From Polyangia bacterium (GTDB lineage: Bacteria > Myxococcota_A > Polyangia > Fen-1088), in contig DATATI010000074.1 in assembly GCA_036268875.1 (NCBI GenBank), forward strand, positions 197,886 through 261,885: DNA of 64,000 bases, in the 5' to 3' direction. The first letter of the stretch is position 1. Each line of letters starts with the position of its first letter. This document shows positions 1-64,000 of the stretch, one piece after another. The position numbers and the translations under genes were made by a program. The notes below the pieces were generated by a model. It was not told the DNA's origin, did no database searches, and saw only the letters and a program-made list of their open reading frames with translations.

Positions 1-1
1 G

Positions 2-895
2 TTGCCGCTGCTCATGGGGTGGCGATCGATCGGCCGTTCTCTCCGCGATCTTCCCCAGCTGGTGCGGCGGCCGTTGTCCAGCGGCGCCTCGTCCATCGGC
101 TGGTTTCCGATGCGCAACCTGGTGCTGGTGGTCAGCGTCGGCGCGGTCATCGCCATCAGTCAGTCGGTCTTTCACATTCACCCGGCAGCCACCGTGGCGG
201 GCGTGCTGCTGTCGGTGATCCTGGCCGGCGTCTGCAGCCGCGCCGCCGGCGAGACGGACATCGCCCCCATCGGCAACGCCGGCACAGTGACGCAACTTCT
301 GTTCGCCGGTTTTGGCCCGGTGGTGTCCATCATGTCGGGAGCGATCGCCTCGGGCAGCAGCAGCCAGGCGGCGCAGACGCTGTGGGCGCTGAAGGCCGGG
401 CATCGACTGAAGGCGTCGCCGCGCGCGCAGATCATCGGGCAGATGATCGGCGCCGTGGTGGGCGGCCTGGTGGTGGTGCCGGTGTACTTGATCATAGTCA
501 AGACATACGGCATCGGCACCGAGTCCATGCCCGCCACGTCGGCGATTTCGTGGAAGGCCACCGCCGAAGCGGTGCGCGGTGGCCTGGCGGCGATGCCCCC
601 TTACGGTCCAGCGGCGGGCGGGCTGGGGATCGCGCTCGGCGTGTTGATGTGCCTGTGCGCGCCCACGCGGGCCGGGCGGTTCCTGCCTTCGCCGATGGTC
701 ATGGGCATCGCCATGTTGATGCCGGCGTCGCTGTCGATCGCCGCGGTGCTGGGCGCGCTGGTTCTGGCGGCCGTGCGCAAGGCGCGGCCCGACGTGGACG
801 ACAACACCGTCGCCGCGGTGGCGGCGGGTGGGATGGCGGGCGAGTCAATCATGGGCGTCATCATCGCTGCATTGATCGCCAGCGGGCTGTTCTAG
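2..895 (+). CDS. OPT-family oligopeptide/metal-chelate transporter, C-terminal part (5' truncated by window)
   Basis: The frame is open from the first base, so the N-terminal half lies outside the window. The remaining about 297 residues are a polytopic membrane protein with repeated hydrophobic segments. The GETDIAPIGNAG stretch matches the conserved OPT-family GETD-N/A-P-G motif, and the GESIMGVIIA segment near the C-terminus also fits OPT/YSL transporters. Members import oligopeptides or metal-siderophore/nicotianamine complexes across the inner membrane, driven by protons. The substrate cannot be told from the sequence. The next gene is convergent, so this gene ends its transcription unit. 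Confidence 0.85.
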   Translation: MPLLMGWRSIGRSLRDLPQLVRRPLSSGASSIGWFPMRNLVLVVSVGAVIAISQSVFHIHPAATVAGVLLSVILAGVCSRAAGETDIAPIGNAGTVTQLLFAGFGPVVSIMSGAIASGSSSQAAQTLWALKAGHRLKASPRAQIIGQMIGAVVGGLVVVPVYLIIVKTYGIGTESMPATSAISWKATAEAVRGGLAAMPPYGPAAGGLGIALGVLMCLCAPTRAGRFLPSPMVMGIAMLMPASLSIAAVLGALVLAAVRKARPDVDDNTVAAVAAGGMAGESIMGVIIAALIASGLF

Positions 896-898
896 CGG

Positions 899-919
899 TT
901 TGTTTGTTTGTTTGTTTTG
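899..919. repeat. TTTG simple repeat
   Basis: Four perfect tandem TTTG units followed by TTTTG start three bases after the transporter stop codon. It is an AT-rich simple repeat in an otherwise GC-rich region. There is no hairpin before it, so it is not a convincing intrinsic terminator. No coding sequence depends on it. Confidence 0.6.
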
Positions 920-1004
920 ATATTGCGGCGTCCGCCGGCTTCGCATGGTCGGGGTCCGCGATAGCGCAGCCGGCGCGCGCATCACGCGACGCGACTCGTG
1001 CGCG

Positions 1005-2465
1005 TCAGCCGTCGCTGCCCGACGCGGTGACGTGGACGCCGTCGACGTTGTCGCGTGGCGCCCAGCTGCCGATGGAAATGATCTCGCCGCCGACGATCTC
1101 GCGGCCGCCCGGCGCCTCGGCGGAATCCCTCACGGCGGCGGCGTCGACGTGGAAGGCGACGTTGACGTGGATGTCGGTGTGCGCGGTCGGGCGGCCGGCC
1201 AATTCGCCGGCCAGTGCAGTGGCGATGGCCAACATCTCGTCCGATTCCTGGCGTGACTGGGCGGTGTCGGCGGACAGCACCTTGGCGCCGATGATGGCGT
1301 TGCCGGTCTGCAGCGGCAGCAGCAAGCCGGCGGCGCGAAAGCTTTGCTCGGCGGCGTCCAGCACGGCCGAGCTGTCGTCCAGGATCTCGTCGCTGTCGGC
1401 GTCGGCGGACTCGCTCATGCGAACCTCGACGTAGATGGCAGCGGCGCGGGCGCGGGTCTCGGCGACGGCTGACTTGGTTCCCACGGCGTCTTCCAGCGCC
1501 TGGAAAAAAGCCTTCACGGTGGGGAACCGCCGATCTGGGTTCTTGTCCATGGCGCGCAGGACGACGCCGTCCAGCGCGGGCGGAACACGGGCGGCGTGGC
1601 TCGGACGCGGCGGCGGCGACTCCAGGTGCTGGCGCTCGATGTCGGTCATGGTCTCGGCGCGGAACGGGTACTGCCCGGTCAGCAAGTGATACGTCACCAC
1701 GCCCAGCGCATAGATATCCGTGCGGGGATCGACGCCGTCGCCGCGAATCTGTTCTGGCGCCATGGTGTACGACGTGCCGAGACGCGTGCCCACCATGGTC
1801 AGGCCGGCCTCGGCGTTCTCCGGCTGCATCAGCTTGGCGATGCCGAAGTCCAGCAGCTTCACCTCGCGTTTGCCATTGTTGTTCACGATGTGGATGTTGC
1901 TGGCCTTGAGATCGCGGTGGACGATCCCTTGCGCGTGCGCCGCTTCCAGCGCCGAGCAGACGGGCCCCAAGATCTGCAGCACCTCCTCGGGAGGAAACCG
2001 CCCGCGCTCGGTCAGGAGCTTGCGCAGGTCGTGGCCTTCCAGAAGCTCCATCACGTAGAACGGACGGCCGTCTGGCAGCTCGCCGAATTCATAAATGTCT
2101 ACGATGCTGGGGTGCTTGATCATGTTGACGGCCAGCGCTTCGCGCAGGAAGCGGGCCACCATCTGCGGCGAAGCCGCCAGCTCGCGGCGCAGGATCTTCA
2201 CCGCCGCCTTGCGCCCCAGTAACTTGTGCCGGGCCTCGTAAACCGTGCCGCCGCCGCCCGAAGCCAGCTCGCGCGTCAGGAGGTACGCGCCGGCGGCCGT
2301 GCCTGGGCGCATCGCATCCGGATCGGCCACCGCCGACGTCGGCGCCGCCGCAGGCGACTGGTGGGGCCCAAGGGCCCTGGTCTTATCGTAGTCTTCCACT
2401 TTTGGTAGCACCGATATCCCCGTGCGATAACCCTCTTCGCATCCCGCATCGGTTGCTTGCGGCAA
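1005..2465 (-). CDS. Hanks-type Ser/Thr protein kinase with C-terminal cyclase-homology-like domain
   Basis: The kinase domain spans about residues 58-330. It shows a glycine-rich loop (ASGGGGTVY), the ATP-binding Lys90 in AAVK, the helix-C Glu109, the catalytic loop HRDLKASN (Asp185, Asn190), DFG (Asp206) and an APE-type MAPEQ segment, so it should be active. There is no transmembrane segment, so it is probably cytoplasmic. Residues about 340-470 form a second domain whose order of strands and helices recalls a class III nucleotide cyclase, but it lacks recognisable metal-binding aspartates; this is inference. The longest frame begins at TTG 2465 without a ribosome site. GTG codons at about residues 19 and 24 are alternatives. 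It is divergent from tatD. Confidence 0.85.
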   Translation of the reverse strand: MPQATDAGCEEGYRTGISVLPKVEDYDKTRALGPHQSPAAAPTSAVADPDAMRPGTAAGAYLLTRELASGGGGTVYEARHKLLGRKAAVKILRRELAASPQMVARFLREALAVNMIKHPSIVDIYEFGELPDGRPFYVMELLEGHDLRKLLTERGRFPPEEVLQILGPVCSALEAAHAQGIVHRDLKASNIHIVNNNGKREVKLLDFGIAKLMQPENAEAGLTMVGTRLGTSYTMAPEQIRGDGVDPRTDIYALGVVTYHLLTGQYPFRAETMTDIERQHLESPPPRPSHAARVPPALDGVVLRAMDKNPDRRFPTVKAFFQALEDAVGTKSAVAETRARAAAIYVEVRMSESADADSDEILDDSSAVLDAAEQSFRAAGLLLPLQTGNAIIGAKVLSADTAQSRQESDEMLAIATALAGELAGRPTAHTDIHVNVAFHVDAAAVRDSAEAPGGREIVGGEIISIGSWAPRDNVDGVHVTASGSDG

Positions 2466-2484
2466 GAGGTTTAGAACAACACGG

Positions 2485-3258
2485 ATGATCGATTCTCATT
2501 GTCATCTCGATTTCGCCGAATACGGTGAAGACCGCCCTCAGGTGTTGGCCCGGGCACGTGCTTCCGGGGTTGCCGCCATGATCTGCATCGGGTCTGGCGG
2601 AGACATGACGTTCGCCCGGAACGCTACCCTACTTGCCGCCGCGGAGACAGATATCTACGCCGCTGTGGGCATTCACCCGCACGACGTGGCTCGCATGGCG
2701 GAAGACCACTGGACCGAACTGGCCGAACTGGCGCGTCGCCCGCGGGTTGTAGGGATTGGTGAGACAGGCCTCGACTATTACTACAACCACTCGCCGCACG
2801 ATGTTCAGCGGACGGCTTACCGGCGGTTCATCGCCCTGGCGCGCGAGGTCGGTTTGCCCATCGTCTCGCACATCCGCGACGCCCACCTCGACGCAGCCGA
2901 GATTCTGGCCGCCGAGAACGCCGCCGCGGTGGGCGGGGTCATTCATTGCTTCACCGGCGGCGTCGACGACGCCCGCCGCTACCTGGACCTCGGCCATCAC
3001 CTGTCTTTCTCGGGCATCCTCACCTTCAAGACCGCCGCTCCCATTCGCGAGGCGGCGGCCTTCGCCCCGGTCGATCGCATCTTGATCGAAACCGACGCGC
3101 CCTATCTCGCGCCCGTCCCCCACCGCGGCAAGCGCAACGAGCCTTCGTTCATCGGCAAGACCTTGGAGGTCCTGGCCGCCGTGCGCAACGCGAGCGTCGA
3201 GGCGATGGACCAGGCGACCACGGAAAATACCCGGCGTCTGTTCAAACTGCCGGTTTGA
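2485..3258 (+). CDS. tatD: TatD-family metal-dependent deoxyribonuclease/hydrolase
   Basis: The 257-residue protein has the full TatD pattern: the N-terminal metal site IDSHCHLDF, GETGLDYYY with the bridging glutamate, HIRDAH, IHCFTGG and the C-terminal ETDAPYLAP. Family members are TIM-barrel, divalent-metal-dependent 3'-5' exonucleases or hydrolases acting in the cytoplasm in DNA quality control. The length is normal. It starts only 19 bases from the divergent kinase gene, so the two probably share a control region. A PilZ-like gene follows on the same strand after 36 bases. Confidence 0.93.
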   Translation: MIDSHCHLDFAEYGEDRPQVLARARASGVAAMICIGSGGDMTFARNATLLAAAETDIYAAVGIHPHDVARMAEDHWTELAELARRPRVVGIGETGLDYYYNHSPHDVQRTAYRRFIALAREVGLPIVSHIRDAHLDAAEILAAENAAAVGGVIHCFTGGVDDARRYLDLGHHLSFSGILTFKTAAPIREAAAFAPVDRILIETDAPYLAPVPHRGKRNEPSFIGKTLEVLAAVRNASVEAMDQATTENTRRLFKLPV

Positions 3259-3294
3259 TTTCGCAGCCGCCGGCGGCATACTCGCCTGCTAGCC

Positions 3295-4017
3295 GTGATC
3301 TCCTCTGCGACAGTTCGGGTTCGCCTTCGTTACGGGGATCTGGAGACCTTCGTGCAGCGGTTCGCTCCCAACGTCACGCGGGGCGGGATTTTTCTGGCCA
3401 CGCGCGCGCCGCGCCCCGTGGGCGAGGAGTTCGCCTTCGAGGTGCAGCTGTCCACCGGCCAGCTGGCTTTGGCCGGCGAGGGCAAGGTCATCTGGGTCAA
3501 GGAGTTCGATCCTTCGGCGCCGCAGCGGCCTCACGGCATGGGCGTGCAGTTCATCCACATCGATTCCACCACGCGTGGCACGCTGAACCGCATCCTGCAA
3601 AGCAAGAGCAAGGTCCGGCGCGGGAGCCCCGACAGCGGTCGAAACGGCGCGCGCAACGGCACCGGCCCGGTGGCGATGGTCGACACGTCGATCGATCTGG
3701 CCGCCGAGTACGGCATCGATGAAGCGACGCTGCGCCGGGCGGTCGATCACCGCTGGATGGTGAACAACCCGACGGACAGTGAGCTCGACGAACTGCTCAG
3801 ACCCGAGCCGGCGGAGACCGTGACCCTGGCGCAAGCGCTGGCCGAGTTGCCACGCCTTCTGGATCCGTCATCGGCGCGCCGCCGCAGCGGCGCGTACCGC
3901 AGTCTGGAGATCACCAACACCCAGGCCGACCGCGTCGCCCCGGCGACAGAAAAATCGCGCCCGCCGGTCGAGGACGACACGACCAACCACAGCGCCAGCG
4001 ATCCCCCGCACGAATAG
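3295..4017 (+). CDS. PilZ-like domain protein (TIGR02266 type) with C-terminal extension
   Basis: The first about 105 residues form a PilZ-like beta-barrel: the NVTRGGIFLAT stretch corresponds to the D/N-x-S-x-x-G region and MGVQFIHI to the closing strand. A clear RxxxR c-di-GMP motif is missing, as in the myxobacterial TIGR02266 subgroup, so nucleotide binding is doubtful. Residues about 110-240 are partly disordered with a small helical segment and have no recognised domain. The start is GTG at 3295. It is probably cotranscribed with tatD. Related proteins are linked to motility or surface regulation, but the role here is unknown. Confidence 0.72.
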   Translation: MISSATVRVRLRYGDLETFVQRFAPNVTRGGIFLATRAPRPVGEEFAFEVQLSTGQLALAGEGKVIWVKEFDPSAPQRPHGMGVQFIHIDSTTRGTLNRILQSKSKVRRGSPDSGRNGARNGTGPVAMVDTSIDLAAEYGIDEATLRRAVDHRWMVNNPTDSELDELLRPEPAETVTLAQALAELPRLLDPSSARRRSGAYRSLEITNTQADRVAPATEKSRPPVEDDTTNHSASDPPHE

Positions 4018-4034
4018 CGACGCCTGCGCGCCGG

Positions 4035-4991
4035 TCAGAGCTTCAAGTTGCGGCGAATGCGGGCGATCGGCTCTTCGGTGTCGGGGACGAAGGTCCGGCC
4101 GGTGATGAGCTCGCAGACCTGGATGTAACGGCGGGCGGCTTCGCAACGGACCTCGTCGGTCAGCGTCGGCGCCGGTCCGTCGCCGCGATAGCCCTGGTCG
4201 GCCAGCGTGCGGCGCACGTACTCCTTGTCCAGGCCGCGCGGCTCCTCGGCGCGGGCGAAGCGCTCGTCGTAGTCGTTGGCATACCAGTAGCGCGACGAAT
4301 CGGGGGTGTGGATCTCGTCGATGAAGCACAGGGCGCCGTCGGGGCGGCGGCCGATCTCGTACTTGGTGTCCACCAGGATGAGTCCGCGCCGCAACGCCTC
4401 TTGCTGGCCGAAGGCGAAGAGGCGCGCGCACATCTGCGCCGCCTCGTCGAAGTCGCCGGCCGACAACAAACCCATCTCCAGAACTTCGGCCCGCGAGACC
4501 GATTTGTCGTGATCGCCTTTTTCGGCTTTCGTCGACGGCGTCAGCAGCGCCTTGGCCAGCTTCTGGTTCTTGCGCATGCCGTCCGGCAGATCGTGGCCGC
4601 AAAATTGTCGGGCGCCCTTTTGGTAGTGCGACCAGATCGACGTCGACGTCACGCCGGTCATATACGCCCGCATGACGAACTCGACCGGCAAAAGCTGACA
4701 CTCGCGCGCCACCATCACCGTCGGATCGGGCACGTTGATGACGTGGTTGGGGGCCAGGTTGGCGGTGGCCTCGAACCAGAAGGCGGCCATGCGGTTCAAG
4801 ACCTGGCCTTTGAAGGGGATCGTGCCCAGCACCACGTCGAAGGCGCTCAGGCGATCGGTGACCACGATGGTGCGGCGGCCGTCCAGCGTATAACAGTCGC
4901 GCACCTTGCCTTCGTACTTGGCCCCCAGCTCGGGAAAGTGGGTGCGGTCCAGGGTCTTGGTCAGCTGCCCGCGAATGAGGCTGTCGTCCAT
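4035..4991 (-). CDS. purC: Phosphoribosylaminoimidazole-succinocarboxamide synthase (SAICAR synthetase)
   Basis: This 318-residue protein catalyses ATP-dependent joining of CAIR and aspartate in purine biosynthesis. Visible family features are YEGKVRDCY near the N-terminus, DRLSAFDVV, the VMRAYMTGV segment and DTKYEIG followed by [13 protein letters not shown]. The length fits the longer (eukaryotic/plant-like) group with the insertion after the VMRAY region. It lies two bases downstream of purB on the same strand, so the two consecutive-pathway enzymes should be cotranscribed. The start is ATG 4991. Confidence 0.97.
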
Positions 4992-4993
4992 GC

Positions 4994-6304
4994 TCAGGTC
5001 TCCTGGTTTTTCAGCGCACGATCGATGATCACTCCGGCGTGGCGAAGGTGATGATCCAGATTGAACGCGCGATCGATCTCCGCGGCGGTCAACTGGGCGG
5101 CGATGTCGGCGTCCTCGCCCAGCAGCGCGCGAAAGGGTTTCTCGCCGGCGGCGGCGCGCATGGCATTGCGCTGTACCAGTTCGTAGGCCGGCTGGCGGGC
5201 CATGCCCTTGCCCACCAGCAACAGCAGCACCGCCTCGCTGAAATAGAGCCCGCCGGTGAGATCGAGATTGCGGCGCATCCGTTCGCGGTTGATCACCAGG
5301 CCGTCGACCAGGCCGACCGCGCGCTCGACCATGAAATCAGCCAACCCGGTGGCGTCCGGTCCGATCACCCGTTCCACCGACGAGTGCGAGATGTCGCGTT
5401 CGTGCCACAGGGCCACGTCTTCCAGCGCCGCGCTTTCATAGGAACGCAGCAGGCGGGCGATGCCGCACAGGTTCTCCGACAAGATGGGGTTCTTCTTGTG
5501 CGGCATGGCCGACGAGCCCTTCTGCCCTTTGCCGAAGGCCTCGGTCGCCTCGCCCACCTCGGTGCGCTGCCAGTGCCGGACGGTGACGGCGATGCGTTCG
5601 ACCGCGGTGCCCAGGCGCGCCAGGGCCTGGAAATAACCGGCGTGGCGATCGCGAGCCACGATCTGGGTCGGGACCACCTCCGGCCGCAGGCCCAGCGAGG
5701 CCAGCGCTTTGGCTTCGATGGCCGGATCCAGGTTCGCGTAGGTCCCGACGGCGCCGGCGATCTTGCCGACGGCGATCTCGTGTCGTGCCGTCACCAGCGC
5801 GCGCCGGGCGCGTTGCAGTTCGGCGAAGAAGCCGGCGAACACCAACCCGGCGGTGATCGGCTCGGCGTGAATGCCGTGCGAGCGTCCGATGGCCGGTGTG
5901 GCCCGTTCGGCGTCGGCGCGCCGCGCGCAGGCGGCGGTCAGCCTGTCGATCCCGGCGATGATCTGATCGGCGGCCTCGCGCAGGGCGATGGCCAGCGACG
6001 CGTCCAGCACGTCCGACGACGTCATGCCCAGGTGTAGCCAGCGCGCCGGCTCGCCCGCCAGCTCTTCGACGTGGGTGAGAAAGGCGATCACGTCGTGGCG
6101 GGTGCGCTCTTCGTGTTCAAGGATGCGCGCCGGATCCAGCTTGCCGGCGGCGGCCGCCCGCACCCTGGCCGCCGTTCCGGGCGGCACGCTGCCAGCGGCT
6201 TCCATGGCCAGGCAAGCGGCCAGTTCGACCTCCAGCCAGGTGTCGTATCGATGCGCGTCGGACCACAGCGCGGCCAGCTCGGGACGGGTGTAACGGGCGA
6301 TCAT
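4994..6304 (-). CDS. purB: Adenylosuccinate lyase
   Basis: This 436-residue member of the fumarase/aspartase superfamily cleaves SAICAR to AICAR and adenylosuccinate to AMP. The superfamily signature is present as [11 protein letters not shown], along with the substrate-binding segments TSSDVLDAS and [10 protein letters not shown]. It is a cytoplasmic homotetramer in known cases. It is immediately upstream of purC, the preceding enzyme of the pathway, which supports the assignment of both. The start is ATG 6304. Confidence 0.96.
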
Positions 6305-6364
6305 CGCGGCTGCGCCGTTCTAGCGGAATCAACCTCCCGATTCAACCGCGACGCGGCCAACGAC

Positions 6365-7339
6365 TTACGGCAACAGCACCGTCGAGCCGGTGGTGGCGCG
6401 CGCTTCCAAGTCGGTGTGCGCCCGGGCCACGTCTTTCAGTGCGTACGTCTGCCCGATGTCCACCTTCACCGCGCCCGAACGAACCACGTCGAACAGATCG
6501 CCGGCGGTCTCCAGAAGCTCGGTGCGTGTCCCGATGTACGACGCCAGCGTGGGCCTGGTCAGAAACAGCGAGCCCTTGATGCTGAGGATGGTGATGTCCA
6601 GCGGCGGCACCAGCCCCGACGACTGACCAAAGCTGACCATCATTCCCCGCGCCCGCAGGCAGTCCAGCGAGGCGCGAAACGTCGTCTTGCCGACCGAATC
6701 AAAAACTACCGCCACGCCAGCGCTGTGGGTGATGTCGTTCACCTGATGGACGAAGTTTTCTTTGTTGTAGTTGATGACGTGGGCGCAGCCGCGATCGAAG
6801 GCCAGGCGCGCCTTCTCCGCGCTGCCGACGGTGCCGATCACCTCGACGCCCAGGTGCTTGGCCCACTGACAGGCCAGCAGGCCGACGCCACCGGCGGCGG
6901 CGTGGAACAGCACGGTGTCGCCGCGCTGGGGCCGCCCGCACCGCGACAATAGATACTGCGCCGTCATGCCTTTGAGCATGATCGCCGCCGCCTGCTGATC
7001 GCTGATCTCCTCGGGCAGCGGCACCAGACGCGCCGCCGCGATGACCCGACTTTCGCAGTACGCGCCGGGGACGCCGGCATAAGCCACCCGATCGCCGACC
7101 TTTACGTCCGTGACCTCGGGACCGATCTCCTCGACGACGCCGGCGGCTTCCTGGCCCGGCACAAACGGAGAACTGGGCGCCTTGTAGATACCGGTTCGAA
7201 AGTACACGTCGATGAAATTGAGGCCAATCGCCGTGTGCCGGATGCGCGCCTCGCCGCGCCCCAGCGGAGCGGCCGGGACGTCCTCCCAGGACAGCTTTTC
7301 GGGGCCCCCAACCTCGTGCACCAGCATCTTCTTGGGCAT
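6365..7339 (-). CDS. NADPH:quinone oxidoreductase, zinc-independent MDR family
   Basis: The 324-residue protein has the two-domain medium-chain dehydrogenase layout. The GroES-like N-terminal part contains the family segment GLNFIDVYFRTGIY, and the Rossmann domain carries AAAGGVGLLACQWAKHLG for NADPH. No structural or catalytic zinc cysteines are seen, as in quinone oxidoreductase 1 (QorA-type). Members reduce quinones by one or two electrons in the cytoplasm. Substrate specificity cannot be read from sequence. It is 60 bases upstream of purB on the same strand. Confidence 0.87.
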   Translation of the reverse strand: MPKKMLVHEVGGPEKLSWEDVPAAPLGRGEARIRHTAIGLNFIDVYFRTGIYKAPSSPFVPGQEAAGVVEEIGPEVTDVKVGDRVAYAGVPGAYCESRVIAAARLVPLPEEISDQQAAAIMLKGMTAQYLLSRCGRPQRGDTVLFHAAAGGVGLLACQWAKHLGVEVIGTVGSAEKARLAFDRGCAHVINYNKENFVHQVNDITHSAGVAVVFDSVGKTTFRASLDCLRARGMMVSFGQSSGLVPPLDITILSIKGSLFLTRPTLASYIGTRTELLETAGDLFDVVRSGAVKVDIGQTYALKDVARAHTDLEARATTGSTVLLP

Positions 7340-7487
7340 CCCGCTGGGTTTACCATGAAGCGCCAGGCACCTTCCAAGCCCCGGCGATAAAAGAGCAATT
7401 CATTTTCTTCTCAAGTTTCTGGCGGCCCTGCCGATGGCGCGAGCAAGGACCACTAGGTCAATTTTGCCCAGTGGGTCCGTGACCGAC

Positions 7488-9050
7488 ATGAGCACGATTT
7501 CACTCACCGGACTGCAGCTTTTTGAGACGCCACTGACGTTTCAAAGACGCTCGTCCTCTGGCACCCTGCCCGACTTTCTCAGCGCCGCGGCCGTGGCCGC
7601 GTCGTCACTTCGCAGCACCAACACAGCGTCGGCGTCGGGCGCGTTCTCGGTCACCCGCACCGCGACCGTTGATCCCGTGCACGTGTCCAGCCTGGCCACC
7701 GCGGCGCACGCGCAATCGTCGGGGTTCTCCAGCCTGGATGACGAAGTCACCGCCGGAACGTTGGCTCTGCAGATCAACGGCGCCAAATACACGCTGAACA
7801 TCGCCCAGGGCGAAACGCTGAAAGACGTGGTGGCAGGCGTGCGCGGCCTGGGCGCGCCGGTCGACGCCACCGTGGAGAGCGACGGCGGCAAACTGCGCCT
7901 GGGCATCACCACCCGCGCCACCGGCTTTAAACCCAGCGGCAGCGCCAGCGATGCCCTGACCGTCAGCGAGACCGACAGCGGCAGCACGGGCCACATGCTG
8001 GGCCTGGCCGTCAACCACCAGGCCAGCAACGCCATCTTCACCTTGCACGGCGTGGTCGAGCAACAGACCGACAATCACGTCGCCGACACCATCACCGGGG
8101 CCAGCTTCGATCTCACCAACCCGCCCGCCAGCACGGCCAGCAGCGGCACCGCCGACGCCACCCAGCGATCAGCGCAGCTTTTGCGGGGCGTGGTGGGCAC
8201 GCCGATCGGCGCCCGGATCTCCGTCGACAGTCTGGCCAGCGCCGCCCAGGTTCGTACCAGCCTGTACGCCTCGGCGGACGCGGCGGTGAAAAGCGGCACG
8301 CTTTCGTTGAACGTCGAAGGCAAGCAGACCGACGTGACGATCAACGAAGGCGACACTTTGGCCGACGTGCGCCGCAACATCCAGAACTCCGGCGCCGCCG
8401 TGAACGCGACGCTGGTCAACGACAGTGGAGGTGTTCGCTTGTCCATCGCCGCCTCCGCTACCGGTTATCCGTTGAAGGGCCGCCCCGAAGACGCGCTGAC
8501 CGTCACCGAAAAATCCACCGGCCAGGGCGGCCAATCGCTGAACCCGTCGGTGACCCAGGCCGCCACCAACGCCAGCGTCGCCGTCGACGGCTCCACCACG
8601 CAAAGCCGCAGCAACGCCGTCACCGGCGCCATCGCCGGGTTCACTCTGAACGCTCAGCACATTTCGACAACCGGCGCCGAGATCGTCACCCTGCCCGGCA
8701 TCGGCGGGCTGCGCCCGCCCATCAACGTGGAGAACGAACTGAACCGCGTGCTGCAGGCGCAGCTTTTGAAGCCACGCGATTTCGGCGTCACCGACGCCAC
8801 CGCGGCAAAGAAAGACGACGTCACAGCGGCGAACGACCCTACAAAATCGGCGGCCGCTCGCGGCCAAACCAACGGCGGCACCGAGAGCTCGCGGCGAGAC
8901 ATCTTGCAGAAGCTCACCGCCGTCGACGATATCTTCGGCGCGCTGCAGGCGGCGCACGCGCTGCTGCAAGCGATGACATCGACGAGGACCACCACACCGT
9001 CAACGTCCGGCCCGGGATCAATGTCAGCGGCGACGCCGCCTTCGTCCTAA
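7488..9050 (+). CDS. Orphan FliD-like protein with two flagellar-cap-type modules
   Basis: Numbered from an upstream in-frame ATG at 7434, two modules of about 150 residues repeat at roughly 71-230 and 260-410. Each runs: short strand region (FSVT / RISV), GTL-x-L-x-(I/V)-x-G, a (GE/GD)TL-x-DV segment, A-T-(V/L)-x-(S/N)-D-(G/S)-GG, ATG and DALTV, ending in a hook-IN-like strand pair (TNASVAVDG then SNAVTGAIAG). This is the core pattern of FliD/HAP2, the flagellar filament cap. The C-terminus is Ser/Thr-rich and low complexity with no FliD C-terminal domain. No flagellar gene is nearby. ATG 7488 (MSTISLTG) is preferred because the upstream 18 residues look random; neither start has a clear ribosome site. 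Confidence 0.65.
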   Translation: MSTISLTGLQLFETPLTFQRRSSSGTLPDFLSAAAVAASSLRSTNTASASGAFSVTRTATVDPVHVSSLATAAHAQSSGFSSLDDEVTAGTLALQINGAKYTLNIAQGETLKDVVAGVRGLGAPVDATVESDGGKLRLGITTRATGFKPSGSASDALTVSETDSGSTGHMLGLAVNHQASNAIFTLHGVVEQQTDNHVADTITGASFDLTNPPASTASSGTADATQRSAQLLRGVVGTPIGARISVDSLASAAQVRTSLYASADAAVKSGTLSLNVEGKQTDVTINEGDTLADVRRNIQNSGAAVNATLVNDSGGVRLSIAASATGYPLKGRPEDALTVTEKSTGQGGQSLNPSVTQAATNASVAVDGSTTQSRSNAVTGAIAGFTLNAQHISTTGAEIVTLPGIGGLRPPINVENELNRVLQAQLLKPRDFGVTDATAAKKDDVTAANDPTKSAAARGQTNGGTESSRRDILQKLTAVDDIFGALQAAHALLQAMTSTRTTTPSTSGPGSMSAATPPSS

Positions 9051-9499
9051 GACGGGCTTTTGCCCAGCAGGCGCCGCAGAGCGCGGGCCAAGGCCTGTCC
9101 GCCCCGCGCCGATGACGGCGCCACGAAGATGGTGTCGTCGCCGGCCAGCGTACCAAGCACGCCCTTGACGTGGGCTTCGTCCAGGGCCCGCGCCACGGTC
9201 GACGCCGCGCTGGCCTTGGTGCGAACGACGACCAGCGCGCCGTTGGTCTGCACGCTGTCGACCAGGCGACGCACGGGTTCGATCGGCAAGGTGCCGCCGT
9301 CGCTGTCGACGATATACCGGCCGCCGCCGGGGCGCTTCTGGCGCTGCACGCCCAGCGCCGCCATGTCGCGCGAAAGGGTCGCCTGTGCGGCGCGGATCCC
9401 GCGGGCGGCCAGGTGGCGCCGCAGTCCTTCCTGGGTCGCCACCGGATGGCGGTTCAAGATCTCGCGGATGGCGTCGCGACGCGCGTCGGCCGACATCAT
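9047..9499 (-). CDS. argR: Arginine repressor ArgR
   Basis: This 150-residue protein has the ArgR layout: an N-terminal winged helix (RRDAIREILNRHPVATQEGL then the recognition helix AAQATLSRDMAALG) and a C-terminal oligomerisation and arginine-binding domain with TLAGDDTIFVAP. Arginine binding drives hexamer formation and DNA binding to ARG boxes. Its ATG overlaps the argJB stop by one base (TGATG), so translation is probably coupled and the repressor is made with the enzymes it controls. A matching operator is visible before argC. The stop overlaps that of the convergent FliD-like gene. Confidence 0.92.
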   Translation of the reverse strand: MMSADARRDAIREILNRHPVATQEGLRRHLAARGIRAAQATLSRDMAALGVQRQKRPGGGRYIVDSDGGTLPIEPVRRLVDSVQTNGALVVVRTKASAASTVARALDEAHVKGVLGTLAGDDTIFVAPSSARGGQALARALRRLLGKSPS

Positions 9500-11649
9500 C
9501 AGGTCACCAGCGTGCCGACGCCGCGATCGGTGAACAGTTCGGCGACGATGCTGTGCGGGCTGCGGCCGTCGACGATGTGCACGGCTTGCACGCCGCCGGC
9601 CAGGGCGTTTTGCACCGCCTGCGTCTTCACCGCCATGCCGCCCCGAATGGCCCCGCCCAGGCGCGCCTCCAGCTCCGAGCCTTTGATCTCGGTGACCAGC
9701 TTGCCGTCGCCGTCCAGGATCCCGGGGACGTCGGTGAGGAAGATCAGGCGCGTCGCCCCGCACGCCACGGCGATCTCCGCCGCCGCCACGTCGGCGTTGA
9801 TGTTGTAGCTGGCCCCGTCGGCGCCAAAGCCCACCGGCGAGATCACCGGGATGTAGCCACGCTCAAGGAACATATCCAGCAGCTCCGAGTTGATCATCTC
9901 GATGTCGCCGACAAAACCGAGATCGGGCTTTCCCGGCTGCGGCGCCAGCTTCTTCGCCGTGATGAGGCGCCCGTCCTTGCCGGACAGCCCGATGGCGTTG
10001 CCACCCAGCAGGTTCAAAAGGCCGACGATCTCCGTGTTGATCTTGCCGGTCAGAACCATCTCCACCACGCTGACGTCGTCAGCGCCGGTGATGCGCTGGC
10101 CGTCGGCGAACTGCGATTTCTGGCCGAACCGTTCCAGCGTCTTGGTGATCTCCGGACCGCCGCCGTGAACGATCACCGGCCGCAAGCCGGCTGACTGCAG
10201 CAGGACAATCTCCTGGGCGAAGCTGCGCTTCAACGATTGGTCGACCATCGCCGCGCCGCCGTACTTGATCACCGCCCGCTTGCCGGCGAACTTGCGGATG
10301 TAATTCAGCGCCTCGACGATCACCGGTCGATTGACGGGATCCGTGGCGCGCGAAACAGCGGGCGTGGCCGCGGCCATCGACGAGGAGGACGCCGAGCTCG
10401 TCGCGGGGGGCGCGGGACTCTTCGAGGGTCCCGCATAAGATGAATAGTATTCAGCGTTGATGCGGACGTATTCATAGCTGAGGTCGCAGCCGAGGGCGCG
10501 CGCCTTGGCCGGCCCGCGGCGCAGGTCCATTTTCACGGCGATCTCGGGCTCGCGCATGCGGGCCGACAGCGCGGCGTTGTCAAAGGCGATCGGCCCGCCG
10601 TTTTCATAGACCCGGGTGCCCTGAATATCCAGGGTCACCTCGGCGGGATCAACGGCGAAGGCCCGCGCTCCGATGCGCGCGCCCAGCGCCGCCAGGATGC
10701 GGCCCCAGGACGGGTCGCCGCCGAAGACGCCCGACTTGACCAAGCTGCCGCCCGCCACCGCGCGGGCCAGATCGCGGGCCATGCCTTGGTCGGGAGCGCC
10801 TTCGACGTCGACGATGAGCAACTTGGTGGCGCCTTCGCCGTCGGCGGCGATGGCCCGCGACAGATCGGCGCAGATCTCGGTCAGCGCCGCGCGAAAGCGA
10901 TCGAACGCCGGCCCCGGGCCTTCAATCATCGGCGCGTCCGAGCGGCCGTTCGCCAGCACCATCACGCAGTCGTTGGTGGACATGTCGCCGTCGACGGTGA
11001 TTGTGTTGAACGTCTGATCGCTGGCGTCCTTGACCGCCGCCTGCAGCGTGCCCGGCGTGATGGCCGCGTCGGTCGCCACGAAGCAGAGCATGGTCGCCAT
11101 CTGCGGGTGAATCATCCCCGAGCCTTTGGCGATGGCCGCCAACTTGACCAAACGCCCGCCGATGTCGATGGTCCGACCGGCGGATTTGTCGCGCAGATCG
11201 GTGGTGCGGATGGCTTCGCTGGCGGGCGCCAGATCGTTTCCCAGCGAACCGGCCAAGGCCGGCATCGCCGCTTTGATCACCGCCATCGGCATCCGCACGC
11301 CGATGGCTCCCGTCGACGCGGTCAGGACTTCTTCGGCGCCAAGGCCCAGCGCCACGGCGGCGGCGGCGGCCATCGCCCGATCATCTTCCAGGCCGCCCGG
11401 GCCAGTCAGCGCGTTGGCGTTGCCGCTGTTGGCGATGATGGCCCGGATGCCCGCTGACGGCAGGCGCGCCGACGATCCGCGAATCGGCGCCGCGCAGAGC
11501 TGGTTCGCCGTGAAGACGCCGGCCGCCGCGCACGGCGTGTCCGAGATGATGACGGCCAGGTCGCGCTTGGTGCCGGTGGATTTGATGCCGGCGCGGGTGG
11601 CGCCAAAACGAAACCCGGTGGGAATGGCGACGACGGTCTCGGACATCAC
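9499..11649 (-). CDS. argJB: ArgJ-ArgB fusion: ornithine/glutamate N-acetyltransferase joined to acetylglutamate kinase
   Basis: A single 716-residue frame holds two arginine-pathway enzymes. Residues 1-about 404 are ArgJ, which recycles acetyl from acetylornithine to glutamate; it contains KGSGMIHPQMATMLCF, in which Thr186 would be the autoproteolysis site and nucleophile, and ends with the usual YVRINAEYYSS. Residues about 405-440 are a Pro/Ala/Ser-rich linker. Residues about 443-716 are ArgB (acetylglutamate kinase) with KYGGAAM, VHGGGPEI and NINADVAA. An internal ATG at 10377 has no ribosome site, so separate ArgB initiation is unlikely. The GTG/ATG start overlaps the argC stop. Self-cleavage would leave the ArgJ beta chain attached to ArgB. 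Confidence 0.95.
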   Translation of the reverse strand: MMSETVVAIPTGFRFGATRAGIKSTGTKRDLAVIISDTPCAAAGVFTANQLCAAPIRGSSARLPSAGIRAIIANSGNANALTGPGGLEDDRAMAAAAAVALGLGAEEVLTASTGAIGVRMPMAVIKAAMPALAGSLGNDLAPASEAIRTTDLRDKSAGRTIDIGGRLVKLAAIAKGSGMIHPQMATMLCFVATDAAITPGTLQAAVKDASDQTFNTITVDGDMSTNDCVMVLANGRSDAPMIEGPGPAFDRFRAALTEICADLSRAIAADGEGATKLLIVDVEGAPDQGMARDLARAVAGGSLVKSGVFGGDPSWGRILAALGARIGARAFAVDPAEVTLDIQGTRVYENGGPIAFDNAALSARMREPEIAVKMDLRRGPAKARALGCDLSYEYVRINAEYYSSYAGPSKSPAPPATSSASSSSMAAATPAVSRATDPVNRPVIVEALNYIRKFAGKRAVIKYGGAAMVDQSLKRSFAQEIVLLQSAGLRPVIVHGGGPEITKTLERFGQKSQFADGQRITGADDVSVVEMVLTGKINTEIVGLLNLLGGNAIGLSGKDGRLITAKKLAPQPGKPDLGFVGDIEMINSELLDMFLERGYIPVISPVGFGADGASYNINADVAAAEIAVACGATRLIFLTDVPGILDGDGKLVTEIKGSELEARLGGAIRGGMAVKTQAVQNALAGGVQAVHIVDGRSPHSIVAELFTDRGVGTLVT

Positions 11650-12710
11650 GGTGTGCTCCCGGCAAGGCCCAAAAGGCCGGTGGTTTCTTCAAAACCGAAC
11701 ATCAAATTCGCGTTCTGCACCGCCTGGCCGGCCGCGCCCTTGACCAGGTTGTCGATGGCCCCGAACCCGACGGCAATGCCGCGCTCGGGATCGGCGTCGG
11801 CGCCCAGCAAGACCCGGTTGGTGCTGATCACGGCGTGCAGGCGGACAGCATCTGGCTTCGTCGCGCGCAGGAACGCCCGCCCGCGCACGAAGTCTTGCAC
11901 CGCCGCCGCCGCGTCCGCCGCCGCCTTGCCCGCGCGCAAGCGACCATAGGCCGTGGCCAGGATCCCGCGACGCGTGGGAAGGAGATGCGCCGTGAACGTC
12001 ATCGGGCTGACTGGCGCGCCGGCCAAGGCCAGCGCCCGTTCGATTTCGGGCGTGTGCTGGTGACGCAAGACCCGATAGGCGCGAAAGTCGCCGTCGGTTT
12101 CGGAGAACGACATTTCTTCGGTGGCCTTCCGGCCGGCGCCGGTGGTGCCGCTCTTGGCGTCGACGATGATGCCGGTTGGTTCGATGACCCCGGCGCGCAG
12201 CAGTGGCAGCACCGCCAGCGCGCTGGCCGTCGGGTAACAACCCGGGTTCGACACCAACCGCGCCGAACGAAGCTGACGGGTGGTCTCATCGCCGGTGACC
12301 TCCGGCATCGAATAGACCGCTTCCGCCAGCAGGTCGGGCCGGGTGTGCTCGAATCCATACCAGCGCGGGAAATCGGCCGCCTTCAGCCGAAACGCGCCCG
12401 ACAGATCGACCACCCGCGCGCCGGCATCCAGCGCGGCCGGCGCCAGCGCCAACGAGACCTCCGCCGGCGTGCAGAAAAAAACCAGGTCGAGGCCGTTCAA
12501 TTGCTTGGTCGCCTCCGCCTGGGGTTGCACGGTCAAGGTCGCCAGCGAGCCCGCCACCGACAAACAATCCCCGAGCGCCCTGCCCGCCCATTTGTCACTG
12601 ATCACCAACCGGACCGCGAAGCCCGGGTGCCCCGAGAGAATGCGCCCGAGCTCCATCCCCGCGTACCCGGAGACGCCGACGATCCCGACCCGAACCACCT
12701 GGCTATTCAT
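11646..12710 (-). CDS. argC: N-acetyl-gamma-glutamyl-phosphate reductase
   Basis: This 354-residue NADP-dependent enzyme makes the third step of arginine synthesis, reducing the product of ArgB to the semialdehyde. The N-terminal Rossmann motif GIVGVSGYAGMELGR and the catalytic cysteine segment SNPGCYPTA are present. It is first in the argC-argJB-argR unit. Its stop codon overlaps the next start. An ARG-box-like palindrome and a possible -10 lie directly before the ATG, with no Shine-Dalgarno sequence, which suggests a leaderless or nearly leaderless message repressed by ArgR (inference). Confidence 0.95.
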   Translation of the reverse strand: MNSQVVRVGIVGVSGYAGMELGRILSGHPGFAVRLVISDKWAGRALGDCLSVAGSLATLTVQPQAEATKQLNGLDLVFFCTPAEVSLALAPAALDAGARVVDLSGAFRLKAADFPRWYGFEHTRPDLLAEAVYSMPEVTGDETTRQLRSARLVSNPGCYPTASALAVLPLLRAGVIEPTGIIVDAKSGTTGAGRKATEEMSFSETDGDFRAYRVLRHQHTPEIERALALAGAPVSPMTFTAHLLPTRRGILATAYGRLRAGKAAADAAAAVQDFVRGRAFLRATKPDAVRLHAVISTNRVLLGADADPERGIAVGFGAIDNLVKGAAGQAVQNANLMFGFEETTGLLGLAGSTP

Positions 12711-12713
12711 CGC

Positions 12714-12731
12714 GGTGAATAATTATCCATT
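12714..12731 (-). promoter_or_regulatory. Putative ARG box overlapping the argC -10 region
   Basis: The plus strand reads TGAAT-AATT-ATCCA at 12716-12729, which matches the ArgR operator TGAAT-WWWW-ATTCA at nine of ten defined positions. It sits three bases upstream of the argC ATG. The same AT-rich patch contains GATAAT on the minus strand (12722-12727), a good -10 hexamer whose start point would fall a few bases before the ATG. The -35 match is poor. ArgR bound here would block transcription; argR is the last gene of this operon. Confidence 0.6.
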
Positions 12732-12818
12732 CGCTCGCCGCAAGCAACCATTCTCTTGTGACAACGCGGTGGCGTCCGCGCGCCGAAAACGCGGCTATTT
12801 CAGCCAGGAGCGCGGCTT

Positions 12819-13259
12819 TTATCCGGTATGCCCGAAGCCACCGGCGCCACGAACAGTGTCCGAAAGATCCTCGGTCTCGGCCAGCGCGACCTGGGTCACG
12901 GGCGCGATCACCAGCTGGGCGATGCGATCGCCGGGGTTGATGACGTGCGGCTCGCGGCCGAGGTTCACCAGCAAGACCACCAGCTCGCCGCGGTAGTCGC
13001 TGTCGATGGTCCCGGGCGCGTTGATGATCGTGACGCCGAAGCGCAAGGCCAGCCCCGACCGCGGCCGCACCTGGCCTTCGAACCCCGCCGGGATCTCCAA
13101 GGCCAAACCGGTCGGCACACCGACCCGCCCGCCCGGCTCCAGCCGGACTGGCTCGTCCGCGGCCGAGGCCAGGTCCATCCCGGCGGCGCCCGCGGACATA
13201 TAGCGCGGTGTCTGCGCCGCGGGCCGCAGCTTGCGAAAGCGAAGGAGCGGCCCGCTCAC
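12819..13259 (-). CDS. dut: dUTP diphosphatase (trimeric dUTPase)
   Basis: The 146-residue protein hydrolyses dUTP to dUMP, keeping uracil out of DNA and feeding dTMP synthesis. All five dUTPase motifs can be read: [28 protein letters not shown] and the C-terminal [10 protein letters not shown] that closes the active site. The length is typical of the homotrimeric class. It lies 25 bases downstream of pnp on the same strand and 108 bases upstream of argC. Confidence 0.96.
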
Positions 13260-13284
13260 GTGTGGTCTCTTGTTCTGCGCCCGC

Positions 13285-15408
<2,124 letters not shown>

Positions 15409-15526
15409 GTCTCGCTCCTTTGGCGGCAGCGGCGACGTTTCGTCCCTCTTCTCGTCGGTCCAGGCCCGGTGAAGGGCGGCGTTGGACCAGCGGGAAAAAG
15501 GATGAATACCGACGCGCGGCCGGTTG

Positions 15527-15567
15527 GGGCGAGCCCTTGCCCAACGATGCGGACCGCAGGCTCGCCC
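15527..15567 (-). promoter_or_regulatory. Inverted repeat in the pnp leader
   Basis: Between rpsO and pnp, a perfect 9-bp inverted repeat (GGGCGAGCC / GGCTCGCCC) encloses 23 bases. It has no following T tract, so it is not an intrinsic terminator. In enterobacteria the rpsO-pnp spacer forms stem-loops that RNase III cuts and PNPase uses for autoregulation. The position here invites the same idea, but no further evidence is visible. Confidence 0.4.
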
Positions 15568-15594
15568 GGGTTTGTCTCTCTCCCGAAAAGCCTT

Positions 15595-15864
15595 TTACTT
15601 GCGGATGCCGAGCGACTGAATGACGGTCCGATATCGATCGACGTTCTTGGCCTTCAAGTAATCAAGCAACCGCCGCCGCTGCCCGACCAACATCAGCAGG
15701 CCGCGGCGTGAGTGATGGTCCTTGACGTGGATCTTGAAGTGCTCGGTCAGGTACGTGATCCGCTCAGAAAGCAGCGCGATCTGCACCTCGGGAGATCCGG
15801 TGTCGCCCGGCTGGCGGGCGAATTTCGAAACTACTTCTGCTTTGCGTTCTGCTGCGAGAGCCAT
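15595..15864 (-). CDS. rpsO: 30S ribosomal protein S15
   Basis: The 89-residue protein has the normal S15 length and pattern: [17 protein letters not shown] in the first half, then [16 protein letters not shown] and [10 protein letters not shown]15 binds 16S rRNA at the central three-way junction and nucleates platform assembly. It is encoded between truB and pnp as in most proteobacteria. A purine-rich GGAAAGA stretch precedes the ATG. Confidence 0.98.
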
Positions 15865-15931
15865 TTCTATCTTTCCGTTCTTCCTTGCTTTTGAGGTGCC
15901 CGAATCTCCCAGATATTTCTCAGCGAGTCAA

Positions 15932-16876
15932 TCAAACGGAGGCCCTTTTTCCGGCTTCCGGCGACGGCGGGCCAATGTTGAAGACGCGCAGCGTTCGCAC
16001 CATATGAGCGGCGTCGGTCCGAGCGACGGCCAGCAGGCGGCCGTCGGGGCCCACTACCTGGAATTGGCCGCCGATCGAGGGCGGCGACAGCGCGCCAGCC
16101 AGCGCGGACCAAGGCACCGCCTTGCCCTGTTGCAAGGCCAACGCGACGCCCGCATCGGCCTGCGCCTGCGGTAAATGGGCCAGTCCGTCGGTCAACCCGA
16201 CCAGCGGCAGAGCGGCCGGATCGCGGGCCTGCAAAGCGGCCAAAATCTCCGGCAGCGCCCGGGCCGCGACGATGGTGAACGGTCCCGAACGGGTCCGCCG
16301 CAGCGCCGTCAAGTGCGCGCCCGGCCCCAGCACCCGCCCAAGGTCAAAGGCCAGCGACCGGATATACGTGCCCTTCGAACAGCGCACGAAGACCGACACT
16401 CCCTGGGGGCCGGCGAAGCGCGAAAGACGCAGGTCGTGGATGGTCACCGCACGTTCGGGTGGGTCGACGGCCTCCCCCCGGCGGGCATAGGCATAAAGCG
16501 GCTGGCCGTCGCGCTTCAGCGCCGAATAGACCGGCGCCTTCTGGCGAATCGCCCCGCGAAAGCCGGCCAGGGCCTCCGCCACTGCCGCCTCGGTGATGGC
16601 GGAGGGATCGGCGCGGCGGGTCTCGGCCCCATCGGCGTCATAAGTGTCGGTCTCGACGCCGAAACGAATCGTCGCTTCGTATTCCTTGTCGGCCTCCAAA
16701 AGAAACTGCGCCAGCTTGGTCGCCTCGCCCAGACAGATAGGCAGCACACCCGAGGCCAGCGGATCCAGCGTCCCACCATGGCCGACGCGACGGACACCGG
16801 AGGCGTGCTTGATGCGCCGGACGACGTCGAACGACGTCATCCCCGTCGGCTTGTCCAGCACCAGCACGCCGTCCAT
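15932..16876 (-). CDS. truB: tRNA pseudouridine(55) synthase
   Basis: The 314-residue enzyme converts U55 in the tRNA T-loop to pseudouridine. It begins with GVLVLDKPTGMTSFDVV and has the catalytic aspartate in GHGGTLDPLASGVLP, followed by KEYEATIRFG, all TruB hallmarks. The C-terminal part is a PUA-like region. It lies five bases after rbfA. A ribF gene, usually next to truB, is absent. Confidence 0.96.
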   Translation of the reverse strand: MDGVLVLDKPTGMTSFDVVRRIKHASGVRRVGHGGTLDPLASGVLPICLGEATKLAQFLLEADKEYEATIRFGVETDTYDADGAETRRADPSAITEAAVAEALAGFRGAIRQKAPVYSALKRDGQPLYAYARRGEAVDPPERAVTIHDLRLSRFAGPQGVSVFVRCSKGTYIRSLAFDLGRVLGPGAHLTALRRTRSGPFTIVAARALPEILAALQARDPAALPLVGLTDGLAHLPQAQADAGVALALQQGKAVPWSALAGALSPPSIGGQFQVVGPDGRLLAVARTDAAHMVRTLRVFNIGPPSPEAGKRASV

Positions 16877-16881
16877 GACGT

Positions 16882-17340
16882 CTACTCGCGCTGCTGGTCG
16901 TCGTCGCCCGCGCCGTCGCTGTCGGCCGACTGCTCGGCACCGTCCGTCGATTGTTCGCCACCTTCGGGGTTCGGCGGCGCCGACGAGGCGATCTCGTGCA
17001 GCAGATGTTCGACTCGCGACGCCTGCTCAAACACCCGATCGATCTCGAAATTCAGCGTCGGCGTCACCTTCAACCGCAGCCGGCGGGCGATGGCGTGACG
17101 AAGAAAACCGCTGGCGCGCTCCAGTCCTTCGCGGACGTGTTCCAGCTCGGCGTCGCCGGCGTTGTGCACGGTGAACAACGCCCACGCCTGGCGCAGATCG
17201 CCTGACAGTCGAACGTGCGTGATGGTGATGAGCCCGGCGCCCTGCACGCGCGGATCTTTGATCTCTCGTCGGGCAATCACCTCACCGATGATCGCCCGCA
17301 CTTCGCCGGCCACCCGCTCTGTCCGCTGCGACACCGTCAT
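16882..17340 (-). CDS. rbfA: Ribosome-binding factor A
   Basis: This KH-like 30S maturation and cold-adaptation factor is 152 residues from the ATG at 17340 (MTVSQRTERV). Family features are the helix VAGEVRAIIGEVIARRE, IKDPRV, and the strand ITITHVRLSGDLRQAWALFTV. The C-terminus carries an acidic Gly/Asp/Gln-rich tail of about 35 residues that is not part of the KH fold. The start is chosen because it overlaps the upstream DUF503 stop (ATGA). An in-frame extension further upstream would read through the DUF503 gene. Confidence 0.94.
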   Translation of the reverse strand: MTVSQRTERVAGEVRAIIGEVIARREIKDPRVQGAGLITITHVRLSGDLRQAWALFTVHNAGDAELEHVREGLERASGFLRHAIARRLRLKVTPTLNFEIDRVFEQASRVEHLLHEIASSAPPNPEGGEQSTDGAEQSADSDGAGDDDQQRE

Positions 17341-17660
17341 CCCTCCCAGTGGCGCAGGTCTTTGCCCAGCGTGGTGGCGTCGAACGTCTGCAGCTCGCGC
17401 TCTGCCCCGGTCACTTCGGCTTTGCTGCGCACGAAACGCAGCACCTCGTCCAGCGCAGACTCGACGAAGCGGCCCTCGTTGCCGCACAGGACGATCCCAA
17501 GCACGGCGCGCTGCCAAACGTCATTGTCAGCCACCTCAGCGATCGACACGTTGAACTTCCCGCGCACCAGATCCTTCACTCGCCGGACCACCATGCGCTT
17601 TTCCTTCAGCGAATGGCTGCCGGCGATGAACAGCGTGACGCGCGCGATGCCGACAGTCAC
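17337..17660 (-). CDS. DUF503 family protein (YlxP-like)
   Basis: The 107-residue protein has the YlxP/DUF503 pattern, beginning GIARVTLFIAGSHSLKEKRMVV and continuing with the KFNVSIAEV strand and a W-x-RAVLGIV segment. Members are small alpha/beta proteins regularly encoded between infB and rbfA and associated with ribosome function, though their molecular role is poorly defined. The stop overlaps the rbfA start by four bases and it lies 27 bases after infB. Confidence 0.92.
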   Translation of the reverse strand: MTVGIARVTLFIAGSHSLKEKRMVVRRVKDLVRGKFNVSIAEVADNDVWQRAVLGIVLCGNEGRFVESALDEVLRFVRSKAEVTGAERELQTFDATTLGKDLRHWEG

Positions 17661-17687
17661 GATGGAACCTCCGGACGACGATGACGG

Positions 17688-20458
<2,771 letters not shown>

Positions 20459-20462
<4 letters not shown>

Positions 20463-20740
20463 GGTGTCTTCCTAATCGTGGCTGCGATCAGCAGCTGCAA
20501 GAGTGAGTCTGGTTCCAAGCTGGCCAAATCCTCGATGCGCGAACGAAAGGCGCGCGCGAAGGCGCCGGTCTTGAGCGCCGCCTTCACACACGCTGCATGC
20601 CCGTGGATGGACGCACCCCGCCCGCCCGGCCGGCGGCCGCGCCACGGTTGCAAGCGTCCGTCGAGCAAGACCAGGCGCACCAATTGGTCGGCGGGCGCTG
20701 GCTTCCGACACCCGACGCATGTTCGCTGCGGCGACGCCAT
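20459..20740 (-). CDS. ylxR: YlxR/RnpM family RNA-binding protein (DUF448)
   Basis: This 93-residue protein shows the YlxR signature RTCVGCRK, then [11 protein letters not shown] and a GRGASIH segment followed by a cysteine and a basic helix ([12 protein letters not shown]). YlxR is encoded between nusA and infB in many bacteria; in Bacillus it has been linked to RNase P modulation and gene regulation. It is 25 bases downstream of nusA and overlaps the infB start. Confidence 0.9.
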
Positions 20741-20765
20741 CTTGATCCTCGCGGGCGTTCATTGC

Positions 20766-22211
20766 TTAGGGACCCTCCGTCGATCGCGCGGCAGCCGCGG
20801 CGTCGGCTTCACCGGTTGCAGCCGCTTCGGCCGCCTCGGCGGCTTCACGCGCCACCCGGGCCATCTCCTCGGCGCGCACGCGCCGCTCGATCTCCGCGGC
20901 GCGGCCAGCGGCAGCGATGATATTTTGCGCCGCCTCTGTGCCGCCCAATCCCGGCACCGAGGCCAGCTCCTCGGCCTTGGCGTTGGCCACGTCAGCGGCC
21001 GAGCGCCAGCCCAGCTTGAAAAGCGTGTCAGCCAGATCGGTGCCGACGCCGTCGATGGCAGCCATCGACTGGCGCGACCGCGCTTCCATCTCACGAACCT
21101 TGGTCTCCGAATGGATGTCGATGCGCCAGCCGGTCAGCTGCGACGCCAACCGCACGTTCTGGCCTTTCTTCCCGATGGCCAGGGACAGCTTGTCGTCGGG
21201 AACGATCAGCTCCATGGTGTGGCTGCCGGCGTCGATGATCACCCGCGCCACTTCCGCCGGAGCGATGGCGTTACAGACGAAGCGGGCCGGATCGGCGTCG
21301 TATGGCACGATGTCGATCTTCTCGCCTCGAAGTTCCTGCACCACCGCCTGCACGCGCGAGCCTTTCATGCCCACGCAGGCGCCCACCGGGTCCACGTCAC
21401 GATCGCGCGAGCTGACGGCGATCTTCGAACGCGCCCCCGCCTCGCGGGCCGAGGCCTCGATACGCACGATCTTCTCGTAGATCTCCGGCACTTCCATCTC
21501 GAACAGCTTTTCTAGAAGACCCTTGTGCGTGCGCGACAGGATGATTTGCGGACCGCGTGCGGTCTTATCGATGTCGACGACGTAGGCCACGATGCGATCG
21601 CCGGCCCGGTACGACTCGCGCGGCACCTGATCGCGCACCGGCAGGATAGCCTCCGCGCCGCCCAGGTCGACCACGATGTTGCCCCGTTCAAAGCGGCGCA
21701 CGATACCCGAGATCAGCTCGCCGCGACGGTCTTTGTACTGGTTGAAGACATTTTCCCGCTCGGCCTCGCGCACGCGCTGCAGGATGACCTGCTTGGCGGT
21801 CTGGGCGGCGATGCGGCCGAACCCCTTCCAGGCCCGGTTCAGCTTCAGAAGCTCGCCGTACTTGGCGTCTTGCTCCTCGGCCTTGGCCTGATCTTTCTCG
21901 TCGAAGAAAATCTGGAACAGCAACTCGTCGCCGGCTTCCGCCTTGAGGCCGAAGCGGGTGGCGTCCTCGAGGGGGATCTCGCGGCCCTCAGCGCCCGGCG
22001 TGACCTGGTCGGCGATGATGATGATCTGGAACAGATCGACCCGACCGCTTTCCTCGTTGAACTTCGCCTCCATTTCGCGGTGCATACCGAACGCCTTCTT
22101 GGCGGCGGTCAAGATCGCTTGTTCCAGGGTTTCCACCAGGACCTGGCGATCGATGTTCTTGTCTTTCGAAACCTGATCCAGGACCAGGCCTAGGGCGGCA
22201 CCATCGTTCAT
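20766..22211 (-). CDS. nusA: Transcription termination/antitermination protein NusA
   Basis: This 481-residue form starts at the ATG at 22211, which overlaps the rimP stop (ATGA) and has GGAG about nine bases upstream. The order is an N-terminal RNA-polymerase-binding domain ([14 protein letters not shown]), S1 ([23 protein letters not shown]), KH1 and KH2 ([17 protein letters not shown] and [15 protein letters not shown]), a helix-hairpin-helix-like segment ([16 protein letters not shown]) and an Ala/Glu-rich tail. NusA modulates pausing, termination and antitermination. Autoregulation of its own operon is known in E. coli, and an attenuator-like hairpin precedes this operon too. Confidence 0.96.
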
Positions 22212-22717
22212 GAAGCGCTCCGGTGGAATTCTGCGTCCCAATCCGGAATCAGTTTCGCTGTCGCGATACTGCCGATGGGAAGCTGGTAAGACCGGCCATC
22301 ACACTCGATCTCCACGAGGCCATCATGAGCCCCGCGAAGCGTACCGGAGAAGTTGCGTCGCCCCTCCACGCCCTCAGAGAGCCGAATGCGCGCGCTCTGT
22401 CCCGCAAACCGAGCAAAATCTCGCTCTCGCCGAAGGGGCCGATCAAGCCCTGGCGAGCTGACTTCCAACTGGTAGGCGTGGGGAATCAGATCCGCCACGT
22501 CCAGGGCCGCCGACAGATCCCGGCTGACCCGCTCGCAGTCTTCGTGAGAAATGGGGACCTGCTTGGTTTCGCCCTCGGCCGGCGGTAGCCGGTCGATGAA
22601 AAGGCGCACGATCCACCCCGAGGCTTCACGCCCCGACTGGACCTCTACCAAGTCGAACCCTGCGTCAGCGACGTAGGGCTCAGCCAGCGTCCACAAGTCT
22701 CGAATCTCCTTTCGCAT
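22208..22717 (-). CDS. rimP: Ribosome maturation factor RimP
   Basis: The 169-residue protein starting at ATG 22717 (MRKEIRDLW) is RimP, which binds the 30S subunit and helps late assembly. Features are AGFDLVEVQ in the N-terminal alpha/beta domain, [33 protein letters not shown] and a C-terminal SH3-like barrel. The frame can be extended upstream to 22804, but that region contains the terminator hairpin and oligo-T tract, so the downstream ATG is preferred. It is first in the rimP-nusA-ylxR-infB operon. Confidence 0.93.
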
Positions 22718-22756
22718 CAGCGACGTTTGAATTGGTTTTGGGCAAAAGTTTTGGGC

Positions 22757-22784
22757 AAAAAAAAAGGCGGGCTCGCGGCCCACC
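22757..22784 (-). terminator. Intrinsic terminator in the rimP operon leader (attenuator)
   Basis: Read on the minus strand, GGTGGGC-CGCGA-GCCCGCC forms a 7-bp stem with one G-T pair and a five-base loop. Nine consecutive T residues follow directly. This is a textbook rho-independent terminator. No minus-strand gene lies immediately upstream, since the neighbour is divergent. It therefore sits between the probable rimP promoter and rimP, which fits an attenuator rather than the end of a gene. Confidence 0.75.
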
Positions 22785-22819
22785 TCGATCAGGCGGCAAC
22801 GCAAAATTTCAGACCGCGG

Positions 22820-22848
22820 TTTATAACATGCTGATCTTCACCGCGCAA
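22820..22848 (-). promoter_or_regulatory. Probable sigma-70-type promoter of the rimP-nusA-infB operon
   Basis: On the minus strand there is TTGCGC (22848-22843), 17 bases of spacer, and TATAAA (22825-22820). The -10 matches five of six consensus positions and the -35 three of six. The predicted start point is about 30 bases upstream of the attenuator hairpin and about 95 bases upstream of the rimP ATG. Confidence 0.6.
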
Positions 22849-22943
22849 GGGAGCGAGCCGGCGCTAACACGCGGCCGTCGCTGGTTTTTTGTCTGGCGGC
22901 GGGCAGTTTTCGGCGCCAACCACCGTGCTAGGTTACAGGGTCG

Positions 22944-23765
22944 ATGACCCCTCTTGTCGCCGCCGCCGTCCAGATTACCTCGACCGACGACGTGGCTCAA
23001 AACCTGGTGCGTTGCCAGGCGTTGGTCCGGCAAGCCCGCGCCGCCGGGGCCCAATTTGTCGGGCTGCCGGAAAATTTCGCTTTTCTCGGCAGCGACCGCG
23101 ACCACCGGGCCGCCATCGCCGAATCCACCGAGGACGATGCGGCCGGCCCCATCTTGGGCGCCATGTGCGCGCTGGCCCGCGAGACCGGGGTGTGGCTGTT
23201 GCTGGGCGGATTCCCGGAACGAGGATTGCGGCCAGGCAGCATTCGCAACACGTCGCTGCTGCTGAATCCCGAAGGCGCGGTGACAGCCCGCTATCGCAAG
23301 GTTCACCTCTTCGACGTCGACGTCCCGGGCGGCATGCAGTTCCGCGAATCGGAGAGCGTCGACGCTGGCAACGACGTGGTGGTGGCCGAAACGCCCTGGG
23401 GCGGGATGGGCCTGACCATCTGTTATGACCTCCGCTTCCCGGAGCTGTACCGCCAGCTGGTCGCGCAAAAGGCGCGCATCATCACCGTCCCGGCAGCGTT
23501 CACCCGCGAGACCGGCAAAGATCATTGGCACCTTCTGCTGCGCGCCCGGGCCGTCGAGAACCAGGCCTTCGTGATCGCCCCGGCCCAGTTCGGCTGGCAC
23601 GGCGGAAAACGATACAGCTATGGCCACGCGCTGATCGCCGATCCGTGGGGCGCGGTCATCGCCGAGTGCGGTGACCACGAAGGGTTCGCGCTGGGACGGC
23701 TGGACTTCGCGTATCAAGATCGCGTTCGCAGCAGTCTGCCTTGCCTTAGCCACCGGAAGTTGTGA
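22944..23765 (+). CDS. Nitrilase-superfamily amidase (Nit1/Nit2-like, possible deaminated-glutathione amidase)
   Basis: This 273-residue carbon-nitrogen hydrolase has the catalytic triad in place: Glu43 (LPENFAF), Lys119 (YRKVHLFDVDVPGG) and Cys160 (TICYDLRFPELYR). The DVPGG and CYDLRFPE context is that of the Nit1/Nit2 branch, which repairs deaminated glutathione or acts as omega-amidase. There is no signal peptide, so it is cytoplasmic. It is divergent from the rimP operon across a 226-base region that holds the rimP promoter. Exact substrate is inference. Confidence 0.88.
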   Translation: MTPLVAAAVQITSTDDVAQNLVRCQALVRQARAAGAQFVGLPENFAFLGSDRDHRAAIAESTEDDAAGPILGAMCALARETGVWLLLGGFPERGLRPGSIRNTSLLLNPEGAVTARYRKVHLFDVDVPGGMQFRESESVDAGNDVVVAETPWGGMGLTICYDLRFPELYRQLVAQKARIITVPAAFTRETGKDHWHLLLRARAVENQAFVIAPAQFGWHGGKRYSYGHALIADPWGAVIAECGDHEGFALGRLDFAYQDRVRSSLPCLSHRKL

Positions 23766-23777
23766 CGCAGCAACGAC

Positions 23778-24014
23778 CTACGGCGCTGGCTTGGTCTGCG
23801 CCGGAGGCGTGACCCGCAGTTGATACGTTGGCGGCGCTGGTGGCGCCACGGCGTCGAACATCGTGCCGAGACCGCCCGAGCGCTTGATGGCCAGCACCGC
23901 CAGCAGAATCAGGATCAGAAACAGCGCGCGTCGAAAGTTGCGGCGAGGCAAAAGCGAGGTCCACGATCGCGGCGCATCCTTTGGCGATGGTGGCTTGGCG
24001 AGCGAAGGGCGCAT
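23778..24014 (-). CDS. Small single-pass membrane protein of unknown function
   Basis: This 78-residue frame lies 12 bases downstream of recJ on the same strand. It has a basic, Pro-rich N-terminus, one hydrophobic segment (LFLILILLAVLAI, about residues 31-43) and a Pro/Ala-rich C-terminal tail. It has no recognised domain. Position after recJ and a plausible membrane topology argue that it is real, but composition alone could produce such a frame. Confidence 0.5.
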   Translation of the reverse strand: MRPSLAKPPSPKDAPRSWTSLLPRRNFRRALFLILILLAVLAIKRSGGLGTMFDAVAPPAPPTYQLRVTPPAQTKPAP

Positions 24015-24026
24015 GGGCGGTTTCGG

Positions 24027-25721
24027 CTACACCGGGCGGCTGGTGTGAATGTGGCGGATCTTGAGGCGGGTCCGGCGCTCCCCGCGGAAGGTGTCCAGCT
24101 CGGCGGTGGCCACCACGTCGACGCTGGCGCCGTTGCCGGGATCGCGATCGGCCATACCGAAGCCGATGGCGTCGCTGATCGATCCGCGCTGGGCCAACGT
24201 CAGCTGCAGGTGCCCCTGCCCCACCCGCCGCGTCGACTGCGCGGTGACGCCGGCGAAGGCGAACAACGGTTCGGCGTTGGCGGCGCCGAACGGGGCCAGG
24301 CGGACCAGGTCTTCCGCCATCGCCACGTCAAAATCGCCCAGATCAATCACGGCGTCGACGGCCACCGAGCGAATCGCCGCGGTCGATCGCAAGGCGCGCG
24401 CGGCCTCGGCCACGAAGCTGCGGCGAAAATCCTCCAGGCGTTCCTGGGAAAGGCTCATCCCGGCGGCGGCGGCGTGGCCACCATAGCGCGTGAGGTGCGA
24501 TCGGCACTGAACCAGCGCTTCGTACAGATTGAAACCGGGGATGGTCCGCGCCGAGCCGCGCCCCTGGCCGTTTTCGAAGCCGATCACCACCACCGGGCGG
24601 GCGAATTTCTCCACCAGCTTGGCGGCGATGATGCCCACCACGCCGGGGTGCCAGCCATCGGCGCCGACCACCAGCGCGGCGTCGCCGGCGTGCGGTTCGG
24701 CCGCCTGCAGGGCCGCCGTCCACACCGTCTCTTGAATGCGTTGCCGCTCGCGGTTGCGTTCATCCAGTTCGGCGGTCAAGCGGCGGGCGTCGTCGATGGT
24801 GGGCGCCAGCAACACGTCCAGGGCCAGTTGCGCTTCGCCCAGCCGGCCGGCGGCGTTCAACCGCGGCGCCAGCCGAAAGCTGATGTCCTCGGCGTCCAGC
24901 GGACCGTCGCTGATGTTGGCCGCCTCGCAAAGCGCGGTGATCCCCGGACGCTTGCGCGCCGAGAGCACGCGTAGACCGGCGGACACCAAGATCCGGTTCT
25001 CCTCGACCAGCGGCACCATGTCGGCCACGCTGCCCAGGGCCACCAGATCCAGAAGGTCGCGCGGATCGAAGCTGGCCCCGCGATCGCGCAACCGCGAGCG
25101 CAGCGCCGCCGCCAGATAGAACGCCACCCCGCACGACGCCAGGCCCTTGAACGGGAATTGATCGTCGGTACGATGCGGGTTCAGCAAGGCGAACGCCGCG
25201 GTCTCGCCCGACGGGATCTGGTGGTGATCGATGACCATCACGTCCAGCCCGCGCTGGCGTCCCGCCTCCAGCGCTTCGACGTCGCTGGTCCCGCAGTCGC
25301 CGGTGATGAGCAGCGCGCACCCTTCGTCGGCAAAACGCGCCACATCGGCCACGCCCAGGCCATAACCCGCCTTGCGGTTGGCCACCCGGGGGATGACGTC
25401 GCCGCCGAACGCCCGCAGCGTCTGCGCCAGCACCGCCGCCGTGGTCACCCCGTCGACGTCGTAGTCGCCGAAGACGCCGATCTTCTGTCGTTCATCCAGG
25501 GCGGCGACGATGCGCTCGACCACCCGGCCCAGATCCGCCATCCCGGCCGGCGCGCGTAGGTCCGCCAACCGCGGCGCCAGGAACCGCGCCGCCACCGTTG
25601 CTTGGGCCAAGCCGCGCGCGATCAGAATCCGCGCGGTCAGCCGCCTGACCCCGATCGCTTTTGCCAGCGCGTTCGCTTGCCCCTCATCAACTTCCGGAGC
25701 CTGCCATTCGAACGCCCGCAT
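24027..25721 (-). CDS. recJ: Single-stranded-DNA-specific exonuclease RecJ
   Basis: The 564-residue DHH-family 5'-3' exonuclease acts in RecF-pathway recombination and mismatch repair. DHH motifs are visible: GDYDVDGVTTAAVL, GDCGTSD, IDHHQIP and the HRTDDQFPFKGLASCG region. The DHHA1 domain carries GRGSARTIPG and YGGHAAAAGMS, and the OB-like C-terminal domain ends the protein. Length is normal. The start is ATG 25721. Confidence 0.96.
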   Translation of the reverse strand: MRAFEWQAPEVDEGQANALAKAIGVRRLTARILIARGLAQATVAARFLAPRLADLRAPAGMADLGRVVERIVAALDERQKIGVFGDYDVDGVTTAAVLAQTLRAFGGDVIPRVANRKAGYGLGVADVARFADEGCALLITGDCGTSDVEALEAGRQRGLDVMVIDHHQIPSGETAAFALLNPHRTDDQFPFKGLASCGVAFYLAAALRSRLRDRGASFDPRDLLDLVALGSVADMVPLVEENRILVSAGLRVLSARKRPGITALCEAANISDGPLDAEDISFRLAPRLNAAGRLGEAQLALDVLLAPTIDDARRLTAELDERNRERQRIQETVWTAALQAAEPHAGDAALVVGADGWHPGVVGIIAAKLVEKFARPVVVIGFENGQGRGSARTIPGFNLYEALVQCRSHLTRYGGHAAAAGMSLSQERLEDFRRSFVAEAARALRSTAAIRSVAVDAVIDLGDFDVAMAEDLVRLAPFGAANAEPLFAFAGVTAQSTRRVGQGHLQLTLAQRGSISDAIGFGMADRDPGNGASVDVVATAELDTFRGERRTRLKIRHIHTSRPV

Positions 25722-25756
25722 CGGCGCTCAAACTAACATGCCCTAAGCGATGGCGG

Positions 25757-27133
25757 TCAGGCTTCGATCGCCGTGCAGCTGGTGGTAGCCAAGCCCGGCC
25801 CGGCGCCCGCGGAGTTGAGGTTGGTTCCCACCGCGCGCAGAAGGCTGAGCAACACGACGCTGCAGCTTTCGTCGCCGGTCGGCGATCGATAGTGAATGCT
25901 GGGGTACTTGAAGAAGCCGCCTGCCTTGCCGGCGATCAGGATGGGAAAGTCGCGAACGTTGTGGAACCGCCCGTCGGAGGTGTCGGACGTACCCATGATC
26001 GCGCAGCTGTCCAGCACGTTGCCCGCGCCTTCGGGGATGGCCTTCAATGACTGCAGCATGGTCCCGAACATCTTCACGGTGAACACCGTCGACGCCTGCA
26101 CCTGCGGCTGCAAGCCCGGCTCGTCGTGCGTCAGCTGGTGGTGTCCCTCGCTGAGCCCCACCTGCCAGAACACCGTGCTGGCCACGCTGCCCGTGTACAG
26201 CATCGAGAACACGCGCGTCTGATTGCAGGCCAAAGCCATGGCGACCAGATCGCTCATCGCCTTGGTCTTGGGTTCGATCTGTTCCTGGCCATTCTGATCG
26301 GGAAAGCTGCCCGGACGCATCGGGAGCTTGCACGCCACCGGGGGCGGCACAGCGGCCAGTGAAAGCCGGTTCTCGATCGAGCGCACGCCGTCCGAGTGCA
26401 GATCGAGGCGGGCCCGGTCGGCGGCGCCGGCGCGGCCACGGATCGACATCAGATCGCCCAGCACGGCGTCGAGGATGCTCTTGCGCAGGGCCACCGTCGC
26501 GTCCACCACCGGTGTCGTGTTGGGTGCCGTGAACCCGGTGCCGAACAGGCGGTCGAAGACATTGGCCGGATCGTACTCCGGCGGGTTGGGGCTGTCGGGA
26601 CCGTTGTGAGAAAGATAGTGCAGCGTGGTTCCCTCGACGGTGTCGAGACGGTTGGAGATTCCCACCTCCAACGATTTGAAGCGCGACGTGGTCCCGATGA
26701 TCTTCGCCGCCACCTGATCGATGGTGGGCTGGCTGAAGGTGGATCGATACGGAGCATCCCCGGCCGGCTGCGACATCAGCGGCGCACCGGAAAGGATCCC
26801 CACCGTCCCCGAATGGTGGCCGCGCTCGTCGCCCGAGGTGATGCGCGTGCCCGAGACGACGTTGACGTAGTCCTTCACGCCGAGCGCCACCAGCGGCGCC
26901 AGCGACAGACTGGGCGTCCAGTTGGCGCCGGTATCGACGGGAACCCAGCGATCGGGTTTTACGCCGTTGCCCCAGAAGAAAATCCCCAGCCGGGTGGGAA
27001 TGGCCGTGCCGTCGGCGTAGGCGGTTCCGTTGCCGTTGAACATCGCTTCAAGCGGTGGCAGCGCCAGCCCAACGCCCACGCCACCCAGCGCGCCCCGCAG
27101 CACCGTTCGTCGATTGATTCTGGATTTAGACAT
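25757..27133 (-). CDS. Tat-exported DUF1552 protein
   Basis: This 458-residue protein begins with a twin-arginine signal (NRRTVLRGALGG followed by a hydrophobic stretch), so it should be folded in the cytoplasm and exported. The rest fits DUF1552: RLGIFFWGNGVKPDRW, a GDERGHHSGTVGILSGAP segment, SLEVGIS, LSHNGPDSPNPPEYDP and the region around EGHHQLTHDE. DUF1552 proteins pair with DUF1592-type haem proteins in Planctomycetes and Myxococcota; their biochemical function is not established. It lies 18 bases downstream of such a gene. Confidence 0.9.
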   Translation of the reverse strand: MSKSRINRRTVLRGALGGVGVGLALPPLEAMFNGNGTAYADGTAIPTRLGIFFWGNGVKPDRWVPVDTGANWTPSLSLAPLVALGVKDYVNVVSGTRITSGDERGHHSGTVGILSGAPLMSQPAGDAPYRSTFSQPTIDQVAAKIIGTTSRFKSLEVGISNRLDTVEGTTLHYLSHNGPDSPNPPEYDPANVFDRLFGTGFTAPNTTPVVDATVALRKSILDAVLGDLMSIRGRAGAADRARLDLHSDGVRSIENRLSLAAVPPPVACKLPMRPGSFPDQNGQEQIEPKTKAMSDLVAMALACNQTRVFSMLYTGSVASTVFWQVGLSEGHHQLTHDEPGLQPQVQASTVFTVKMFGTMLQSLKAIPEGAGNVLDSCAIMGTSDTSDGRFHNVRDFPILIAGKAGGFFKYPSIHYRSPTGDESCSVVLLSLLRAVGTNLNSAGAGPGLATTSCTAIEA

Positions 27134-27151
27134 AGCGTCGTCTCCCGTGCC

Positions 27152-29359
27152 TTACGGCTTGGCGCCTTGGTTGATCCAACGCTGGATGATGTCCAACTCT
27201 GCCGTGGTCACGGTCTTGCCCGACGTCGCCAGCGGCATATGGTCGCCGCACATGTGCGTGGTGATGGCGCCGTCGAACGTCAGCTTGACCCACAGCAGGC
27301 TGTGGTCGGTGTCGCCGGGAACCACGCGCTTGGGCGGCGGCGTCAGCCAGTCGCACGCCACCGTCAGCGCGTTGGTCACGGTCGAATTCGTGACCAGATT
27401 CGCGTAGCTGAAATTCAGGCCCGCCTTGGCGTCGGTGGTGTGGCAAGGCGAGCACTTGTTGGCGATGATCGGCGCCACGTGCATCGCATAGCTGATGGGC
27501 CCGGTGGGCACCACGGGCCCATCGACCGTCCCGCTGTCTGGCCGACCAACGTCAGCCGGGCCCGCGTCTACCGGCGCGCCGCCCGTGCCGGATGCACCGC
27601 CCGAACCGCCGCTGCCAGGGGCGCCGCCGGCGCCGGTGTCCTCTGAGGGCGGCGCGGCGTAGGTGAAGGCAGCGTTCTGGACCATACCGTTCAGCAAGGC
27701 GCTGAATTGAAATTTGCCGTCCTTGAATTGCTGCGCCAGCTGCTGAATGGCCGCTTCCTCGCTGTTCACCTCGACGTGGCCGACCACGTACCGGTAAAGG
27801 TTGCGGGCGACGCAGGTGGCGACGTTGGGGTTGTCGTGCATCGCCTTGGCCAGCTCACGCGGACCGTTGAAGGCCAGCCCGTCCAGATCGCCGGTGACGT
27901 CGATGGGCTGCCCGGCATCGGTGGTGCGGAAGGCGCCGATGCCATCGAAGTTTTCGAAGGCCAGGCCCAGCGGATCCATCAGCGTGTGGCAGGTCTTGCA
28001 CGGCTCCATCGCCCGATGAATCTCCAGCTTCTGCCGCATGGTTTGCTTGACCGGCGCCGCGCTGTCGTCGGGCAGCGGCGGCACGTTCATCGGCGGCGGC
28101 GGGATGGTCTCGCACATCAGCATCTCGCGGATGAACTTGCCCCGGTAGGTCGGCGAGCCGATGTTCGAATGGGCATTCAGCGCCAGGAAGCTGCCCTGGC
28201 CCAGGTAACCCACGCGCACGCCCGAATCGGGCAGCGTCGTCTTGACGAAATCGGTGCCGGTGACCGGCGGCAAGCCGTAAAGCTTGGCCAGCTCGGCGTT
28301 GACGAAGGTGGTGGGCGAATCGAAGATCTCGCGGTAGTCAGCGTCGCGAGTGATAGCGATGTCGGTCAAAAAGCGCAAAGTCTCTTCGCGCATGGCCGGC
28401 CCCAGGGTGTCGGTCTTCTGGGAGAACGCCGACGGAAGCTGCGGCAGACTGTCCAGATCGGCCAGCCGGTAATACTCGGTGAAGAAATTCTGTGCGCCGA
28501 TCGCCGCCCGCGGCGATTTCAAGAGCCGCTGCACCTGGGTGCCGAATCCCGCGCCCTCGGTCAGCTGGTGCGCGTCTGCCGCGTCCAACAAGGCGTCGTC
28601 CGGTGTCGAGTTCCAGAGAAAGTAGGACAGCCGGGTGGCCAGTTCATAGTCATTGAAGACCATCCGGTTAGGGTTGGCCGGATCCGCCGTGCCCCACTCT
28701 TCTCGATAAAGAAAATGGGGCGATTCGAGGAGGCCGGCCAGTCCATATCCAAGGCCACTGAAGTAATTCTTCAACGTCGTTTGTGCGGTCTTGGCGACGC
28801 CGGAATAGGTCGTCACCTCGGCGTCGGTCAGGGGACGGCGCCAGGCGCGCCGCCCGAACTTCTTGATGAACGCCTGCGTGCACGCGTCGTCGGTGACGGC
28901 GGTCGGGTTGCATCCGACCAGCGCCGCGGCCTTGGTGGGGTCGGACAGCGCCTGGGTGGCCAGGCTCAGCGCGGACGTCTCGAACTCTTCGATGATCTGG
29001 TTGGAAAGGCTGACCCGCGCCGCCCCGATCGAGGCAAATCCGCTTAACGCCGTGTCGCCTTCAAAGTCCTTCGAGACAGTGACGCCGCTGCCCAGCAGGT
29101 CGGCGATGGTGTTGCGGTACTGCACCATCGTCAGTCGACGCAGGCCCGCAGGCGCCGGCATGAACTGCCCGGGAGCCGGCTGGCCGCCCAGCCCGGAATT
29201 GCCTCCGCCTCCGGAGACGCCGCCGCTGCCGCCCGGGGTGCTATTCGGCGGCGTCTTGCCGGCCGAGCACGCCAGTGAGCCCACAACCAAGATAAACGTC
29301 ACCGCCCGCGGCCGCCGACAAGCCCGGTCTTCAACCTGGAACTGCCGACGCCTGCCCAT
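27152..29359 (-). CDS. DUF1587/1595/1592/1588/1585 multidomain protein with C-terminal cytochrome-c-like domain
   Basis: This 735-residue exported protein starts with a hydrophobic segment ending near Cys (GSLAC), a possible but imperfect lipobox, and a Gly/Ser-rich linker. Domain order: DUF1587 (LRRLTMVQYRNTIADLLG), DUF1595 (FGRRAWRRPLTDAE), DUF1592 (YELATRLSYFLWNSTPD), DUF1588 with the haem motif CKTCH, and DUF1585 (RNLYRYVVGH). A second Gly-rich linker then leads to a cytochrome-c-like domain with CSPCH. Two CxxCH motifs suggest a dihaem redox protein at the envelope. The partner DUF1552 gene follows. GGAGG lies seven bases before the ATG. Confidence 0.9.
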   Translation of the reverse strand: MGRRRQFQVEDRACRRPRAVTFILVVGSLACSAGKTPPNSTPGGSGGVSGGGGNSGLGGQPAPGQFMPAPAGLRRLTMVQYRNTIADLLGSGVTVSKDFEGDTALSGFASIGAARVSLSNQIIEEFETSALSLATQALSDPTKAAALVGCNPTAVTDDACTQAFIKKFGRRAWRRPLTDAEVTTYSGVAKTAQTTLKNYFSGLGYGLAGLLESPHFLYREEWGTADPANPNRMVFNDYELATRLSYFLWNSTPDDALLDAADAHQLTEGAGFGTQVQRLLKSPRAAIGAQNFFTEYYRLADLDSLPQLPSAFSQKTDTLGPAMREETLRFLTDIAITRDADYREIFDSPTTFVNAELAKLYGLPPVTGTDFVKTTLPDSGVRVGYLGQGSFLALNAHSNIGSPTYRGKFIREMLMCETIPPPPMNVPPLPDDSAAPVKQTMRQKLEIHRAMEPCKTCHTLMDPLGLAFENFDGIGAFRTTDAGQPIDVTGDLDGLAFNGPRELAKAMHDNPNVATCVARNLYRYVVGHVEVNSEEAAIQQLAQQFKDGKFQFSALLNGMVQNAAFTYAAPPSEDTGAGGAPGSGGSGGASGTGGAPVDAGPADVGRPDSGTVDGPVVPTGPISYAMHVAPIIANKCSPCHTTDAKAGLNFSYANLVTNSTVTNALTVACDWLTPPPKRVVPGDTDHSLLWVKLTFDGAITTHMCGDHMPLATSGKTVTTAELDIIQRWINQGAKP

Positions 29360-29546
29360 AGCCGGACCTCCGACAACAATTGATCAAGACAAGAAACGCG
29401 CGCTGCATTGTTTGCGGCGGCGAGGAAAACCGATCAACTTTGGCGCAATTACGACTCTCCCAACCGTCATAAGGGTGGGCGAGGCCGAAATTCTTTCCGC
29501 GCCGGCGACGTTTTCCTGCTTTCGGGCGCGTCCGGGCCCTCGAGGT

Positions 29547-30809
29547 CTAAACTTCGCCCGGTTCCAGTTCGTCGCGCTTGCGGCGGGCGTTGCGTTCGGG
29601 CTTGCTCTGCTGGCGGCGCTGGCTGGCCAGGTACTTGTCGTTCAGCCAGATCAGGATCGGGCTGGCGATGAAGATGGACGAATACGTCCCCACCACCACG
29701 CCGACGTTCATGGCGAAGGCAAAGTCACGAATGACGCCCACCCCGAAGATATTCATCGCCAAGGTGACGAAGAAGACCGTGGCGCTGGTCCAGATGGTGC
29801 GAGACAGCGTTTCGTTGATCGACTGATTGACCACCCGATCGAATCGGCGATCGCGCAACCGCGCCGCGTTCTCCCGGATGCGATCGAACACCACGATGGT
29901 GTCGTTCATGGAAAACCCGATGATGGTCAGCACCGCCGCCACCGTGGTCAGCGAGAACTCTTTGTATGTGACGGCGAAGGCTCCGATGCTGATCACCGCA
30001 TCGTGGAGCAACGCCACCACGGTGCCCGGGCCGTAACGAAAGTCGAACCGGAAGGCGATGTACACCATGATCAGCAAGATCGCGTACAGCAGGGACCGGA
30101 TGCCGTCGTACTGCAGCTGCTTGCCGGCCTTGGCGCCCACCGATTCCACCTGCGGGATGGCCGCCACCGCGCCGGCGCCAAAGTGGGCGTCCAGCGCCCG
30201 GCGCACGTCGGTGTCGATACCGACCAGGGTAACCTCGTAAGTGTTCTCGTCGGCGCGGCCAAACGGCTGCACCTGGGTGGTGTGAATGCCGATGGCCTTC
30301 AACGAATTGCCCAGGGACGTGGGATCAACCGGCTTGTCGTAGCGCAGGTAGATCTTGTCGCCGCCCTCGGACCACTCGAACTTCTTCAAGGAGGCGTCGC
30401 CTTCCTTGGCCAGCGATTCGTGAATCTGCTTGGCCTGGTTCTCGGATACCACCGAGACCGCCGCCAGGCGGATCATGTAGTTGTTCTTGTTCTTGCCCGA
30501 GGGATCGGCGTAGCGAACCACGTCGGCGTTTTCATGTCCTGACTGGGCGAGGACCTTGCGCAATTCGCCCGAATCGATGGGCTTGGAAAACTCGATCATC
30601 AGCTCGGTGCCGCCGCGAAAGTCGACGCCCCAGTTCAGCATGTGGCCGCGGCTCTTGAAGACGTAGGCGTTCAGCGGAAGCATGATGAACGTCAGCGCCA
30701 CCAGGATGATCGACAGGCCGATCCAGTATTTCTGGTTGCCGATGAACTCGTAGGTCGAGTGCGGCTTGATGACCTCGAAGAACTTCTGCTCTTTATTCTG
30801 CGCAGCCAT
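29547..30809 (-). CDS. secF: Protein translocase subunit SecF
   Basis: This 420-residue inner-membrane protein works with SecD in proton-driven completion of Sec export. It has the first transmembrane segment, then GVDFRGGTELMIEF, a periplasmic domain longer than in E. coli, and the RND-like five-helix block with GFSMNDTIVVFDRIREN and SINETLSRTIWTS. The C-terminus is very basic. It lies nine bases after secD. Confidence 0.96.
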   Translation of the reverse strand: MAAQNKEQKFFEVIKPHSTYEFIGNQKYWIGLSIILVALTFIMLPLNAYVFKSRGHMLNWGVDFRGGTELMIEFSKPIDSGELRKVLAQSGHENADVVRYADPSGKNKNNYMIRLAAVSVVSENQAKQIHESLAKEGDASLKKFEWSEGGDKIYLRYDKPVDPTSLGNSLKAIGIHTTQVQPFGRADENTYEVTLVGIDTDVRRALDAHFGAGAVAAIPQVESVGAKAGKQLQYDGIRSLLYAILLIMVYIAFRFDFRYGPGTVVALLHDAVISIGAFAVTYKEFSLTTVAAVLTIIGFSMNDTIVVFDRIRENAARLRDRRFDRVVNQSINETLSRTIWTSATVFFVTLAMNIFGVGVIRDFAFAMNVGVVVGTYSSIFIASPILIWLNDKYLASQRRQQSKPERNARRKRDELEPGEV

Positions 30810-30818
30810 GATCCGCCT

Positions 30819-32606
30819 TTAGATGGAAAGAGTGGCGCGCGCAGCCCCGCGGCGGCCGACCAAGGCGTCGAACATCCAGTGCGACAGCCAGTAAGAGGTG
30901 AACAGGTTGGTGATGATGCCGACCAATAACGTGACAGCGAAGCCACGGATGGGGCCCGAGCCGTACGAATACAAAACCACCCCGGCCACAAAGTTGGTCA
31001 CGTGGGCGTCGAACACGGTCCAGAACGCCCGCGCGAACCCGGAGTCCACCGCCGTGCGCGGCGATTTGCCCATCCGCAATTCCTCGCGGATGCGCTCGTA
31101 GATGATGATGTTGGCGTCCACCGCCATACCGATGGTCAGCACCAGGCCGGCGATCCCCGGCAAGGTCAACGACGCCTCGAACGCCGCCAGGATGGCGATC
31201 ATGAACAACAGGTTCAGGATCATGGCGATGTTGGCGATGAGCCCGGAGAACCGATAGTAGATGAGCATGAACAGGATGACGGCGGCCGCGCCGACGTACA
31301 TCGAGAACTTGGCCTTCTCCACCGAATCGCGGCCCATGGTCGGGCCGACCTGGGTCTCGAACGTCTTGCGCAGAGGGGCCGGCAGCGCGCCTGAACGCAG
31401 CACCGCCACCAGATCCTTCGCCTCCTGCTGAAGCTGGAAGGGATCGCCAAAGCTGCCCAGGGTGATGCGGCCGCGAGCGCCGATGCGGCCTTCGATCACC
31501 GGCGCGCTGGTGATCTTGTCGTCCAGCAGGATGGCCATCTTGCGGCCGATGTTGTCGCCGGTCATGCGCTCGGAGATGGCGGCGCCCTGGCGATCGAACT
31601 CGAAGCTGACCTCCGGGCGGCCGGTCTGCTGATCCCAGGTCTGGTCGGCGTTCGACAGGTATTCGCCGGTCAGCGACGCGCGCTTGTGCAGGTAGAACGT
31701 GCGCCAGTATTTATCCGGCGTGGCCTCGCCAGCCTCGTTACGACCCTGGTTTTCTTCATAGCCGATCTCGTGATCCGGGGGGACCGCCAGCGCGCCGGTC
31801 TGCTCGTCGAAGAACTTCTTCAAGGCATCGCGGTTCTTCGAGCGCAGGTAGACGTCCTCGTGCTGCTTGCCCGAGTCCTTCTCCGTCCACGATTCGGGCA
31901 CCACCTCGATACCCGAATCCTTGGGCACCGTGGCTGCCAGGCGGCGCATGTATTCGCTGCCGTCATCGACCATCTTGAATTCCAGCTGGGCGGTGCGGCC
32001 GATGATCGATTTGATACGCTCGAAGTCGGCGGACTTCAACCCCGGCAGCTCGACGATGATGTCGGTGCCCTTCTTGATGATGGTGGGCTCGGCGACACCG
32101 AACTTGTCGACGCGGCCGCGGATGGTCTCGATGCCCTGGCGCAAGGCATAGTCGCGCACCTCTTCGACCTGATCCGGATCCAGGCGCAGTCGCACCACGC
32201 CGGTGTCAGGCTTGCGTTCAATCAGGTCCACCGACTTGCGGTAGTCGCGCAGGATGGCCTCGTCCAGCTTGGCCTGGTCGGCCGGCGGCTTGAACGTGAA
32301 CACAATGTCATCGCGCCCTTCGCGCACGACGTTGACGTCGGTGATGCCCTTGTCCTTGCGCAGTCGATCTTCGATGTCCGTCGAGAGGCGGTCGACCTTG
32401 CCGGACACCGCCTTGTCGACGTTCACCTCATAGACAAGGTGCAGGCCACCTTGAAGGTCCAGGCCTAGCTGGATGCGCTTTTGGAAATATTTTTTGATCA
32501 GCGCCGGCTGCTTGGCTTCCGGCACCACCGTCGGGATCAGGTAGAGGCAAGCCGTTACGGTGACCACGCCGTAAAGCACGGCCTTCCACCACCATGAGCG
32601 TTCCAT
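30819..32606 (-). CDS. secD: Protein translocase subunit SecD
   Basis: The 595-residue protein carries the N-terminal transmembrane segment, LGLDLQGGLHLVYEV, a large periplasmic P1 region, and the C-terminal membrane block with IGMAVDANIIIYERIREE and SGFARAFWTVFDAHVTN. It is a component of SecDF, which pulls exported proteins out on the periplasmic side. Gene order yajC-secD-secF is the conserved one. The C-terminal WMFDALVG is close to the family pattern. Confidence 0.96.
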   Translation of the reverse strand: MERSWWWKAVLYGVVTVTACLYLIPTVVPEAKQPALIKKYFQKRIQLGLDLQGGLHLVYEVNVDKAVSGKVDRLSTDIEDRLRKDKGITDVNVVREGRDDIVFTFKPPADQAKLDEAILRDYRKSVDLIERKPDTGVVRLRLDPDQVEEVRDYALRQGIETIRGRVDKFGVAEPTIIKKGTDIIVELPGLKSADFERIKSIIGRTAQLEFKMVDDGSEYMRRLAATVPKDSGIEVVPESWTEKDSGKQHEDVYLRSKNRDALKKFFDEQTGALAVPPDHEIGYEENQGRNEAGEATPDKYWRTFYLHKRASLTGEYLSNADQTWDQQTGRPEVSFEFDRQGAAISERMTGDNIGRKMAILLDDKITSAPVIEGRIGARGRITLGSFGDPFQLQQEAKDLVAVLRSGALPAPLRKTFETQVGPTMGRDSVEKAKFSMYVGAAAVILFMLIYYRFSGLIANIAMILNLLFMIAILAAFEASLTLPGIAGLVLTIGMAVDANIIIYERIREELRMGKSPRTAVDSGFARAFWTVFDAHVTNFVAGVVLYSYGSGPIRGFAVTLLVGIITNLFTSYWLSHWMFDALVGRRGAARATLSI

Positions 32607-32628
32607 TCAAAAGTCCGTTGCGGGGGGT

Positions 32629-32964
32629 TTACGAAGCTTTGGCGTCGGTCTTGGGTGCTTCCGCGCCGTTGTAGCGGCCGGTCACGGCGGCGCGGGTGAC
32701 GCGCAGGCGAACACCTTCTTGCACCTGCAGTGTCAGCTCGTTGTCTTTGATGCCGGCGATCTTGCCGATAATTCCCCCCTGCGTGACCACCTCGTCGCCC
32801 TTTTTCAGCTCCGACAGCATCGACTGATGCTGCTTGGCCTTCTTCGACTGCGGACGGATCACCAGGAAATAGAACACGCCGAAAATCAGGATCAACGGCA
32901 AGAACTGCGTCAGGGCGCTGCCGCCCGGTGCTTGCTGAGCCATTCCAAGCAGATATTGAGTCAA
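32629..32964 (-). CDS. yajC: Preprotein translocase subunit YajC
   Basis: This small inner-membrane protein of the SecDF-YajC complex has one transmembrane helix (FLPLILIFGVFYFLVIRPQ) followed by KKAKQHQSMLSELKKGDEVVTQGGIIGKI, the YajC signature. The TTG at 32964 is chosen as start because GGAGG lies 10 bases upstream; this gives 111 residues. The frame can be extended to 33018 without a ribosome site. An internal ATG at 32943 is a further option. It lies 22 bases before secD. Confidence 0.93.
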   Translation of the reverse strand: MTQYLLGMAQQAPGGSALTQFLPLILIFGVFYFLVIRPQSKKAKQHQSMLSELKKGDEVVTQGGIIGKIAGIKDNELTLQVQEGVRLRVTRAAVTGRYNGAEAPKTDAKAS

Positions 32965-33079
32965 GAGTTCGTGGCCTCCAGCCGCGAAACGCATAGCAGA
33001 CGGCCGATCGGGGGTCAAGCATCGTGGGCGGACGGAAACACTATTGTGCTTGGTAGACTTGCTCTAGAGTGCCGCCCAG

Positions 33080-33493
33080 ATGACGTACGGTGCGCTTCTT
33101 TCGAGCAAGTTGATCAGCGAGGGCAAGTTCCAGGAGGCGGTAGAGGCGGCCAGCCAGGAGATCAGCCTGCAGCCGGACGAGCCCGAGGCCTATTTCAACC
33201 GTGGCCAGGCCCGAGTGGGCATGGATCAGCTGGCGCAAGCGGTGGCTGATTACCAGCGTGCCCTGACCATGAACGCCAGCGACAGCGCCATGGATCCGGA
33301 AGCGGTCGACGACGAGCTGTTCTTTGCCCTGCGCACGCTGGCCACCCAGCGCCAGGACGATCCCGCCGCGTCCGTGGCCACCCTGCGGGAGTATGTCTCG
33401 ATGTTGCCGCACGGCCGGCACGTCGAGGACGTGGCGAAGTGGATCGACAAGCTGCGCGGCGTGGAGACGGTCTGGTACCGCGAGCGCGCTTGA
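33080..33493 (+). CDS. Small TPR-repeat protein
   Basis: The 137-residue protein consists of tetratricopeptide-like helices: KLISEGKFQEAVEAASQEISLQPDEPEAYFNRGQA and a following DQLAQAVADYQRALTMN repeat, then a shorter helical tail. There is no signal peptide. TPR proteins mediate protein contacts; no partner is evident. It is divergent from yajC and convergent with epmA, so it is a single-gene unit. Confidence 0.8.
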   Translation: MTYGALLSSKLISEGKFQEAVEAASQEISLQPDEPEAYFNRGQARVGMDQLAQAVADYQRALTMNASDSAMDPEAVDDELFFALRTLATQRQDDPAASVATLREYVSMLPHGRHVEDVAKWIDKLRGVETVWYRERA

Positions 33494-33517
33494 AGGCAGG
33501 CGTAGAAGCGCCTTCCC

Positions 33518-34510
33518 TCAGGCTTCGTCGTCCGCGAAGGCGATGACGTCGCGGATCTGCGCCGCGCCCAGCGCGAACATCACCAGCCGATCAAAACCGA
33601 GCGCCACCCCTGCCGTCTCCGGCATGTGGGGCAGCGCCCCCAGCAGATTTTCATCCAGCGGGTAGACGGTCCGCCCACGAGCGGCCCGCGCCGCTGACTC
33701 GGTTTCGAACCGCCGTCGCTGCTCGGCGGCGTCGGTCAGCTCGCCGAAGGCGTTGGCCAGCTCCAGGCCGCCGGCGTATAGCTCGAAGCGCTCGACCACC
33801 GCCGGATCGGCCGCCTTCGGCCGCGCCAGCGCGCCCAGCGGGGCCGGCCAATCGAAGACGAAAAGGGGTGGTGATTGCGCCAGCGTCGGCTCGACTTTGT
33901 CGAGAAACGCTTGAAAGAAAAGATCGTCCCATTCCTGGGCGGCGCCGACCGCCACACCCGCCGCGCGCAGCGTGTTCGCCAGCGCGGCCGGTGTCTCGTC
34001 GCCGGCGATGGTGACGCCCACGTGCTCACGGAACAGCGCCGCCACGGTGGTGCGGGCAAATGCTGCGGCTGGCAGCGCCGGCGGCGTCCACCCGCCATCG
34101 ACGGCCGCCGCCACCGCCACCCGCACCAAGGCTTCACAGTCGGCGGCGATCTGGGCCAGCGGCGCGTTCGCCCGGTACCACTCGACGATGGTGAACTCGG
34201 GCTGGTGGTGCGGGCCGCGTTCGTCGCCGCGCCAGGCCTTGCCGATCTGGACGATGCGCGGAAGGCCCGCGGCCACCAGCCGCTTCATGTGGTACTCCGG
34301 CGAGGTGATCAGCCAGCGGCGCGGACGCCCGGTTTCGCTGGCTTCGATCGCCTCCAGGTGAACTTCCTGGCCGGGCGCCGGCACGCGGGCCGGCGTCTCC
34401 ACCTCCAGAAAGCCTTCCGCTTCGAACCAGTGGCGGACGGCGCGCAGGATCGCCGCGCGTGCCTCCAGGGCCGGACGGCGTGCGCCCAGCCTGGACCATT
34501 CGTTCTGCAC
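33518..34510 (-). CDS. epmA: EF-P lysine lysyltransferase (EpmA/GenX/PoxA)
   Basis: This 330-residue class II lysyl-tRNA-synthetase paralogue lacks the anticodon-binding domain. It shows motif 2 (GKAWRGDERGPHHQPEFTIVEWY) and motif 3 (GVALGFDRLVMFALG), with FGELTDA near the end. EpmA attaches beta-lysine to EF-P. It lies 14 bases downstream of efp on the same strand, and the target lysine of EF-P is present, which supports the assignment. EpmB, which makes beta-lysine, is not in the window. Confidence 0.93.
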   Translation of the reverse strand: MQNEWSRLGARRPALEARAAILRAVRHWFEAEGFLEVETPARVPAPGQEVHLEAIEASETGRPRRWLITSPEYHMKRLVAAGLPRIVQIGKAWRGDERGPHHQPEFTIVEWYRANAPLAQIAADCEALVRVAVAAAVDGGWTPPALPAAAFARTTVAALFREHVGVTIAGDETPAALANTLRAAGVAVGAAQEWDDLFFQAFLDKVEPTLAQSPPLFVFDWPAPLGALARPKAADPAVVERFELYAGGLELANAFGELTDAAEQRRRFETESAARAARGRTVYPLDENLLGALPHMPETAGVALGFDRLVMFALGAAQIRDVIAFADDEA

Positions 34511-34524
34511 GAGCGAAAGCCCGC

Positions 34525-35091
34525 CTAGGCGCGACCGACGCGTTCCAGGTACTCGCCGGTGCGCGTGTCGATCTTCACCACGTCGCCGACGCCGATGAAC
34601 AGCGGCACGTTGATGCTGGCGCCGGTGGAGATCCGGGCCGGCTTGGTCGATCCGGTGGCGGTGTCGCCGCGAAATCCGGGCTCGGTCTCCATGATTTTCT
34701 GTTCGATGAAATTCGGCAGCGTGACGCCGACCGCGCGATCGTGGAAGAACAGAACCTCGACGTTGATGTTCTCCGGCATGAACAGGGCCGACTCGCCGAT
34801 GGTGGTTTCGGGAATTTGCACCTGATCGTACGACGTGGTGTCCATGAACACGAACGAGTCAGCATCCTTGTACAGATACTGCATCGTCTTGGTCTCGACG
34901 TTCGCCGGCTCGAATTTTTCGCCCGAACGAAAGTTGCGCTCCAGCACCGCGCCGGTCAGCAGGTTCTTCACCTTGGTGCGCGTGAACGCCGCGCCCTTGC
35001 CCGGCTTGACGAATTGAAACTCGACCACCGTATAAGGTGCCCCATCCATCATGATCTTGAGGCCCTTACGGATATCAGACGTGTCAAACAT
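34525..35091 (-). CDS. efp: Elongation factor P
   Basis: The 188-residue protein has the three-domain EF-P fold and relieves ribosome stalling at polyproline. Lys32 in VKPGKGAAF is the position that EpmA modifies in enterobacteria. The C-terminal GVGDVVKIDTRTGEYLERV is the conserved OB-domain end. It is upstream of and probably cotranscribed with epmA. Confidence 0.97.
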   Translation of the reverse strand: MFDTSDIRKGLKIMMDGAPYTVVEFQFVKPGKGAAFTRTKVKNLLTGAVLERNFRSGEKFEPANVETKTMQYLYKDADSFVFMDTTSYDQVQIPETTIGESALFMPENINVEVLFFHDRAVGVTLPNFIEQKIMETEPGFRGDTATGSTKPARISTGASINVPLFIGVGDVVKIDTRTGEYLERVGRA

Positions 35092-35170
35092 GAGACCCGG
35101 GGATTTAGCCCGCCGCCCTCCCCTGCGTCAACACCAATACGGATCCGAAGCCCCGTATTCTCTGACGGAT

Positions 35171-35195
35171 CGCAGGCGGGCTCCGCCCGCCTGCG
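35171..35195. repeat. Perfect 11-bp inverted repeat
   Basis: CGCAGGCGGGC and GCCCGCCTGCG are exact inverse complements separated by TCC. It lies between efp and the tRNA gene, both on the minus strand. It has no adjacent T tract on either strand, so it resembles a REP-like or rho-assisted element rather than a classical terminator. Confidence 0.6.
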
Positions 35196-35250
35196 ACAAT
35201 ACCTGCCGAACAAGATCTGGCTCCAGCTCTCGTCGCGCGGGGGTGGGCTC

Positions 35251-35273
35251 GTGGGAGGGTTAGCCCCTCCCAC
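35251..35273. repeat. 9-bp inverted repeat downstream of the tRNA gene
   Basis: GTGGGAGGG and CCCTCCCAC are inverse complements around a five-base loop (TTAGC). It starts eight bases beyond the 3' end of the tRNA on the minus strand and could stop tRNA transcription or mark the 3' processing end. No T run follows. Confidence 0.5.
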
Positions 35274-35281
35274 GCTCCGTG

Positions 35282-35355
35282 TGGCGGCTCAGGGACTCGA
35301 ACCCCGGACCCGGCGCGTATGAAACGCCTGCTCTAACCAGCTGAGCTAAGCCGCC
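35282..35355 (-). tRNA. tRNA with anticodon CAT (probably elongator tRNA-Met)
   Basis: A complete cloverleaf can be folded on the minus strand: acceptor GGCGGCT/AGCCGCC, D-arm GCTC/GAGC, anticodon stem GGCGT/GCGCC with loop TTCATAC (anticodon CAT), variable loop GGGTC, and T-arm CGGGG-TTCGAGT-CCCTG. The discriminator base is A and CCA is not encoded. The acceptor is fully paired, which rules out initiator tRNA. A tRNA-Ile with lysidine at the wobble base is a less likely alternative. Confidence 0.93.
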
Positions 35356-35382
35356 GTGAAATCACTGCTACGAACCGCGGCG

Positions 35383-35410
35383 ATTTTGCTCGTCGGGCCC
35401 TTCGTGTCAA
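35383..35410 (-). promoter_or_regulatory. Candidate promoter of the tRNA gene
   Basis: The minus strand carries a consensus -35 TTGACA (35410-35405), a 16-base spacer and CAAAAT (35388-35383; four of six). The predicted start lies about 20 bases before the tRNA 5' end. Confidence 0.45.
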
Positions 35411-35438
35411 GTGCCAGAACGCGGACCAGGAACAAAAG

Positions 35439-36125
35439 TCAGCGACGCGCCCGCTGCCTGACCACCTCCGCCATGCGCGCCACCACCTCGTCCACGCTCA
35501 GACTGCTGGAATCGATCTCCACCGCGTCGTCCGCCTTGCGCAGCGGCGCCACCGCGCGGCTGCTGTCGCGCTGATCGCGGGTGGCCATCTCGGCGCGCGT
35601 CTCCGCTTCATCGACGGTGCGCCCGGCCGCCCGCAGCTCGCTGACTCGTCGGCGCGCGCGTTCTTCCGCGCTGGCGGTGAGAAAAAATTTCGCTTCGGCG
35701 TGCGGGAACACCACCGTACCGATGTCCCGTCCCTCGACCACCACCCCGCCCGCCGCCCCCAGCTGCCGCTGCAGCTCCAAGAGCGCCGTCCGCACTTCCG
35801 ACAGTGCTGAGACGCGCGACGCGCCGTCGGAGATCTCCGGCGTGCGGATGTCGTCGCTCAGATCCGCGCCGTCCAGCAAGGTGTGGTTCTTCTCGCCGCG
35901 CAGCTCGAAGCGGATACCCAGGCCGACCGCCAGCGCTGCCACGCCCGGTCCGTCGGTCCAGGCGATGCCGCGCCGGCGCGCCAGCAAGGCCAGCGTGCGA
36001 TAGATGGCGCCGGTGTCGACCAGCGCGTAACCCAACCTCTGCGCCAAAAGGCGCGCCGTCGTCGACTTCCCCGCGCCCGCGGGCCCGTCGATGGCCACCA
36101 CCAGGCGCTGCGAACTTTCTGGCAT
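35439..36125 (-). CDS. cmk: Cytidylate kinase
   Basis: The 228-residue P-loop kinase phosphorylates CMP and dCMP. It begins at ATG 36125 (MPESSQRL), which puts the P-loop AIDGPAGAGKSTTA at the usual place. Other family segments are YRTLALLARR, SALSEVR, VEGRDIGTVVFP, FFLTASAEERARRR and RDQRDSSR. The frame extends upstream over the divergent lipoprotein start, but that part is not conserved. The usual neighbours aroA and rpsA are absent. Confidence 0.95.
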   Translation of the reverse strand: MPESSQRLVVAIDGPAGAGKSTTARLLAQRLGYALVDTGAIYRTLALLARRRGIAWTDGPGVAALAVGLGIRFELRGEKNHTLLDGADLSDDIRTPEISDGASRVSALSEVRTALLELQRQLGAAGGVVVEGRDIGTVVFPHAEAKFFLTASAEERARRRVSELRAAGRTVDEAETRAEMATRDQRDSSRAVAPLRKADDAVEIDSSSLSVDEVVARMAEVVRQRARR

Positions 36126-36157
36126 CGGCGGCAACCTACCACATAAGATCTGGCCCG

Positions 36158-37060
36158 ATGGACCGTGTCCGCCTGCCCTGCCTGCTCGCCCTGGCAGCCG
36201 TCCTGTCGTCGTGTGGGCGTGGCGGCGCACCATCCGCTCCCTCACCGGCCGTCGCCCTCAGCGCGGACGATCCCCCGCTCGCGCGCGTCGGCTCCGTCGA
36301 GATCCGGCGTTCGCAGGTGGCGGCCCAGATGCGCGCCGGCGGTCAGACCGAACGCCAGGCCTTGGACGAGCTGATTCACTTCGAGCTGCTCGCCCGCGCC
36401 GCCGCTGATTCCGTCAGCGCCGACGATCCCGAGGTGCGCGACGCCGTGGACGCAATGCGGGTGCAACGCCTGATCGAATCCGAACTGGAACCGCACCTTG
36501 GTCGCGACGATATTCCCGACGACGTCCTGCGCGAGGTCTACGATCGGGCCCAGAAGATCTTCGTTCACCCGCGCCTGGTCGAGGTGGCCATGCTGAACGT
36601 CTATACCGGCGCCCGCATGAAACCCGAGCCGCGCGCCAAAGCCGCCGCCACCGCGCGCGCGCTGGACGAACACCTGCGCGCCAGCACCGGCCACTCGCGG
36701 GAGGAATTCGAATCCATCGCCCTCAATCCAGCGTGGAAGGATCGCAAGGTCCAGTTCAGCCGCGTCTGGCAGGCCGTCGACGATCCCTTCCCCGCCGAGG
36801 TGGGCCGACAGGTGCAGCGCCTGGCCAAGCCCGGCGATACCACGCCGATGGTCGCCGCCGAGACCGGCTTTCACATCGCCACTTACCTGGGCGAGCGGCC
36901 CGCCGAAGACATCTCCTTCGCTGACGCCCGCCCCCGTCTGCGCGAGCAAATCCACGAGCGATGGCGCACGAGTCGCTTCCTCGAATTCACGCAAGCCCTC
37001 GCCGGCTCGCACACCATCGAGGCTTTTCCCGAACGGCTGACCGCCGACAGCCAGCCGTAA
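36158..37060 (+). CDS. Lipoprotein peptidyl-prolyl cis-trans isomerase (parvulin/SurA-like)
   Basis: The start at ATG 36158 gives a 300-residue protein with a lipoprotein signal: hydrophobic LLALAAVLSSC, in which LSSC is a good lipobox. A SurA-N-like helical region follows (RVGSVEIRRSQVAAQM, ALDELIHFELL), and the C-terminal half has the parvulin pattern around FSRVWQAVDDPFPAEV, TGFHIATYLGERPAED. It probably folds envelope proteins at the inner face of the outer membrane or periplasm. The chain fits a small SurA/PrsA-type protein with one PPIase domain. Its promoter region is shared with the divergent cmk. Confidence 0.78.
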   Translation: MDRVRLPCLLALAAVLSSCGRGGAPSAPSPAVALSADDPPLARVGSVEIRRSQVAAQMRAGGQTERQALDELIHFELLARAAADSVSADDPEVRDAVDAMRVQRLIESELEPHLGRDDIPDDVLREVYDRAQKIFVHPRLVEVAMLNVYTGARMKPEPRAKAAATARALDEHLRASTGHSREEFESIALNPAWKDRKVQFSRVWQAVDDPFPAEVGRQVQRLAKPGDTTPMVAAETGFHIATYLGERPAEDISFADARPRLREQIHERWRTSRFLEFTQALAGSHTIEAFPERLTADSQP

Positions 37061-37068
37061 GCGCGCGC

Positions 37069-37359
37069 CTACGCCTTCTTGAAGCGCGACGGATACGTTG
37101 CCCCGAAGTCCTTGTCAGGGTGCAGCTCTTTGGCGCGCCCGATCAGGAGGTCTTCGGTTTCGACGTGCTTGGGATCGGGAAGGCAGCACTCCACCGGGCA
37201 CACCGCCTGACAAGCCTCGTGATCGTGAAAGCCCACGCACTCGGTGCACAGCTTGGGGTCGATCACATAGATGTCATCGCCTTCGCTGATCGCCTCGTTC
37301 GGGCATTCCGGTTCGCACGCGCCGCAGTTGATGCATTCTTCGGTGATGTAAGTGGCCAT
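37069..37359 (-). CDS. 2[4Fe-4S] ferredoxin (YfhL type)
   Basis: This 96-residue protein has two cluster motifs. The first is C9-x2-C12-x2-C15-x3-C19-P (CINCGACEPECP). The second is CTEC followed after eight residues by CQAVCP, the spacing typical of the YfhL/Alvin-type ferredoxins with an insertion between cysteines. The ATG at 37359 is chosen because AGGAG lies eight bases upstream. It is a cytoplasmic electron carrier with unknown partners. A promoter-like pair lies 60-90 bases upstream. Confidence 0.93.
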   Translation of the reverse strand: MATYITEECINCGACEPECPNEAISEGDDIYVIDPKLCTECVGFHDHEACQAVCPVECCLPDPKHVETEDLLIGRAKELHPDKDFGATYPSRFKKA

Positions 37360-37417
37360 TGGTCTCCTGCCTGTCCTTTCGGGCGCTTTAGATGCGCTCC
37401 GAAGATCGAGCCTGTCA

Positions 37418-37446
37418 AGTCTATTTGCCGCCAACGGGAACGTCAA
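37418..37446 (-). promoter_or_regulatory. Candidate promoter of the ferredoxin gene
   Basis: The minus strand has TTGACG (37446-37441), 17 bases of spacer and TAGACT (37423-37418): five and four of six matches. The predicted start is about 50 bases before the ferredoxin ATG. A second, perfect TTGACA overlaps the -10 but lacks a good partner. Confidence 0.5.
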
Positions 37447-37474
37447 CGCTGGCCGGACGCCGAAGCCGGTTCTG

Positions 37475-40400
37475 TCAGGCCTGCGGCTGCGCTTCGGTGG
37501 CCACGGTGGCGCGCCCGATCTTGTTGCCGCGCAGGTTCACCGCCACCAGCTTCGACACGCCCGGCTCTTCCATGGTGATCCCGCACAGGCGGTCGGCGAT
37601 CTCCATGGTCCGGCGGTTGTGGGTGATGATGATGAACTGCGACCGGTCGGTCATCTCACGCACGACATCGTTGAAACGGCCGACGTTGGCTTCGTCCAGC
37701 GGCGCGTCCACCTCGTCCAGCAAGCAGAACGGCGAGGGCTTGACCAGGAAGATGGCGAACAGCAGCGACACCGCGGTCAGCGCCTTCTCGCCGCCGGACA
37801 GAAGTTCGATGTTCTGCATGACCTTCTTGCCGGGCGGGTTGGCGATGATCTCCACGCCGGTCTCCAGCAGATCGCGATCGTCGCTGAGCTGCAGATAGGC
37901 GCGGCCCCCGCCGAACAGCCGCGGGAACACCTCTTGAAACTTGAGGTTGACGGCGTCGAAGGTCTCCCTGAACCGCTTGCGCGAGGCGCGGTTGATCTTC
38001 TCGATGGCCGACTCCAGCTGGGTGATGGCCGACTCCAGATCGGCTCGCTGCGCCGTCAAGAAGTCGAATCGCTTTTGAAGTTCTTCCGATTCTTCGATGG
38101 CCGTCAGGTTGATCTCGCCCATGCGTTCGATGAGGCCGCGCAGCTCGTTCATACGCTTCTCCTCCCCCTCGCCCACCAGCGGCCGCAGGTGAAAGTCGAT
38201 CACCACCTCGGCCAGCACGACCTCTCGATAGCGGCCCGCCACGTGCTCTTCCAGCGACGTGCGGCGCATGGTCGCTTCCTGGCAGCGCAGCTCCAGCTTG
38301 GCCATGGTTTGCCCGAGACGGGTAACCTCGGTTCGCAGCGCCCGCAGCTCGGCGTCGCGCTGGGCCAGCGCCGCCTGCCGCTGCTCCAGCCCACCGCTAC
38401 GCTCGGCGTGGGCGCGGGCGCGGGCTTCCGCCTCCGCGTGCCACAACGACGCTTCCTCGCGTAGTTGATGAGCATCGGCGCGCAAGCTTTCGATCCGCGT
38501 CTGCTCCTCGGCGATGGTCTGTTCCAGTCGGGCGGCGCGGCTTTCGTGCTCGGCGCGCTCGGCGGTGAGGCGTTTCATGGTGGCGTGGGCGTTCACTCGC
38601 CGGTCCTGCGCTTGGGCCGCCGCCACCTTCAGCGTGGTCAGCTCGTTCACCAGCGCGTCGACCTGTTCGGCCAGGTTCAGCGACTGCATGCGAAGCTCGC
38701 CGCTGCGCGTTTCCGCGATGGTCACCGCTTCCCAGTCGCGCTCCAGAGCCGCCACCGCGTCTTCGTGACGGCGCTCGGTGTCATCGAGCGATCGCCGCAG
38801 ATCTTCCGTCTGGGCGGCCAGCTGGTTGCGCCGCGCCGTCAGCCGGCGCGTTTCTTCGGTCGCGCGATCAAGGTCCTTCTGCTGCGAGACGATCCCCACC
38901 TCGTCGCTGCGCTGCTGGGCGGTCAGCTCTTCGATGGCGCGGCCGACGTCGGCCAGTTGCTGCTTGCAATCGATGTGGCGGGCCAGCGCCGCCTGATAGT
39001 CGCTGTCCAGGCGGCCGACGATCTCTTCCAGCTCGCGAATCTCGCGCTTCTGCTCCAGCACGCCGGCGGTGGCCGATTCGCGCGAGCCGCCCGTGACGAC
39101 GCCGTGCGGATCCACCACTTCGCCTTCAAGCGTGACGATGGTCTTGTTGGTCTTCGTCTGCCGCCAAAGCTCGATGGCCCGTTGAAGATTTTCGACCACC
39201 AGCACGTCGCCCAGCAGGTACGCCGCCACCTTGTCATACTGGCGGTCGTAACCAATCAACTCGAGGATGGGGCCGCGCACGCCTTCGCCGGTCGGCCACG
39301 GCAGGGTCTCCGGTAACGACGCCGGCAAGAACACCGGCGCGGGGTCCGCACCAGCTTCGACGGCCATGCCGCCGGTGGCATCGTAAACCACCGTGCCCGG
39401 CGCCGTGCTCATCATCGCCGGCGAGCGCAGGCCCAGCGGAATGAAACTGGATCGCCCCTGACTGCGCGTCTTCAAGAACTCGATCGCCTCGACCCCCACC
39501 TCGTGCGATTCGACGATGATGTTGCCCAGGCGTTCGCCCAGGACCGCTTCGACGGCGGTCTCCAGATCGGGCGGCGGCTGGATGATGTCGGCGACGACGC
39601 CGCGAATTCCCGAGGCGGCGCCTTGCCCCTCGCGTTCGCGGTGCTGCTGCATGATCGCCCGGACGCCCTTTTGAAAGCTTTCATAGCGATCTTGAATCTC
39701 CACCAACGACGCCATGCGCGACCGCCGGCGGTGCGATTCCTCCCGCAATGTCTCCAGTTCCAGTTCGCCGCGCGAAACATCGGCGCGCAATGATGTCTGG
39801 CGCGCCTCCTCGGTCTGCCGCCGGCCCGACAGTTCGTCGCGCCGGACGCGCAGCTCCGTCAGGCTGGCGCGCAGCAATTCGTCTTCGGAAACCACCGCCG
39901 CCAAACGCTCGGCCGAAGCCCCGTCTTCGTTGCCGAGGCCTTCGAGGCGCACGCTGAGATCGTCACGGCGGGCGGCGGCCGCGCCTTTCTCCGCTTCGTT
40001 GCGGGCGATGCGCGCCCGGCAAGACGCCACCTCGGCCAGACAGGTCTCCAGATCGCGCCGCGCCACGGTCAAAGCTGCGCGGGCCTGGTCGTGATCGGAG
40101 GCCTTGGTCTCATAGCTGACCCGGCTGACCTCTGCTTCTTCGTCCAGCAGGGCAAGCTGCCCTTCCAGATCGCCGATTGTCGCCGCGTGCTGCGTGGCGC
40201 GCGACAAGAGCTCGGCGATCTCCTTGCGAGCCGCCTCCGCGCGGGCCGTCAGGGCCAGCGCTTCGTCGTCGTAGTGATCGGCGCGCTGGGTCCCCAGTTG
40301 GGCCTTGTTCGACAAGGCGAACAGATCGTCTTTGGCCGCGTTCAATTCAGAAAGCTCGTCGGTGACCGATAGCCGTTCAGTCTCGACCGTCACTTCCCAG

Positions 40401-41221
40401 GTGGCCAGAGTGGCTGCGGCGGTCTCGTGCTGCCCGCCGACCATGACGTTTTCTTCGCGCAGCGACTTTTCTTCCGCCAGGTGCCCGAGGTATCGCTGCG
40501 CTGCCGACCACAGCTCGATGTCCTTCAGCTCGGCCTTATAGCGCTTGTACCGTTCGGCCTTTTGCGCCTGCAACCGCAGCGAACGCAGCCGCGTCTCCAG
40601 CTCGCCGATGATGTCCGAGACCCGCAGCAGATGCTGTCGCGTGGAATCCATGCGCCGCTCGGCGGCCTTCTTCTTCACCTTGTACTTGGTGATCCCGGCG
40701 GCTTCGTCGATGAGGCCACGCCGATCGTCGGGACGCGACGACACGATGAATCCGATCCGTCCTTGTTCGATGATGGCGTATGCCTTGGAACCGACGCCGG
40801 TGCCCAGGAAGAAATCGACCACGTCGCGCAGGCGCGAAGGTACGCCGTTCAGCAGGTACTCGCTGTCGCCGGCGCGATAAAGGCGGCGGGTGACCACCAC
40901 CTCTTCTGGCCCGACCATGCCCCAGGGGACGCCGCCGGGCGCGACATCCGCGCCCAGGCTGCGCGCATCGAAGGTGAGCGACACCTCGGCCATCCCGGTC
41001 GGGCCGCGCGATTCAGAACCGGCGAAGATCACATCGTCCATCGCGCGCCCGCGCAAGTGCTTGGCTGACTGTTCGCCCATCACCCAGCGGATGGCGTCGA
41101 CGATGTTCGATTTGCCGCAGCCATTCGGTCCCACGATGGCGGTGATCGGATCGGGGAATGAGATCGAGGTCTTCTCGACGAATGACTTGAAGCCGCAAAT
41201 CTCTATGCGCTTGATCTTCAA
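37475..41221 (-). CDS. smc: Chromosome segregation ATPase SMC
   Basis: The 1248-residue protein has the complete SMC layout. The N-terminal ATPase half has Walker [18 protein letters not shown] long coiled coil leads to the hinge at about residues 520-680 ([22 protein letters not shown]), a second coiled coil returns, and the C-terminal half has the signature [19 protein letters not shown] and Walker [16 protein letters not shown]. It compacts and helps separate chromosomes with ScpAB. The start is TTG 41221, supported by GGAGG six bases upstream. It is divergent from ftsY. Confidence 0.97.
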
Positions 41222-41245
41222 TTCAGGCCTCCGGGGGGTTTTGCA

Positions 41246-41272
41246 GTGACGTTACGTTATGTGTATCGTCAC
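41246..41272. repeat. Palindromic GTGACG-N15-CGTCAC in the smc/ftsY divergent region
   Basis: Two perfect 6-bp inverted half sites lie 15 bases apart, 25 bases upstream of the smc start codon. Spacing of about two helical turns centre to centre would suit a dimeric regulator. No regulator is identified and chance is possible. Confidence 0.3.
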
Positions 41273-41442
41273 GTTGGCCTCTTTTCATACCATCTCCCAG
41301 CAGACCATGTAAACAGCCTCGGACGAACCAATCTTCGGCGCAAGTTTTTGCCACTACTGGCGGATTTTGCCGTCGACCCCGGAAGGCCGGTCTTTGCCCA
41401 TCCATCCTGGGTGCTTGGTGCTATTGTCCGCCGCATCCAAAA

Positions 41443-42825
41443 ATGGACCCGGGCGTCAATTTCAATCCCACCGAACTGATCGAAATGGCCGCTGTCATAG
41501 GCGGTCTGGGCGTCACCGGGGTCCTTGGCTACCTGGTGGTCAGCCGCGCTCGCGCCGCACGACGTCGCCAGATCGAGCAAACCGGAGAGCCACCCGCCCG
41601 ACCGCTGCCCGAGGCCGAGAGCGATTCCGAATCTAAGCAGGCCGGAACCCCCACGCGTCCAGCGCTGGCGGGCGGTCGGGGGTCGGCCAAGGCGTTGAGC
41701 GCGACCGCCCCCGCTCGGCAGCCAGACCTCGAGGGCCCGTCGTCCGAAAAAGAACCGTCATCGGCGCCAGTACAATCGGTTCCGGTCCCGGGCCCGGTCG
41801 CCGAAAAAATCGCCCAGGTCATTCCCTTTCCCACCCCGCCACCGCCGGCCGTGGCCCCGCCGATCGAAAAGCCGACCGTCGTCGCGCCGCCCAAACCGGT
41901 GCGAAAAAAGAAAGACTCCGCCGCGCTGGCGCCGGGGCTGGCCAAGACCCGGGCGGGCTGGATCTCGCGTCTCGGCGAAGTCTTCGCCGGACGCAAAGAA
42001 CTCGACCCGACGGTGATCGACGAGATGGAAAAAATTCTTCTCACCGCCGACATCGGCGTGCGCACCAGCCAGAAGCTTCTGGAGGAGATTCGCCAGTCGC
42101 TTTCACGCAAGGAACTGCGCGAGCCAGAAGCAGTATGGGCGTTTCTTCGCGAGCGGACCGCGCAGATGCTGTCGCTGAAAAGCGCTGAGCTGGATTTTGC
42201 GGCTGCCCGTCCCTTCGTCTTGCTGATCATCGGCGTCAACGGCAGCGGGAAGACCACCACCATCGGCAAGCTGGCCGCCAAGCTAGTAGCCGACGGAAAG
42301 AAGGTCTTGCTTGCCGCCGGCGACACCTTCCGCGCCGCCGCCACCGAGCAGTTGGAGATCTGGGCCAATCGGGTCGGTGCGACGCTGGTCCGGGGCAAAG
42401 AAGGCGCCGATCCCTCGTCGGTCATTTTCGATGGCGCCAAACGAGGCGCCACAGAAGGCTTCGATGTGGTGATCGCCGACACGGCTGGTCGCCTCCACAC
42501 GAAGACTGATCTCATGCAGGAACTGCAGAAGGTGCGTCGGGTGCTGGCCAAAGCCGCCCCGGGGGCGCCACACGAGACCTGGCTGGTGATCGACTCGACC
42601 AGCGGCCAAAACGCGATCGCCCAGGCGCAGATCTTCACCGAAACGATGCAAGTCACAGGGATCGTCCTGACCAAACTGGACGGAACCGCCAAGGGTGGCG
42701 TGATCTTGGGGATCGCCGATCAACTGCAAATTCCCGTGCGTTTTATCGGCATCGGCGAGAAGGTCGATGACCTCCGCCAGTTTGACGCCGAAGAGTTTGT
42801 GGAAGCCCTCTATCAAACGAACTAA
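41443..42825 (+). CDS. ftsY: Signal recognition particle receptor FtsY
   Basis: This 460-residue SRP GTPase receives ribosome-nascent-chain complexes at the membrane. It has an N-terminal hydrophobic anchor at about residues 14-34 ([19 protein letters not shown]), a Pro/Ala-rich acidic linker to about 160, then the NG domain: [15 protein letters not shown] (G1), DTAGRLHTK (G3), [10 protein letters not shown] (G4) and [12 protein letters not shown] at the end. The transmembrane anchor makes it membrane-attached, unlike E. coli FtsY. It is divergent from smc. Confidence 0.96.
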
Positions 42826-42903
42826 TTGGCCAACGTAATTACGGCGCTTGGTTGCAGGCAGAAACGCTGCCAAAAAGCTGTGAGCGGGCTACGAGATTTT
42901 TTG

Positions 42904-42933
42904 TTGCGAGAGAAAAAATCGTCATGCTATAGT
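42904..42933 (+). promoter_or_regulatory. Probable promoter of the beta-barrel gene pair
   Basis: TTGCGA (42904-42909), an 18-base spacer and TATAGT (42928-42933) match the sigma-70 consensus at four and five of six positions. The surrounding sequence is unusually AT-rich. The transcript would begin about 100 bases before the first beta-barrel ATG. Confidence 0.6.
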
Positions 42934-43038
42934 GCGCAAAAATTCGGCGGTCGCGCCTAAGACTTTGAAAATCTTGGACTTTTTAGCGGCGTTCAGGATA
43001 GGGTTCCATCCGGCGTTCGAGCTCATCAGAGAGGGATC

Positions 43039-44022
43039 ATGAAGCGACCGGCCGTTCATTTCTCCGCGTGGCTTGCCGTTTGTCTTGCGCTCCTGGCAAT
43101 CACCGGTTGGCCCAATTCTGCTCAGGCGCAACGTCGCAAGGGTCGCCATCCGGCCGCCCCCGCCACGCCACCCCCCCAAGAAAAAGTCCCTGAACAGGCC
43201 CCCGCCGCCGCGCCCGAAGCGGCGCCGGCCGCCGACGCCCCCAAGGAAGACACGCAGGCCCCGCCCCCGGCGGCGGCGGACGACCTGAAACTTCCCGAAG
43301 GCGATGTGACGACCCCGGCGGCGACCACCACTGCCGCTTCACCGACCCTGTCATGGCAGGACATTGTGGTGGTGCCGCGGAAGGCTTTCTTGAAGGCCAT
43401 CCGGCTGGAACTGGCGCCCTTCACCGGGCTGTCGGTCAATGATCTTTTGATCCGCCACTACGTTTTCGGCGCCGACCTGAACTTCTTTTTGACCGACGTT
43501 TTGTGGATCGGGCTCGAAGGTCAGTATTTCATCAAGTCGCTGACCGAGCGCGAAGAGCTCACCGGTTTGCAGTACAACCGGGTTCCCTCGTTGAACCGCT
43601 ATCTTTATGGTGCGTCGTTCAACCTGGGATACGTGCCGGCATACGGCAAGTTCACGCTTTTCAATCGCAACATTCTTCATTGGGAGATTTACGCCAACGC
43701 CGGCGTGGGCTGGACCCGAACGAAGAGCATTCCGCGCGACCCGGCCTTCAGCTATCAGTCATTCACCAATGACGACCTGACCCCCAACGTCGGTGTGGGA
43801 ACGCGTTTGTTCCTTTTCGATTGGCTGACCTTGAACGTCTCCATTCGGGACTACGTCTTCCCCGATCGGCTGGAAAAGCCGTCCACCAGTGCGCCCGACC
43901 CCAGCTTGACGCCCGCGCAGGCCAAGTCCGCCGCCAACCAGGTGTTCGTGAACAACGTGATGGTCATGGCTGGCGTCGGCATTTATTTGCCCACGTCGTT
44001 CCATTACAAATCCCCCCGCTAG
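43039..44022 (+). CDS. Outer membrane beta-barrel domain protein (myxobacterial type), first of pair
   Basis: This 327-residue protein starts with a Sec signal peptide (LAVCLALLAITGWPNSAQA, cleavage near AQAQ). Residues about 35-110 are a Pro/Ala-rich linker. From about 115 the chain alternates as in a small beta-barrel: LFLTDV-, FNLGYVPAYGKFTLF, IYANAGVGWT and NVGVGTRLFLFDWLTLNVSIRDYVF. The pattern fits the outer-membrane barrel domain found next to gliding or adventurous-motility genes in myxobacteria (TIGR04565-like). It lies upstream of a related gene and may form a pair in the outer membrane. Function is unknown. Confidence 0.78.
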   Translation: MKRPAVHFSAWLAVCLALLAITGWPNSAQAQRRKGRHPAAPATPPPQEKVPEQAPAAAPEAAPAADAPKEDTQAPPPAAADDLKLPEGDVTTPAATTTAASPTLSWQDIVVVPRKAFLKAIRLELAPFTGLSVNDLLIRHYVFGADLNFFLTDVLWIGLEGQYFIKSLTEREELTGLQYNRVPSLNRYLYGASFNLGYVPAYGKFTLFNRNILHWEIYANAGVGWTRTKSIPRDPAFSYQSFTNDDLTPNVGVGTRLFLFDWLTLNVSIRDYVFPDRLEKPSTSAPDPSLTPAQAKSAANQVFVNNVMVMAGVGIYLPTSFHYKSPR

Positions 44023-44078
44023 AAAACGCCCGCCTTGTCGACCACAACCGACGTCGAATCCCCCGCAAGGACACAGAA

Positions 44079-44867
44079 ATGAAGAAGCGGTTCGCACTCC
44101 TTCTCGTCGCCCTTTCGGTCTGTCTGCTGCCCGTGGCGGCGCAGGCGCAACGGCAAAGCCCGCTGGCCGACGCGCCGGCCATTCGCAAACGGCTCGAACT
44201 GCGGGCTATCCGCCTGGAGTTCGGCGGCGGTGGCGGCACCACGTTGAATCAGGATTTCTACCACTCCGTGTTCGTGAACCTGAAGCTGGGGTTTCACTTC
44301 ACCGATTGGTTGTCCCTGTCGGCGTTCGGTGGCTTCGTGGTCTCCAACATGGAGACCGGCTTTCAAAGCCAGCTCGTGGACAGTTTGAAGACCCCGGATC
44401 CGACGCGCCCAGCGCCCACGCCGGCCGATGCAAAAGCGTCGATGTCGAAGATTAAACAGATCCTGGCCGCCCAGCTTGAATTCGCGCCCTTCACCGGCAA
44501 GTACTCGCTGTTCGGCAAGCTGTTCGCGCACTATGACTTCTATCTCTTCGGTGGACCCGGCTTCCTGAACCTTGAGCCGACCGATTCCTCCGTACCGGCC
44601 TGTTCGTCGACCAATACCGGTCAGTCGTGCGGCGTGACCGGTTACAAGCTGGGCGCCAACTTTGGCGTCGGCGTTCACAGCTACCTCAACCAGTTCCTCG
44701 CCTTGAACCTCGAGCTTCGCGACATCATGGCGTCAATCAACCCGGCCGGCCGTGACACCAACGGCGATCAGAAAGCCAACGCCAGCGACTCTACCTGGCA
44801 GTCGACGTACATGGTCAGCCTGAACATCGTGCTTTACCTGCCGGCCACCGCCGACATCTCGCCGTAG
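44079..44867 (+). CDS. Outer membrane beta-barrel domain protein, second of pair
   Basis: The ATG at 44079 gives 262 residues with a signal peptide (LLLVALSVCLLPVAAQAQ). The mature part has amphipathic strands similar in order to the preceding gene: AIRLEFGGGGGTTLN, VNLKLGFHFTDWLSLSAFGG, LEFAPFTGKYSLFGK and NFGVGVHSYLNQFLALNLELRDIM. The two share the phrases APFTG and LN-(V/L)-x-(I/L)-RD at equivalent places, so they are paralogues. A loop with two cysteines (ACSSTNTGQSC) may be disulphide-bonded. It is 56 bases after the first gene. Confidence 0.78.
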   Translation: MKKRFALLLVALSVCLLPVAAQAQRQSPLADAPAIRKRLELRAIRLEFGGGGGTTLNQDFYHSVFVNLKLGFHFTDWLSLSAFGGFVVSNMETGFQSQLVDSLKTPDPTRPAPTPADAKASMSKIKQILAAQLEFAPFTGKYSLFGKLFAHYDFYLFGGPGFLNLEPTDSSVPACSSTNTGQSCGVTGYKLGANFGVGVHSYLNQFLALNLELRDIMASINPAGRDTNGDQKANASDSTWQSTYMVSLNIVLYLPATADISP

Positions 44868-44876
44868 CGGCTGCTC

Positions 44877-45284
44877 TCATGGTGGCGGGCAGGACGGCGC
44901 CGGCTGCGCGTCTTGCAGCAATAGACAACTGGTTGGGCTCTGCTCGCCGTTGCCGCCTTCGGCGGAAATGTCGATGCGATCGCCGGCGGTCCCGTCGAAC
45001 GTCTGCGATCGGAACGAACCGTCGCTGGCGGCCTGCGTGATGACGCCGCTGCTGGTCGTCAGGTTGAACACGAATACCCGGGCCGCCGCAGGGACACTGC
45101 CCGCTTCGCCGATCGCAGCCCACACCGTCTTTTGTCCTCCGTTGCCGTCCGAACCCAGCGACGACATGAACCCGGTCTGGGATGGGGGCGGCACCGGTAT
45201 GAACGGCGCATTGCACGACCACACCGCGCCCCAGACCACCATTGCCAGGGTGAGGCGAAGCAGTCGTGTGCGCAGGCTGGTCAT
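44877..45284 (-). CDS. Small secreted/lipoprotein-like protein of unknown function
   Basis: From the ATG at 45284 the product is 135 residues with a basic N-terminus and hydrophobic segment ending in a cysteine (VWSCNAPF), a weak lipobox. The mature part is predicted beta-rich (ARVFVFNLTTSSGVITQAA, DGSFRSQTF) like a small carboxypeptidase-regulatory or Ig-like domain and has two more cysteines near the C-terminus. It lies downstream of the sigma-54 activator gene on the same strand, separated by 140 bases that hold a possible sigma-54 promoter. No function is recognised. Confidence 0.55.
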   Translation of the reverse strand: MTSLRTRLLRLTLAMVVWGAVWSCNAPFIPVPPPSQTGFMSSLGSDGNGGQKTVWAAIGEAGSVPAAARVFVFNLTTSSGVITQAASDGSFRSQTFDGTAGDRIDISAEGGNGEQSPTSCLLLQDAQPAPSCPPP

Positions 45285-45311
45285 TCGATCGGTCCTTCCC
45301 TGGTCAAGTGC

Positions 45312-45327
45312 TGCAACCGGTGGACCC
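45312..45327 (-). promoter_or_regulatory. Possible sigma-54 (-24/-12) promoter
   Basis: The minus strand reads GGG-TCCACCGG-TTGCA: GG and GC are exactly 10 bases apart and the -12 box TTGCA is perfect, while the -24 box matches only partly. The start point would be about 17 bases before the ATG of the small secreted protein. The adjacent gene encodes a sigma-54 activator. GG-N10-GC is common by chance in GC-rich DNA, so this is tentative. Confidence 0.3.
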
Positions 45328-45424
45328 AACAAAAATAGCTGAATCGCGCCGCTTTTGCCGTCCGAGGTGGCAACCTGATTGGCGGACGAAACAACCTGGT
45401 TGAGGGCTGGCCTGGCATTTCCAT

Positions 45425-50476
<5,052 letters not shown>

Positions 50477-50483
50477 CGTCCCT

Positions 50484-50513
50484 ATATCATTGTATTTCCG
50501 TGATTTTTGTCAA
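50484..50513 (-). promoter_or_regulatory. Candidate promoter of the giant regulator gene
   Basis: The minus strand has a perfect -35 TTGACA (50513-50508). An AT-rich block follows with TGATAT at 18-base spacing and an overlapping TACAAT at a too-short 13-base spacing. The start point would fall within about 10 bases of the annotated ATG, so the message would be nearly leaderless or translation starts further in. Confidence 0.4.
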
Positions 50514-50534
50514 TCTACGATGAAGGTTGGCGGA

Positions 50535-51608
50535 CTAGTGGCCGGCATCCAAGCGGCGTAGCAGCCGCTCGTGGGCCTGGGCGGCCTGGCCGCGGATCTC
50601 GTCGTCGTCGTGGGTGGCAGCGACAAAGGACAGATAATCCAGCGCTTCCTCGCCACCCAGCAGCGAGAGGGCCTCGATGATCTTTCGCATCTCGCGGCGG
50701 TCGCGCAACGAGCGTGATTTGGTCAATACCGAAACGGCGCGCGGCTCTTTCAGGGCGATGAGCGCACCCAACGCGGCGTCGCGGGTGGCCTCGTCGTCGT
50801 TGGTCAAAAGATCTAACAGGCGCGGCACCTCCTGGTGCAGTTGGCGCTGGCCTGCAAGGCGGATCGCCTCTTCCCGCAGGTCGCCGCCGTCGGCGGTCAG
50901 CGCGATGTGAATGGACTCCGGCGAGGCGCTTCGCAGCTTCAGGCGCGCCAGCGCTCCATCCAGCAGATCGACGGCCACGCGCTCGGCCAGCGTGGCGAAC
51001 ACTTGCTGCTGCAACGCCCGGCTGGCGGCGGCGCTGGCGCCTTTGGAGACCACGTAGGTTTTCTCGCCCTCTCCCTCCAGCTGCTCGTCGATGGCGCCGG
51101 GAGCGTCGGACGGGCGGGTATCAAGCTGCATTCGCACGGCCACCCTGGCCAGAGCCTTGCCGGGCACCTCGGCCCCGTCCAGCGCCACCTCGCCGCGCAA
51201 CCGCACCGTCGGCGGCGCAGCGGCCGGGTCGTCCCCGGCGCTTCCGTCGGTGGTAGCGGGTGCGACGACGACCCCACTTTTCAACAGACGCCTGCGCAGA
51301 GATTCTTCCAGGGCGTCCGTGTCCAAGGTGACAGCCACGGAGCCAGCGGGCGAGAGATCGTGAACCGACACCATGCCCAGAAACGGCGGAGGCATCGGCG
51401 GTGGTGCATTGTCGGCGGCGCGACGGTGGCAGCCCGGCGAGCCAACCAAGACAAATAGCAGCGCCAGCGCCGGCAGCGAGCGCCGCTCAGACCGAGCGGA
51501 CGCGGCGGCGCGAGACGCGCTCGGTGGCGACGCCTTCGGCGGGCGTGCCCAAAGCGACAGCGGTGCGGCGATCGGTGCGCGCGGGTGACAGTGGGATGGT
51601 GTCGACAT
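50535..51608 (-). CDS. HEAT-repeat lipoprotein-like protein of unknown function
   Basis: The protein has a long basic N-terminus, then a hydrophobic segment ending in a cysteine (LLFVLVGSPGC), suggesting a lipoprotein. A middle beta-rich domain of about 150 residues (VSVHDLSPAGSVAVTLD, VRLRGEVALDG) is unrecognised. The last about 120 residues are HEAT-like helices (LREEAIRLAGQRQLHQEV, DEATRDAALGALIALKEPRAV, EIRGQAAQAHERLL). The only standard start codon in frame is ATG 51608, inside the upstream ATP-grasp gene, giving a 122-base overlap. A rarer start nearer 51490 is possible. A scaffold role at the envelope is inference. Confidence 0.62.
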   Translation of the reverse strand: MSTPSHCHPRAPIAAPLSLWARPPKASPPSASRAAASARSERRSLPALALLFVLVGSPGCHRRAADNAPPPMPPPFLGMVSVHDLSPAGSVAVTLDTDALEESLRRRLLKSGVVVAPATTDGSAGDDPAAAPPTVRLRGEVALDGAEVPGKALARVAVRMQLDTRPSDAPGAIDEQLEGEGEKTYVVSKGASAAASRALQQQVFATLAERVAVDLLDGALARLKLRSASPESIHIALTADGGDLREEAIRLAGQRQLHQEVPRLLDLLTNDDEATRDAALGALIALKEPRAVSVLTKSRSLRDRREMRKIIEALSLLGGEEALDYLSFVAATHDDDEIRGQAAQAHERLLRRLDAGH

Positions 51609-52617
51609 TGGGTCGTCTCAACAGGGCCAGCTCGACCAGCCGGAGAATCACCTCATCGTAGCTGAGCCCGCCGGCCTTCGCTGCTTTCGAGAAGCCACCG
51701 GCGATGTCCGACAAATCGCAGTTGGGATTGACGTCGATGATGTACGGCGTCCCGTCCAGCGCCAGCCGAATGTCGAAGCGCGCGTAATCGCGCAGCTCCA
51801 TGGCCTCGAAGGCGCTGAGCACGATGGCCCGGATGCGCGCCTCGACCTCCGGGGACAGGCCCTGGCACCGAACCGGCTTGGTGCCGCGGTACTCATCGGA
51901 CGATTCGATCCATTTCCCTTCGAAGGACACGATGTGTGGCCGTCCCGGCGGCATCTCCGAGAAGTCGATCTCGTAGAAGGGAAAGATCTGCGGCGGACCG
52001 CTGGGCTGGCTGAACAACGAGACGTAGATCTCGCGGCCGTCGATGTAGCGTTCGACCAGGGCCGGCTGGCGATAGCGCGACAGCACGGTGGCCACCCGCC
52101 GCTCGAGCGACAGGCGATCGTGAACCACCGATTCGCTGTAGATGCCCACCGAAGCGTCTTCGCGCGACGGCTTGACGATCAACGGGAACGGCAGGTTCAC
52201 GCCGCTGACGTCCTCGCTGGCCATGAACATCGCTTCGGGTGTGGGCACGCCGCGCGAGCGCAGCACGTCTTTGGCCTTGTGTTTGTGCAAGGCCAGCGTC
52301 AGCGCCAGCGGGCCCGAGCCGGTATAGGCGATCCCTTCGCGATCCAGCAGCAGCGGCAAAAGCGGTTCGAATCGATTGTCGCCGCCGATCGATTCGCACA
52401 GATTGAAAACCACGTCGGGATGCAATTCGCGCAGCGTGCTGACCGCTGCCAGTACATCGCCGGTGACGCCCAGTCCCGAGGCGGCGAATCCGTGCCGGCA
52501 CAAGATCCCGATGATGTTCTCCGCGATGTCCTTGATGTCTTCGCGGGCTTTGTTTTCGGGGTCCGCTTCCGCGCCCTCGAAGTCCCGGTTATAGACAACA
52601 ACGATGCGCGGGTTCAT
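51487..52617 (-). CDS. D-Ala-D-Ala-ligase-like ATP-grasp protein
   Basis: The 376-residue protein (start ATG 52617, MNPRIVVVYNRDF) has the ATP-grasp layout of Ddl. The N-terminal part contains VVFNLCESIGGDNRFE and GIAYTGSGPLALTLALHK, the ATP-binding part LPFPLIVKPSREDASVGI, then YIDGREIYVSL, and the metal site is RFDIRLALDGTPYIIDVNPNCDLS. True Ddl enzymes have EVNTLPGMT at this last place, as the second ligase in this window does, so the substrate may differ. A basic tail of about 35 residues follows the fold. It lies upstream of the HEAT-repeat gene and has its own promoter-like sequence. Confidence 0.82.
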   Translation of the reverse strand: MNPRIVVVYNRDFEGAEADPENKAREDIKDIAENIIGILCRHGFAASGLGVTGDVLAAVSTLRELHPDVVFNLCESIGGDNRFEPLLPLLLDREGIAYTGSGPLALTLALHKHKAKDVLRSRGVPTPEAMFMASEDVSGVNLPFPLIVKPSREDASVGIYSESVVHDRLSLERRVATVLSRYRQPALVERYIDGREIYVSLFSQPSGPPQIFPFYEIDFSEMPPGRPHIVSFEGKWIESSDEYRGTKPVRCQGLSPEVEARIRAIVLSAFEAMELRDYARFDIRLALDGTPYIIDVNPNCDLSDIAGGFSKAAKAGGLSYDEVILRLVELALLRRPNVDTIPLSPARTDRRTAVALGTPAEGVATERVSRRRVRSV

Positions 52618-52637
52618 TTGGTTGTCACGTTGATCCC

Positions 52638-52665
52638 ATTCTAATAATCCCGTCCTGCATTGCAA
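52638..52665 (-). promoter_or_regulatory. Candidate promoter of the Ddl-like gene
   Basis: On the minus strand, TTGCAA (52665-52660), a 16-base spacer and TAGAAT (52643-52638) match sigma-70 consensus at four and five positions. The start point is about 15 bases before the ATG. Confidence 0.45.
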
Positions 52666-52686
52666 TCGGTTAGAGCGAATTGAAAG

Positions 52687-53394
52687 TTAAGACGCGCTCT
52701 GCGCGACGAACGTTCCTGGTGCCGTCAGGTCATCGCGATCCGCGCGCGCGAAGTCGATTCCGAAGCGACGCGCGAATGACTGCGCAACGTCCTCCGCCAG
52801 CGCGTCGACGGCGGGCGCACCGTCGCCCAGCAATTGTTTCATCGATGTCACGCGCGCATCGGGCAACCCGCAAGGAACGATCAAACGAAAGGCATTCAGG
52901 TCCGAGGTGACGTTCAAGGCAAAGCCATGGATCGTCACCCGCTGGCGGACATGAACGCCAAAGGCGGCGATCTTCGCTGGCGGTGCCCCGGCCTCGTCGA
53001 CCCACAGCCCGGGCGCGTCTCGATCCCAGCGGACGGCGATTCCGTGCCCGGCCAGCACGTCCGCCAATCCGTCAGCCATCGCCCGCATGTGACCGACGAT
53101 GCCGCCGCGCAGCCGGATAATCGGGTAGCCGACCAACTGACCGGGACCGTGGTACGTGACATCGCCGCCGCGCGCCGTGTGGTGGACGGTGATCCCGCGC
53201 CCCTGCAATTCCTCCGGCGCGGCCAGCACGTGCGCGGCGTCGGCCGACCGCCCGAGAGTGATGACCGGCTGGTGTTCCAGCAGCAGCAGCGTCTCGGGCC
53301 CAAGGCCTGCCACAACCTGCTGCCGCAGACTTTCCTGCAAGGCGGCGGTCGCGCCGTAGGGCACGCGACCCAGCCACGCCCAGCGCGGGTGCAA
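52687..53394 (-). CDS. lipB: Lipoyl(octanoyl) transferase
   Basis: The 235-residue enzyme moves octanoyl from acyl carrier protein to lipoyl domains. Signature segments are TLGRSAD, RGGDVTYHGPGQLVGYPI, the lysine region PAKIAAFGVHVR, TIHGFALNV and the catalytic cysteine in IVPCGLPDARVTS. The cysteine and the PAKI lysine make the LipB dyad. LipA is not in the window. It lies 13 bases after the HARE-domain gene. Confidence 0.95.
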   Translation of the reverse strand: MHPRWAWLGRVPYGATAALQESLRQQVVAGLGPETLLLLEHQPVITLGRSADAAHVLAAPEELQGRGITVHHTARGGDVTYHGPGQLVGYPIIRLRGGIVGHMRAMADGLADVLAGHGIAVRWDRDAPGLWVDEAGAPPAKIAAFGVHVRQRVTIHGFALNVTSDLNAFRLIVPCGLPDARVTSMKQLLGDGAPAVDALAEDVAQSFARRFGIDFARADRDDLTAPGTFVAQSAS

Positions 53395-53407
53395 GACCCG
53401 CGACAGC

Positions 53408-55240
53408 CTATCCCTCCGCCAGCTCGGTGAAGAAGTCGGCGTCGACGAAATCGATGCTGACCACGCTGTTGATGGTGCCGATGCCGTGGCGCACGCAGGT
53501 TTCCGCGACCGCTTGACCGTCAGCGATCTCCAGCGGCGAGCCGGCCTGCTTCCATTCGGCGATGCCGTCTTCGGCCAAGCGGCCAGCCATCAACAAGAGG
53601 CCTTCGTCCTGGCTGCGGGCGCGGATGCCGGCGCGCAGCTCGCCAATGGCGCGGCGACCGGCGGGATTGACGCCGGGACGAAGCGCAATCAGGCACTTCG
53701 ATGGGCGCGAGCCGCGACCGCGGAGCGCTTCGACATAGATCGTGCCCTCGACCCGTTTGACGAACGTGGTGGGACCGAAGCCTTCACGTTGCAGCAGCAC
53801 GCGGGCCAGGGCTTCAAACGCCGAGGCAGGCAGCTCGGCCACCCGGCGTTCCAGTGCTGCCAGCGTTCGCTCGCGCAGCGCGCGCCGGGCCTCGCCGAAG
53901 ACGTGCTCGGCGCGTTCGAGCTCGGTGTCGGGCGGACGGCGGGCCAGGGCGAACAGCCCGCTGCCCGCGGAGCGCACGCGCGGACGCTGGCCGGCGCGCA
54001 GGCGCTCGCGCGGCTCGGCGGCCAGCGCGGTCCGCATCACCCGCCAGGCCTCGTTCGGCTCGCCGTGAATCAGACGGCGGCGCGCGGCGGCGTCGGCGAT
54101 CTGACGAACGTGCACCCCGCGCCCCGGCGCCTGGCCGCGCAGGATCTCGATCGCGGCGTCGATGGGAGTCATGATCTTGCGCGGGGTCTGGGAATCGCCC
54201 TGATCGGCCTCGCCACTCGCTGCCGGTTCGCGCGTGCCTTCACCGCGCAGCTCGCCTTCGCCGGCGGGACCGCTCGGTGCCGGACCGCCGGCACCCTCGC
54301 CCGCTGCTGGCCCGAAGCCCGCACTGGCGCCGCCGGCGCCTTCGAAGGCGCCGCCTTCGTTGGGGCGTGCGCCGAATCCACCTGGGGCGGCCTCGTCGCC
54401 GCGGCCGCGACGGCGGCGACGGCGGCGGCGCCGTCGGCCGAGCTCGTCGGTGGCGCCTTCGCGCGGCGGCTCGCCGGGTCGCGGCGGCGCGGCGAAGGCG
54501 CCTTCGTTCGCCTGACCCTCGCCTTCGCCCTCGTCATCATCATCATCAGTGTCATCGCCGACATCGGCGTCTCCACCGGCGGGCGCCTTCGCGCGGGCCG
54601 CGAACCCCTGGTCGGTGTCGGCATCGTTGGCGGCGGCAGACTGATCGTCCAGATCACCATCGGCATCGGCGGCTTCGTCGCCATCGCCGTTTTCGTCACC
54701 TTCCAGCACGCCGGTCTCCGCCAGCGCGGCGGCCCGCGCCTCAGCCGACAGCGAAGCGCCCCTCGGCTCGTGCTCGTCACCACCCTCGTCGGCCTCACGG
54801 CCGTCGCCTTCGGGCGCGTCCGCGGCGTCTTCAGCGCCGGCCTCGGCTTTTGTCGCCTCGTCGCCGCGCGTGCGCCCTCGCCCGCCGCGCCGACGGCGGC
54901 GACGTCCGTGCCCGGCTTCGCCGCCGGCACTTTCGGTCTTGCTGCTGTCGGTCTTGCTGTTGTTGCCGACCTTGGCTTCCTTGCTGGCCTCCGCCTCGCG
55001 CTCTTCGGCGGTGACCTCCGGATAGCGGAGCAGCCCGAACACGCCCGGTTTCACCCGGACGAAAGGGCTGCCGGGCGCTTTCTTCACCGCCGCGGTCAGC
55101 TGGGTCTGCATGGTCACTTCGGGGGTCCGACCAACGAAGGTCAGAAGTTTCTTCGTCATCGCACGCTCGGTCAGATCCTTGTAGTGGAGGGGCTTTCCCT
55201 CCTTGCGCAGGATCTCCAGGGCGGCCTCGAGAAAGGTCAT
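53408..55240 (-). CDS. Double HARE-HTH protein with long acidic insert and degenerate Mrr-like nuclease domain
   Basis: Residues about 1-80 form a HARE-HTH domain (FLEAALEILRKEGKPLHYKDL, VGRTPEVTMQTQL, VFGLLRYPE). About 85-360 is a highly charged Asp/Glu/Gly/Ala-rich low-complexity region with basic RRRRRGGRGR patches. About 362-450 is a second HARE-HTH (TPIDAAIEILRG, GVHVRQIADAA, PNEAWRVMRTAL, GLFALARRP). The last about 150 residues resemble a restriction-endonuclease-like Mrr fold (SAFEALARVLLQREGFG), but the expected G-D-G-G-x-D and Q-x-K catalytic residues read VEGTIYVEAL and LIALR. It is likely a non-cleaving DNA-binding protein. ATG 55240 is preferred over GTG 55258. Confidence 0.8.
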   Translation of the reverse strand: MTFLEAALEILRKEGKPLHYKDLTERAMTKKLLTFVGRTPEVTMQTQLTAAVKKAPGSPFVRVKPGVFGLLRYPEVTAEEREAEASKEAKVGNNSKTDSSKTESAGGEAGHGRRRRRRGGRGRTRGDEATKAEAGAEDAADAPEGDGREADEGGDEHEPRGASLSAEARAAALAETGVLEGDENGDGDEAADADGDLDDQSAAANDADTDQGFAARAKAPAGGDADVGDDTDDDDDEGEGEGQANEGAFAAPPRPGEPPREGATDELGRRRRRRRRRRGRGDEAAPGGFGARPNEGGAFEGAGGASAGFGPAAGEGAGGPAPSGPAGEGELRGEGTREPAASGEADQGDSQTPRKIMTPIDAAIEILRGQAPGRGVHVRQIADAAARRRLIHGEPNEAWRVMRTALAAEPRERLRAGQRPRVRSAGSGLFALARRPPDTELERAEHVFGEARRALRERTLAALERRVAELPASAFEALARVLLQREGFGPTTFVKRVEGTIYVEALRGRGSRPSKCLIALRPGVNPAGRRAIGELRAGIRARSQDEGLLLMAGRLAEDGIAEWKQAGSPLEIADGQAVAETCVRHGIGTINSVVSIDFVDADFFTELAEG

Positions 55241-55381
55241 GGCGCCCGTCTTTATCACAATTAGTGTTGTTTTGTTGCCTGACGACCGGCGGCAGGTGCC
55301 GGCCGACGGTCGATTGCCAGCGCGGCAAGGAAAACCATCGTGTTTTTTGACGGCCCCTCACAGGGAGGTTACCCGTGAAGA

Positions 55382-56386
<1,005 letters not shown>

Positions 56387-56493
56387 CCGCGGTTTTTCCG
56401 TCGCTGGCGACATCTCCCGACACCGCGCCGGCCCGGTCAGCGCGCGCTCGGTGGCGCGCGGAGCTTGGCGGCGTGCGGTAGACTTGATCCCTC

Positions 56494-58854
56494 TTGGCGC
56501 GCCGATCCCGCAAGCCCGTCCTGGTCAAGCCGCCGTCAGCGAACGACGCGGCCAGCGCGGCGCTGTTCATCAACCGCGAACTGTCCTGGCTGGAATTCAA
56601 CGGACGCGTCCTGGAAGAAGCGCGCGATCCGTCGGTGCCGCTGCTGGAACGCCTGAAGTTCCTCACCATCGTTGCCTCCAACCTGGACGAGTTCTTCATG
56701 GTGCGCGTCGCCGGCTTGAAGCAGCAGCTGTCCGGCAACGTCGCCGAGACGCCGCCCGACGGTTTGACCGCCGCGCAACAGCTGGCCGCGATCAGCGCCC
56801 GCGCTCACGCGATGGTGGCGGAACAGTATCGCCTGTGGCGCACCGACATCGGTCCGGGCCTGGAACAGGCCGGCGTCCGCTGGCGACGGCCGGCCCAGCT
56901 GGCACCCGAACAGAAAGCGGCCTTTTTGTCGTATTTCTCGCGCGAGGTGTGGCCGGTGCTGACGCCGCTGGCGGTGGATCCCGGCCATCCGTTTCCCATC
57001 CTGCGCAACCGCAGCCTGAACCTGGCCATCTTGCTGCACAAGGAACGCGAGAAGGTGGCCCGCCGCGAGACCATCATCGCCGTGGTGCAGGTGCCGTCGC
57101 TGCTGGCGCGGGTGATGGACGTGCCCTCGGCCCCTGCGAACGGAGCGCCGGCCGACGGCGCCGCGCCGACCCGGTTTTCCTATCTGCTGCTGGAAGATCT
57201 GATCGCCATGCAGGCCGGCGAGCTGTTCCCTGGTTTTCGGGTGGTGGGCTGCAGCGCCTTCCGGGTGACGCGCAACTTCGACCTCAGCATCGACGAGGAC
57301 GAGGCCGACGATCTGGTGAAGACCATCCAGAAAGAGCTGCGGCGACGGGAGCGCGGCAGCGCTGTGCGTCTGGAGATCGCCCACGACTCGCCGCCCGAGG
57401 TGGTGAATTTTCTGCGCACCGCCCTGCGCCTCGAGAACGACGACGTCTATCTGATCGACGGGCCGTTGCACCTGGCTGATCTGGCGCCCATCTACGGCCG
57501 CGACGATCTGCGCGAGTACAAGGCCGACGCCTTCTCGCCGCAGATCGTGCCGCCGCTGCAGGAATACGACGATATTTTCCGGGTCATCGCCCAGCGGGAC
57601 ATCCTGCTGCAACACCCGTACGAATCGTTCGAAGACGTGGTCGAATTCATCTCCGAGGCAGCCGGCGATCCCAATGTCCTGGCCATCAAACAGACGCTGT
57701 ACCGAACCAGCGCCGATTCGCCCATCGTGCGGGCGTTGACCCGGGCCGCCGAAAACGGCAAGCAGGTGACGGCGGTGGTCGAGCTGAAGGCGCGTTTCGA
57801 CGAGGCGCCGAACATTCAGTGGGCGCGCACCCTGGAAGACGCCGGCGTGCACGTGGTGTACGGCCTGCTTGGCCTCAAGACCCACTGCAAGGTGGCGCTG
57901 GTGGTGCGGCGTGAAGGCGCGCACATCAAGCGGTACGTCCATCTGTCGACCGGCAACTACAACCCCAGCACCGCCCGGGTCTACGGCGACATCTCTTATT
58001 TCACCGCTCGCGACGCGTACGCCGACGACGCCGGCGCGCTGTTTAACTTATTGACCGGGTATTCGTCGCCGCCGTCTTGGAAGCGCTTCGAGGTGGCGCC
58101 GCTGGGCCTGCACGAGCGCATCCTGGCACTGGTCGAACGAGAGACGGCGCTGGGCCCGCGCGGGAAAATTGTTGCCAAGATGAACGCCCTGGTCGACGCG
58201 CCGGTGATCAAGGCGCTGTACCGGGCGTCGCAGGCGGGCGTCTCGATCGATCTCATCGTGCGTGGCATCTGCTGCCTGCGACCCGGCGTGCCCGGCACCA
58301 GCGACAACATCCGGGTGATCAGCGTAGTCGATCGCTTCCTGGAACACTCGCGCGTCTTCTATTTCGAAAACGGCGGCAAGCGCGAGGTGTACCTGTCGTC
58401 GGCCGACTGGATGCCGCGCAACTTCCTGCGCCGGGTCGAGGTGATGTTCCCCATAGACGACGATGGACTGCGCGACCGCGTGGTCGATGAGATCCTGCAG
58501 ACCACATTGGCCGACAACGTCAAGGCGCGGCGCCTTTTGGCCGATGGAACGTACGTGCGCACACGACAAGACCAGCCCAGCGCGGGATCGGGCGGTAACG
58601 GCGTGGCGACGTTGCGTCCAGGCTTGCGCAGCCAGGCGCGTTTCATGGAGCTGGCGCGCGAAAAAGCGCAGGCTCCCGCCGTGCCCGGCGGCAGTAGCGG
58701 CGGCTATCCGGTGCGTTCGACGCCGCAGGCGGCGCGCGCCGGCGGCAGCGGCCCGCCGCCTGCTGGCGTGCTGACCCCCGCGCCTGAGTTGAGCTCTCTT
58801 TCATCAGTACCACCAGCGCCGGTGGTACCCAAATCCGGAGGATCGTCGGGATGA
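56494..58854 (+). CDS. ppk1: Polyphosphate kinase 1
   Basis: The 786-residue protein polymerises ATP gamma-phosphate into polyphosphate. The start is TTG 56494. It has the N domain (INRELSWLEFNGRVLEEA, SNLDEFFMVRVAGLK), the head domain, and the phospholipase-D-like core with the autophosphorylated histidine in VHLSTGNYNPSTARVYGD and the second-half segments FENGGKREVYLSSADWMPRN. About 80 Pro/Gly/Ser-rich residues at the C-terminus are extra. The stop overlaps the next start (ATGA), so it leads a coupled run of four genes. Confidence 0.95.
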   Translation: MARRSRKPVLVKPPSANDAASAALFINRELSWLEFNGRVLEEARDPSVPLLERLKFLTIVASNLDEFFMVRVAGLKQQLSGNVAETPPDGLTAAQQLAAISARAHAMVAEQYRLWRTDIGPGLEQAGVRWRRPAQLAPEQKAAFLSYFSREVWPVLTPLAVDPGHPFPILRNRSLNLAILLHKEREKVARRETIIAVVQVPSLLARVMDVPSAPANGAPADGAAPTRFSYLLLEDLIAMQAGELFPGFRVVGCSAFRVTRNFDLSIDEDEADDLVKTIQKELRRRERGSAVRLEIAHDSPPEVVNFLRTALRLENDDVYLIDGPLHLADLAPIYGRDDLREYKADAFSPQIVPPLQEYDDIFRVIAQRDILLQHPYESFEDVVEFISEAAGDPNVLAIKQTLYRTSADSPIVRALTRAAENGKQVTAVVELKARFDEAPNIQWARTLEDAGVHVVYGLLGLKTHCKVALVVRREGAHIKRYVHLSTGNYNPSTARVYGDISYFTARDAYADDAGALFNLLTGYSSPPSWKRFEVAPLGLHERILALVERETALGPRGKIVAKMNALVDAPVIKALYRASQAGVSIDLIVRGICCLRPGVPGTSDNIRVISVVDRFLEHSRVFYFENGGKREVYLSSADWMPRNFLRRVEVMFPIDDDGLRDRVVDEILQTTLADNVKARRLLADGTYVRTRQDQPSAGSGGNGVATLRPGLRSQARFMELAREKAQAPAVPGGSSGGYPVRSTPQAARAGGSGPPPAGVLTPAPELSSLSSVPPAPVVPKSGGSSG

Positions 58855-59450
58855 CTGCCGTGATTGTCCGTCGCGTGTTTGTCGCCGCGCTGGCGCTGGG
58901 GTTCGCCGGGATGGGCGTGGTCGCGCCGGTGCAGGCCTCGCTGGTGGTGGCGCTGGATCTGAGTCAGCTGGTCAGCCACGCCGACCACATCGTGGTCACC
59001 GACGTGGTCTCGGTGCAGGCGGCGTGGGACGCCAAGCACGAGCGCATCGTCTCGACCATTCAACTGAACGTGGTCGAATCGTGGAAGGGGCCGGCCACAC
59101 CGCAAAGTCGCATCACCGTCGTGCAACCCGGCGGCACCGTCGACGACATCACCATGGTGGTCTTCGGGATGACCCAGTTTCGCCCCGGCGAACGCTCGCT
59201 GGTCTTCCTGCGCGGGAGCATGACCGCCGCCAGCGTGGTGGGAATGGCCCAGGGCAAGCGGGCGCTGTTTCGTGAAGCCGCCACCGGCCGCTGGATGGCG
59301 GACGGCCCCGATCGCTCGGGCGCGCTTTTCTTGCGGCCGGATGCCGCCACGCCCGCCGCGGCGACCGCCGCCACGGAGAACGCTCTGCGCCGACGGGCGC
59401 TGGACGATCTGCACCAGGACATACGCGCGATGATGAAAGCCGGCCGATGA
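58851..59450 (+). CDS. Secreted protein of unknown function, coupled to ppk1 and a metalloprotease
   Basis: The 199-residue product starts with a signal peptide (VFVAALALGFAGMGVVAPVQA). The mature part begins SLVVALDLSQLVSHADHIV and contains beta-rich segments (STIQLNVVESWKG, SRITVVQPGG, FRPGERSLVFLRG). The C-terminal third is Ala/Arg-rich and helical. Similar small exported proteins seem to accompany matrixin-like proteases in Myxococcota, but the role is unknown. Both junctions are ATGA overlaps, so it is translated together with ppk1 and the first protease. Confidence 0.75.
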   Translation: MTAVIVRRVFVAALALGFAGMGVVAPVQASLVVALDLSQLVSHADHIVVTDVVSVQAAWDAKHERIVSTIQLNVVESWKGPATPQSRITVVQPGGTVDDITMVVFGMTQFRPGERSLVFLRGSMTAASVVGMAQGKRALFREAATGRWMADGPDRSGALFLRPDAATPAAATAATENALRRRALDDLHQDIRAMMKAGR

Positions 59451-60388
59451 ACGCAGCGCGATCGTGCCGGGCGCTCTTGCCCGGGCTGGCGGCCTTTTTC
59501 CTGGCCACGCCGGCGCAGGCCTATGTCCGCTACATCACCGAGACCGGAAAACCCTTCCAGTGGATGCAAAGCTGCGTGCACCTCACCGGCTATCCCAATC
59601 AAGACGACTTCCCGGACATGACGTCGGATCAGGTGCTGACCGCCGTGACCGGCGCGGCGAACGCCTGGAGCAGCGTCTCGCAGTCGTGCACGTTCTTGAC
59701 CATCGACGTGTCACTGTCGTCGGCGGCGGCGCCGAGCGCGATCGCCGACATGAAAAACTCGCTGATCTTTCGCCACCAGGACTGGTGCAGCCCCACCGAT
59801 ACCCCGTGGACCTGCAGCTACGATCCATCGGCGCTGGCCATCACGTCGGTGTTCGTCCAGCGCAGCACAGGCCGCATTCAAGAGGCTGACATCGAAGTCA
59901 ACGATCGCTGGTTCGGCTGGACCGACCTTGATCTGTTTCCTCAGGACACGACCAAACAGGATCTGCAGAACGCGCTGACTCACGAGATGGGTCACCTGAT
60001 CGGACTGGACCACACGTGCTACACGGCCGGCACCAACACCACCCGCACGAAGGACAACAACGGCAACCCGGTCCCCGACTGCGCCAACGCGCCGCCCGAG
60101 GTGCAAGCGACCACCATGTTCGCCTCGGCAAAACCGGGCGACGTCTCGAAGCGCACGCTGGAAGCCGACGACAAGCAGGCGGTCTGTGACGTCTACCCGC
60201 TGGCCAACGACCCGGCGTATTGCCCGGCGGCCACCGCCGCCGCCGTCGAGCCGAGCAAGCCGTTCGGTTGCGCCGTGGCGCCGGCCGAAGGGACGACCGG
60301 CGCGCGGGCAACAGCCGGCCTTCTCACGCTGGCGGCGACCGCGCTGGTTCTTCGTCGCCGCCAACGCGCCGGCCGCGCGCCCAGGTAA
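59447..60388 (+). CDS. Matrixin-like zinc metalloprotease with MYXO-CTERM-like tail (copy 1)
   Basis: This 313-residue exported protein has a signal peptide ending near TPAQA. The metzincin zinc motif HEMGHLIGLDH gives ligands His179, His183 and His189 and the base Glu180, followed by a Met-turn-like ATTMF. Cysteines in SCVHLTGYP, QDWC and TCSYDPS suggest disulphides. The last about 40 residues are FGC, a hydrophobic helix (GLLTLAATALVLRRRQR) and an Arg-rich end, the layout of MYXO-CTERM sorting tails. It is probably an active protease anchored or released at the cell surface. The stop is three bases before copy 2. Confidence 0.85.
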   Translation: MNAARSCRALLPGLAAFFLATPAQAYVRYITETGKPFQWMQSCVHLTGYPNQDDFPDMTSDQVLTAVTGAANAWSSVSQSCTFLTIDVSLSSAAAPSAIADMKNSLIFRHQDWCSPTDTPWTCSYDPSALAITSVFVQRSTGRIQEADIEVNDRWFGWTDLDLFPQDTTKQDLQNALTHEMGHLIGLDHTCYTAGTNTTRTKDNNGNPVPDCANAPPEVQATTMFASAKPGDVSKRTLEADDKQAVCDVYPLANDPAYCPAATAAAVEPSKPFGCAVAPAEGTTGARATAGLLTLAATALVLRRRQRAGRAPR

Positions 60389-60391
60389 GCC

Positions 60392-61291
60392 GTGCGTGTG
60401 TCGGCGGTCATCGTGCTTGGGCTTGTGCTGGCGGCTCCGGCCGCGGCGTTCGCCTTCGTCCCCTACCGCACCGCCGACAACTCGCACGGGTTCTACTGGC
60501 CGACCACCTGCGTGGGCCTCACCGCCTACGCCGACAACTTTCAGGAGATCCCTTATGACCAGACGATGAACGCCATCCGCGCCGCGGCGCGCACCTGGAG
60601 CCACGCCTCGCTGTCGTGCACGTATCTGGACGTGGAGATCTTGGTCGGCAGCGGCACGCCTCCCCACGCCGCCAACGACGCACGCAACATCCTGGTCTTT
60701 CGCACCGACCGCTGGTGCAAGTGGAACGACCCGCCCGAACAGTGCAGCTATGATCCGTCGGCGCTGGCCATCACGTCGGTGTTCGCCAAGGGCGACGGCC
60801 ACATCATCGACGCCGACATCGAGGTGAACGCCGCCATGGGCGACATCGAATGGATGAACGCCGACGTGATGCCCGTGGCCGGTAAATATGATCTGCAGAA
60901 CGCCCTCACTCACGAGATGGGCCACTTCATCGGTCTCGACCACACCTGCTATCAGCCGGACCCCAACAAATCGCGCCCACTAGACAACCTGGGCAACATG
61001 GTTCCCGACTGCGACAGCGCGCCGCCCGAGGTGATGGCGACGACGATGTTCAACGAGACCACCGCCGGCGAGACGTCGAAGCGCATGCTGGCGATGGACG
61101 ATCAAAACGGGGTCTGCGACACCTACCCGCCGGCGCTGGATCCGATGATCTGCAACATCAATTTACCCGATGACACGTTCGGCTGCGCCACCCGCCCCGG
61201 CCGCGCCCACTCAAGCGAGCTGGCGGCGACGCTGATCTTCTTGACCGCGGCGGTGGCAGTCAGCCGCCGGCGCGCCCGCCCACGTCGCTGA
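60392..61291 (+). CDS. Matrixin-like zinc metalloprotease with MYXO-CTERM-like tail (copy 2)
   Basis: A tandem paralogue of the preceding gene, 299 residues from GTG 60392. The signal peptide is VIVLGLVLAAPAAAFA. It shares CSYDPSALAITSVF, DLQNALTHEMGH, GLDHTCY and PDC-x2-APPEV with copy 1. Zinc ligands would be His174, His178 and His184 with Glu175. The C-terminal tail is again FGC, a hydrophobic stretch and RRRARPRR. The two differ in the loop after DIEVN and in the linker before the tail, so substrates may differ. Both are followed by a convergent lipoprotein gene. Confidence 0.85.
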   Translation: MRVSAVIVLGLVLAAPAAAFAFVPYRTADNSHGFYWPTTCVGLTAYADNFQEIPYDQTMNAIRAAARTWSHASLSCTYLDVEILVGSGTPPHAANDARNILVFRTDRWCKWNDPPEQCSYDPSALAITSVFAKGDGHIIDADIEVNAAMGDIEWMNADVMPVAGKYDLQNALTHEMGHFIGLDHTCYQPDPNKSRPLDNLGNMVPDCDSAPPEVMATTMFNETTAGETSKRMLAMDDQNGVCDTYPPALDPMICNINLPDDTFGCATRPGRAHSSELAATLIFLTAAVAVSRRRARPRR

Positions 61292-61294
61292 TCG

Positions 61295-63415
61295 TCAACG
61301 CAGCGGCTGCAGGTTGATGCGCACGTCGCGCAGCGAAGGCTCGCCCAGCGTGCCACTGGGTGGAACGTCGACGGCGCTCTCCCCGGATTCAAAGCCGGAC
61401 GCATCGACGGTGATGGTCCAGCGGCCGGGCAGAAGCGCGGCCAGAGAAAACGCTCCGCCCTTGCGCACGCTGCCGGTAGCGCTGCGTCCGTCGGGGCCGC
61501 GCGCCTCGAGGCGAAACTTGGTCACCGCGGCGCCGCTGCGACCGTCGTGAACCTCGCCAGAGACGGCGCCGGGGATGGGCACCACCACCGACGCGAAAAC
61601 GCCCGCCATGGCGGCCGTCTTTGTCGATGGATAGGCCGACTGCCGAACCTCCAGCACCAACGGCACCGCCGGCAATTGCGCCAGCCGAAAGTGCCCACCC
61701 ATGTCCGCTATCGTGGTGGCCAGGATCGCCGCCCCGTCAGGGACGCGCAGCGGGTCGGCGGCGGCGGCACCCGCACCGGCGTCACCGGGCGGCGCGGCGG
61801 GCGCGGCGGGCCAGGCGATCACCAACGCGCGACCAATCGGCCGGCCCCCGCTGTCTTGCACCAACCCCTCCAGCGCGGCGTCCGCGCGGACCATCGACAC
61901 TTCCAGCGGCGCCGGCGCGCCGCCGTCGGTGGCGGCGACCGACAGTTGCTGGTTGCGCATGCCGGGCGCTGACACCGTCAGCGCGTATCGCCCCGGCGGC
62001 AAGGACAACGAAAATTGTCCGGCCCCGTCGGTCAAGGCGAACGGACCGTCGGCAACGGCGACGCGCGCGCCTTCCAGCGGCGACTGAAATTCGTCCAGCA
62101 CCCGCCCGGCCACCGCAATGCCGTCGGCCAGAACCAGATCGGGGACGTCACGACGCTGGCCCGGACCAAGAGCGATCTCGTCGCTGCGCACCGGCACGCG
62201 GCCGCTGGCGCTGGCGTCCAGCCGAATTTTTCCCGGCCAGAGATCCGACAGCACAAAGTGTCCGCCGGCGTCGGTCAGCGCGCTGCGCGCGGTGGCCACC
62301 AGCCGCCCGCTACTGGTCGGCACCGCCGCTGCTTCTGCCGCCAGTGGCAACGGTTCGCTGGTCACCGCCAGATCGATCGGCCCCGGGGCCAGGCAGCGCA
62401 CGACGGCTGCCGCCACACCGCGCCCATGCGTGTCGACCACCCGACCGGTCACGGCGGCGCCGCGGACCAGTTCCAGCGTGATTGGCTTTGGCGCGCCAGC
62501 GCCCACCGTCGCCGGCAGCGTGGTCTGGACGATCCGCCGGGGCAGATAGCCGACGTGGCGCGCGGTCAGCCGATAGTCGCCCGCCGGCAGCGCGCGACAA
62601 GTCCAGTCGCCGTTGCCGTCGACGCGCGCCACGTCCACCGCCCCGGTGCTGTCGGCCGCGATCGCGATGCGCACCTCGCTGTCCGGCAAGGGCGCCCCGT
62701 CATCGCCGATCACTCGACCGCTCAGCGTCGAACCAGGTTCCAGCTGCAATCGCGACGGCGGCGGCGGTGGACCGGCGCGCGACAAAATGATCTCCGGCGT
62801 GGACTTCGACGCCAGGCTGCCGCGCACGGCGCGTACGCTGTAGGCGCCGGGACCCAGGCCGCCGAAGGTGAAGCGGCCATCGCCACCGGTCTGGATCTGG
62901 CGCTGCGGTTCGACGGTCTCGCCGCCCAGAAGAACCAGAGCGCCGGCGGCGGGGGCACCGGCGTTGAACACCACGCCGCTCAGGCTTTGAACGGCGCCGT
63001 CCAGAGGCACCGACAGCGGCATCGAGGACGGCGGCAGCGGACCGACATGCGCTGGTGGAAACCCCGGCGCTTCCACCAGCAGCTGGCGCCAGCCGGGACG
63101 CGGCGCGGGAAAAACGAAGCGGCCGGTGTCATCAGCGATGGCTTGCGCGGGCGCGCCAGCGTCGGCCGGCGGCTCCGTCCACAGTAGCACGCGCGCCGAC
63201 GGCACCGGCCGCGCCTGATTGTCCAGGATCTGGCCGGTCAGCGGCGTCGGACCCGACGCGGCGTCGGCGCTGACGTGATCGCCGGTCGGCGCCGCTTTCG
63301 GCCGCGCCACGGGGTGCCGGCGACAGCCCGCGGCGCCCACCACCATCAGCAGGCCCAGCACGTGCCAGCGCCCGAGCCGAAGAGCGAAGGCGGGAGCATG
63401 GCTTGCGGAAACCAT
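61295..63415 (-). CDS. Lipoprotein with seven carboxypeptidase-regulatory-like repeats
   Basis: The 706-residue protein starts with a signal whose hydrophobic part ends in GAAGC, a plausible lipobox. It then holds seven repeats of the beta-sandwich pattern G-x-V-x-D-x2-G-x-P-(V/L)-x-GA-x-V, for example LTGQILDNQARPVPSARV, LSGRVIGDDGAPLPDSEV, VTGRVVDTHGRGVAAAV and VAGRVLDEFQSPLEGARV. Such CarboxypepD_reg/Cna-B-like modules are extracellular and often bind carbohydrate or proteins; no catalytic domain is visible. It is convergent with the protease pair, so it is not in that operon. Confidence 0.82.
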   Translation of the reverse strand: MVSASHAPAFALRLGRWHVLGLLMVVGAAGCRRHPVARPKAAPTGDHVSADAASGPTPLTGQILDNQARPVPSARVLLWTEPPADAGAPAQAIADDTGRFVFPAPRPGWRQLLVEAPGFPPAHVGPLPPSSMPLSVPLDGAVQSLSGVVFNAGAPAAGALVLLGGETVEPQRQIQTGGDGRFTFGGLGPGAYSVRAVRGSLASKSTPEIILSRAGPPPPPSRLQLEPGSTLSGRVIGDDGAPLPDSEVRIAIAADSTGAVDVARVDGNGDWTCRALPAGDYRLTARHVGYLPRRIVQTTLPATVGAGAPKPITLELVRGAAVTGRVVDTHGRGVAAAVVRCLAPGPIDLAVTSEPLPLAAEAAAVPTSSGRLVATARSALTDAGGHFVLSDLWPGKIRLDASASGRVPVRSDEIALGPGQRRDVPDLVLADGIAVAGRVLDEFQSPLEGARVAVADGPFALTDGAGQFSLSLPPGRYALTVSAPGMRNQQLSVAATDGGAPAPLEVSMVRADAALEGLVQDSGGRPIGRALVIAWPAAPAAPPGDAGAGAAAADPLRVPDGAAILATTIADMGGHFRLAQLPAVPLVLEVRQSAYPSTKTAAMAGVFASVVVPIPGAVSGEVHDGRSGAAVTKFRLEARGPDGRSATGSVRKGGAFSLAALLPGRWTITVDASGFESGESAVDVPPSGTLGEPSLRDVRINLQPLR

Positions 63416-63453
63416 CCGTGGATGCTAAACGTACGCGCCTTCCGGAGGAAATT

Positions 63454-63645
63454 ATGCCAGCGCAGTGTGCCGTCTGCGGGAAACAACGTCGGGTCGCGAA
63501 CAACGTTAGCCACTCGAACATCAAGACCAAAAGCATCCAGCGTCCCAACCTTCGCCGCGTCCGCGCCAAGGTGAACGGCGCCAACAAGCACATCCGCGTG
63601 TGCACCCGCTGCCTGCGCTCCGGCGCGGTCAGCAAAGCCGGCTAG
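63454..63645 (+). CDS. rpmB: 50S ribosomal protein L28 (zinc-binding form)
   Basis: The ATG at 63454 has GGAGG six bases upstream and gives 63 residues. The sequence CAVCGKQRRVANNVSHSN, KTKSIQRPNLRRVRA and ICTRC-type end (VCTRCLRSG) are those of L28. Cys5, Cys8 and the second CxxC make the zinc-ribbon (C+) version. An upstream in-frame extension is not conserved. The divergent neighbour starts 38 bases away. Confidence 0.96.
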   Translation: MPAQCAVCGKQRRVANNVSHSNIKTKSIQRPNLRRVRAKVNGANKHIRVCTRCLRSGAVSKAG

Positions 63646-63715
63646 ACGCGCCGATTGTCGCTCGTGCCCGCAACGCTGTTGCAGCGACGGGCGCGACGCG
63701 TATGCTGAGTTCGTG

Positions 63716-64000
63716 ATGAAGCCGGCGCGTGGTCCGATCGTGTACCGTAAGCGCCGCGAGGCGATGCCGGCGCCGGAGACCTCCGCCGACCTGATGGGCG
63801 CGACGCTGGCGCGCCTGGGTGGACACGGCCGCGCCCTGGAGTTTCGCGTCTTCGAGAGTTACCAGTCCACCGTCGGCGCCATGCTGCGCGACCGCACCGC
63901 GCCGGAGCGCCTGCTGGGCACGACGCTGATGGTGCGGGTGGAAAGTTCGGCGCTCGGTCACGAGCTGACCATGCTGAAGGGCGAGATCTTGATGAAGATG
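63716..64000 (+). CDS. DUF721/DciA-like protein, 5' part (cut by window end)
   Basis: The frame from ATG 63716 stays open to the window end (95 residues; GTG 63713 is an alternative). The fragment starts basic (RGPIVYRKRREAMP), then has a helix ADLMGATLARLGGHGRALEF and the pattern LMVRVESSALGHELTMLKGEIL, the DUF721 motif of DciA-type proteins. DciA helps load the replicative helicase in bacteria without DnaC. The rest lies outside the window, so this is a moderately sure family call. Confidence 0.72.
   Translation, partial: MKPARGPIVYRKRREAMPAPETSADLMGATLARLGGHGRALEFRVFESYQSTVGAMLRDRTAPERLLGTTLMVRVESSALGHELTMLKGEILMKM

Follow-up and report, generated by a model that had tools for sequence, protein, structure and literature searches.

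A fusion of ArgJ with an arginine-sensitive-type ArgB in Myxococcota, the kinase half of which may be retained as an arginine sensor

The locus described here raises the question why an ArgJ (glutamate/ornithine acetyltransferase) and an ArgB (N-acetylglutamate kinase, NAGK) should be encoded as one protein, and what could cause such a fusion to be retained. In the window, by which is meant the whole stretch of 64,000 nucleotides that was analysed, argJB lies on the minus strand in a single open frame (9499-11649) uninterrupted by a stop. The ATG at 11646 forms a TGATG overlap with the stop codon of argC and is for this reason a likelier start for this gene than the listed GTG at 11649. Residues are numbered here from this ATG, and the nucleophile Thr185 is the same residue as Thr186 of the original prediction, which was counted from the GTG. 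The gene and its neighbours are as follows.

9499..11646, minus strand: argJB coding sequence, ATG at 11646, TGA at 9501-9499, 715 amino acids (alternative GTG start at 11649)
11646..12710, minus strand: argC, upstream of argJB with a TGATG overlap (TIGR01850, 336.7 bits, cut-off 233.6)
9047..9499, minus strand: argR-like repressor gene, downstream of argJB with a TGATG overlap

Since argJB overlaps both of its neighbours by TGATG, the three genes appear to form an argC-argJB-argR operon; the argR-like gene scores 110 bits with argR_whole (TIGR01529), which is below the cut-off of 130. In the window protein, Pfam recognises ArgJ at residues 15-403 (441.7 bits) and AA_kinase at residues 457-694 (151 bits). 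With the NCBIfam models, the ArgJ half scores 444 with NF003802 (cut-off 351) and 404 with TIGR00120 (cut-off 298), and the ArgB half gives 236 bits with TIGR00761 (argB; cut-off 151.3). The original prediction that ArgJ and ArgB form one polypeptide, with catalytic motifs kept in both, is borne out by the uninterrupted frame, by both halves (residues 1-400 and 442-715) exceeding the NCBIfam cut-offs, and by the presence of the ArgJ active-site residues and of all nine NAGK residues.

The ArgJ half and the linker that follows it are divided as given below.

11095..11646, minus strand: ArgJ alpha part, residues 1-184 (residue 184 of the query is where the alpha chain ends in solved ArgJ proteins)
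10447..11094, minus strand: ArgJ beta part, residues 185-400, with the nucleophile Thr185 (solved beta chains start at 185)
10324..10446, minus strand: Pro/Ser/Ala linker, residues 401-441, predicted to be disordered

The alpha part contains the oxyanion residues T112-G113, and the beta part contains T185, E271, K304, R316 and N397. The autocleavage site, which had been predicted to lie before Thr186 (i.e. Thr185), was placed correctly, because the beta chains of solved ArgJ proteins (viz. 1vra_B, 3it4_B and 2vzk_B) begin exactly at query residue 185. From what is known of the ArgJ family, the mature products would be ArgJ-alpha and an ArgJ-beta-ArgB chain. In all aligned fused proteins T112, G113, K174, T185, K304, R316 and N397 are invariant, and the exceptions seen in the ArgJ halves are one E271D and two changes of Ala to Gly before the nucleophile. 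A decay of ArgJ alongside ArgB, hinted at by a strict motif search, was rejected, as the aligned columns show that the catalytic residues are kept. In the AlphaFold (AF2) model of the window protein there are two confident domains, with pLDDT under 50 at residues 395-444. The linkers of 81 fused proteins are 17-43 residues long and vary in sequence too; most members of the class share the linker sequence ..DDRLTNYSPxFKRxLLVEALSYI.., which in the window's family is replaced by a Pro/Ala/Ser-rich one. The original prediction had also raised the possibility of a separate argB start with a ribosome site, and such a site was sought in the linkers of these 81 proteins with none found to be conserved. 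The linker DNA in the window has an internal ATG with no Shine-Dalgarno site upstream, loose matches to such a site occur in 4 of the 81 linkers, and an internal start yielding free ArgB was accordingly rejected.

The further possibility that a sequencing error had joined two frames is ruled out, because the identical in-frame join is present in four further genomes of the window's family (69-73% identity). A search for proteins with both domains found the fusion to be widespread in Myxococcota and not elsewhere in the samples taken. In a profile search of the class, a full-length fusion in a single frame is present in 47 of 318 genomes, in 23 further genomes the frame of ArgJ continues into a diverged ArgB, and three more fusions are split at contig ends, the total for the class being at least 70/318 genomes. 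The fusion is also present in 40 of the 96 genomes of the Archangium family, in about 80 of the 195 genomes of the phylum group to which this family belongs, and in other classes. It is found in single-contig genomes (G279-G281), and the record of Archangium violaceum Cb vi76 shows the order argC-argJB-argR-argH, with the gene names read by eye. Outside Myxococcota, the genome searches covered Bacillota_A only, where 0/299 genomes have the fusion and 51/299 have argJ and argB as neighbours with a stop between them. A scan of the collection outside Myxococcota gave, among the matches listed, only argJ/argB neighbours separated by stops; neighbours of this kind occur in single genomes of Spirochaetota, Cyanobacteriota, Dormiibacterota and Methanobacteriota. 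In the open-access literature, no report was found of ArgJ fused to ArgB, nor of an ArgJ that carries a kinase-like arginine sensor. Some genomes carry additional copies: one of the Archangium family (G584) has two fused genes (C65:71077-73152 and C66:326312-328282), of which one matches the model over its full length and the other has an ArgB core that is partly missing or diverged, and two others (L043, G019:C139; L044, G028:C12) have an intact fusion and a second, distant stand-alone ArgJ (about 41% identity).

The second half of the window protein has the following features.

9502..10323, minus strand: ArgB (N-acetylglutamate kinase) half, residues 442-715 (TIGR00761 and residue table)
10288..10323, minus strand: N-terminal helix VIVEALNYIRKF, of the kind seen in arginine-sensitive hexameric NAGKs, its Tyr corresponding to TmNAGK Tyr15
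9511..9540, minus strand: arginine-site motif ELFTDRGVGT (E-L-F-T/S-x-x-G-x-G-T), from the residue table and the DNA

All nine NAGK catalytic residues that were checked are found in this half (K8, G11, G44, R66, N158, D162 and K217 in E. coli numbering are present), and it is probably still a working kinase. The arginine site of NAGK consists of a Tyr in the N-helix, a Lys in the central sheet and the E-L-F-T/S-x-x-G-x-G-T motif (PMC3236213, PMC4490483), the role of TmNAGK Tyr15 in the N-terminal helix being described in PMC3236213. The window ArgB bears the sequence marks of an arginine-sensitive NAGK, viz. this motif and the N-helix Tyr, and its best PDB matches are 2bty (262 bits) and 2buf (258 bits). 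The central-sheet Lys196 (TmNAGK) is an Arg in the window protein and in three near relatives, and a Lys in the other 87 fused proteins; due to this, arginine binding by the window ArgB is less certain than in its relatives. Because the kinase residues are all present, the window protein is probably bifunctional, with both activities open to arginine control.

The 91 fused ArgB halves were aligned with TmNAGK and PaNAGK, and nine catalytic and nine arginine-site positions were read from the alignment. By this reading 41 halves are intact, 15 have lost one or two catalytic residues, and 35 have lost at least three of the nine, the last group including all members of family f6, in which the acetylglutamate-binding part is deleted. 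Of the catalytic residues, Lys27 survives in only 53 of the 91 halves, Asn178 in 47 and Lys237 in 55. Among the arginine-site residues (TmNAGK numbering), His253, Glu266, Phe268, Gly272 and Gly274 are kept in 91/91, Tyr15 in 90/91 and Lys196 in 87/91. No part of the ArgB half is more constant than the arginine site, which the original prediction did not take into account. Within the 35 degenerate halves each arginine-site residue is kept in 33-35 proteins, and the catalytic Lys and Asn remain in one each. However, as these 35 were selected for catalytic loss, the fair test is between the arginine-site columns and all other conserved columns; in 12 lineage representatives the former are kept in 11-12/12, against a mean of 7.9 for the latter (Mann-Whitney p 1.4e-5). 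Of the otherwise conserved columns, these representatives keep a fraction of 0.92 in both the N-helix and the C-terminus, and of 0.59 in the core. By a simple counting method applied to these high-GC genomes, dN/dS of the degenerate ArgB half is 0.03-0.17 for close pairs of f6, where it is below that of the ArgJ half in 5/6 pairs, and 0.2-0.32 for close pairs in f11 and f26, and these low values indicate that the decayed half is maintained by purifying selection. In another class, an even shorter tail is found on ArgJ (L127, G322:C21, and also G335, G358 and G366); in G322 it amounts to 164 amino acids, with little left beyond the N-helix and the arginine-site end.

For the degenerate half of an f6 protein (G030), an AF2 model was obtained with pLDDT 86.4 and pTM 0.80. 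Among solved structures, the arginine complex of Thermotoga NAGK (2bty) is nearest to it (Z 22.0, 209 residues, 2.8 A). Next come other NAGKs of the arginine-sensitive type and Neisseria NAGS with arginine (3d2p, Z 20.1), and then UMP and glutamate kinases at Z 19.4 or less, differences in Z of under 1 being ties. A NAGK fold is to be expected of this model, because its input alignment contains intact ArgB sequences, and what the model shows is that the shortened f6 sequence is compatible with such a fold.

The phylogenetic trees bear on the number of events. In the tree of ArgJ halves, which comes from a quick search with SH-aLRT support only and a limited sampling of unfused ArgJ, unfused and fused proteins are parted by a single branch (SH-aLRT 96), and thus one fusion event suffices. 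If the intact and pseudokinase states of ArgB are placed on this tree, then parsimony needs 10 changes. In the tree of ArgB domains, one clade (100) holds the fused ArgB together with free ArgB from twelve genomes of the window's family, with the free proteins nested inside the fused ones, and therefore ArgJ has most likely been dropped from the fusion in these twelve relatives. The free ArgB of these genomes (L009-L020; G002, G004-G006, G009, G010 and G012-G017) apparently still lies behind argC, and in G002 and G006 a distant ArgJ is encoded elsewhere in the genome. In families f11 and f26 a free ArgB is found beside decayed fusions; it falls in another clade than the fused ArgB, and due to this it looks like a separately acquired replacement kinase.

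From the pattern of residues lost and kept, about 35 of the 91 fused genes probably encode an "ArgB" that does not act as a kinase, and in about ten lineages an ArgB half that has lost its catalytic residues and keeps the arginine-binding site probably serves ArgJ as an arginine sensor. The gene is made up of ArgJ, a flexible linker and an ArgB of the arginine-sensitive type, and for the family as a whole we consider it likely that the ArgB half is kept as an arginine sensor for ArgJ. Selection would then keep arginine binding by the ArgB half, and this half, with arginine bound, would pass feedback inhibition on to the covalently attached ArgJ. In the window organism, arginine would control both activities of one polypeptide. 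In other lineages the kinase step can be carried out by a free or an argC-linked second ArgB, and the fused half would have turned into a pseudokinase sensor. The design principle would be that of classical NAGS (ArgA), with ArgJ substituted for the GNAT domain; there, arginine is bound by a kinase-like domain that has no kinase activity, and this domain inhibits the GNAT domain to which it is attached (PMC4490483). However, some points stand against the interpretation of the ArgB half as a sensor. A purely structural role in a hexamer would likewise lead to retention of the N-helix, and the linker between the fused halves is variable and probably disordered, a longer linker having abolished arginine inhibition in classical NAGS (PMC4490483).

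In many of the genomes with the fusion, including that of the window, a second ArgB is encoded after a second argC. In the window genome this argC and argB-like kinase are located at G000:C79, about 102170-104030 (L083:8174-10032), and in family f6 the second argC-ArgB pair is followed by an apparent M20-type peptidase gene. A search of the window genome with the argB model found the fused and the second ArgB only and no further kinase-like domain of the ArgA type, which would fit ArgJ as the source of acetylglutamate. An assignment of the second ArgB as a LysW-type kinase was rejected, as it scores 169.7 with the argB model (cut-off 151.3) and does not reach the cut-off of any LysW model. In this argC-linked ArgB 9/9 catalytic residues are present, and Tyr15, Lys196 and, within the motif, E-x-F..G are missing, a reverse pattern which indicates that the catalytic and arginine-site sets separate in both directions. 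Since it is intact without the arginine site, the arginine motif is not needed merely for folding. This result bears upon the alternative that ArgB is kept for its N-helix and core, which would assemble into a hexamer and so stabilise or organise ArgJ, with arginine binding incidental. The retention of A12, L13 and F19 of the N-helix in 11-12 of the 12 pseudokinase lineages agrees with such a scaffold, which we nevertheless regard as unlikely, because retention is no less strict for the arginine binders (Lys196, Glu266 and the G-x-G-T loop) than for these residues.

The reading of the ArgB half as a sensor also has to be weighed against the proposal, made in the original prediction, that the fusion brings the producer of acetylglutamate and its kinase into one assembly, such that N-acetylglutamate is passed to the kinase or made beside it. 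Channelling or co-assembly of this kind would suit the window protein and the other fused proteins whose kinase sites are intact, and especially four genomes (viz. G282, G283, G132 and G277) where the fused ArgB is the sole ArgB found and is intact. However, the halves that have lost three or more catalytic residues, some of them without the substrate-binding part, remain fused under purifying selection, and the linkers differ in length as well as in sequence. Co-assembly is not supported as the general reason for the fusion, kinase residues having been lost in about 10 branches with the arginine site kept, and channelling likewise cannot be the general reason because pseudokinase halves are retained. 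We thus judge this explanation to be quite improbable for the family, and channelling may be of some benefit in proteins with two active halves.

It could also be argued that the fusion is neutral, resulting from loss of a stop in an argC-argJ-argB operon, and that the kinase half decays wherever another ArgB exists. Many unfused argJ/argB neighbours share a frame, often with a single stop between them, as seen in Bacillota, in other phyla and in G417, a genome of the same phylum as the window in which argJ is followed by one stop and then argB, and such pairs show how the fusion could arise. Moreover, free ArgB is commoner where the fused ArgB is changed, a free argB being present in 14/37 genomes with a changed fused ArgB vs 2/26 with an intact one (Fisher p 0.008, a test that ignores relatedness). 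However, under neutrality the remnant would have been truncated in many genomes, whereas the decayed halves have dN/dS of about 0.03-0.3 and the same small set of residues is kept in every lineage. Neutral stop loss is therefore a good explanation for the origin of the fusion and a poor one for its retention, for which we hold it to be very unlikely. One genome with a decayed fused ArgB gave no other ArgB match (L090, G074:C630; the genome is 93% complete), and in this case either a contig is missing or another kinase does the step. Lastly, an assembly or frameshift artefact joining two genes, for which no supporting evidence was found beyond the window genome being a draft of 95 contigs, is practically excluded by the identical in-frame join in dozens of independent assemblies, the single-contig genomes and the A. 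violaceum record among them.

With the ArgB half interpreted as an arginine sensor, the fusion can be compared with known systems. Similar to classical NAGS (ArgA, e.g. of Neisseria gonorrhoeae), it has a NAGK-derived domain with E-L-F-T-x-x-G-x-G-T, often without the kinase residues, which is covalently joined to a glutamate-acetylating enzyme, and its degenerate half is modelled as the same fold. However, ArgJ, which is the acetyltransferase of the fusion, is unrelated to GNAT and is a self-cleaving enzyme with a Thr nucleophile; the sensor of the fusion is C-terminal instead of N-terminal, and many of the fused proteins keep a complete kinase site. As the GNAT domain is absent from the window protein, in which the only Pfam matches are ArgJ and, after it, AA_kinase, the fusion may work like ArgA, but it will be incorrect to regard it as a member of the ArgA family. 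With the arginine-sensitive hexameric NAGKs (Thermotoga maritima, 2bty; Pseudomonas aeruginosa, 2buf) the window ArgB shares the N-helix, the catalytic residues and the arginine motif; it differs in being the C-terminal half of an ArgJ fusion and in having Arg for Lys196, and many of its relatives are without the catalytic site. The ArgJ half resembles stand-alone ArgJ (1vz6, 1vra, 3it4) in being full-length with a conserved cleavage site and active-site residues, whereas the solved and most known ArgJ proteins have no second domain. Acetylglutamate production and the kinase are also found in one chain or complex in the bifunctional NAGS/NAGK of Maricaulis and Xanthomonas and in the yeast NAGK/NAGS metabolon, where arginine control is exerted via the kinase domain (PMC3236213, PMC3329491), but in these the acetyltransferase is of the GNAT type and the kinase comes first. 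In the argH(A) fusion of Moritella and relatives, too, a glutamate acetyltransferase was gained by fusion to an arginine enzyme, and this has been proposed to bring the acetyltransferase under arginine control (PMC1382215); that protein, however, consists of ArgH and a short GNAT domain, without a kinase-like arginine site.

Classical NAGS is thought to have originated by the joining of a NAGK-like domain to an acetyltransferase, association followed by fusion having been proposed (PMC1382215). It appears fairly likely to us that the ArgJ-ArgB proteins are a second, independent kind of arginine-regulated glutamate acetyltransferase, in which a kinase has turned into a non-catalytic sensor several times, with the intermediates (intact, partly decayed and core deleted) still alive, and in which there have also been reversals freeing ArgB from ArgJ. 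For ArgJ, which is used in arginine and ornithine production, the fusion suggests a route to an arginine-switchable enzyme. Because the fused "ArgB" is often probably no kinase, a pathway reconstruction based on domain hits would be wrong in such genomes. The ArgJ-ArgB family looks like natural repeats of the step by which NAGS was formed, made with an unrelated acetyltransferase and seen at all stages of decay, and as these stages are all extant, the order of the changes (viz. fusion, gain of control and kinase loss) is testable with living proteins.
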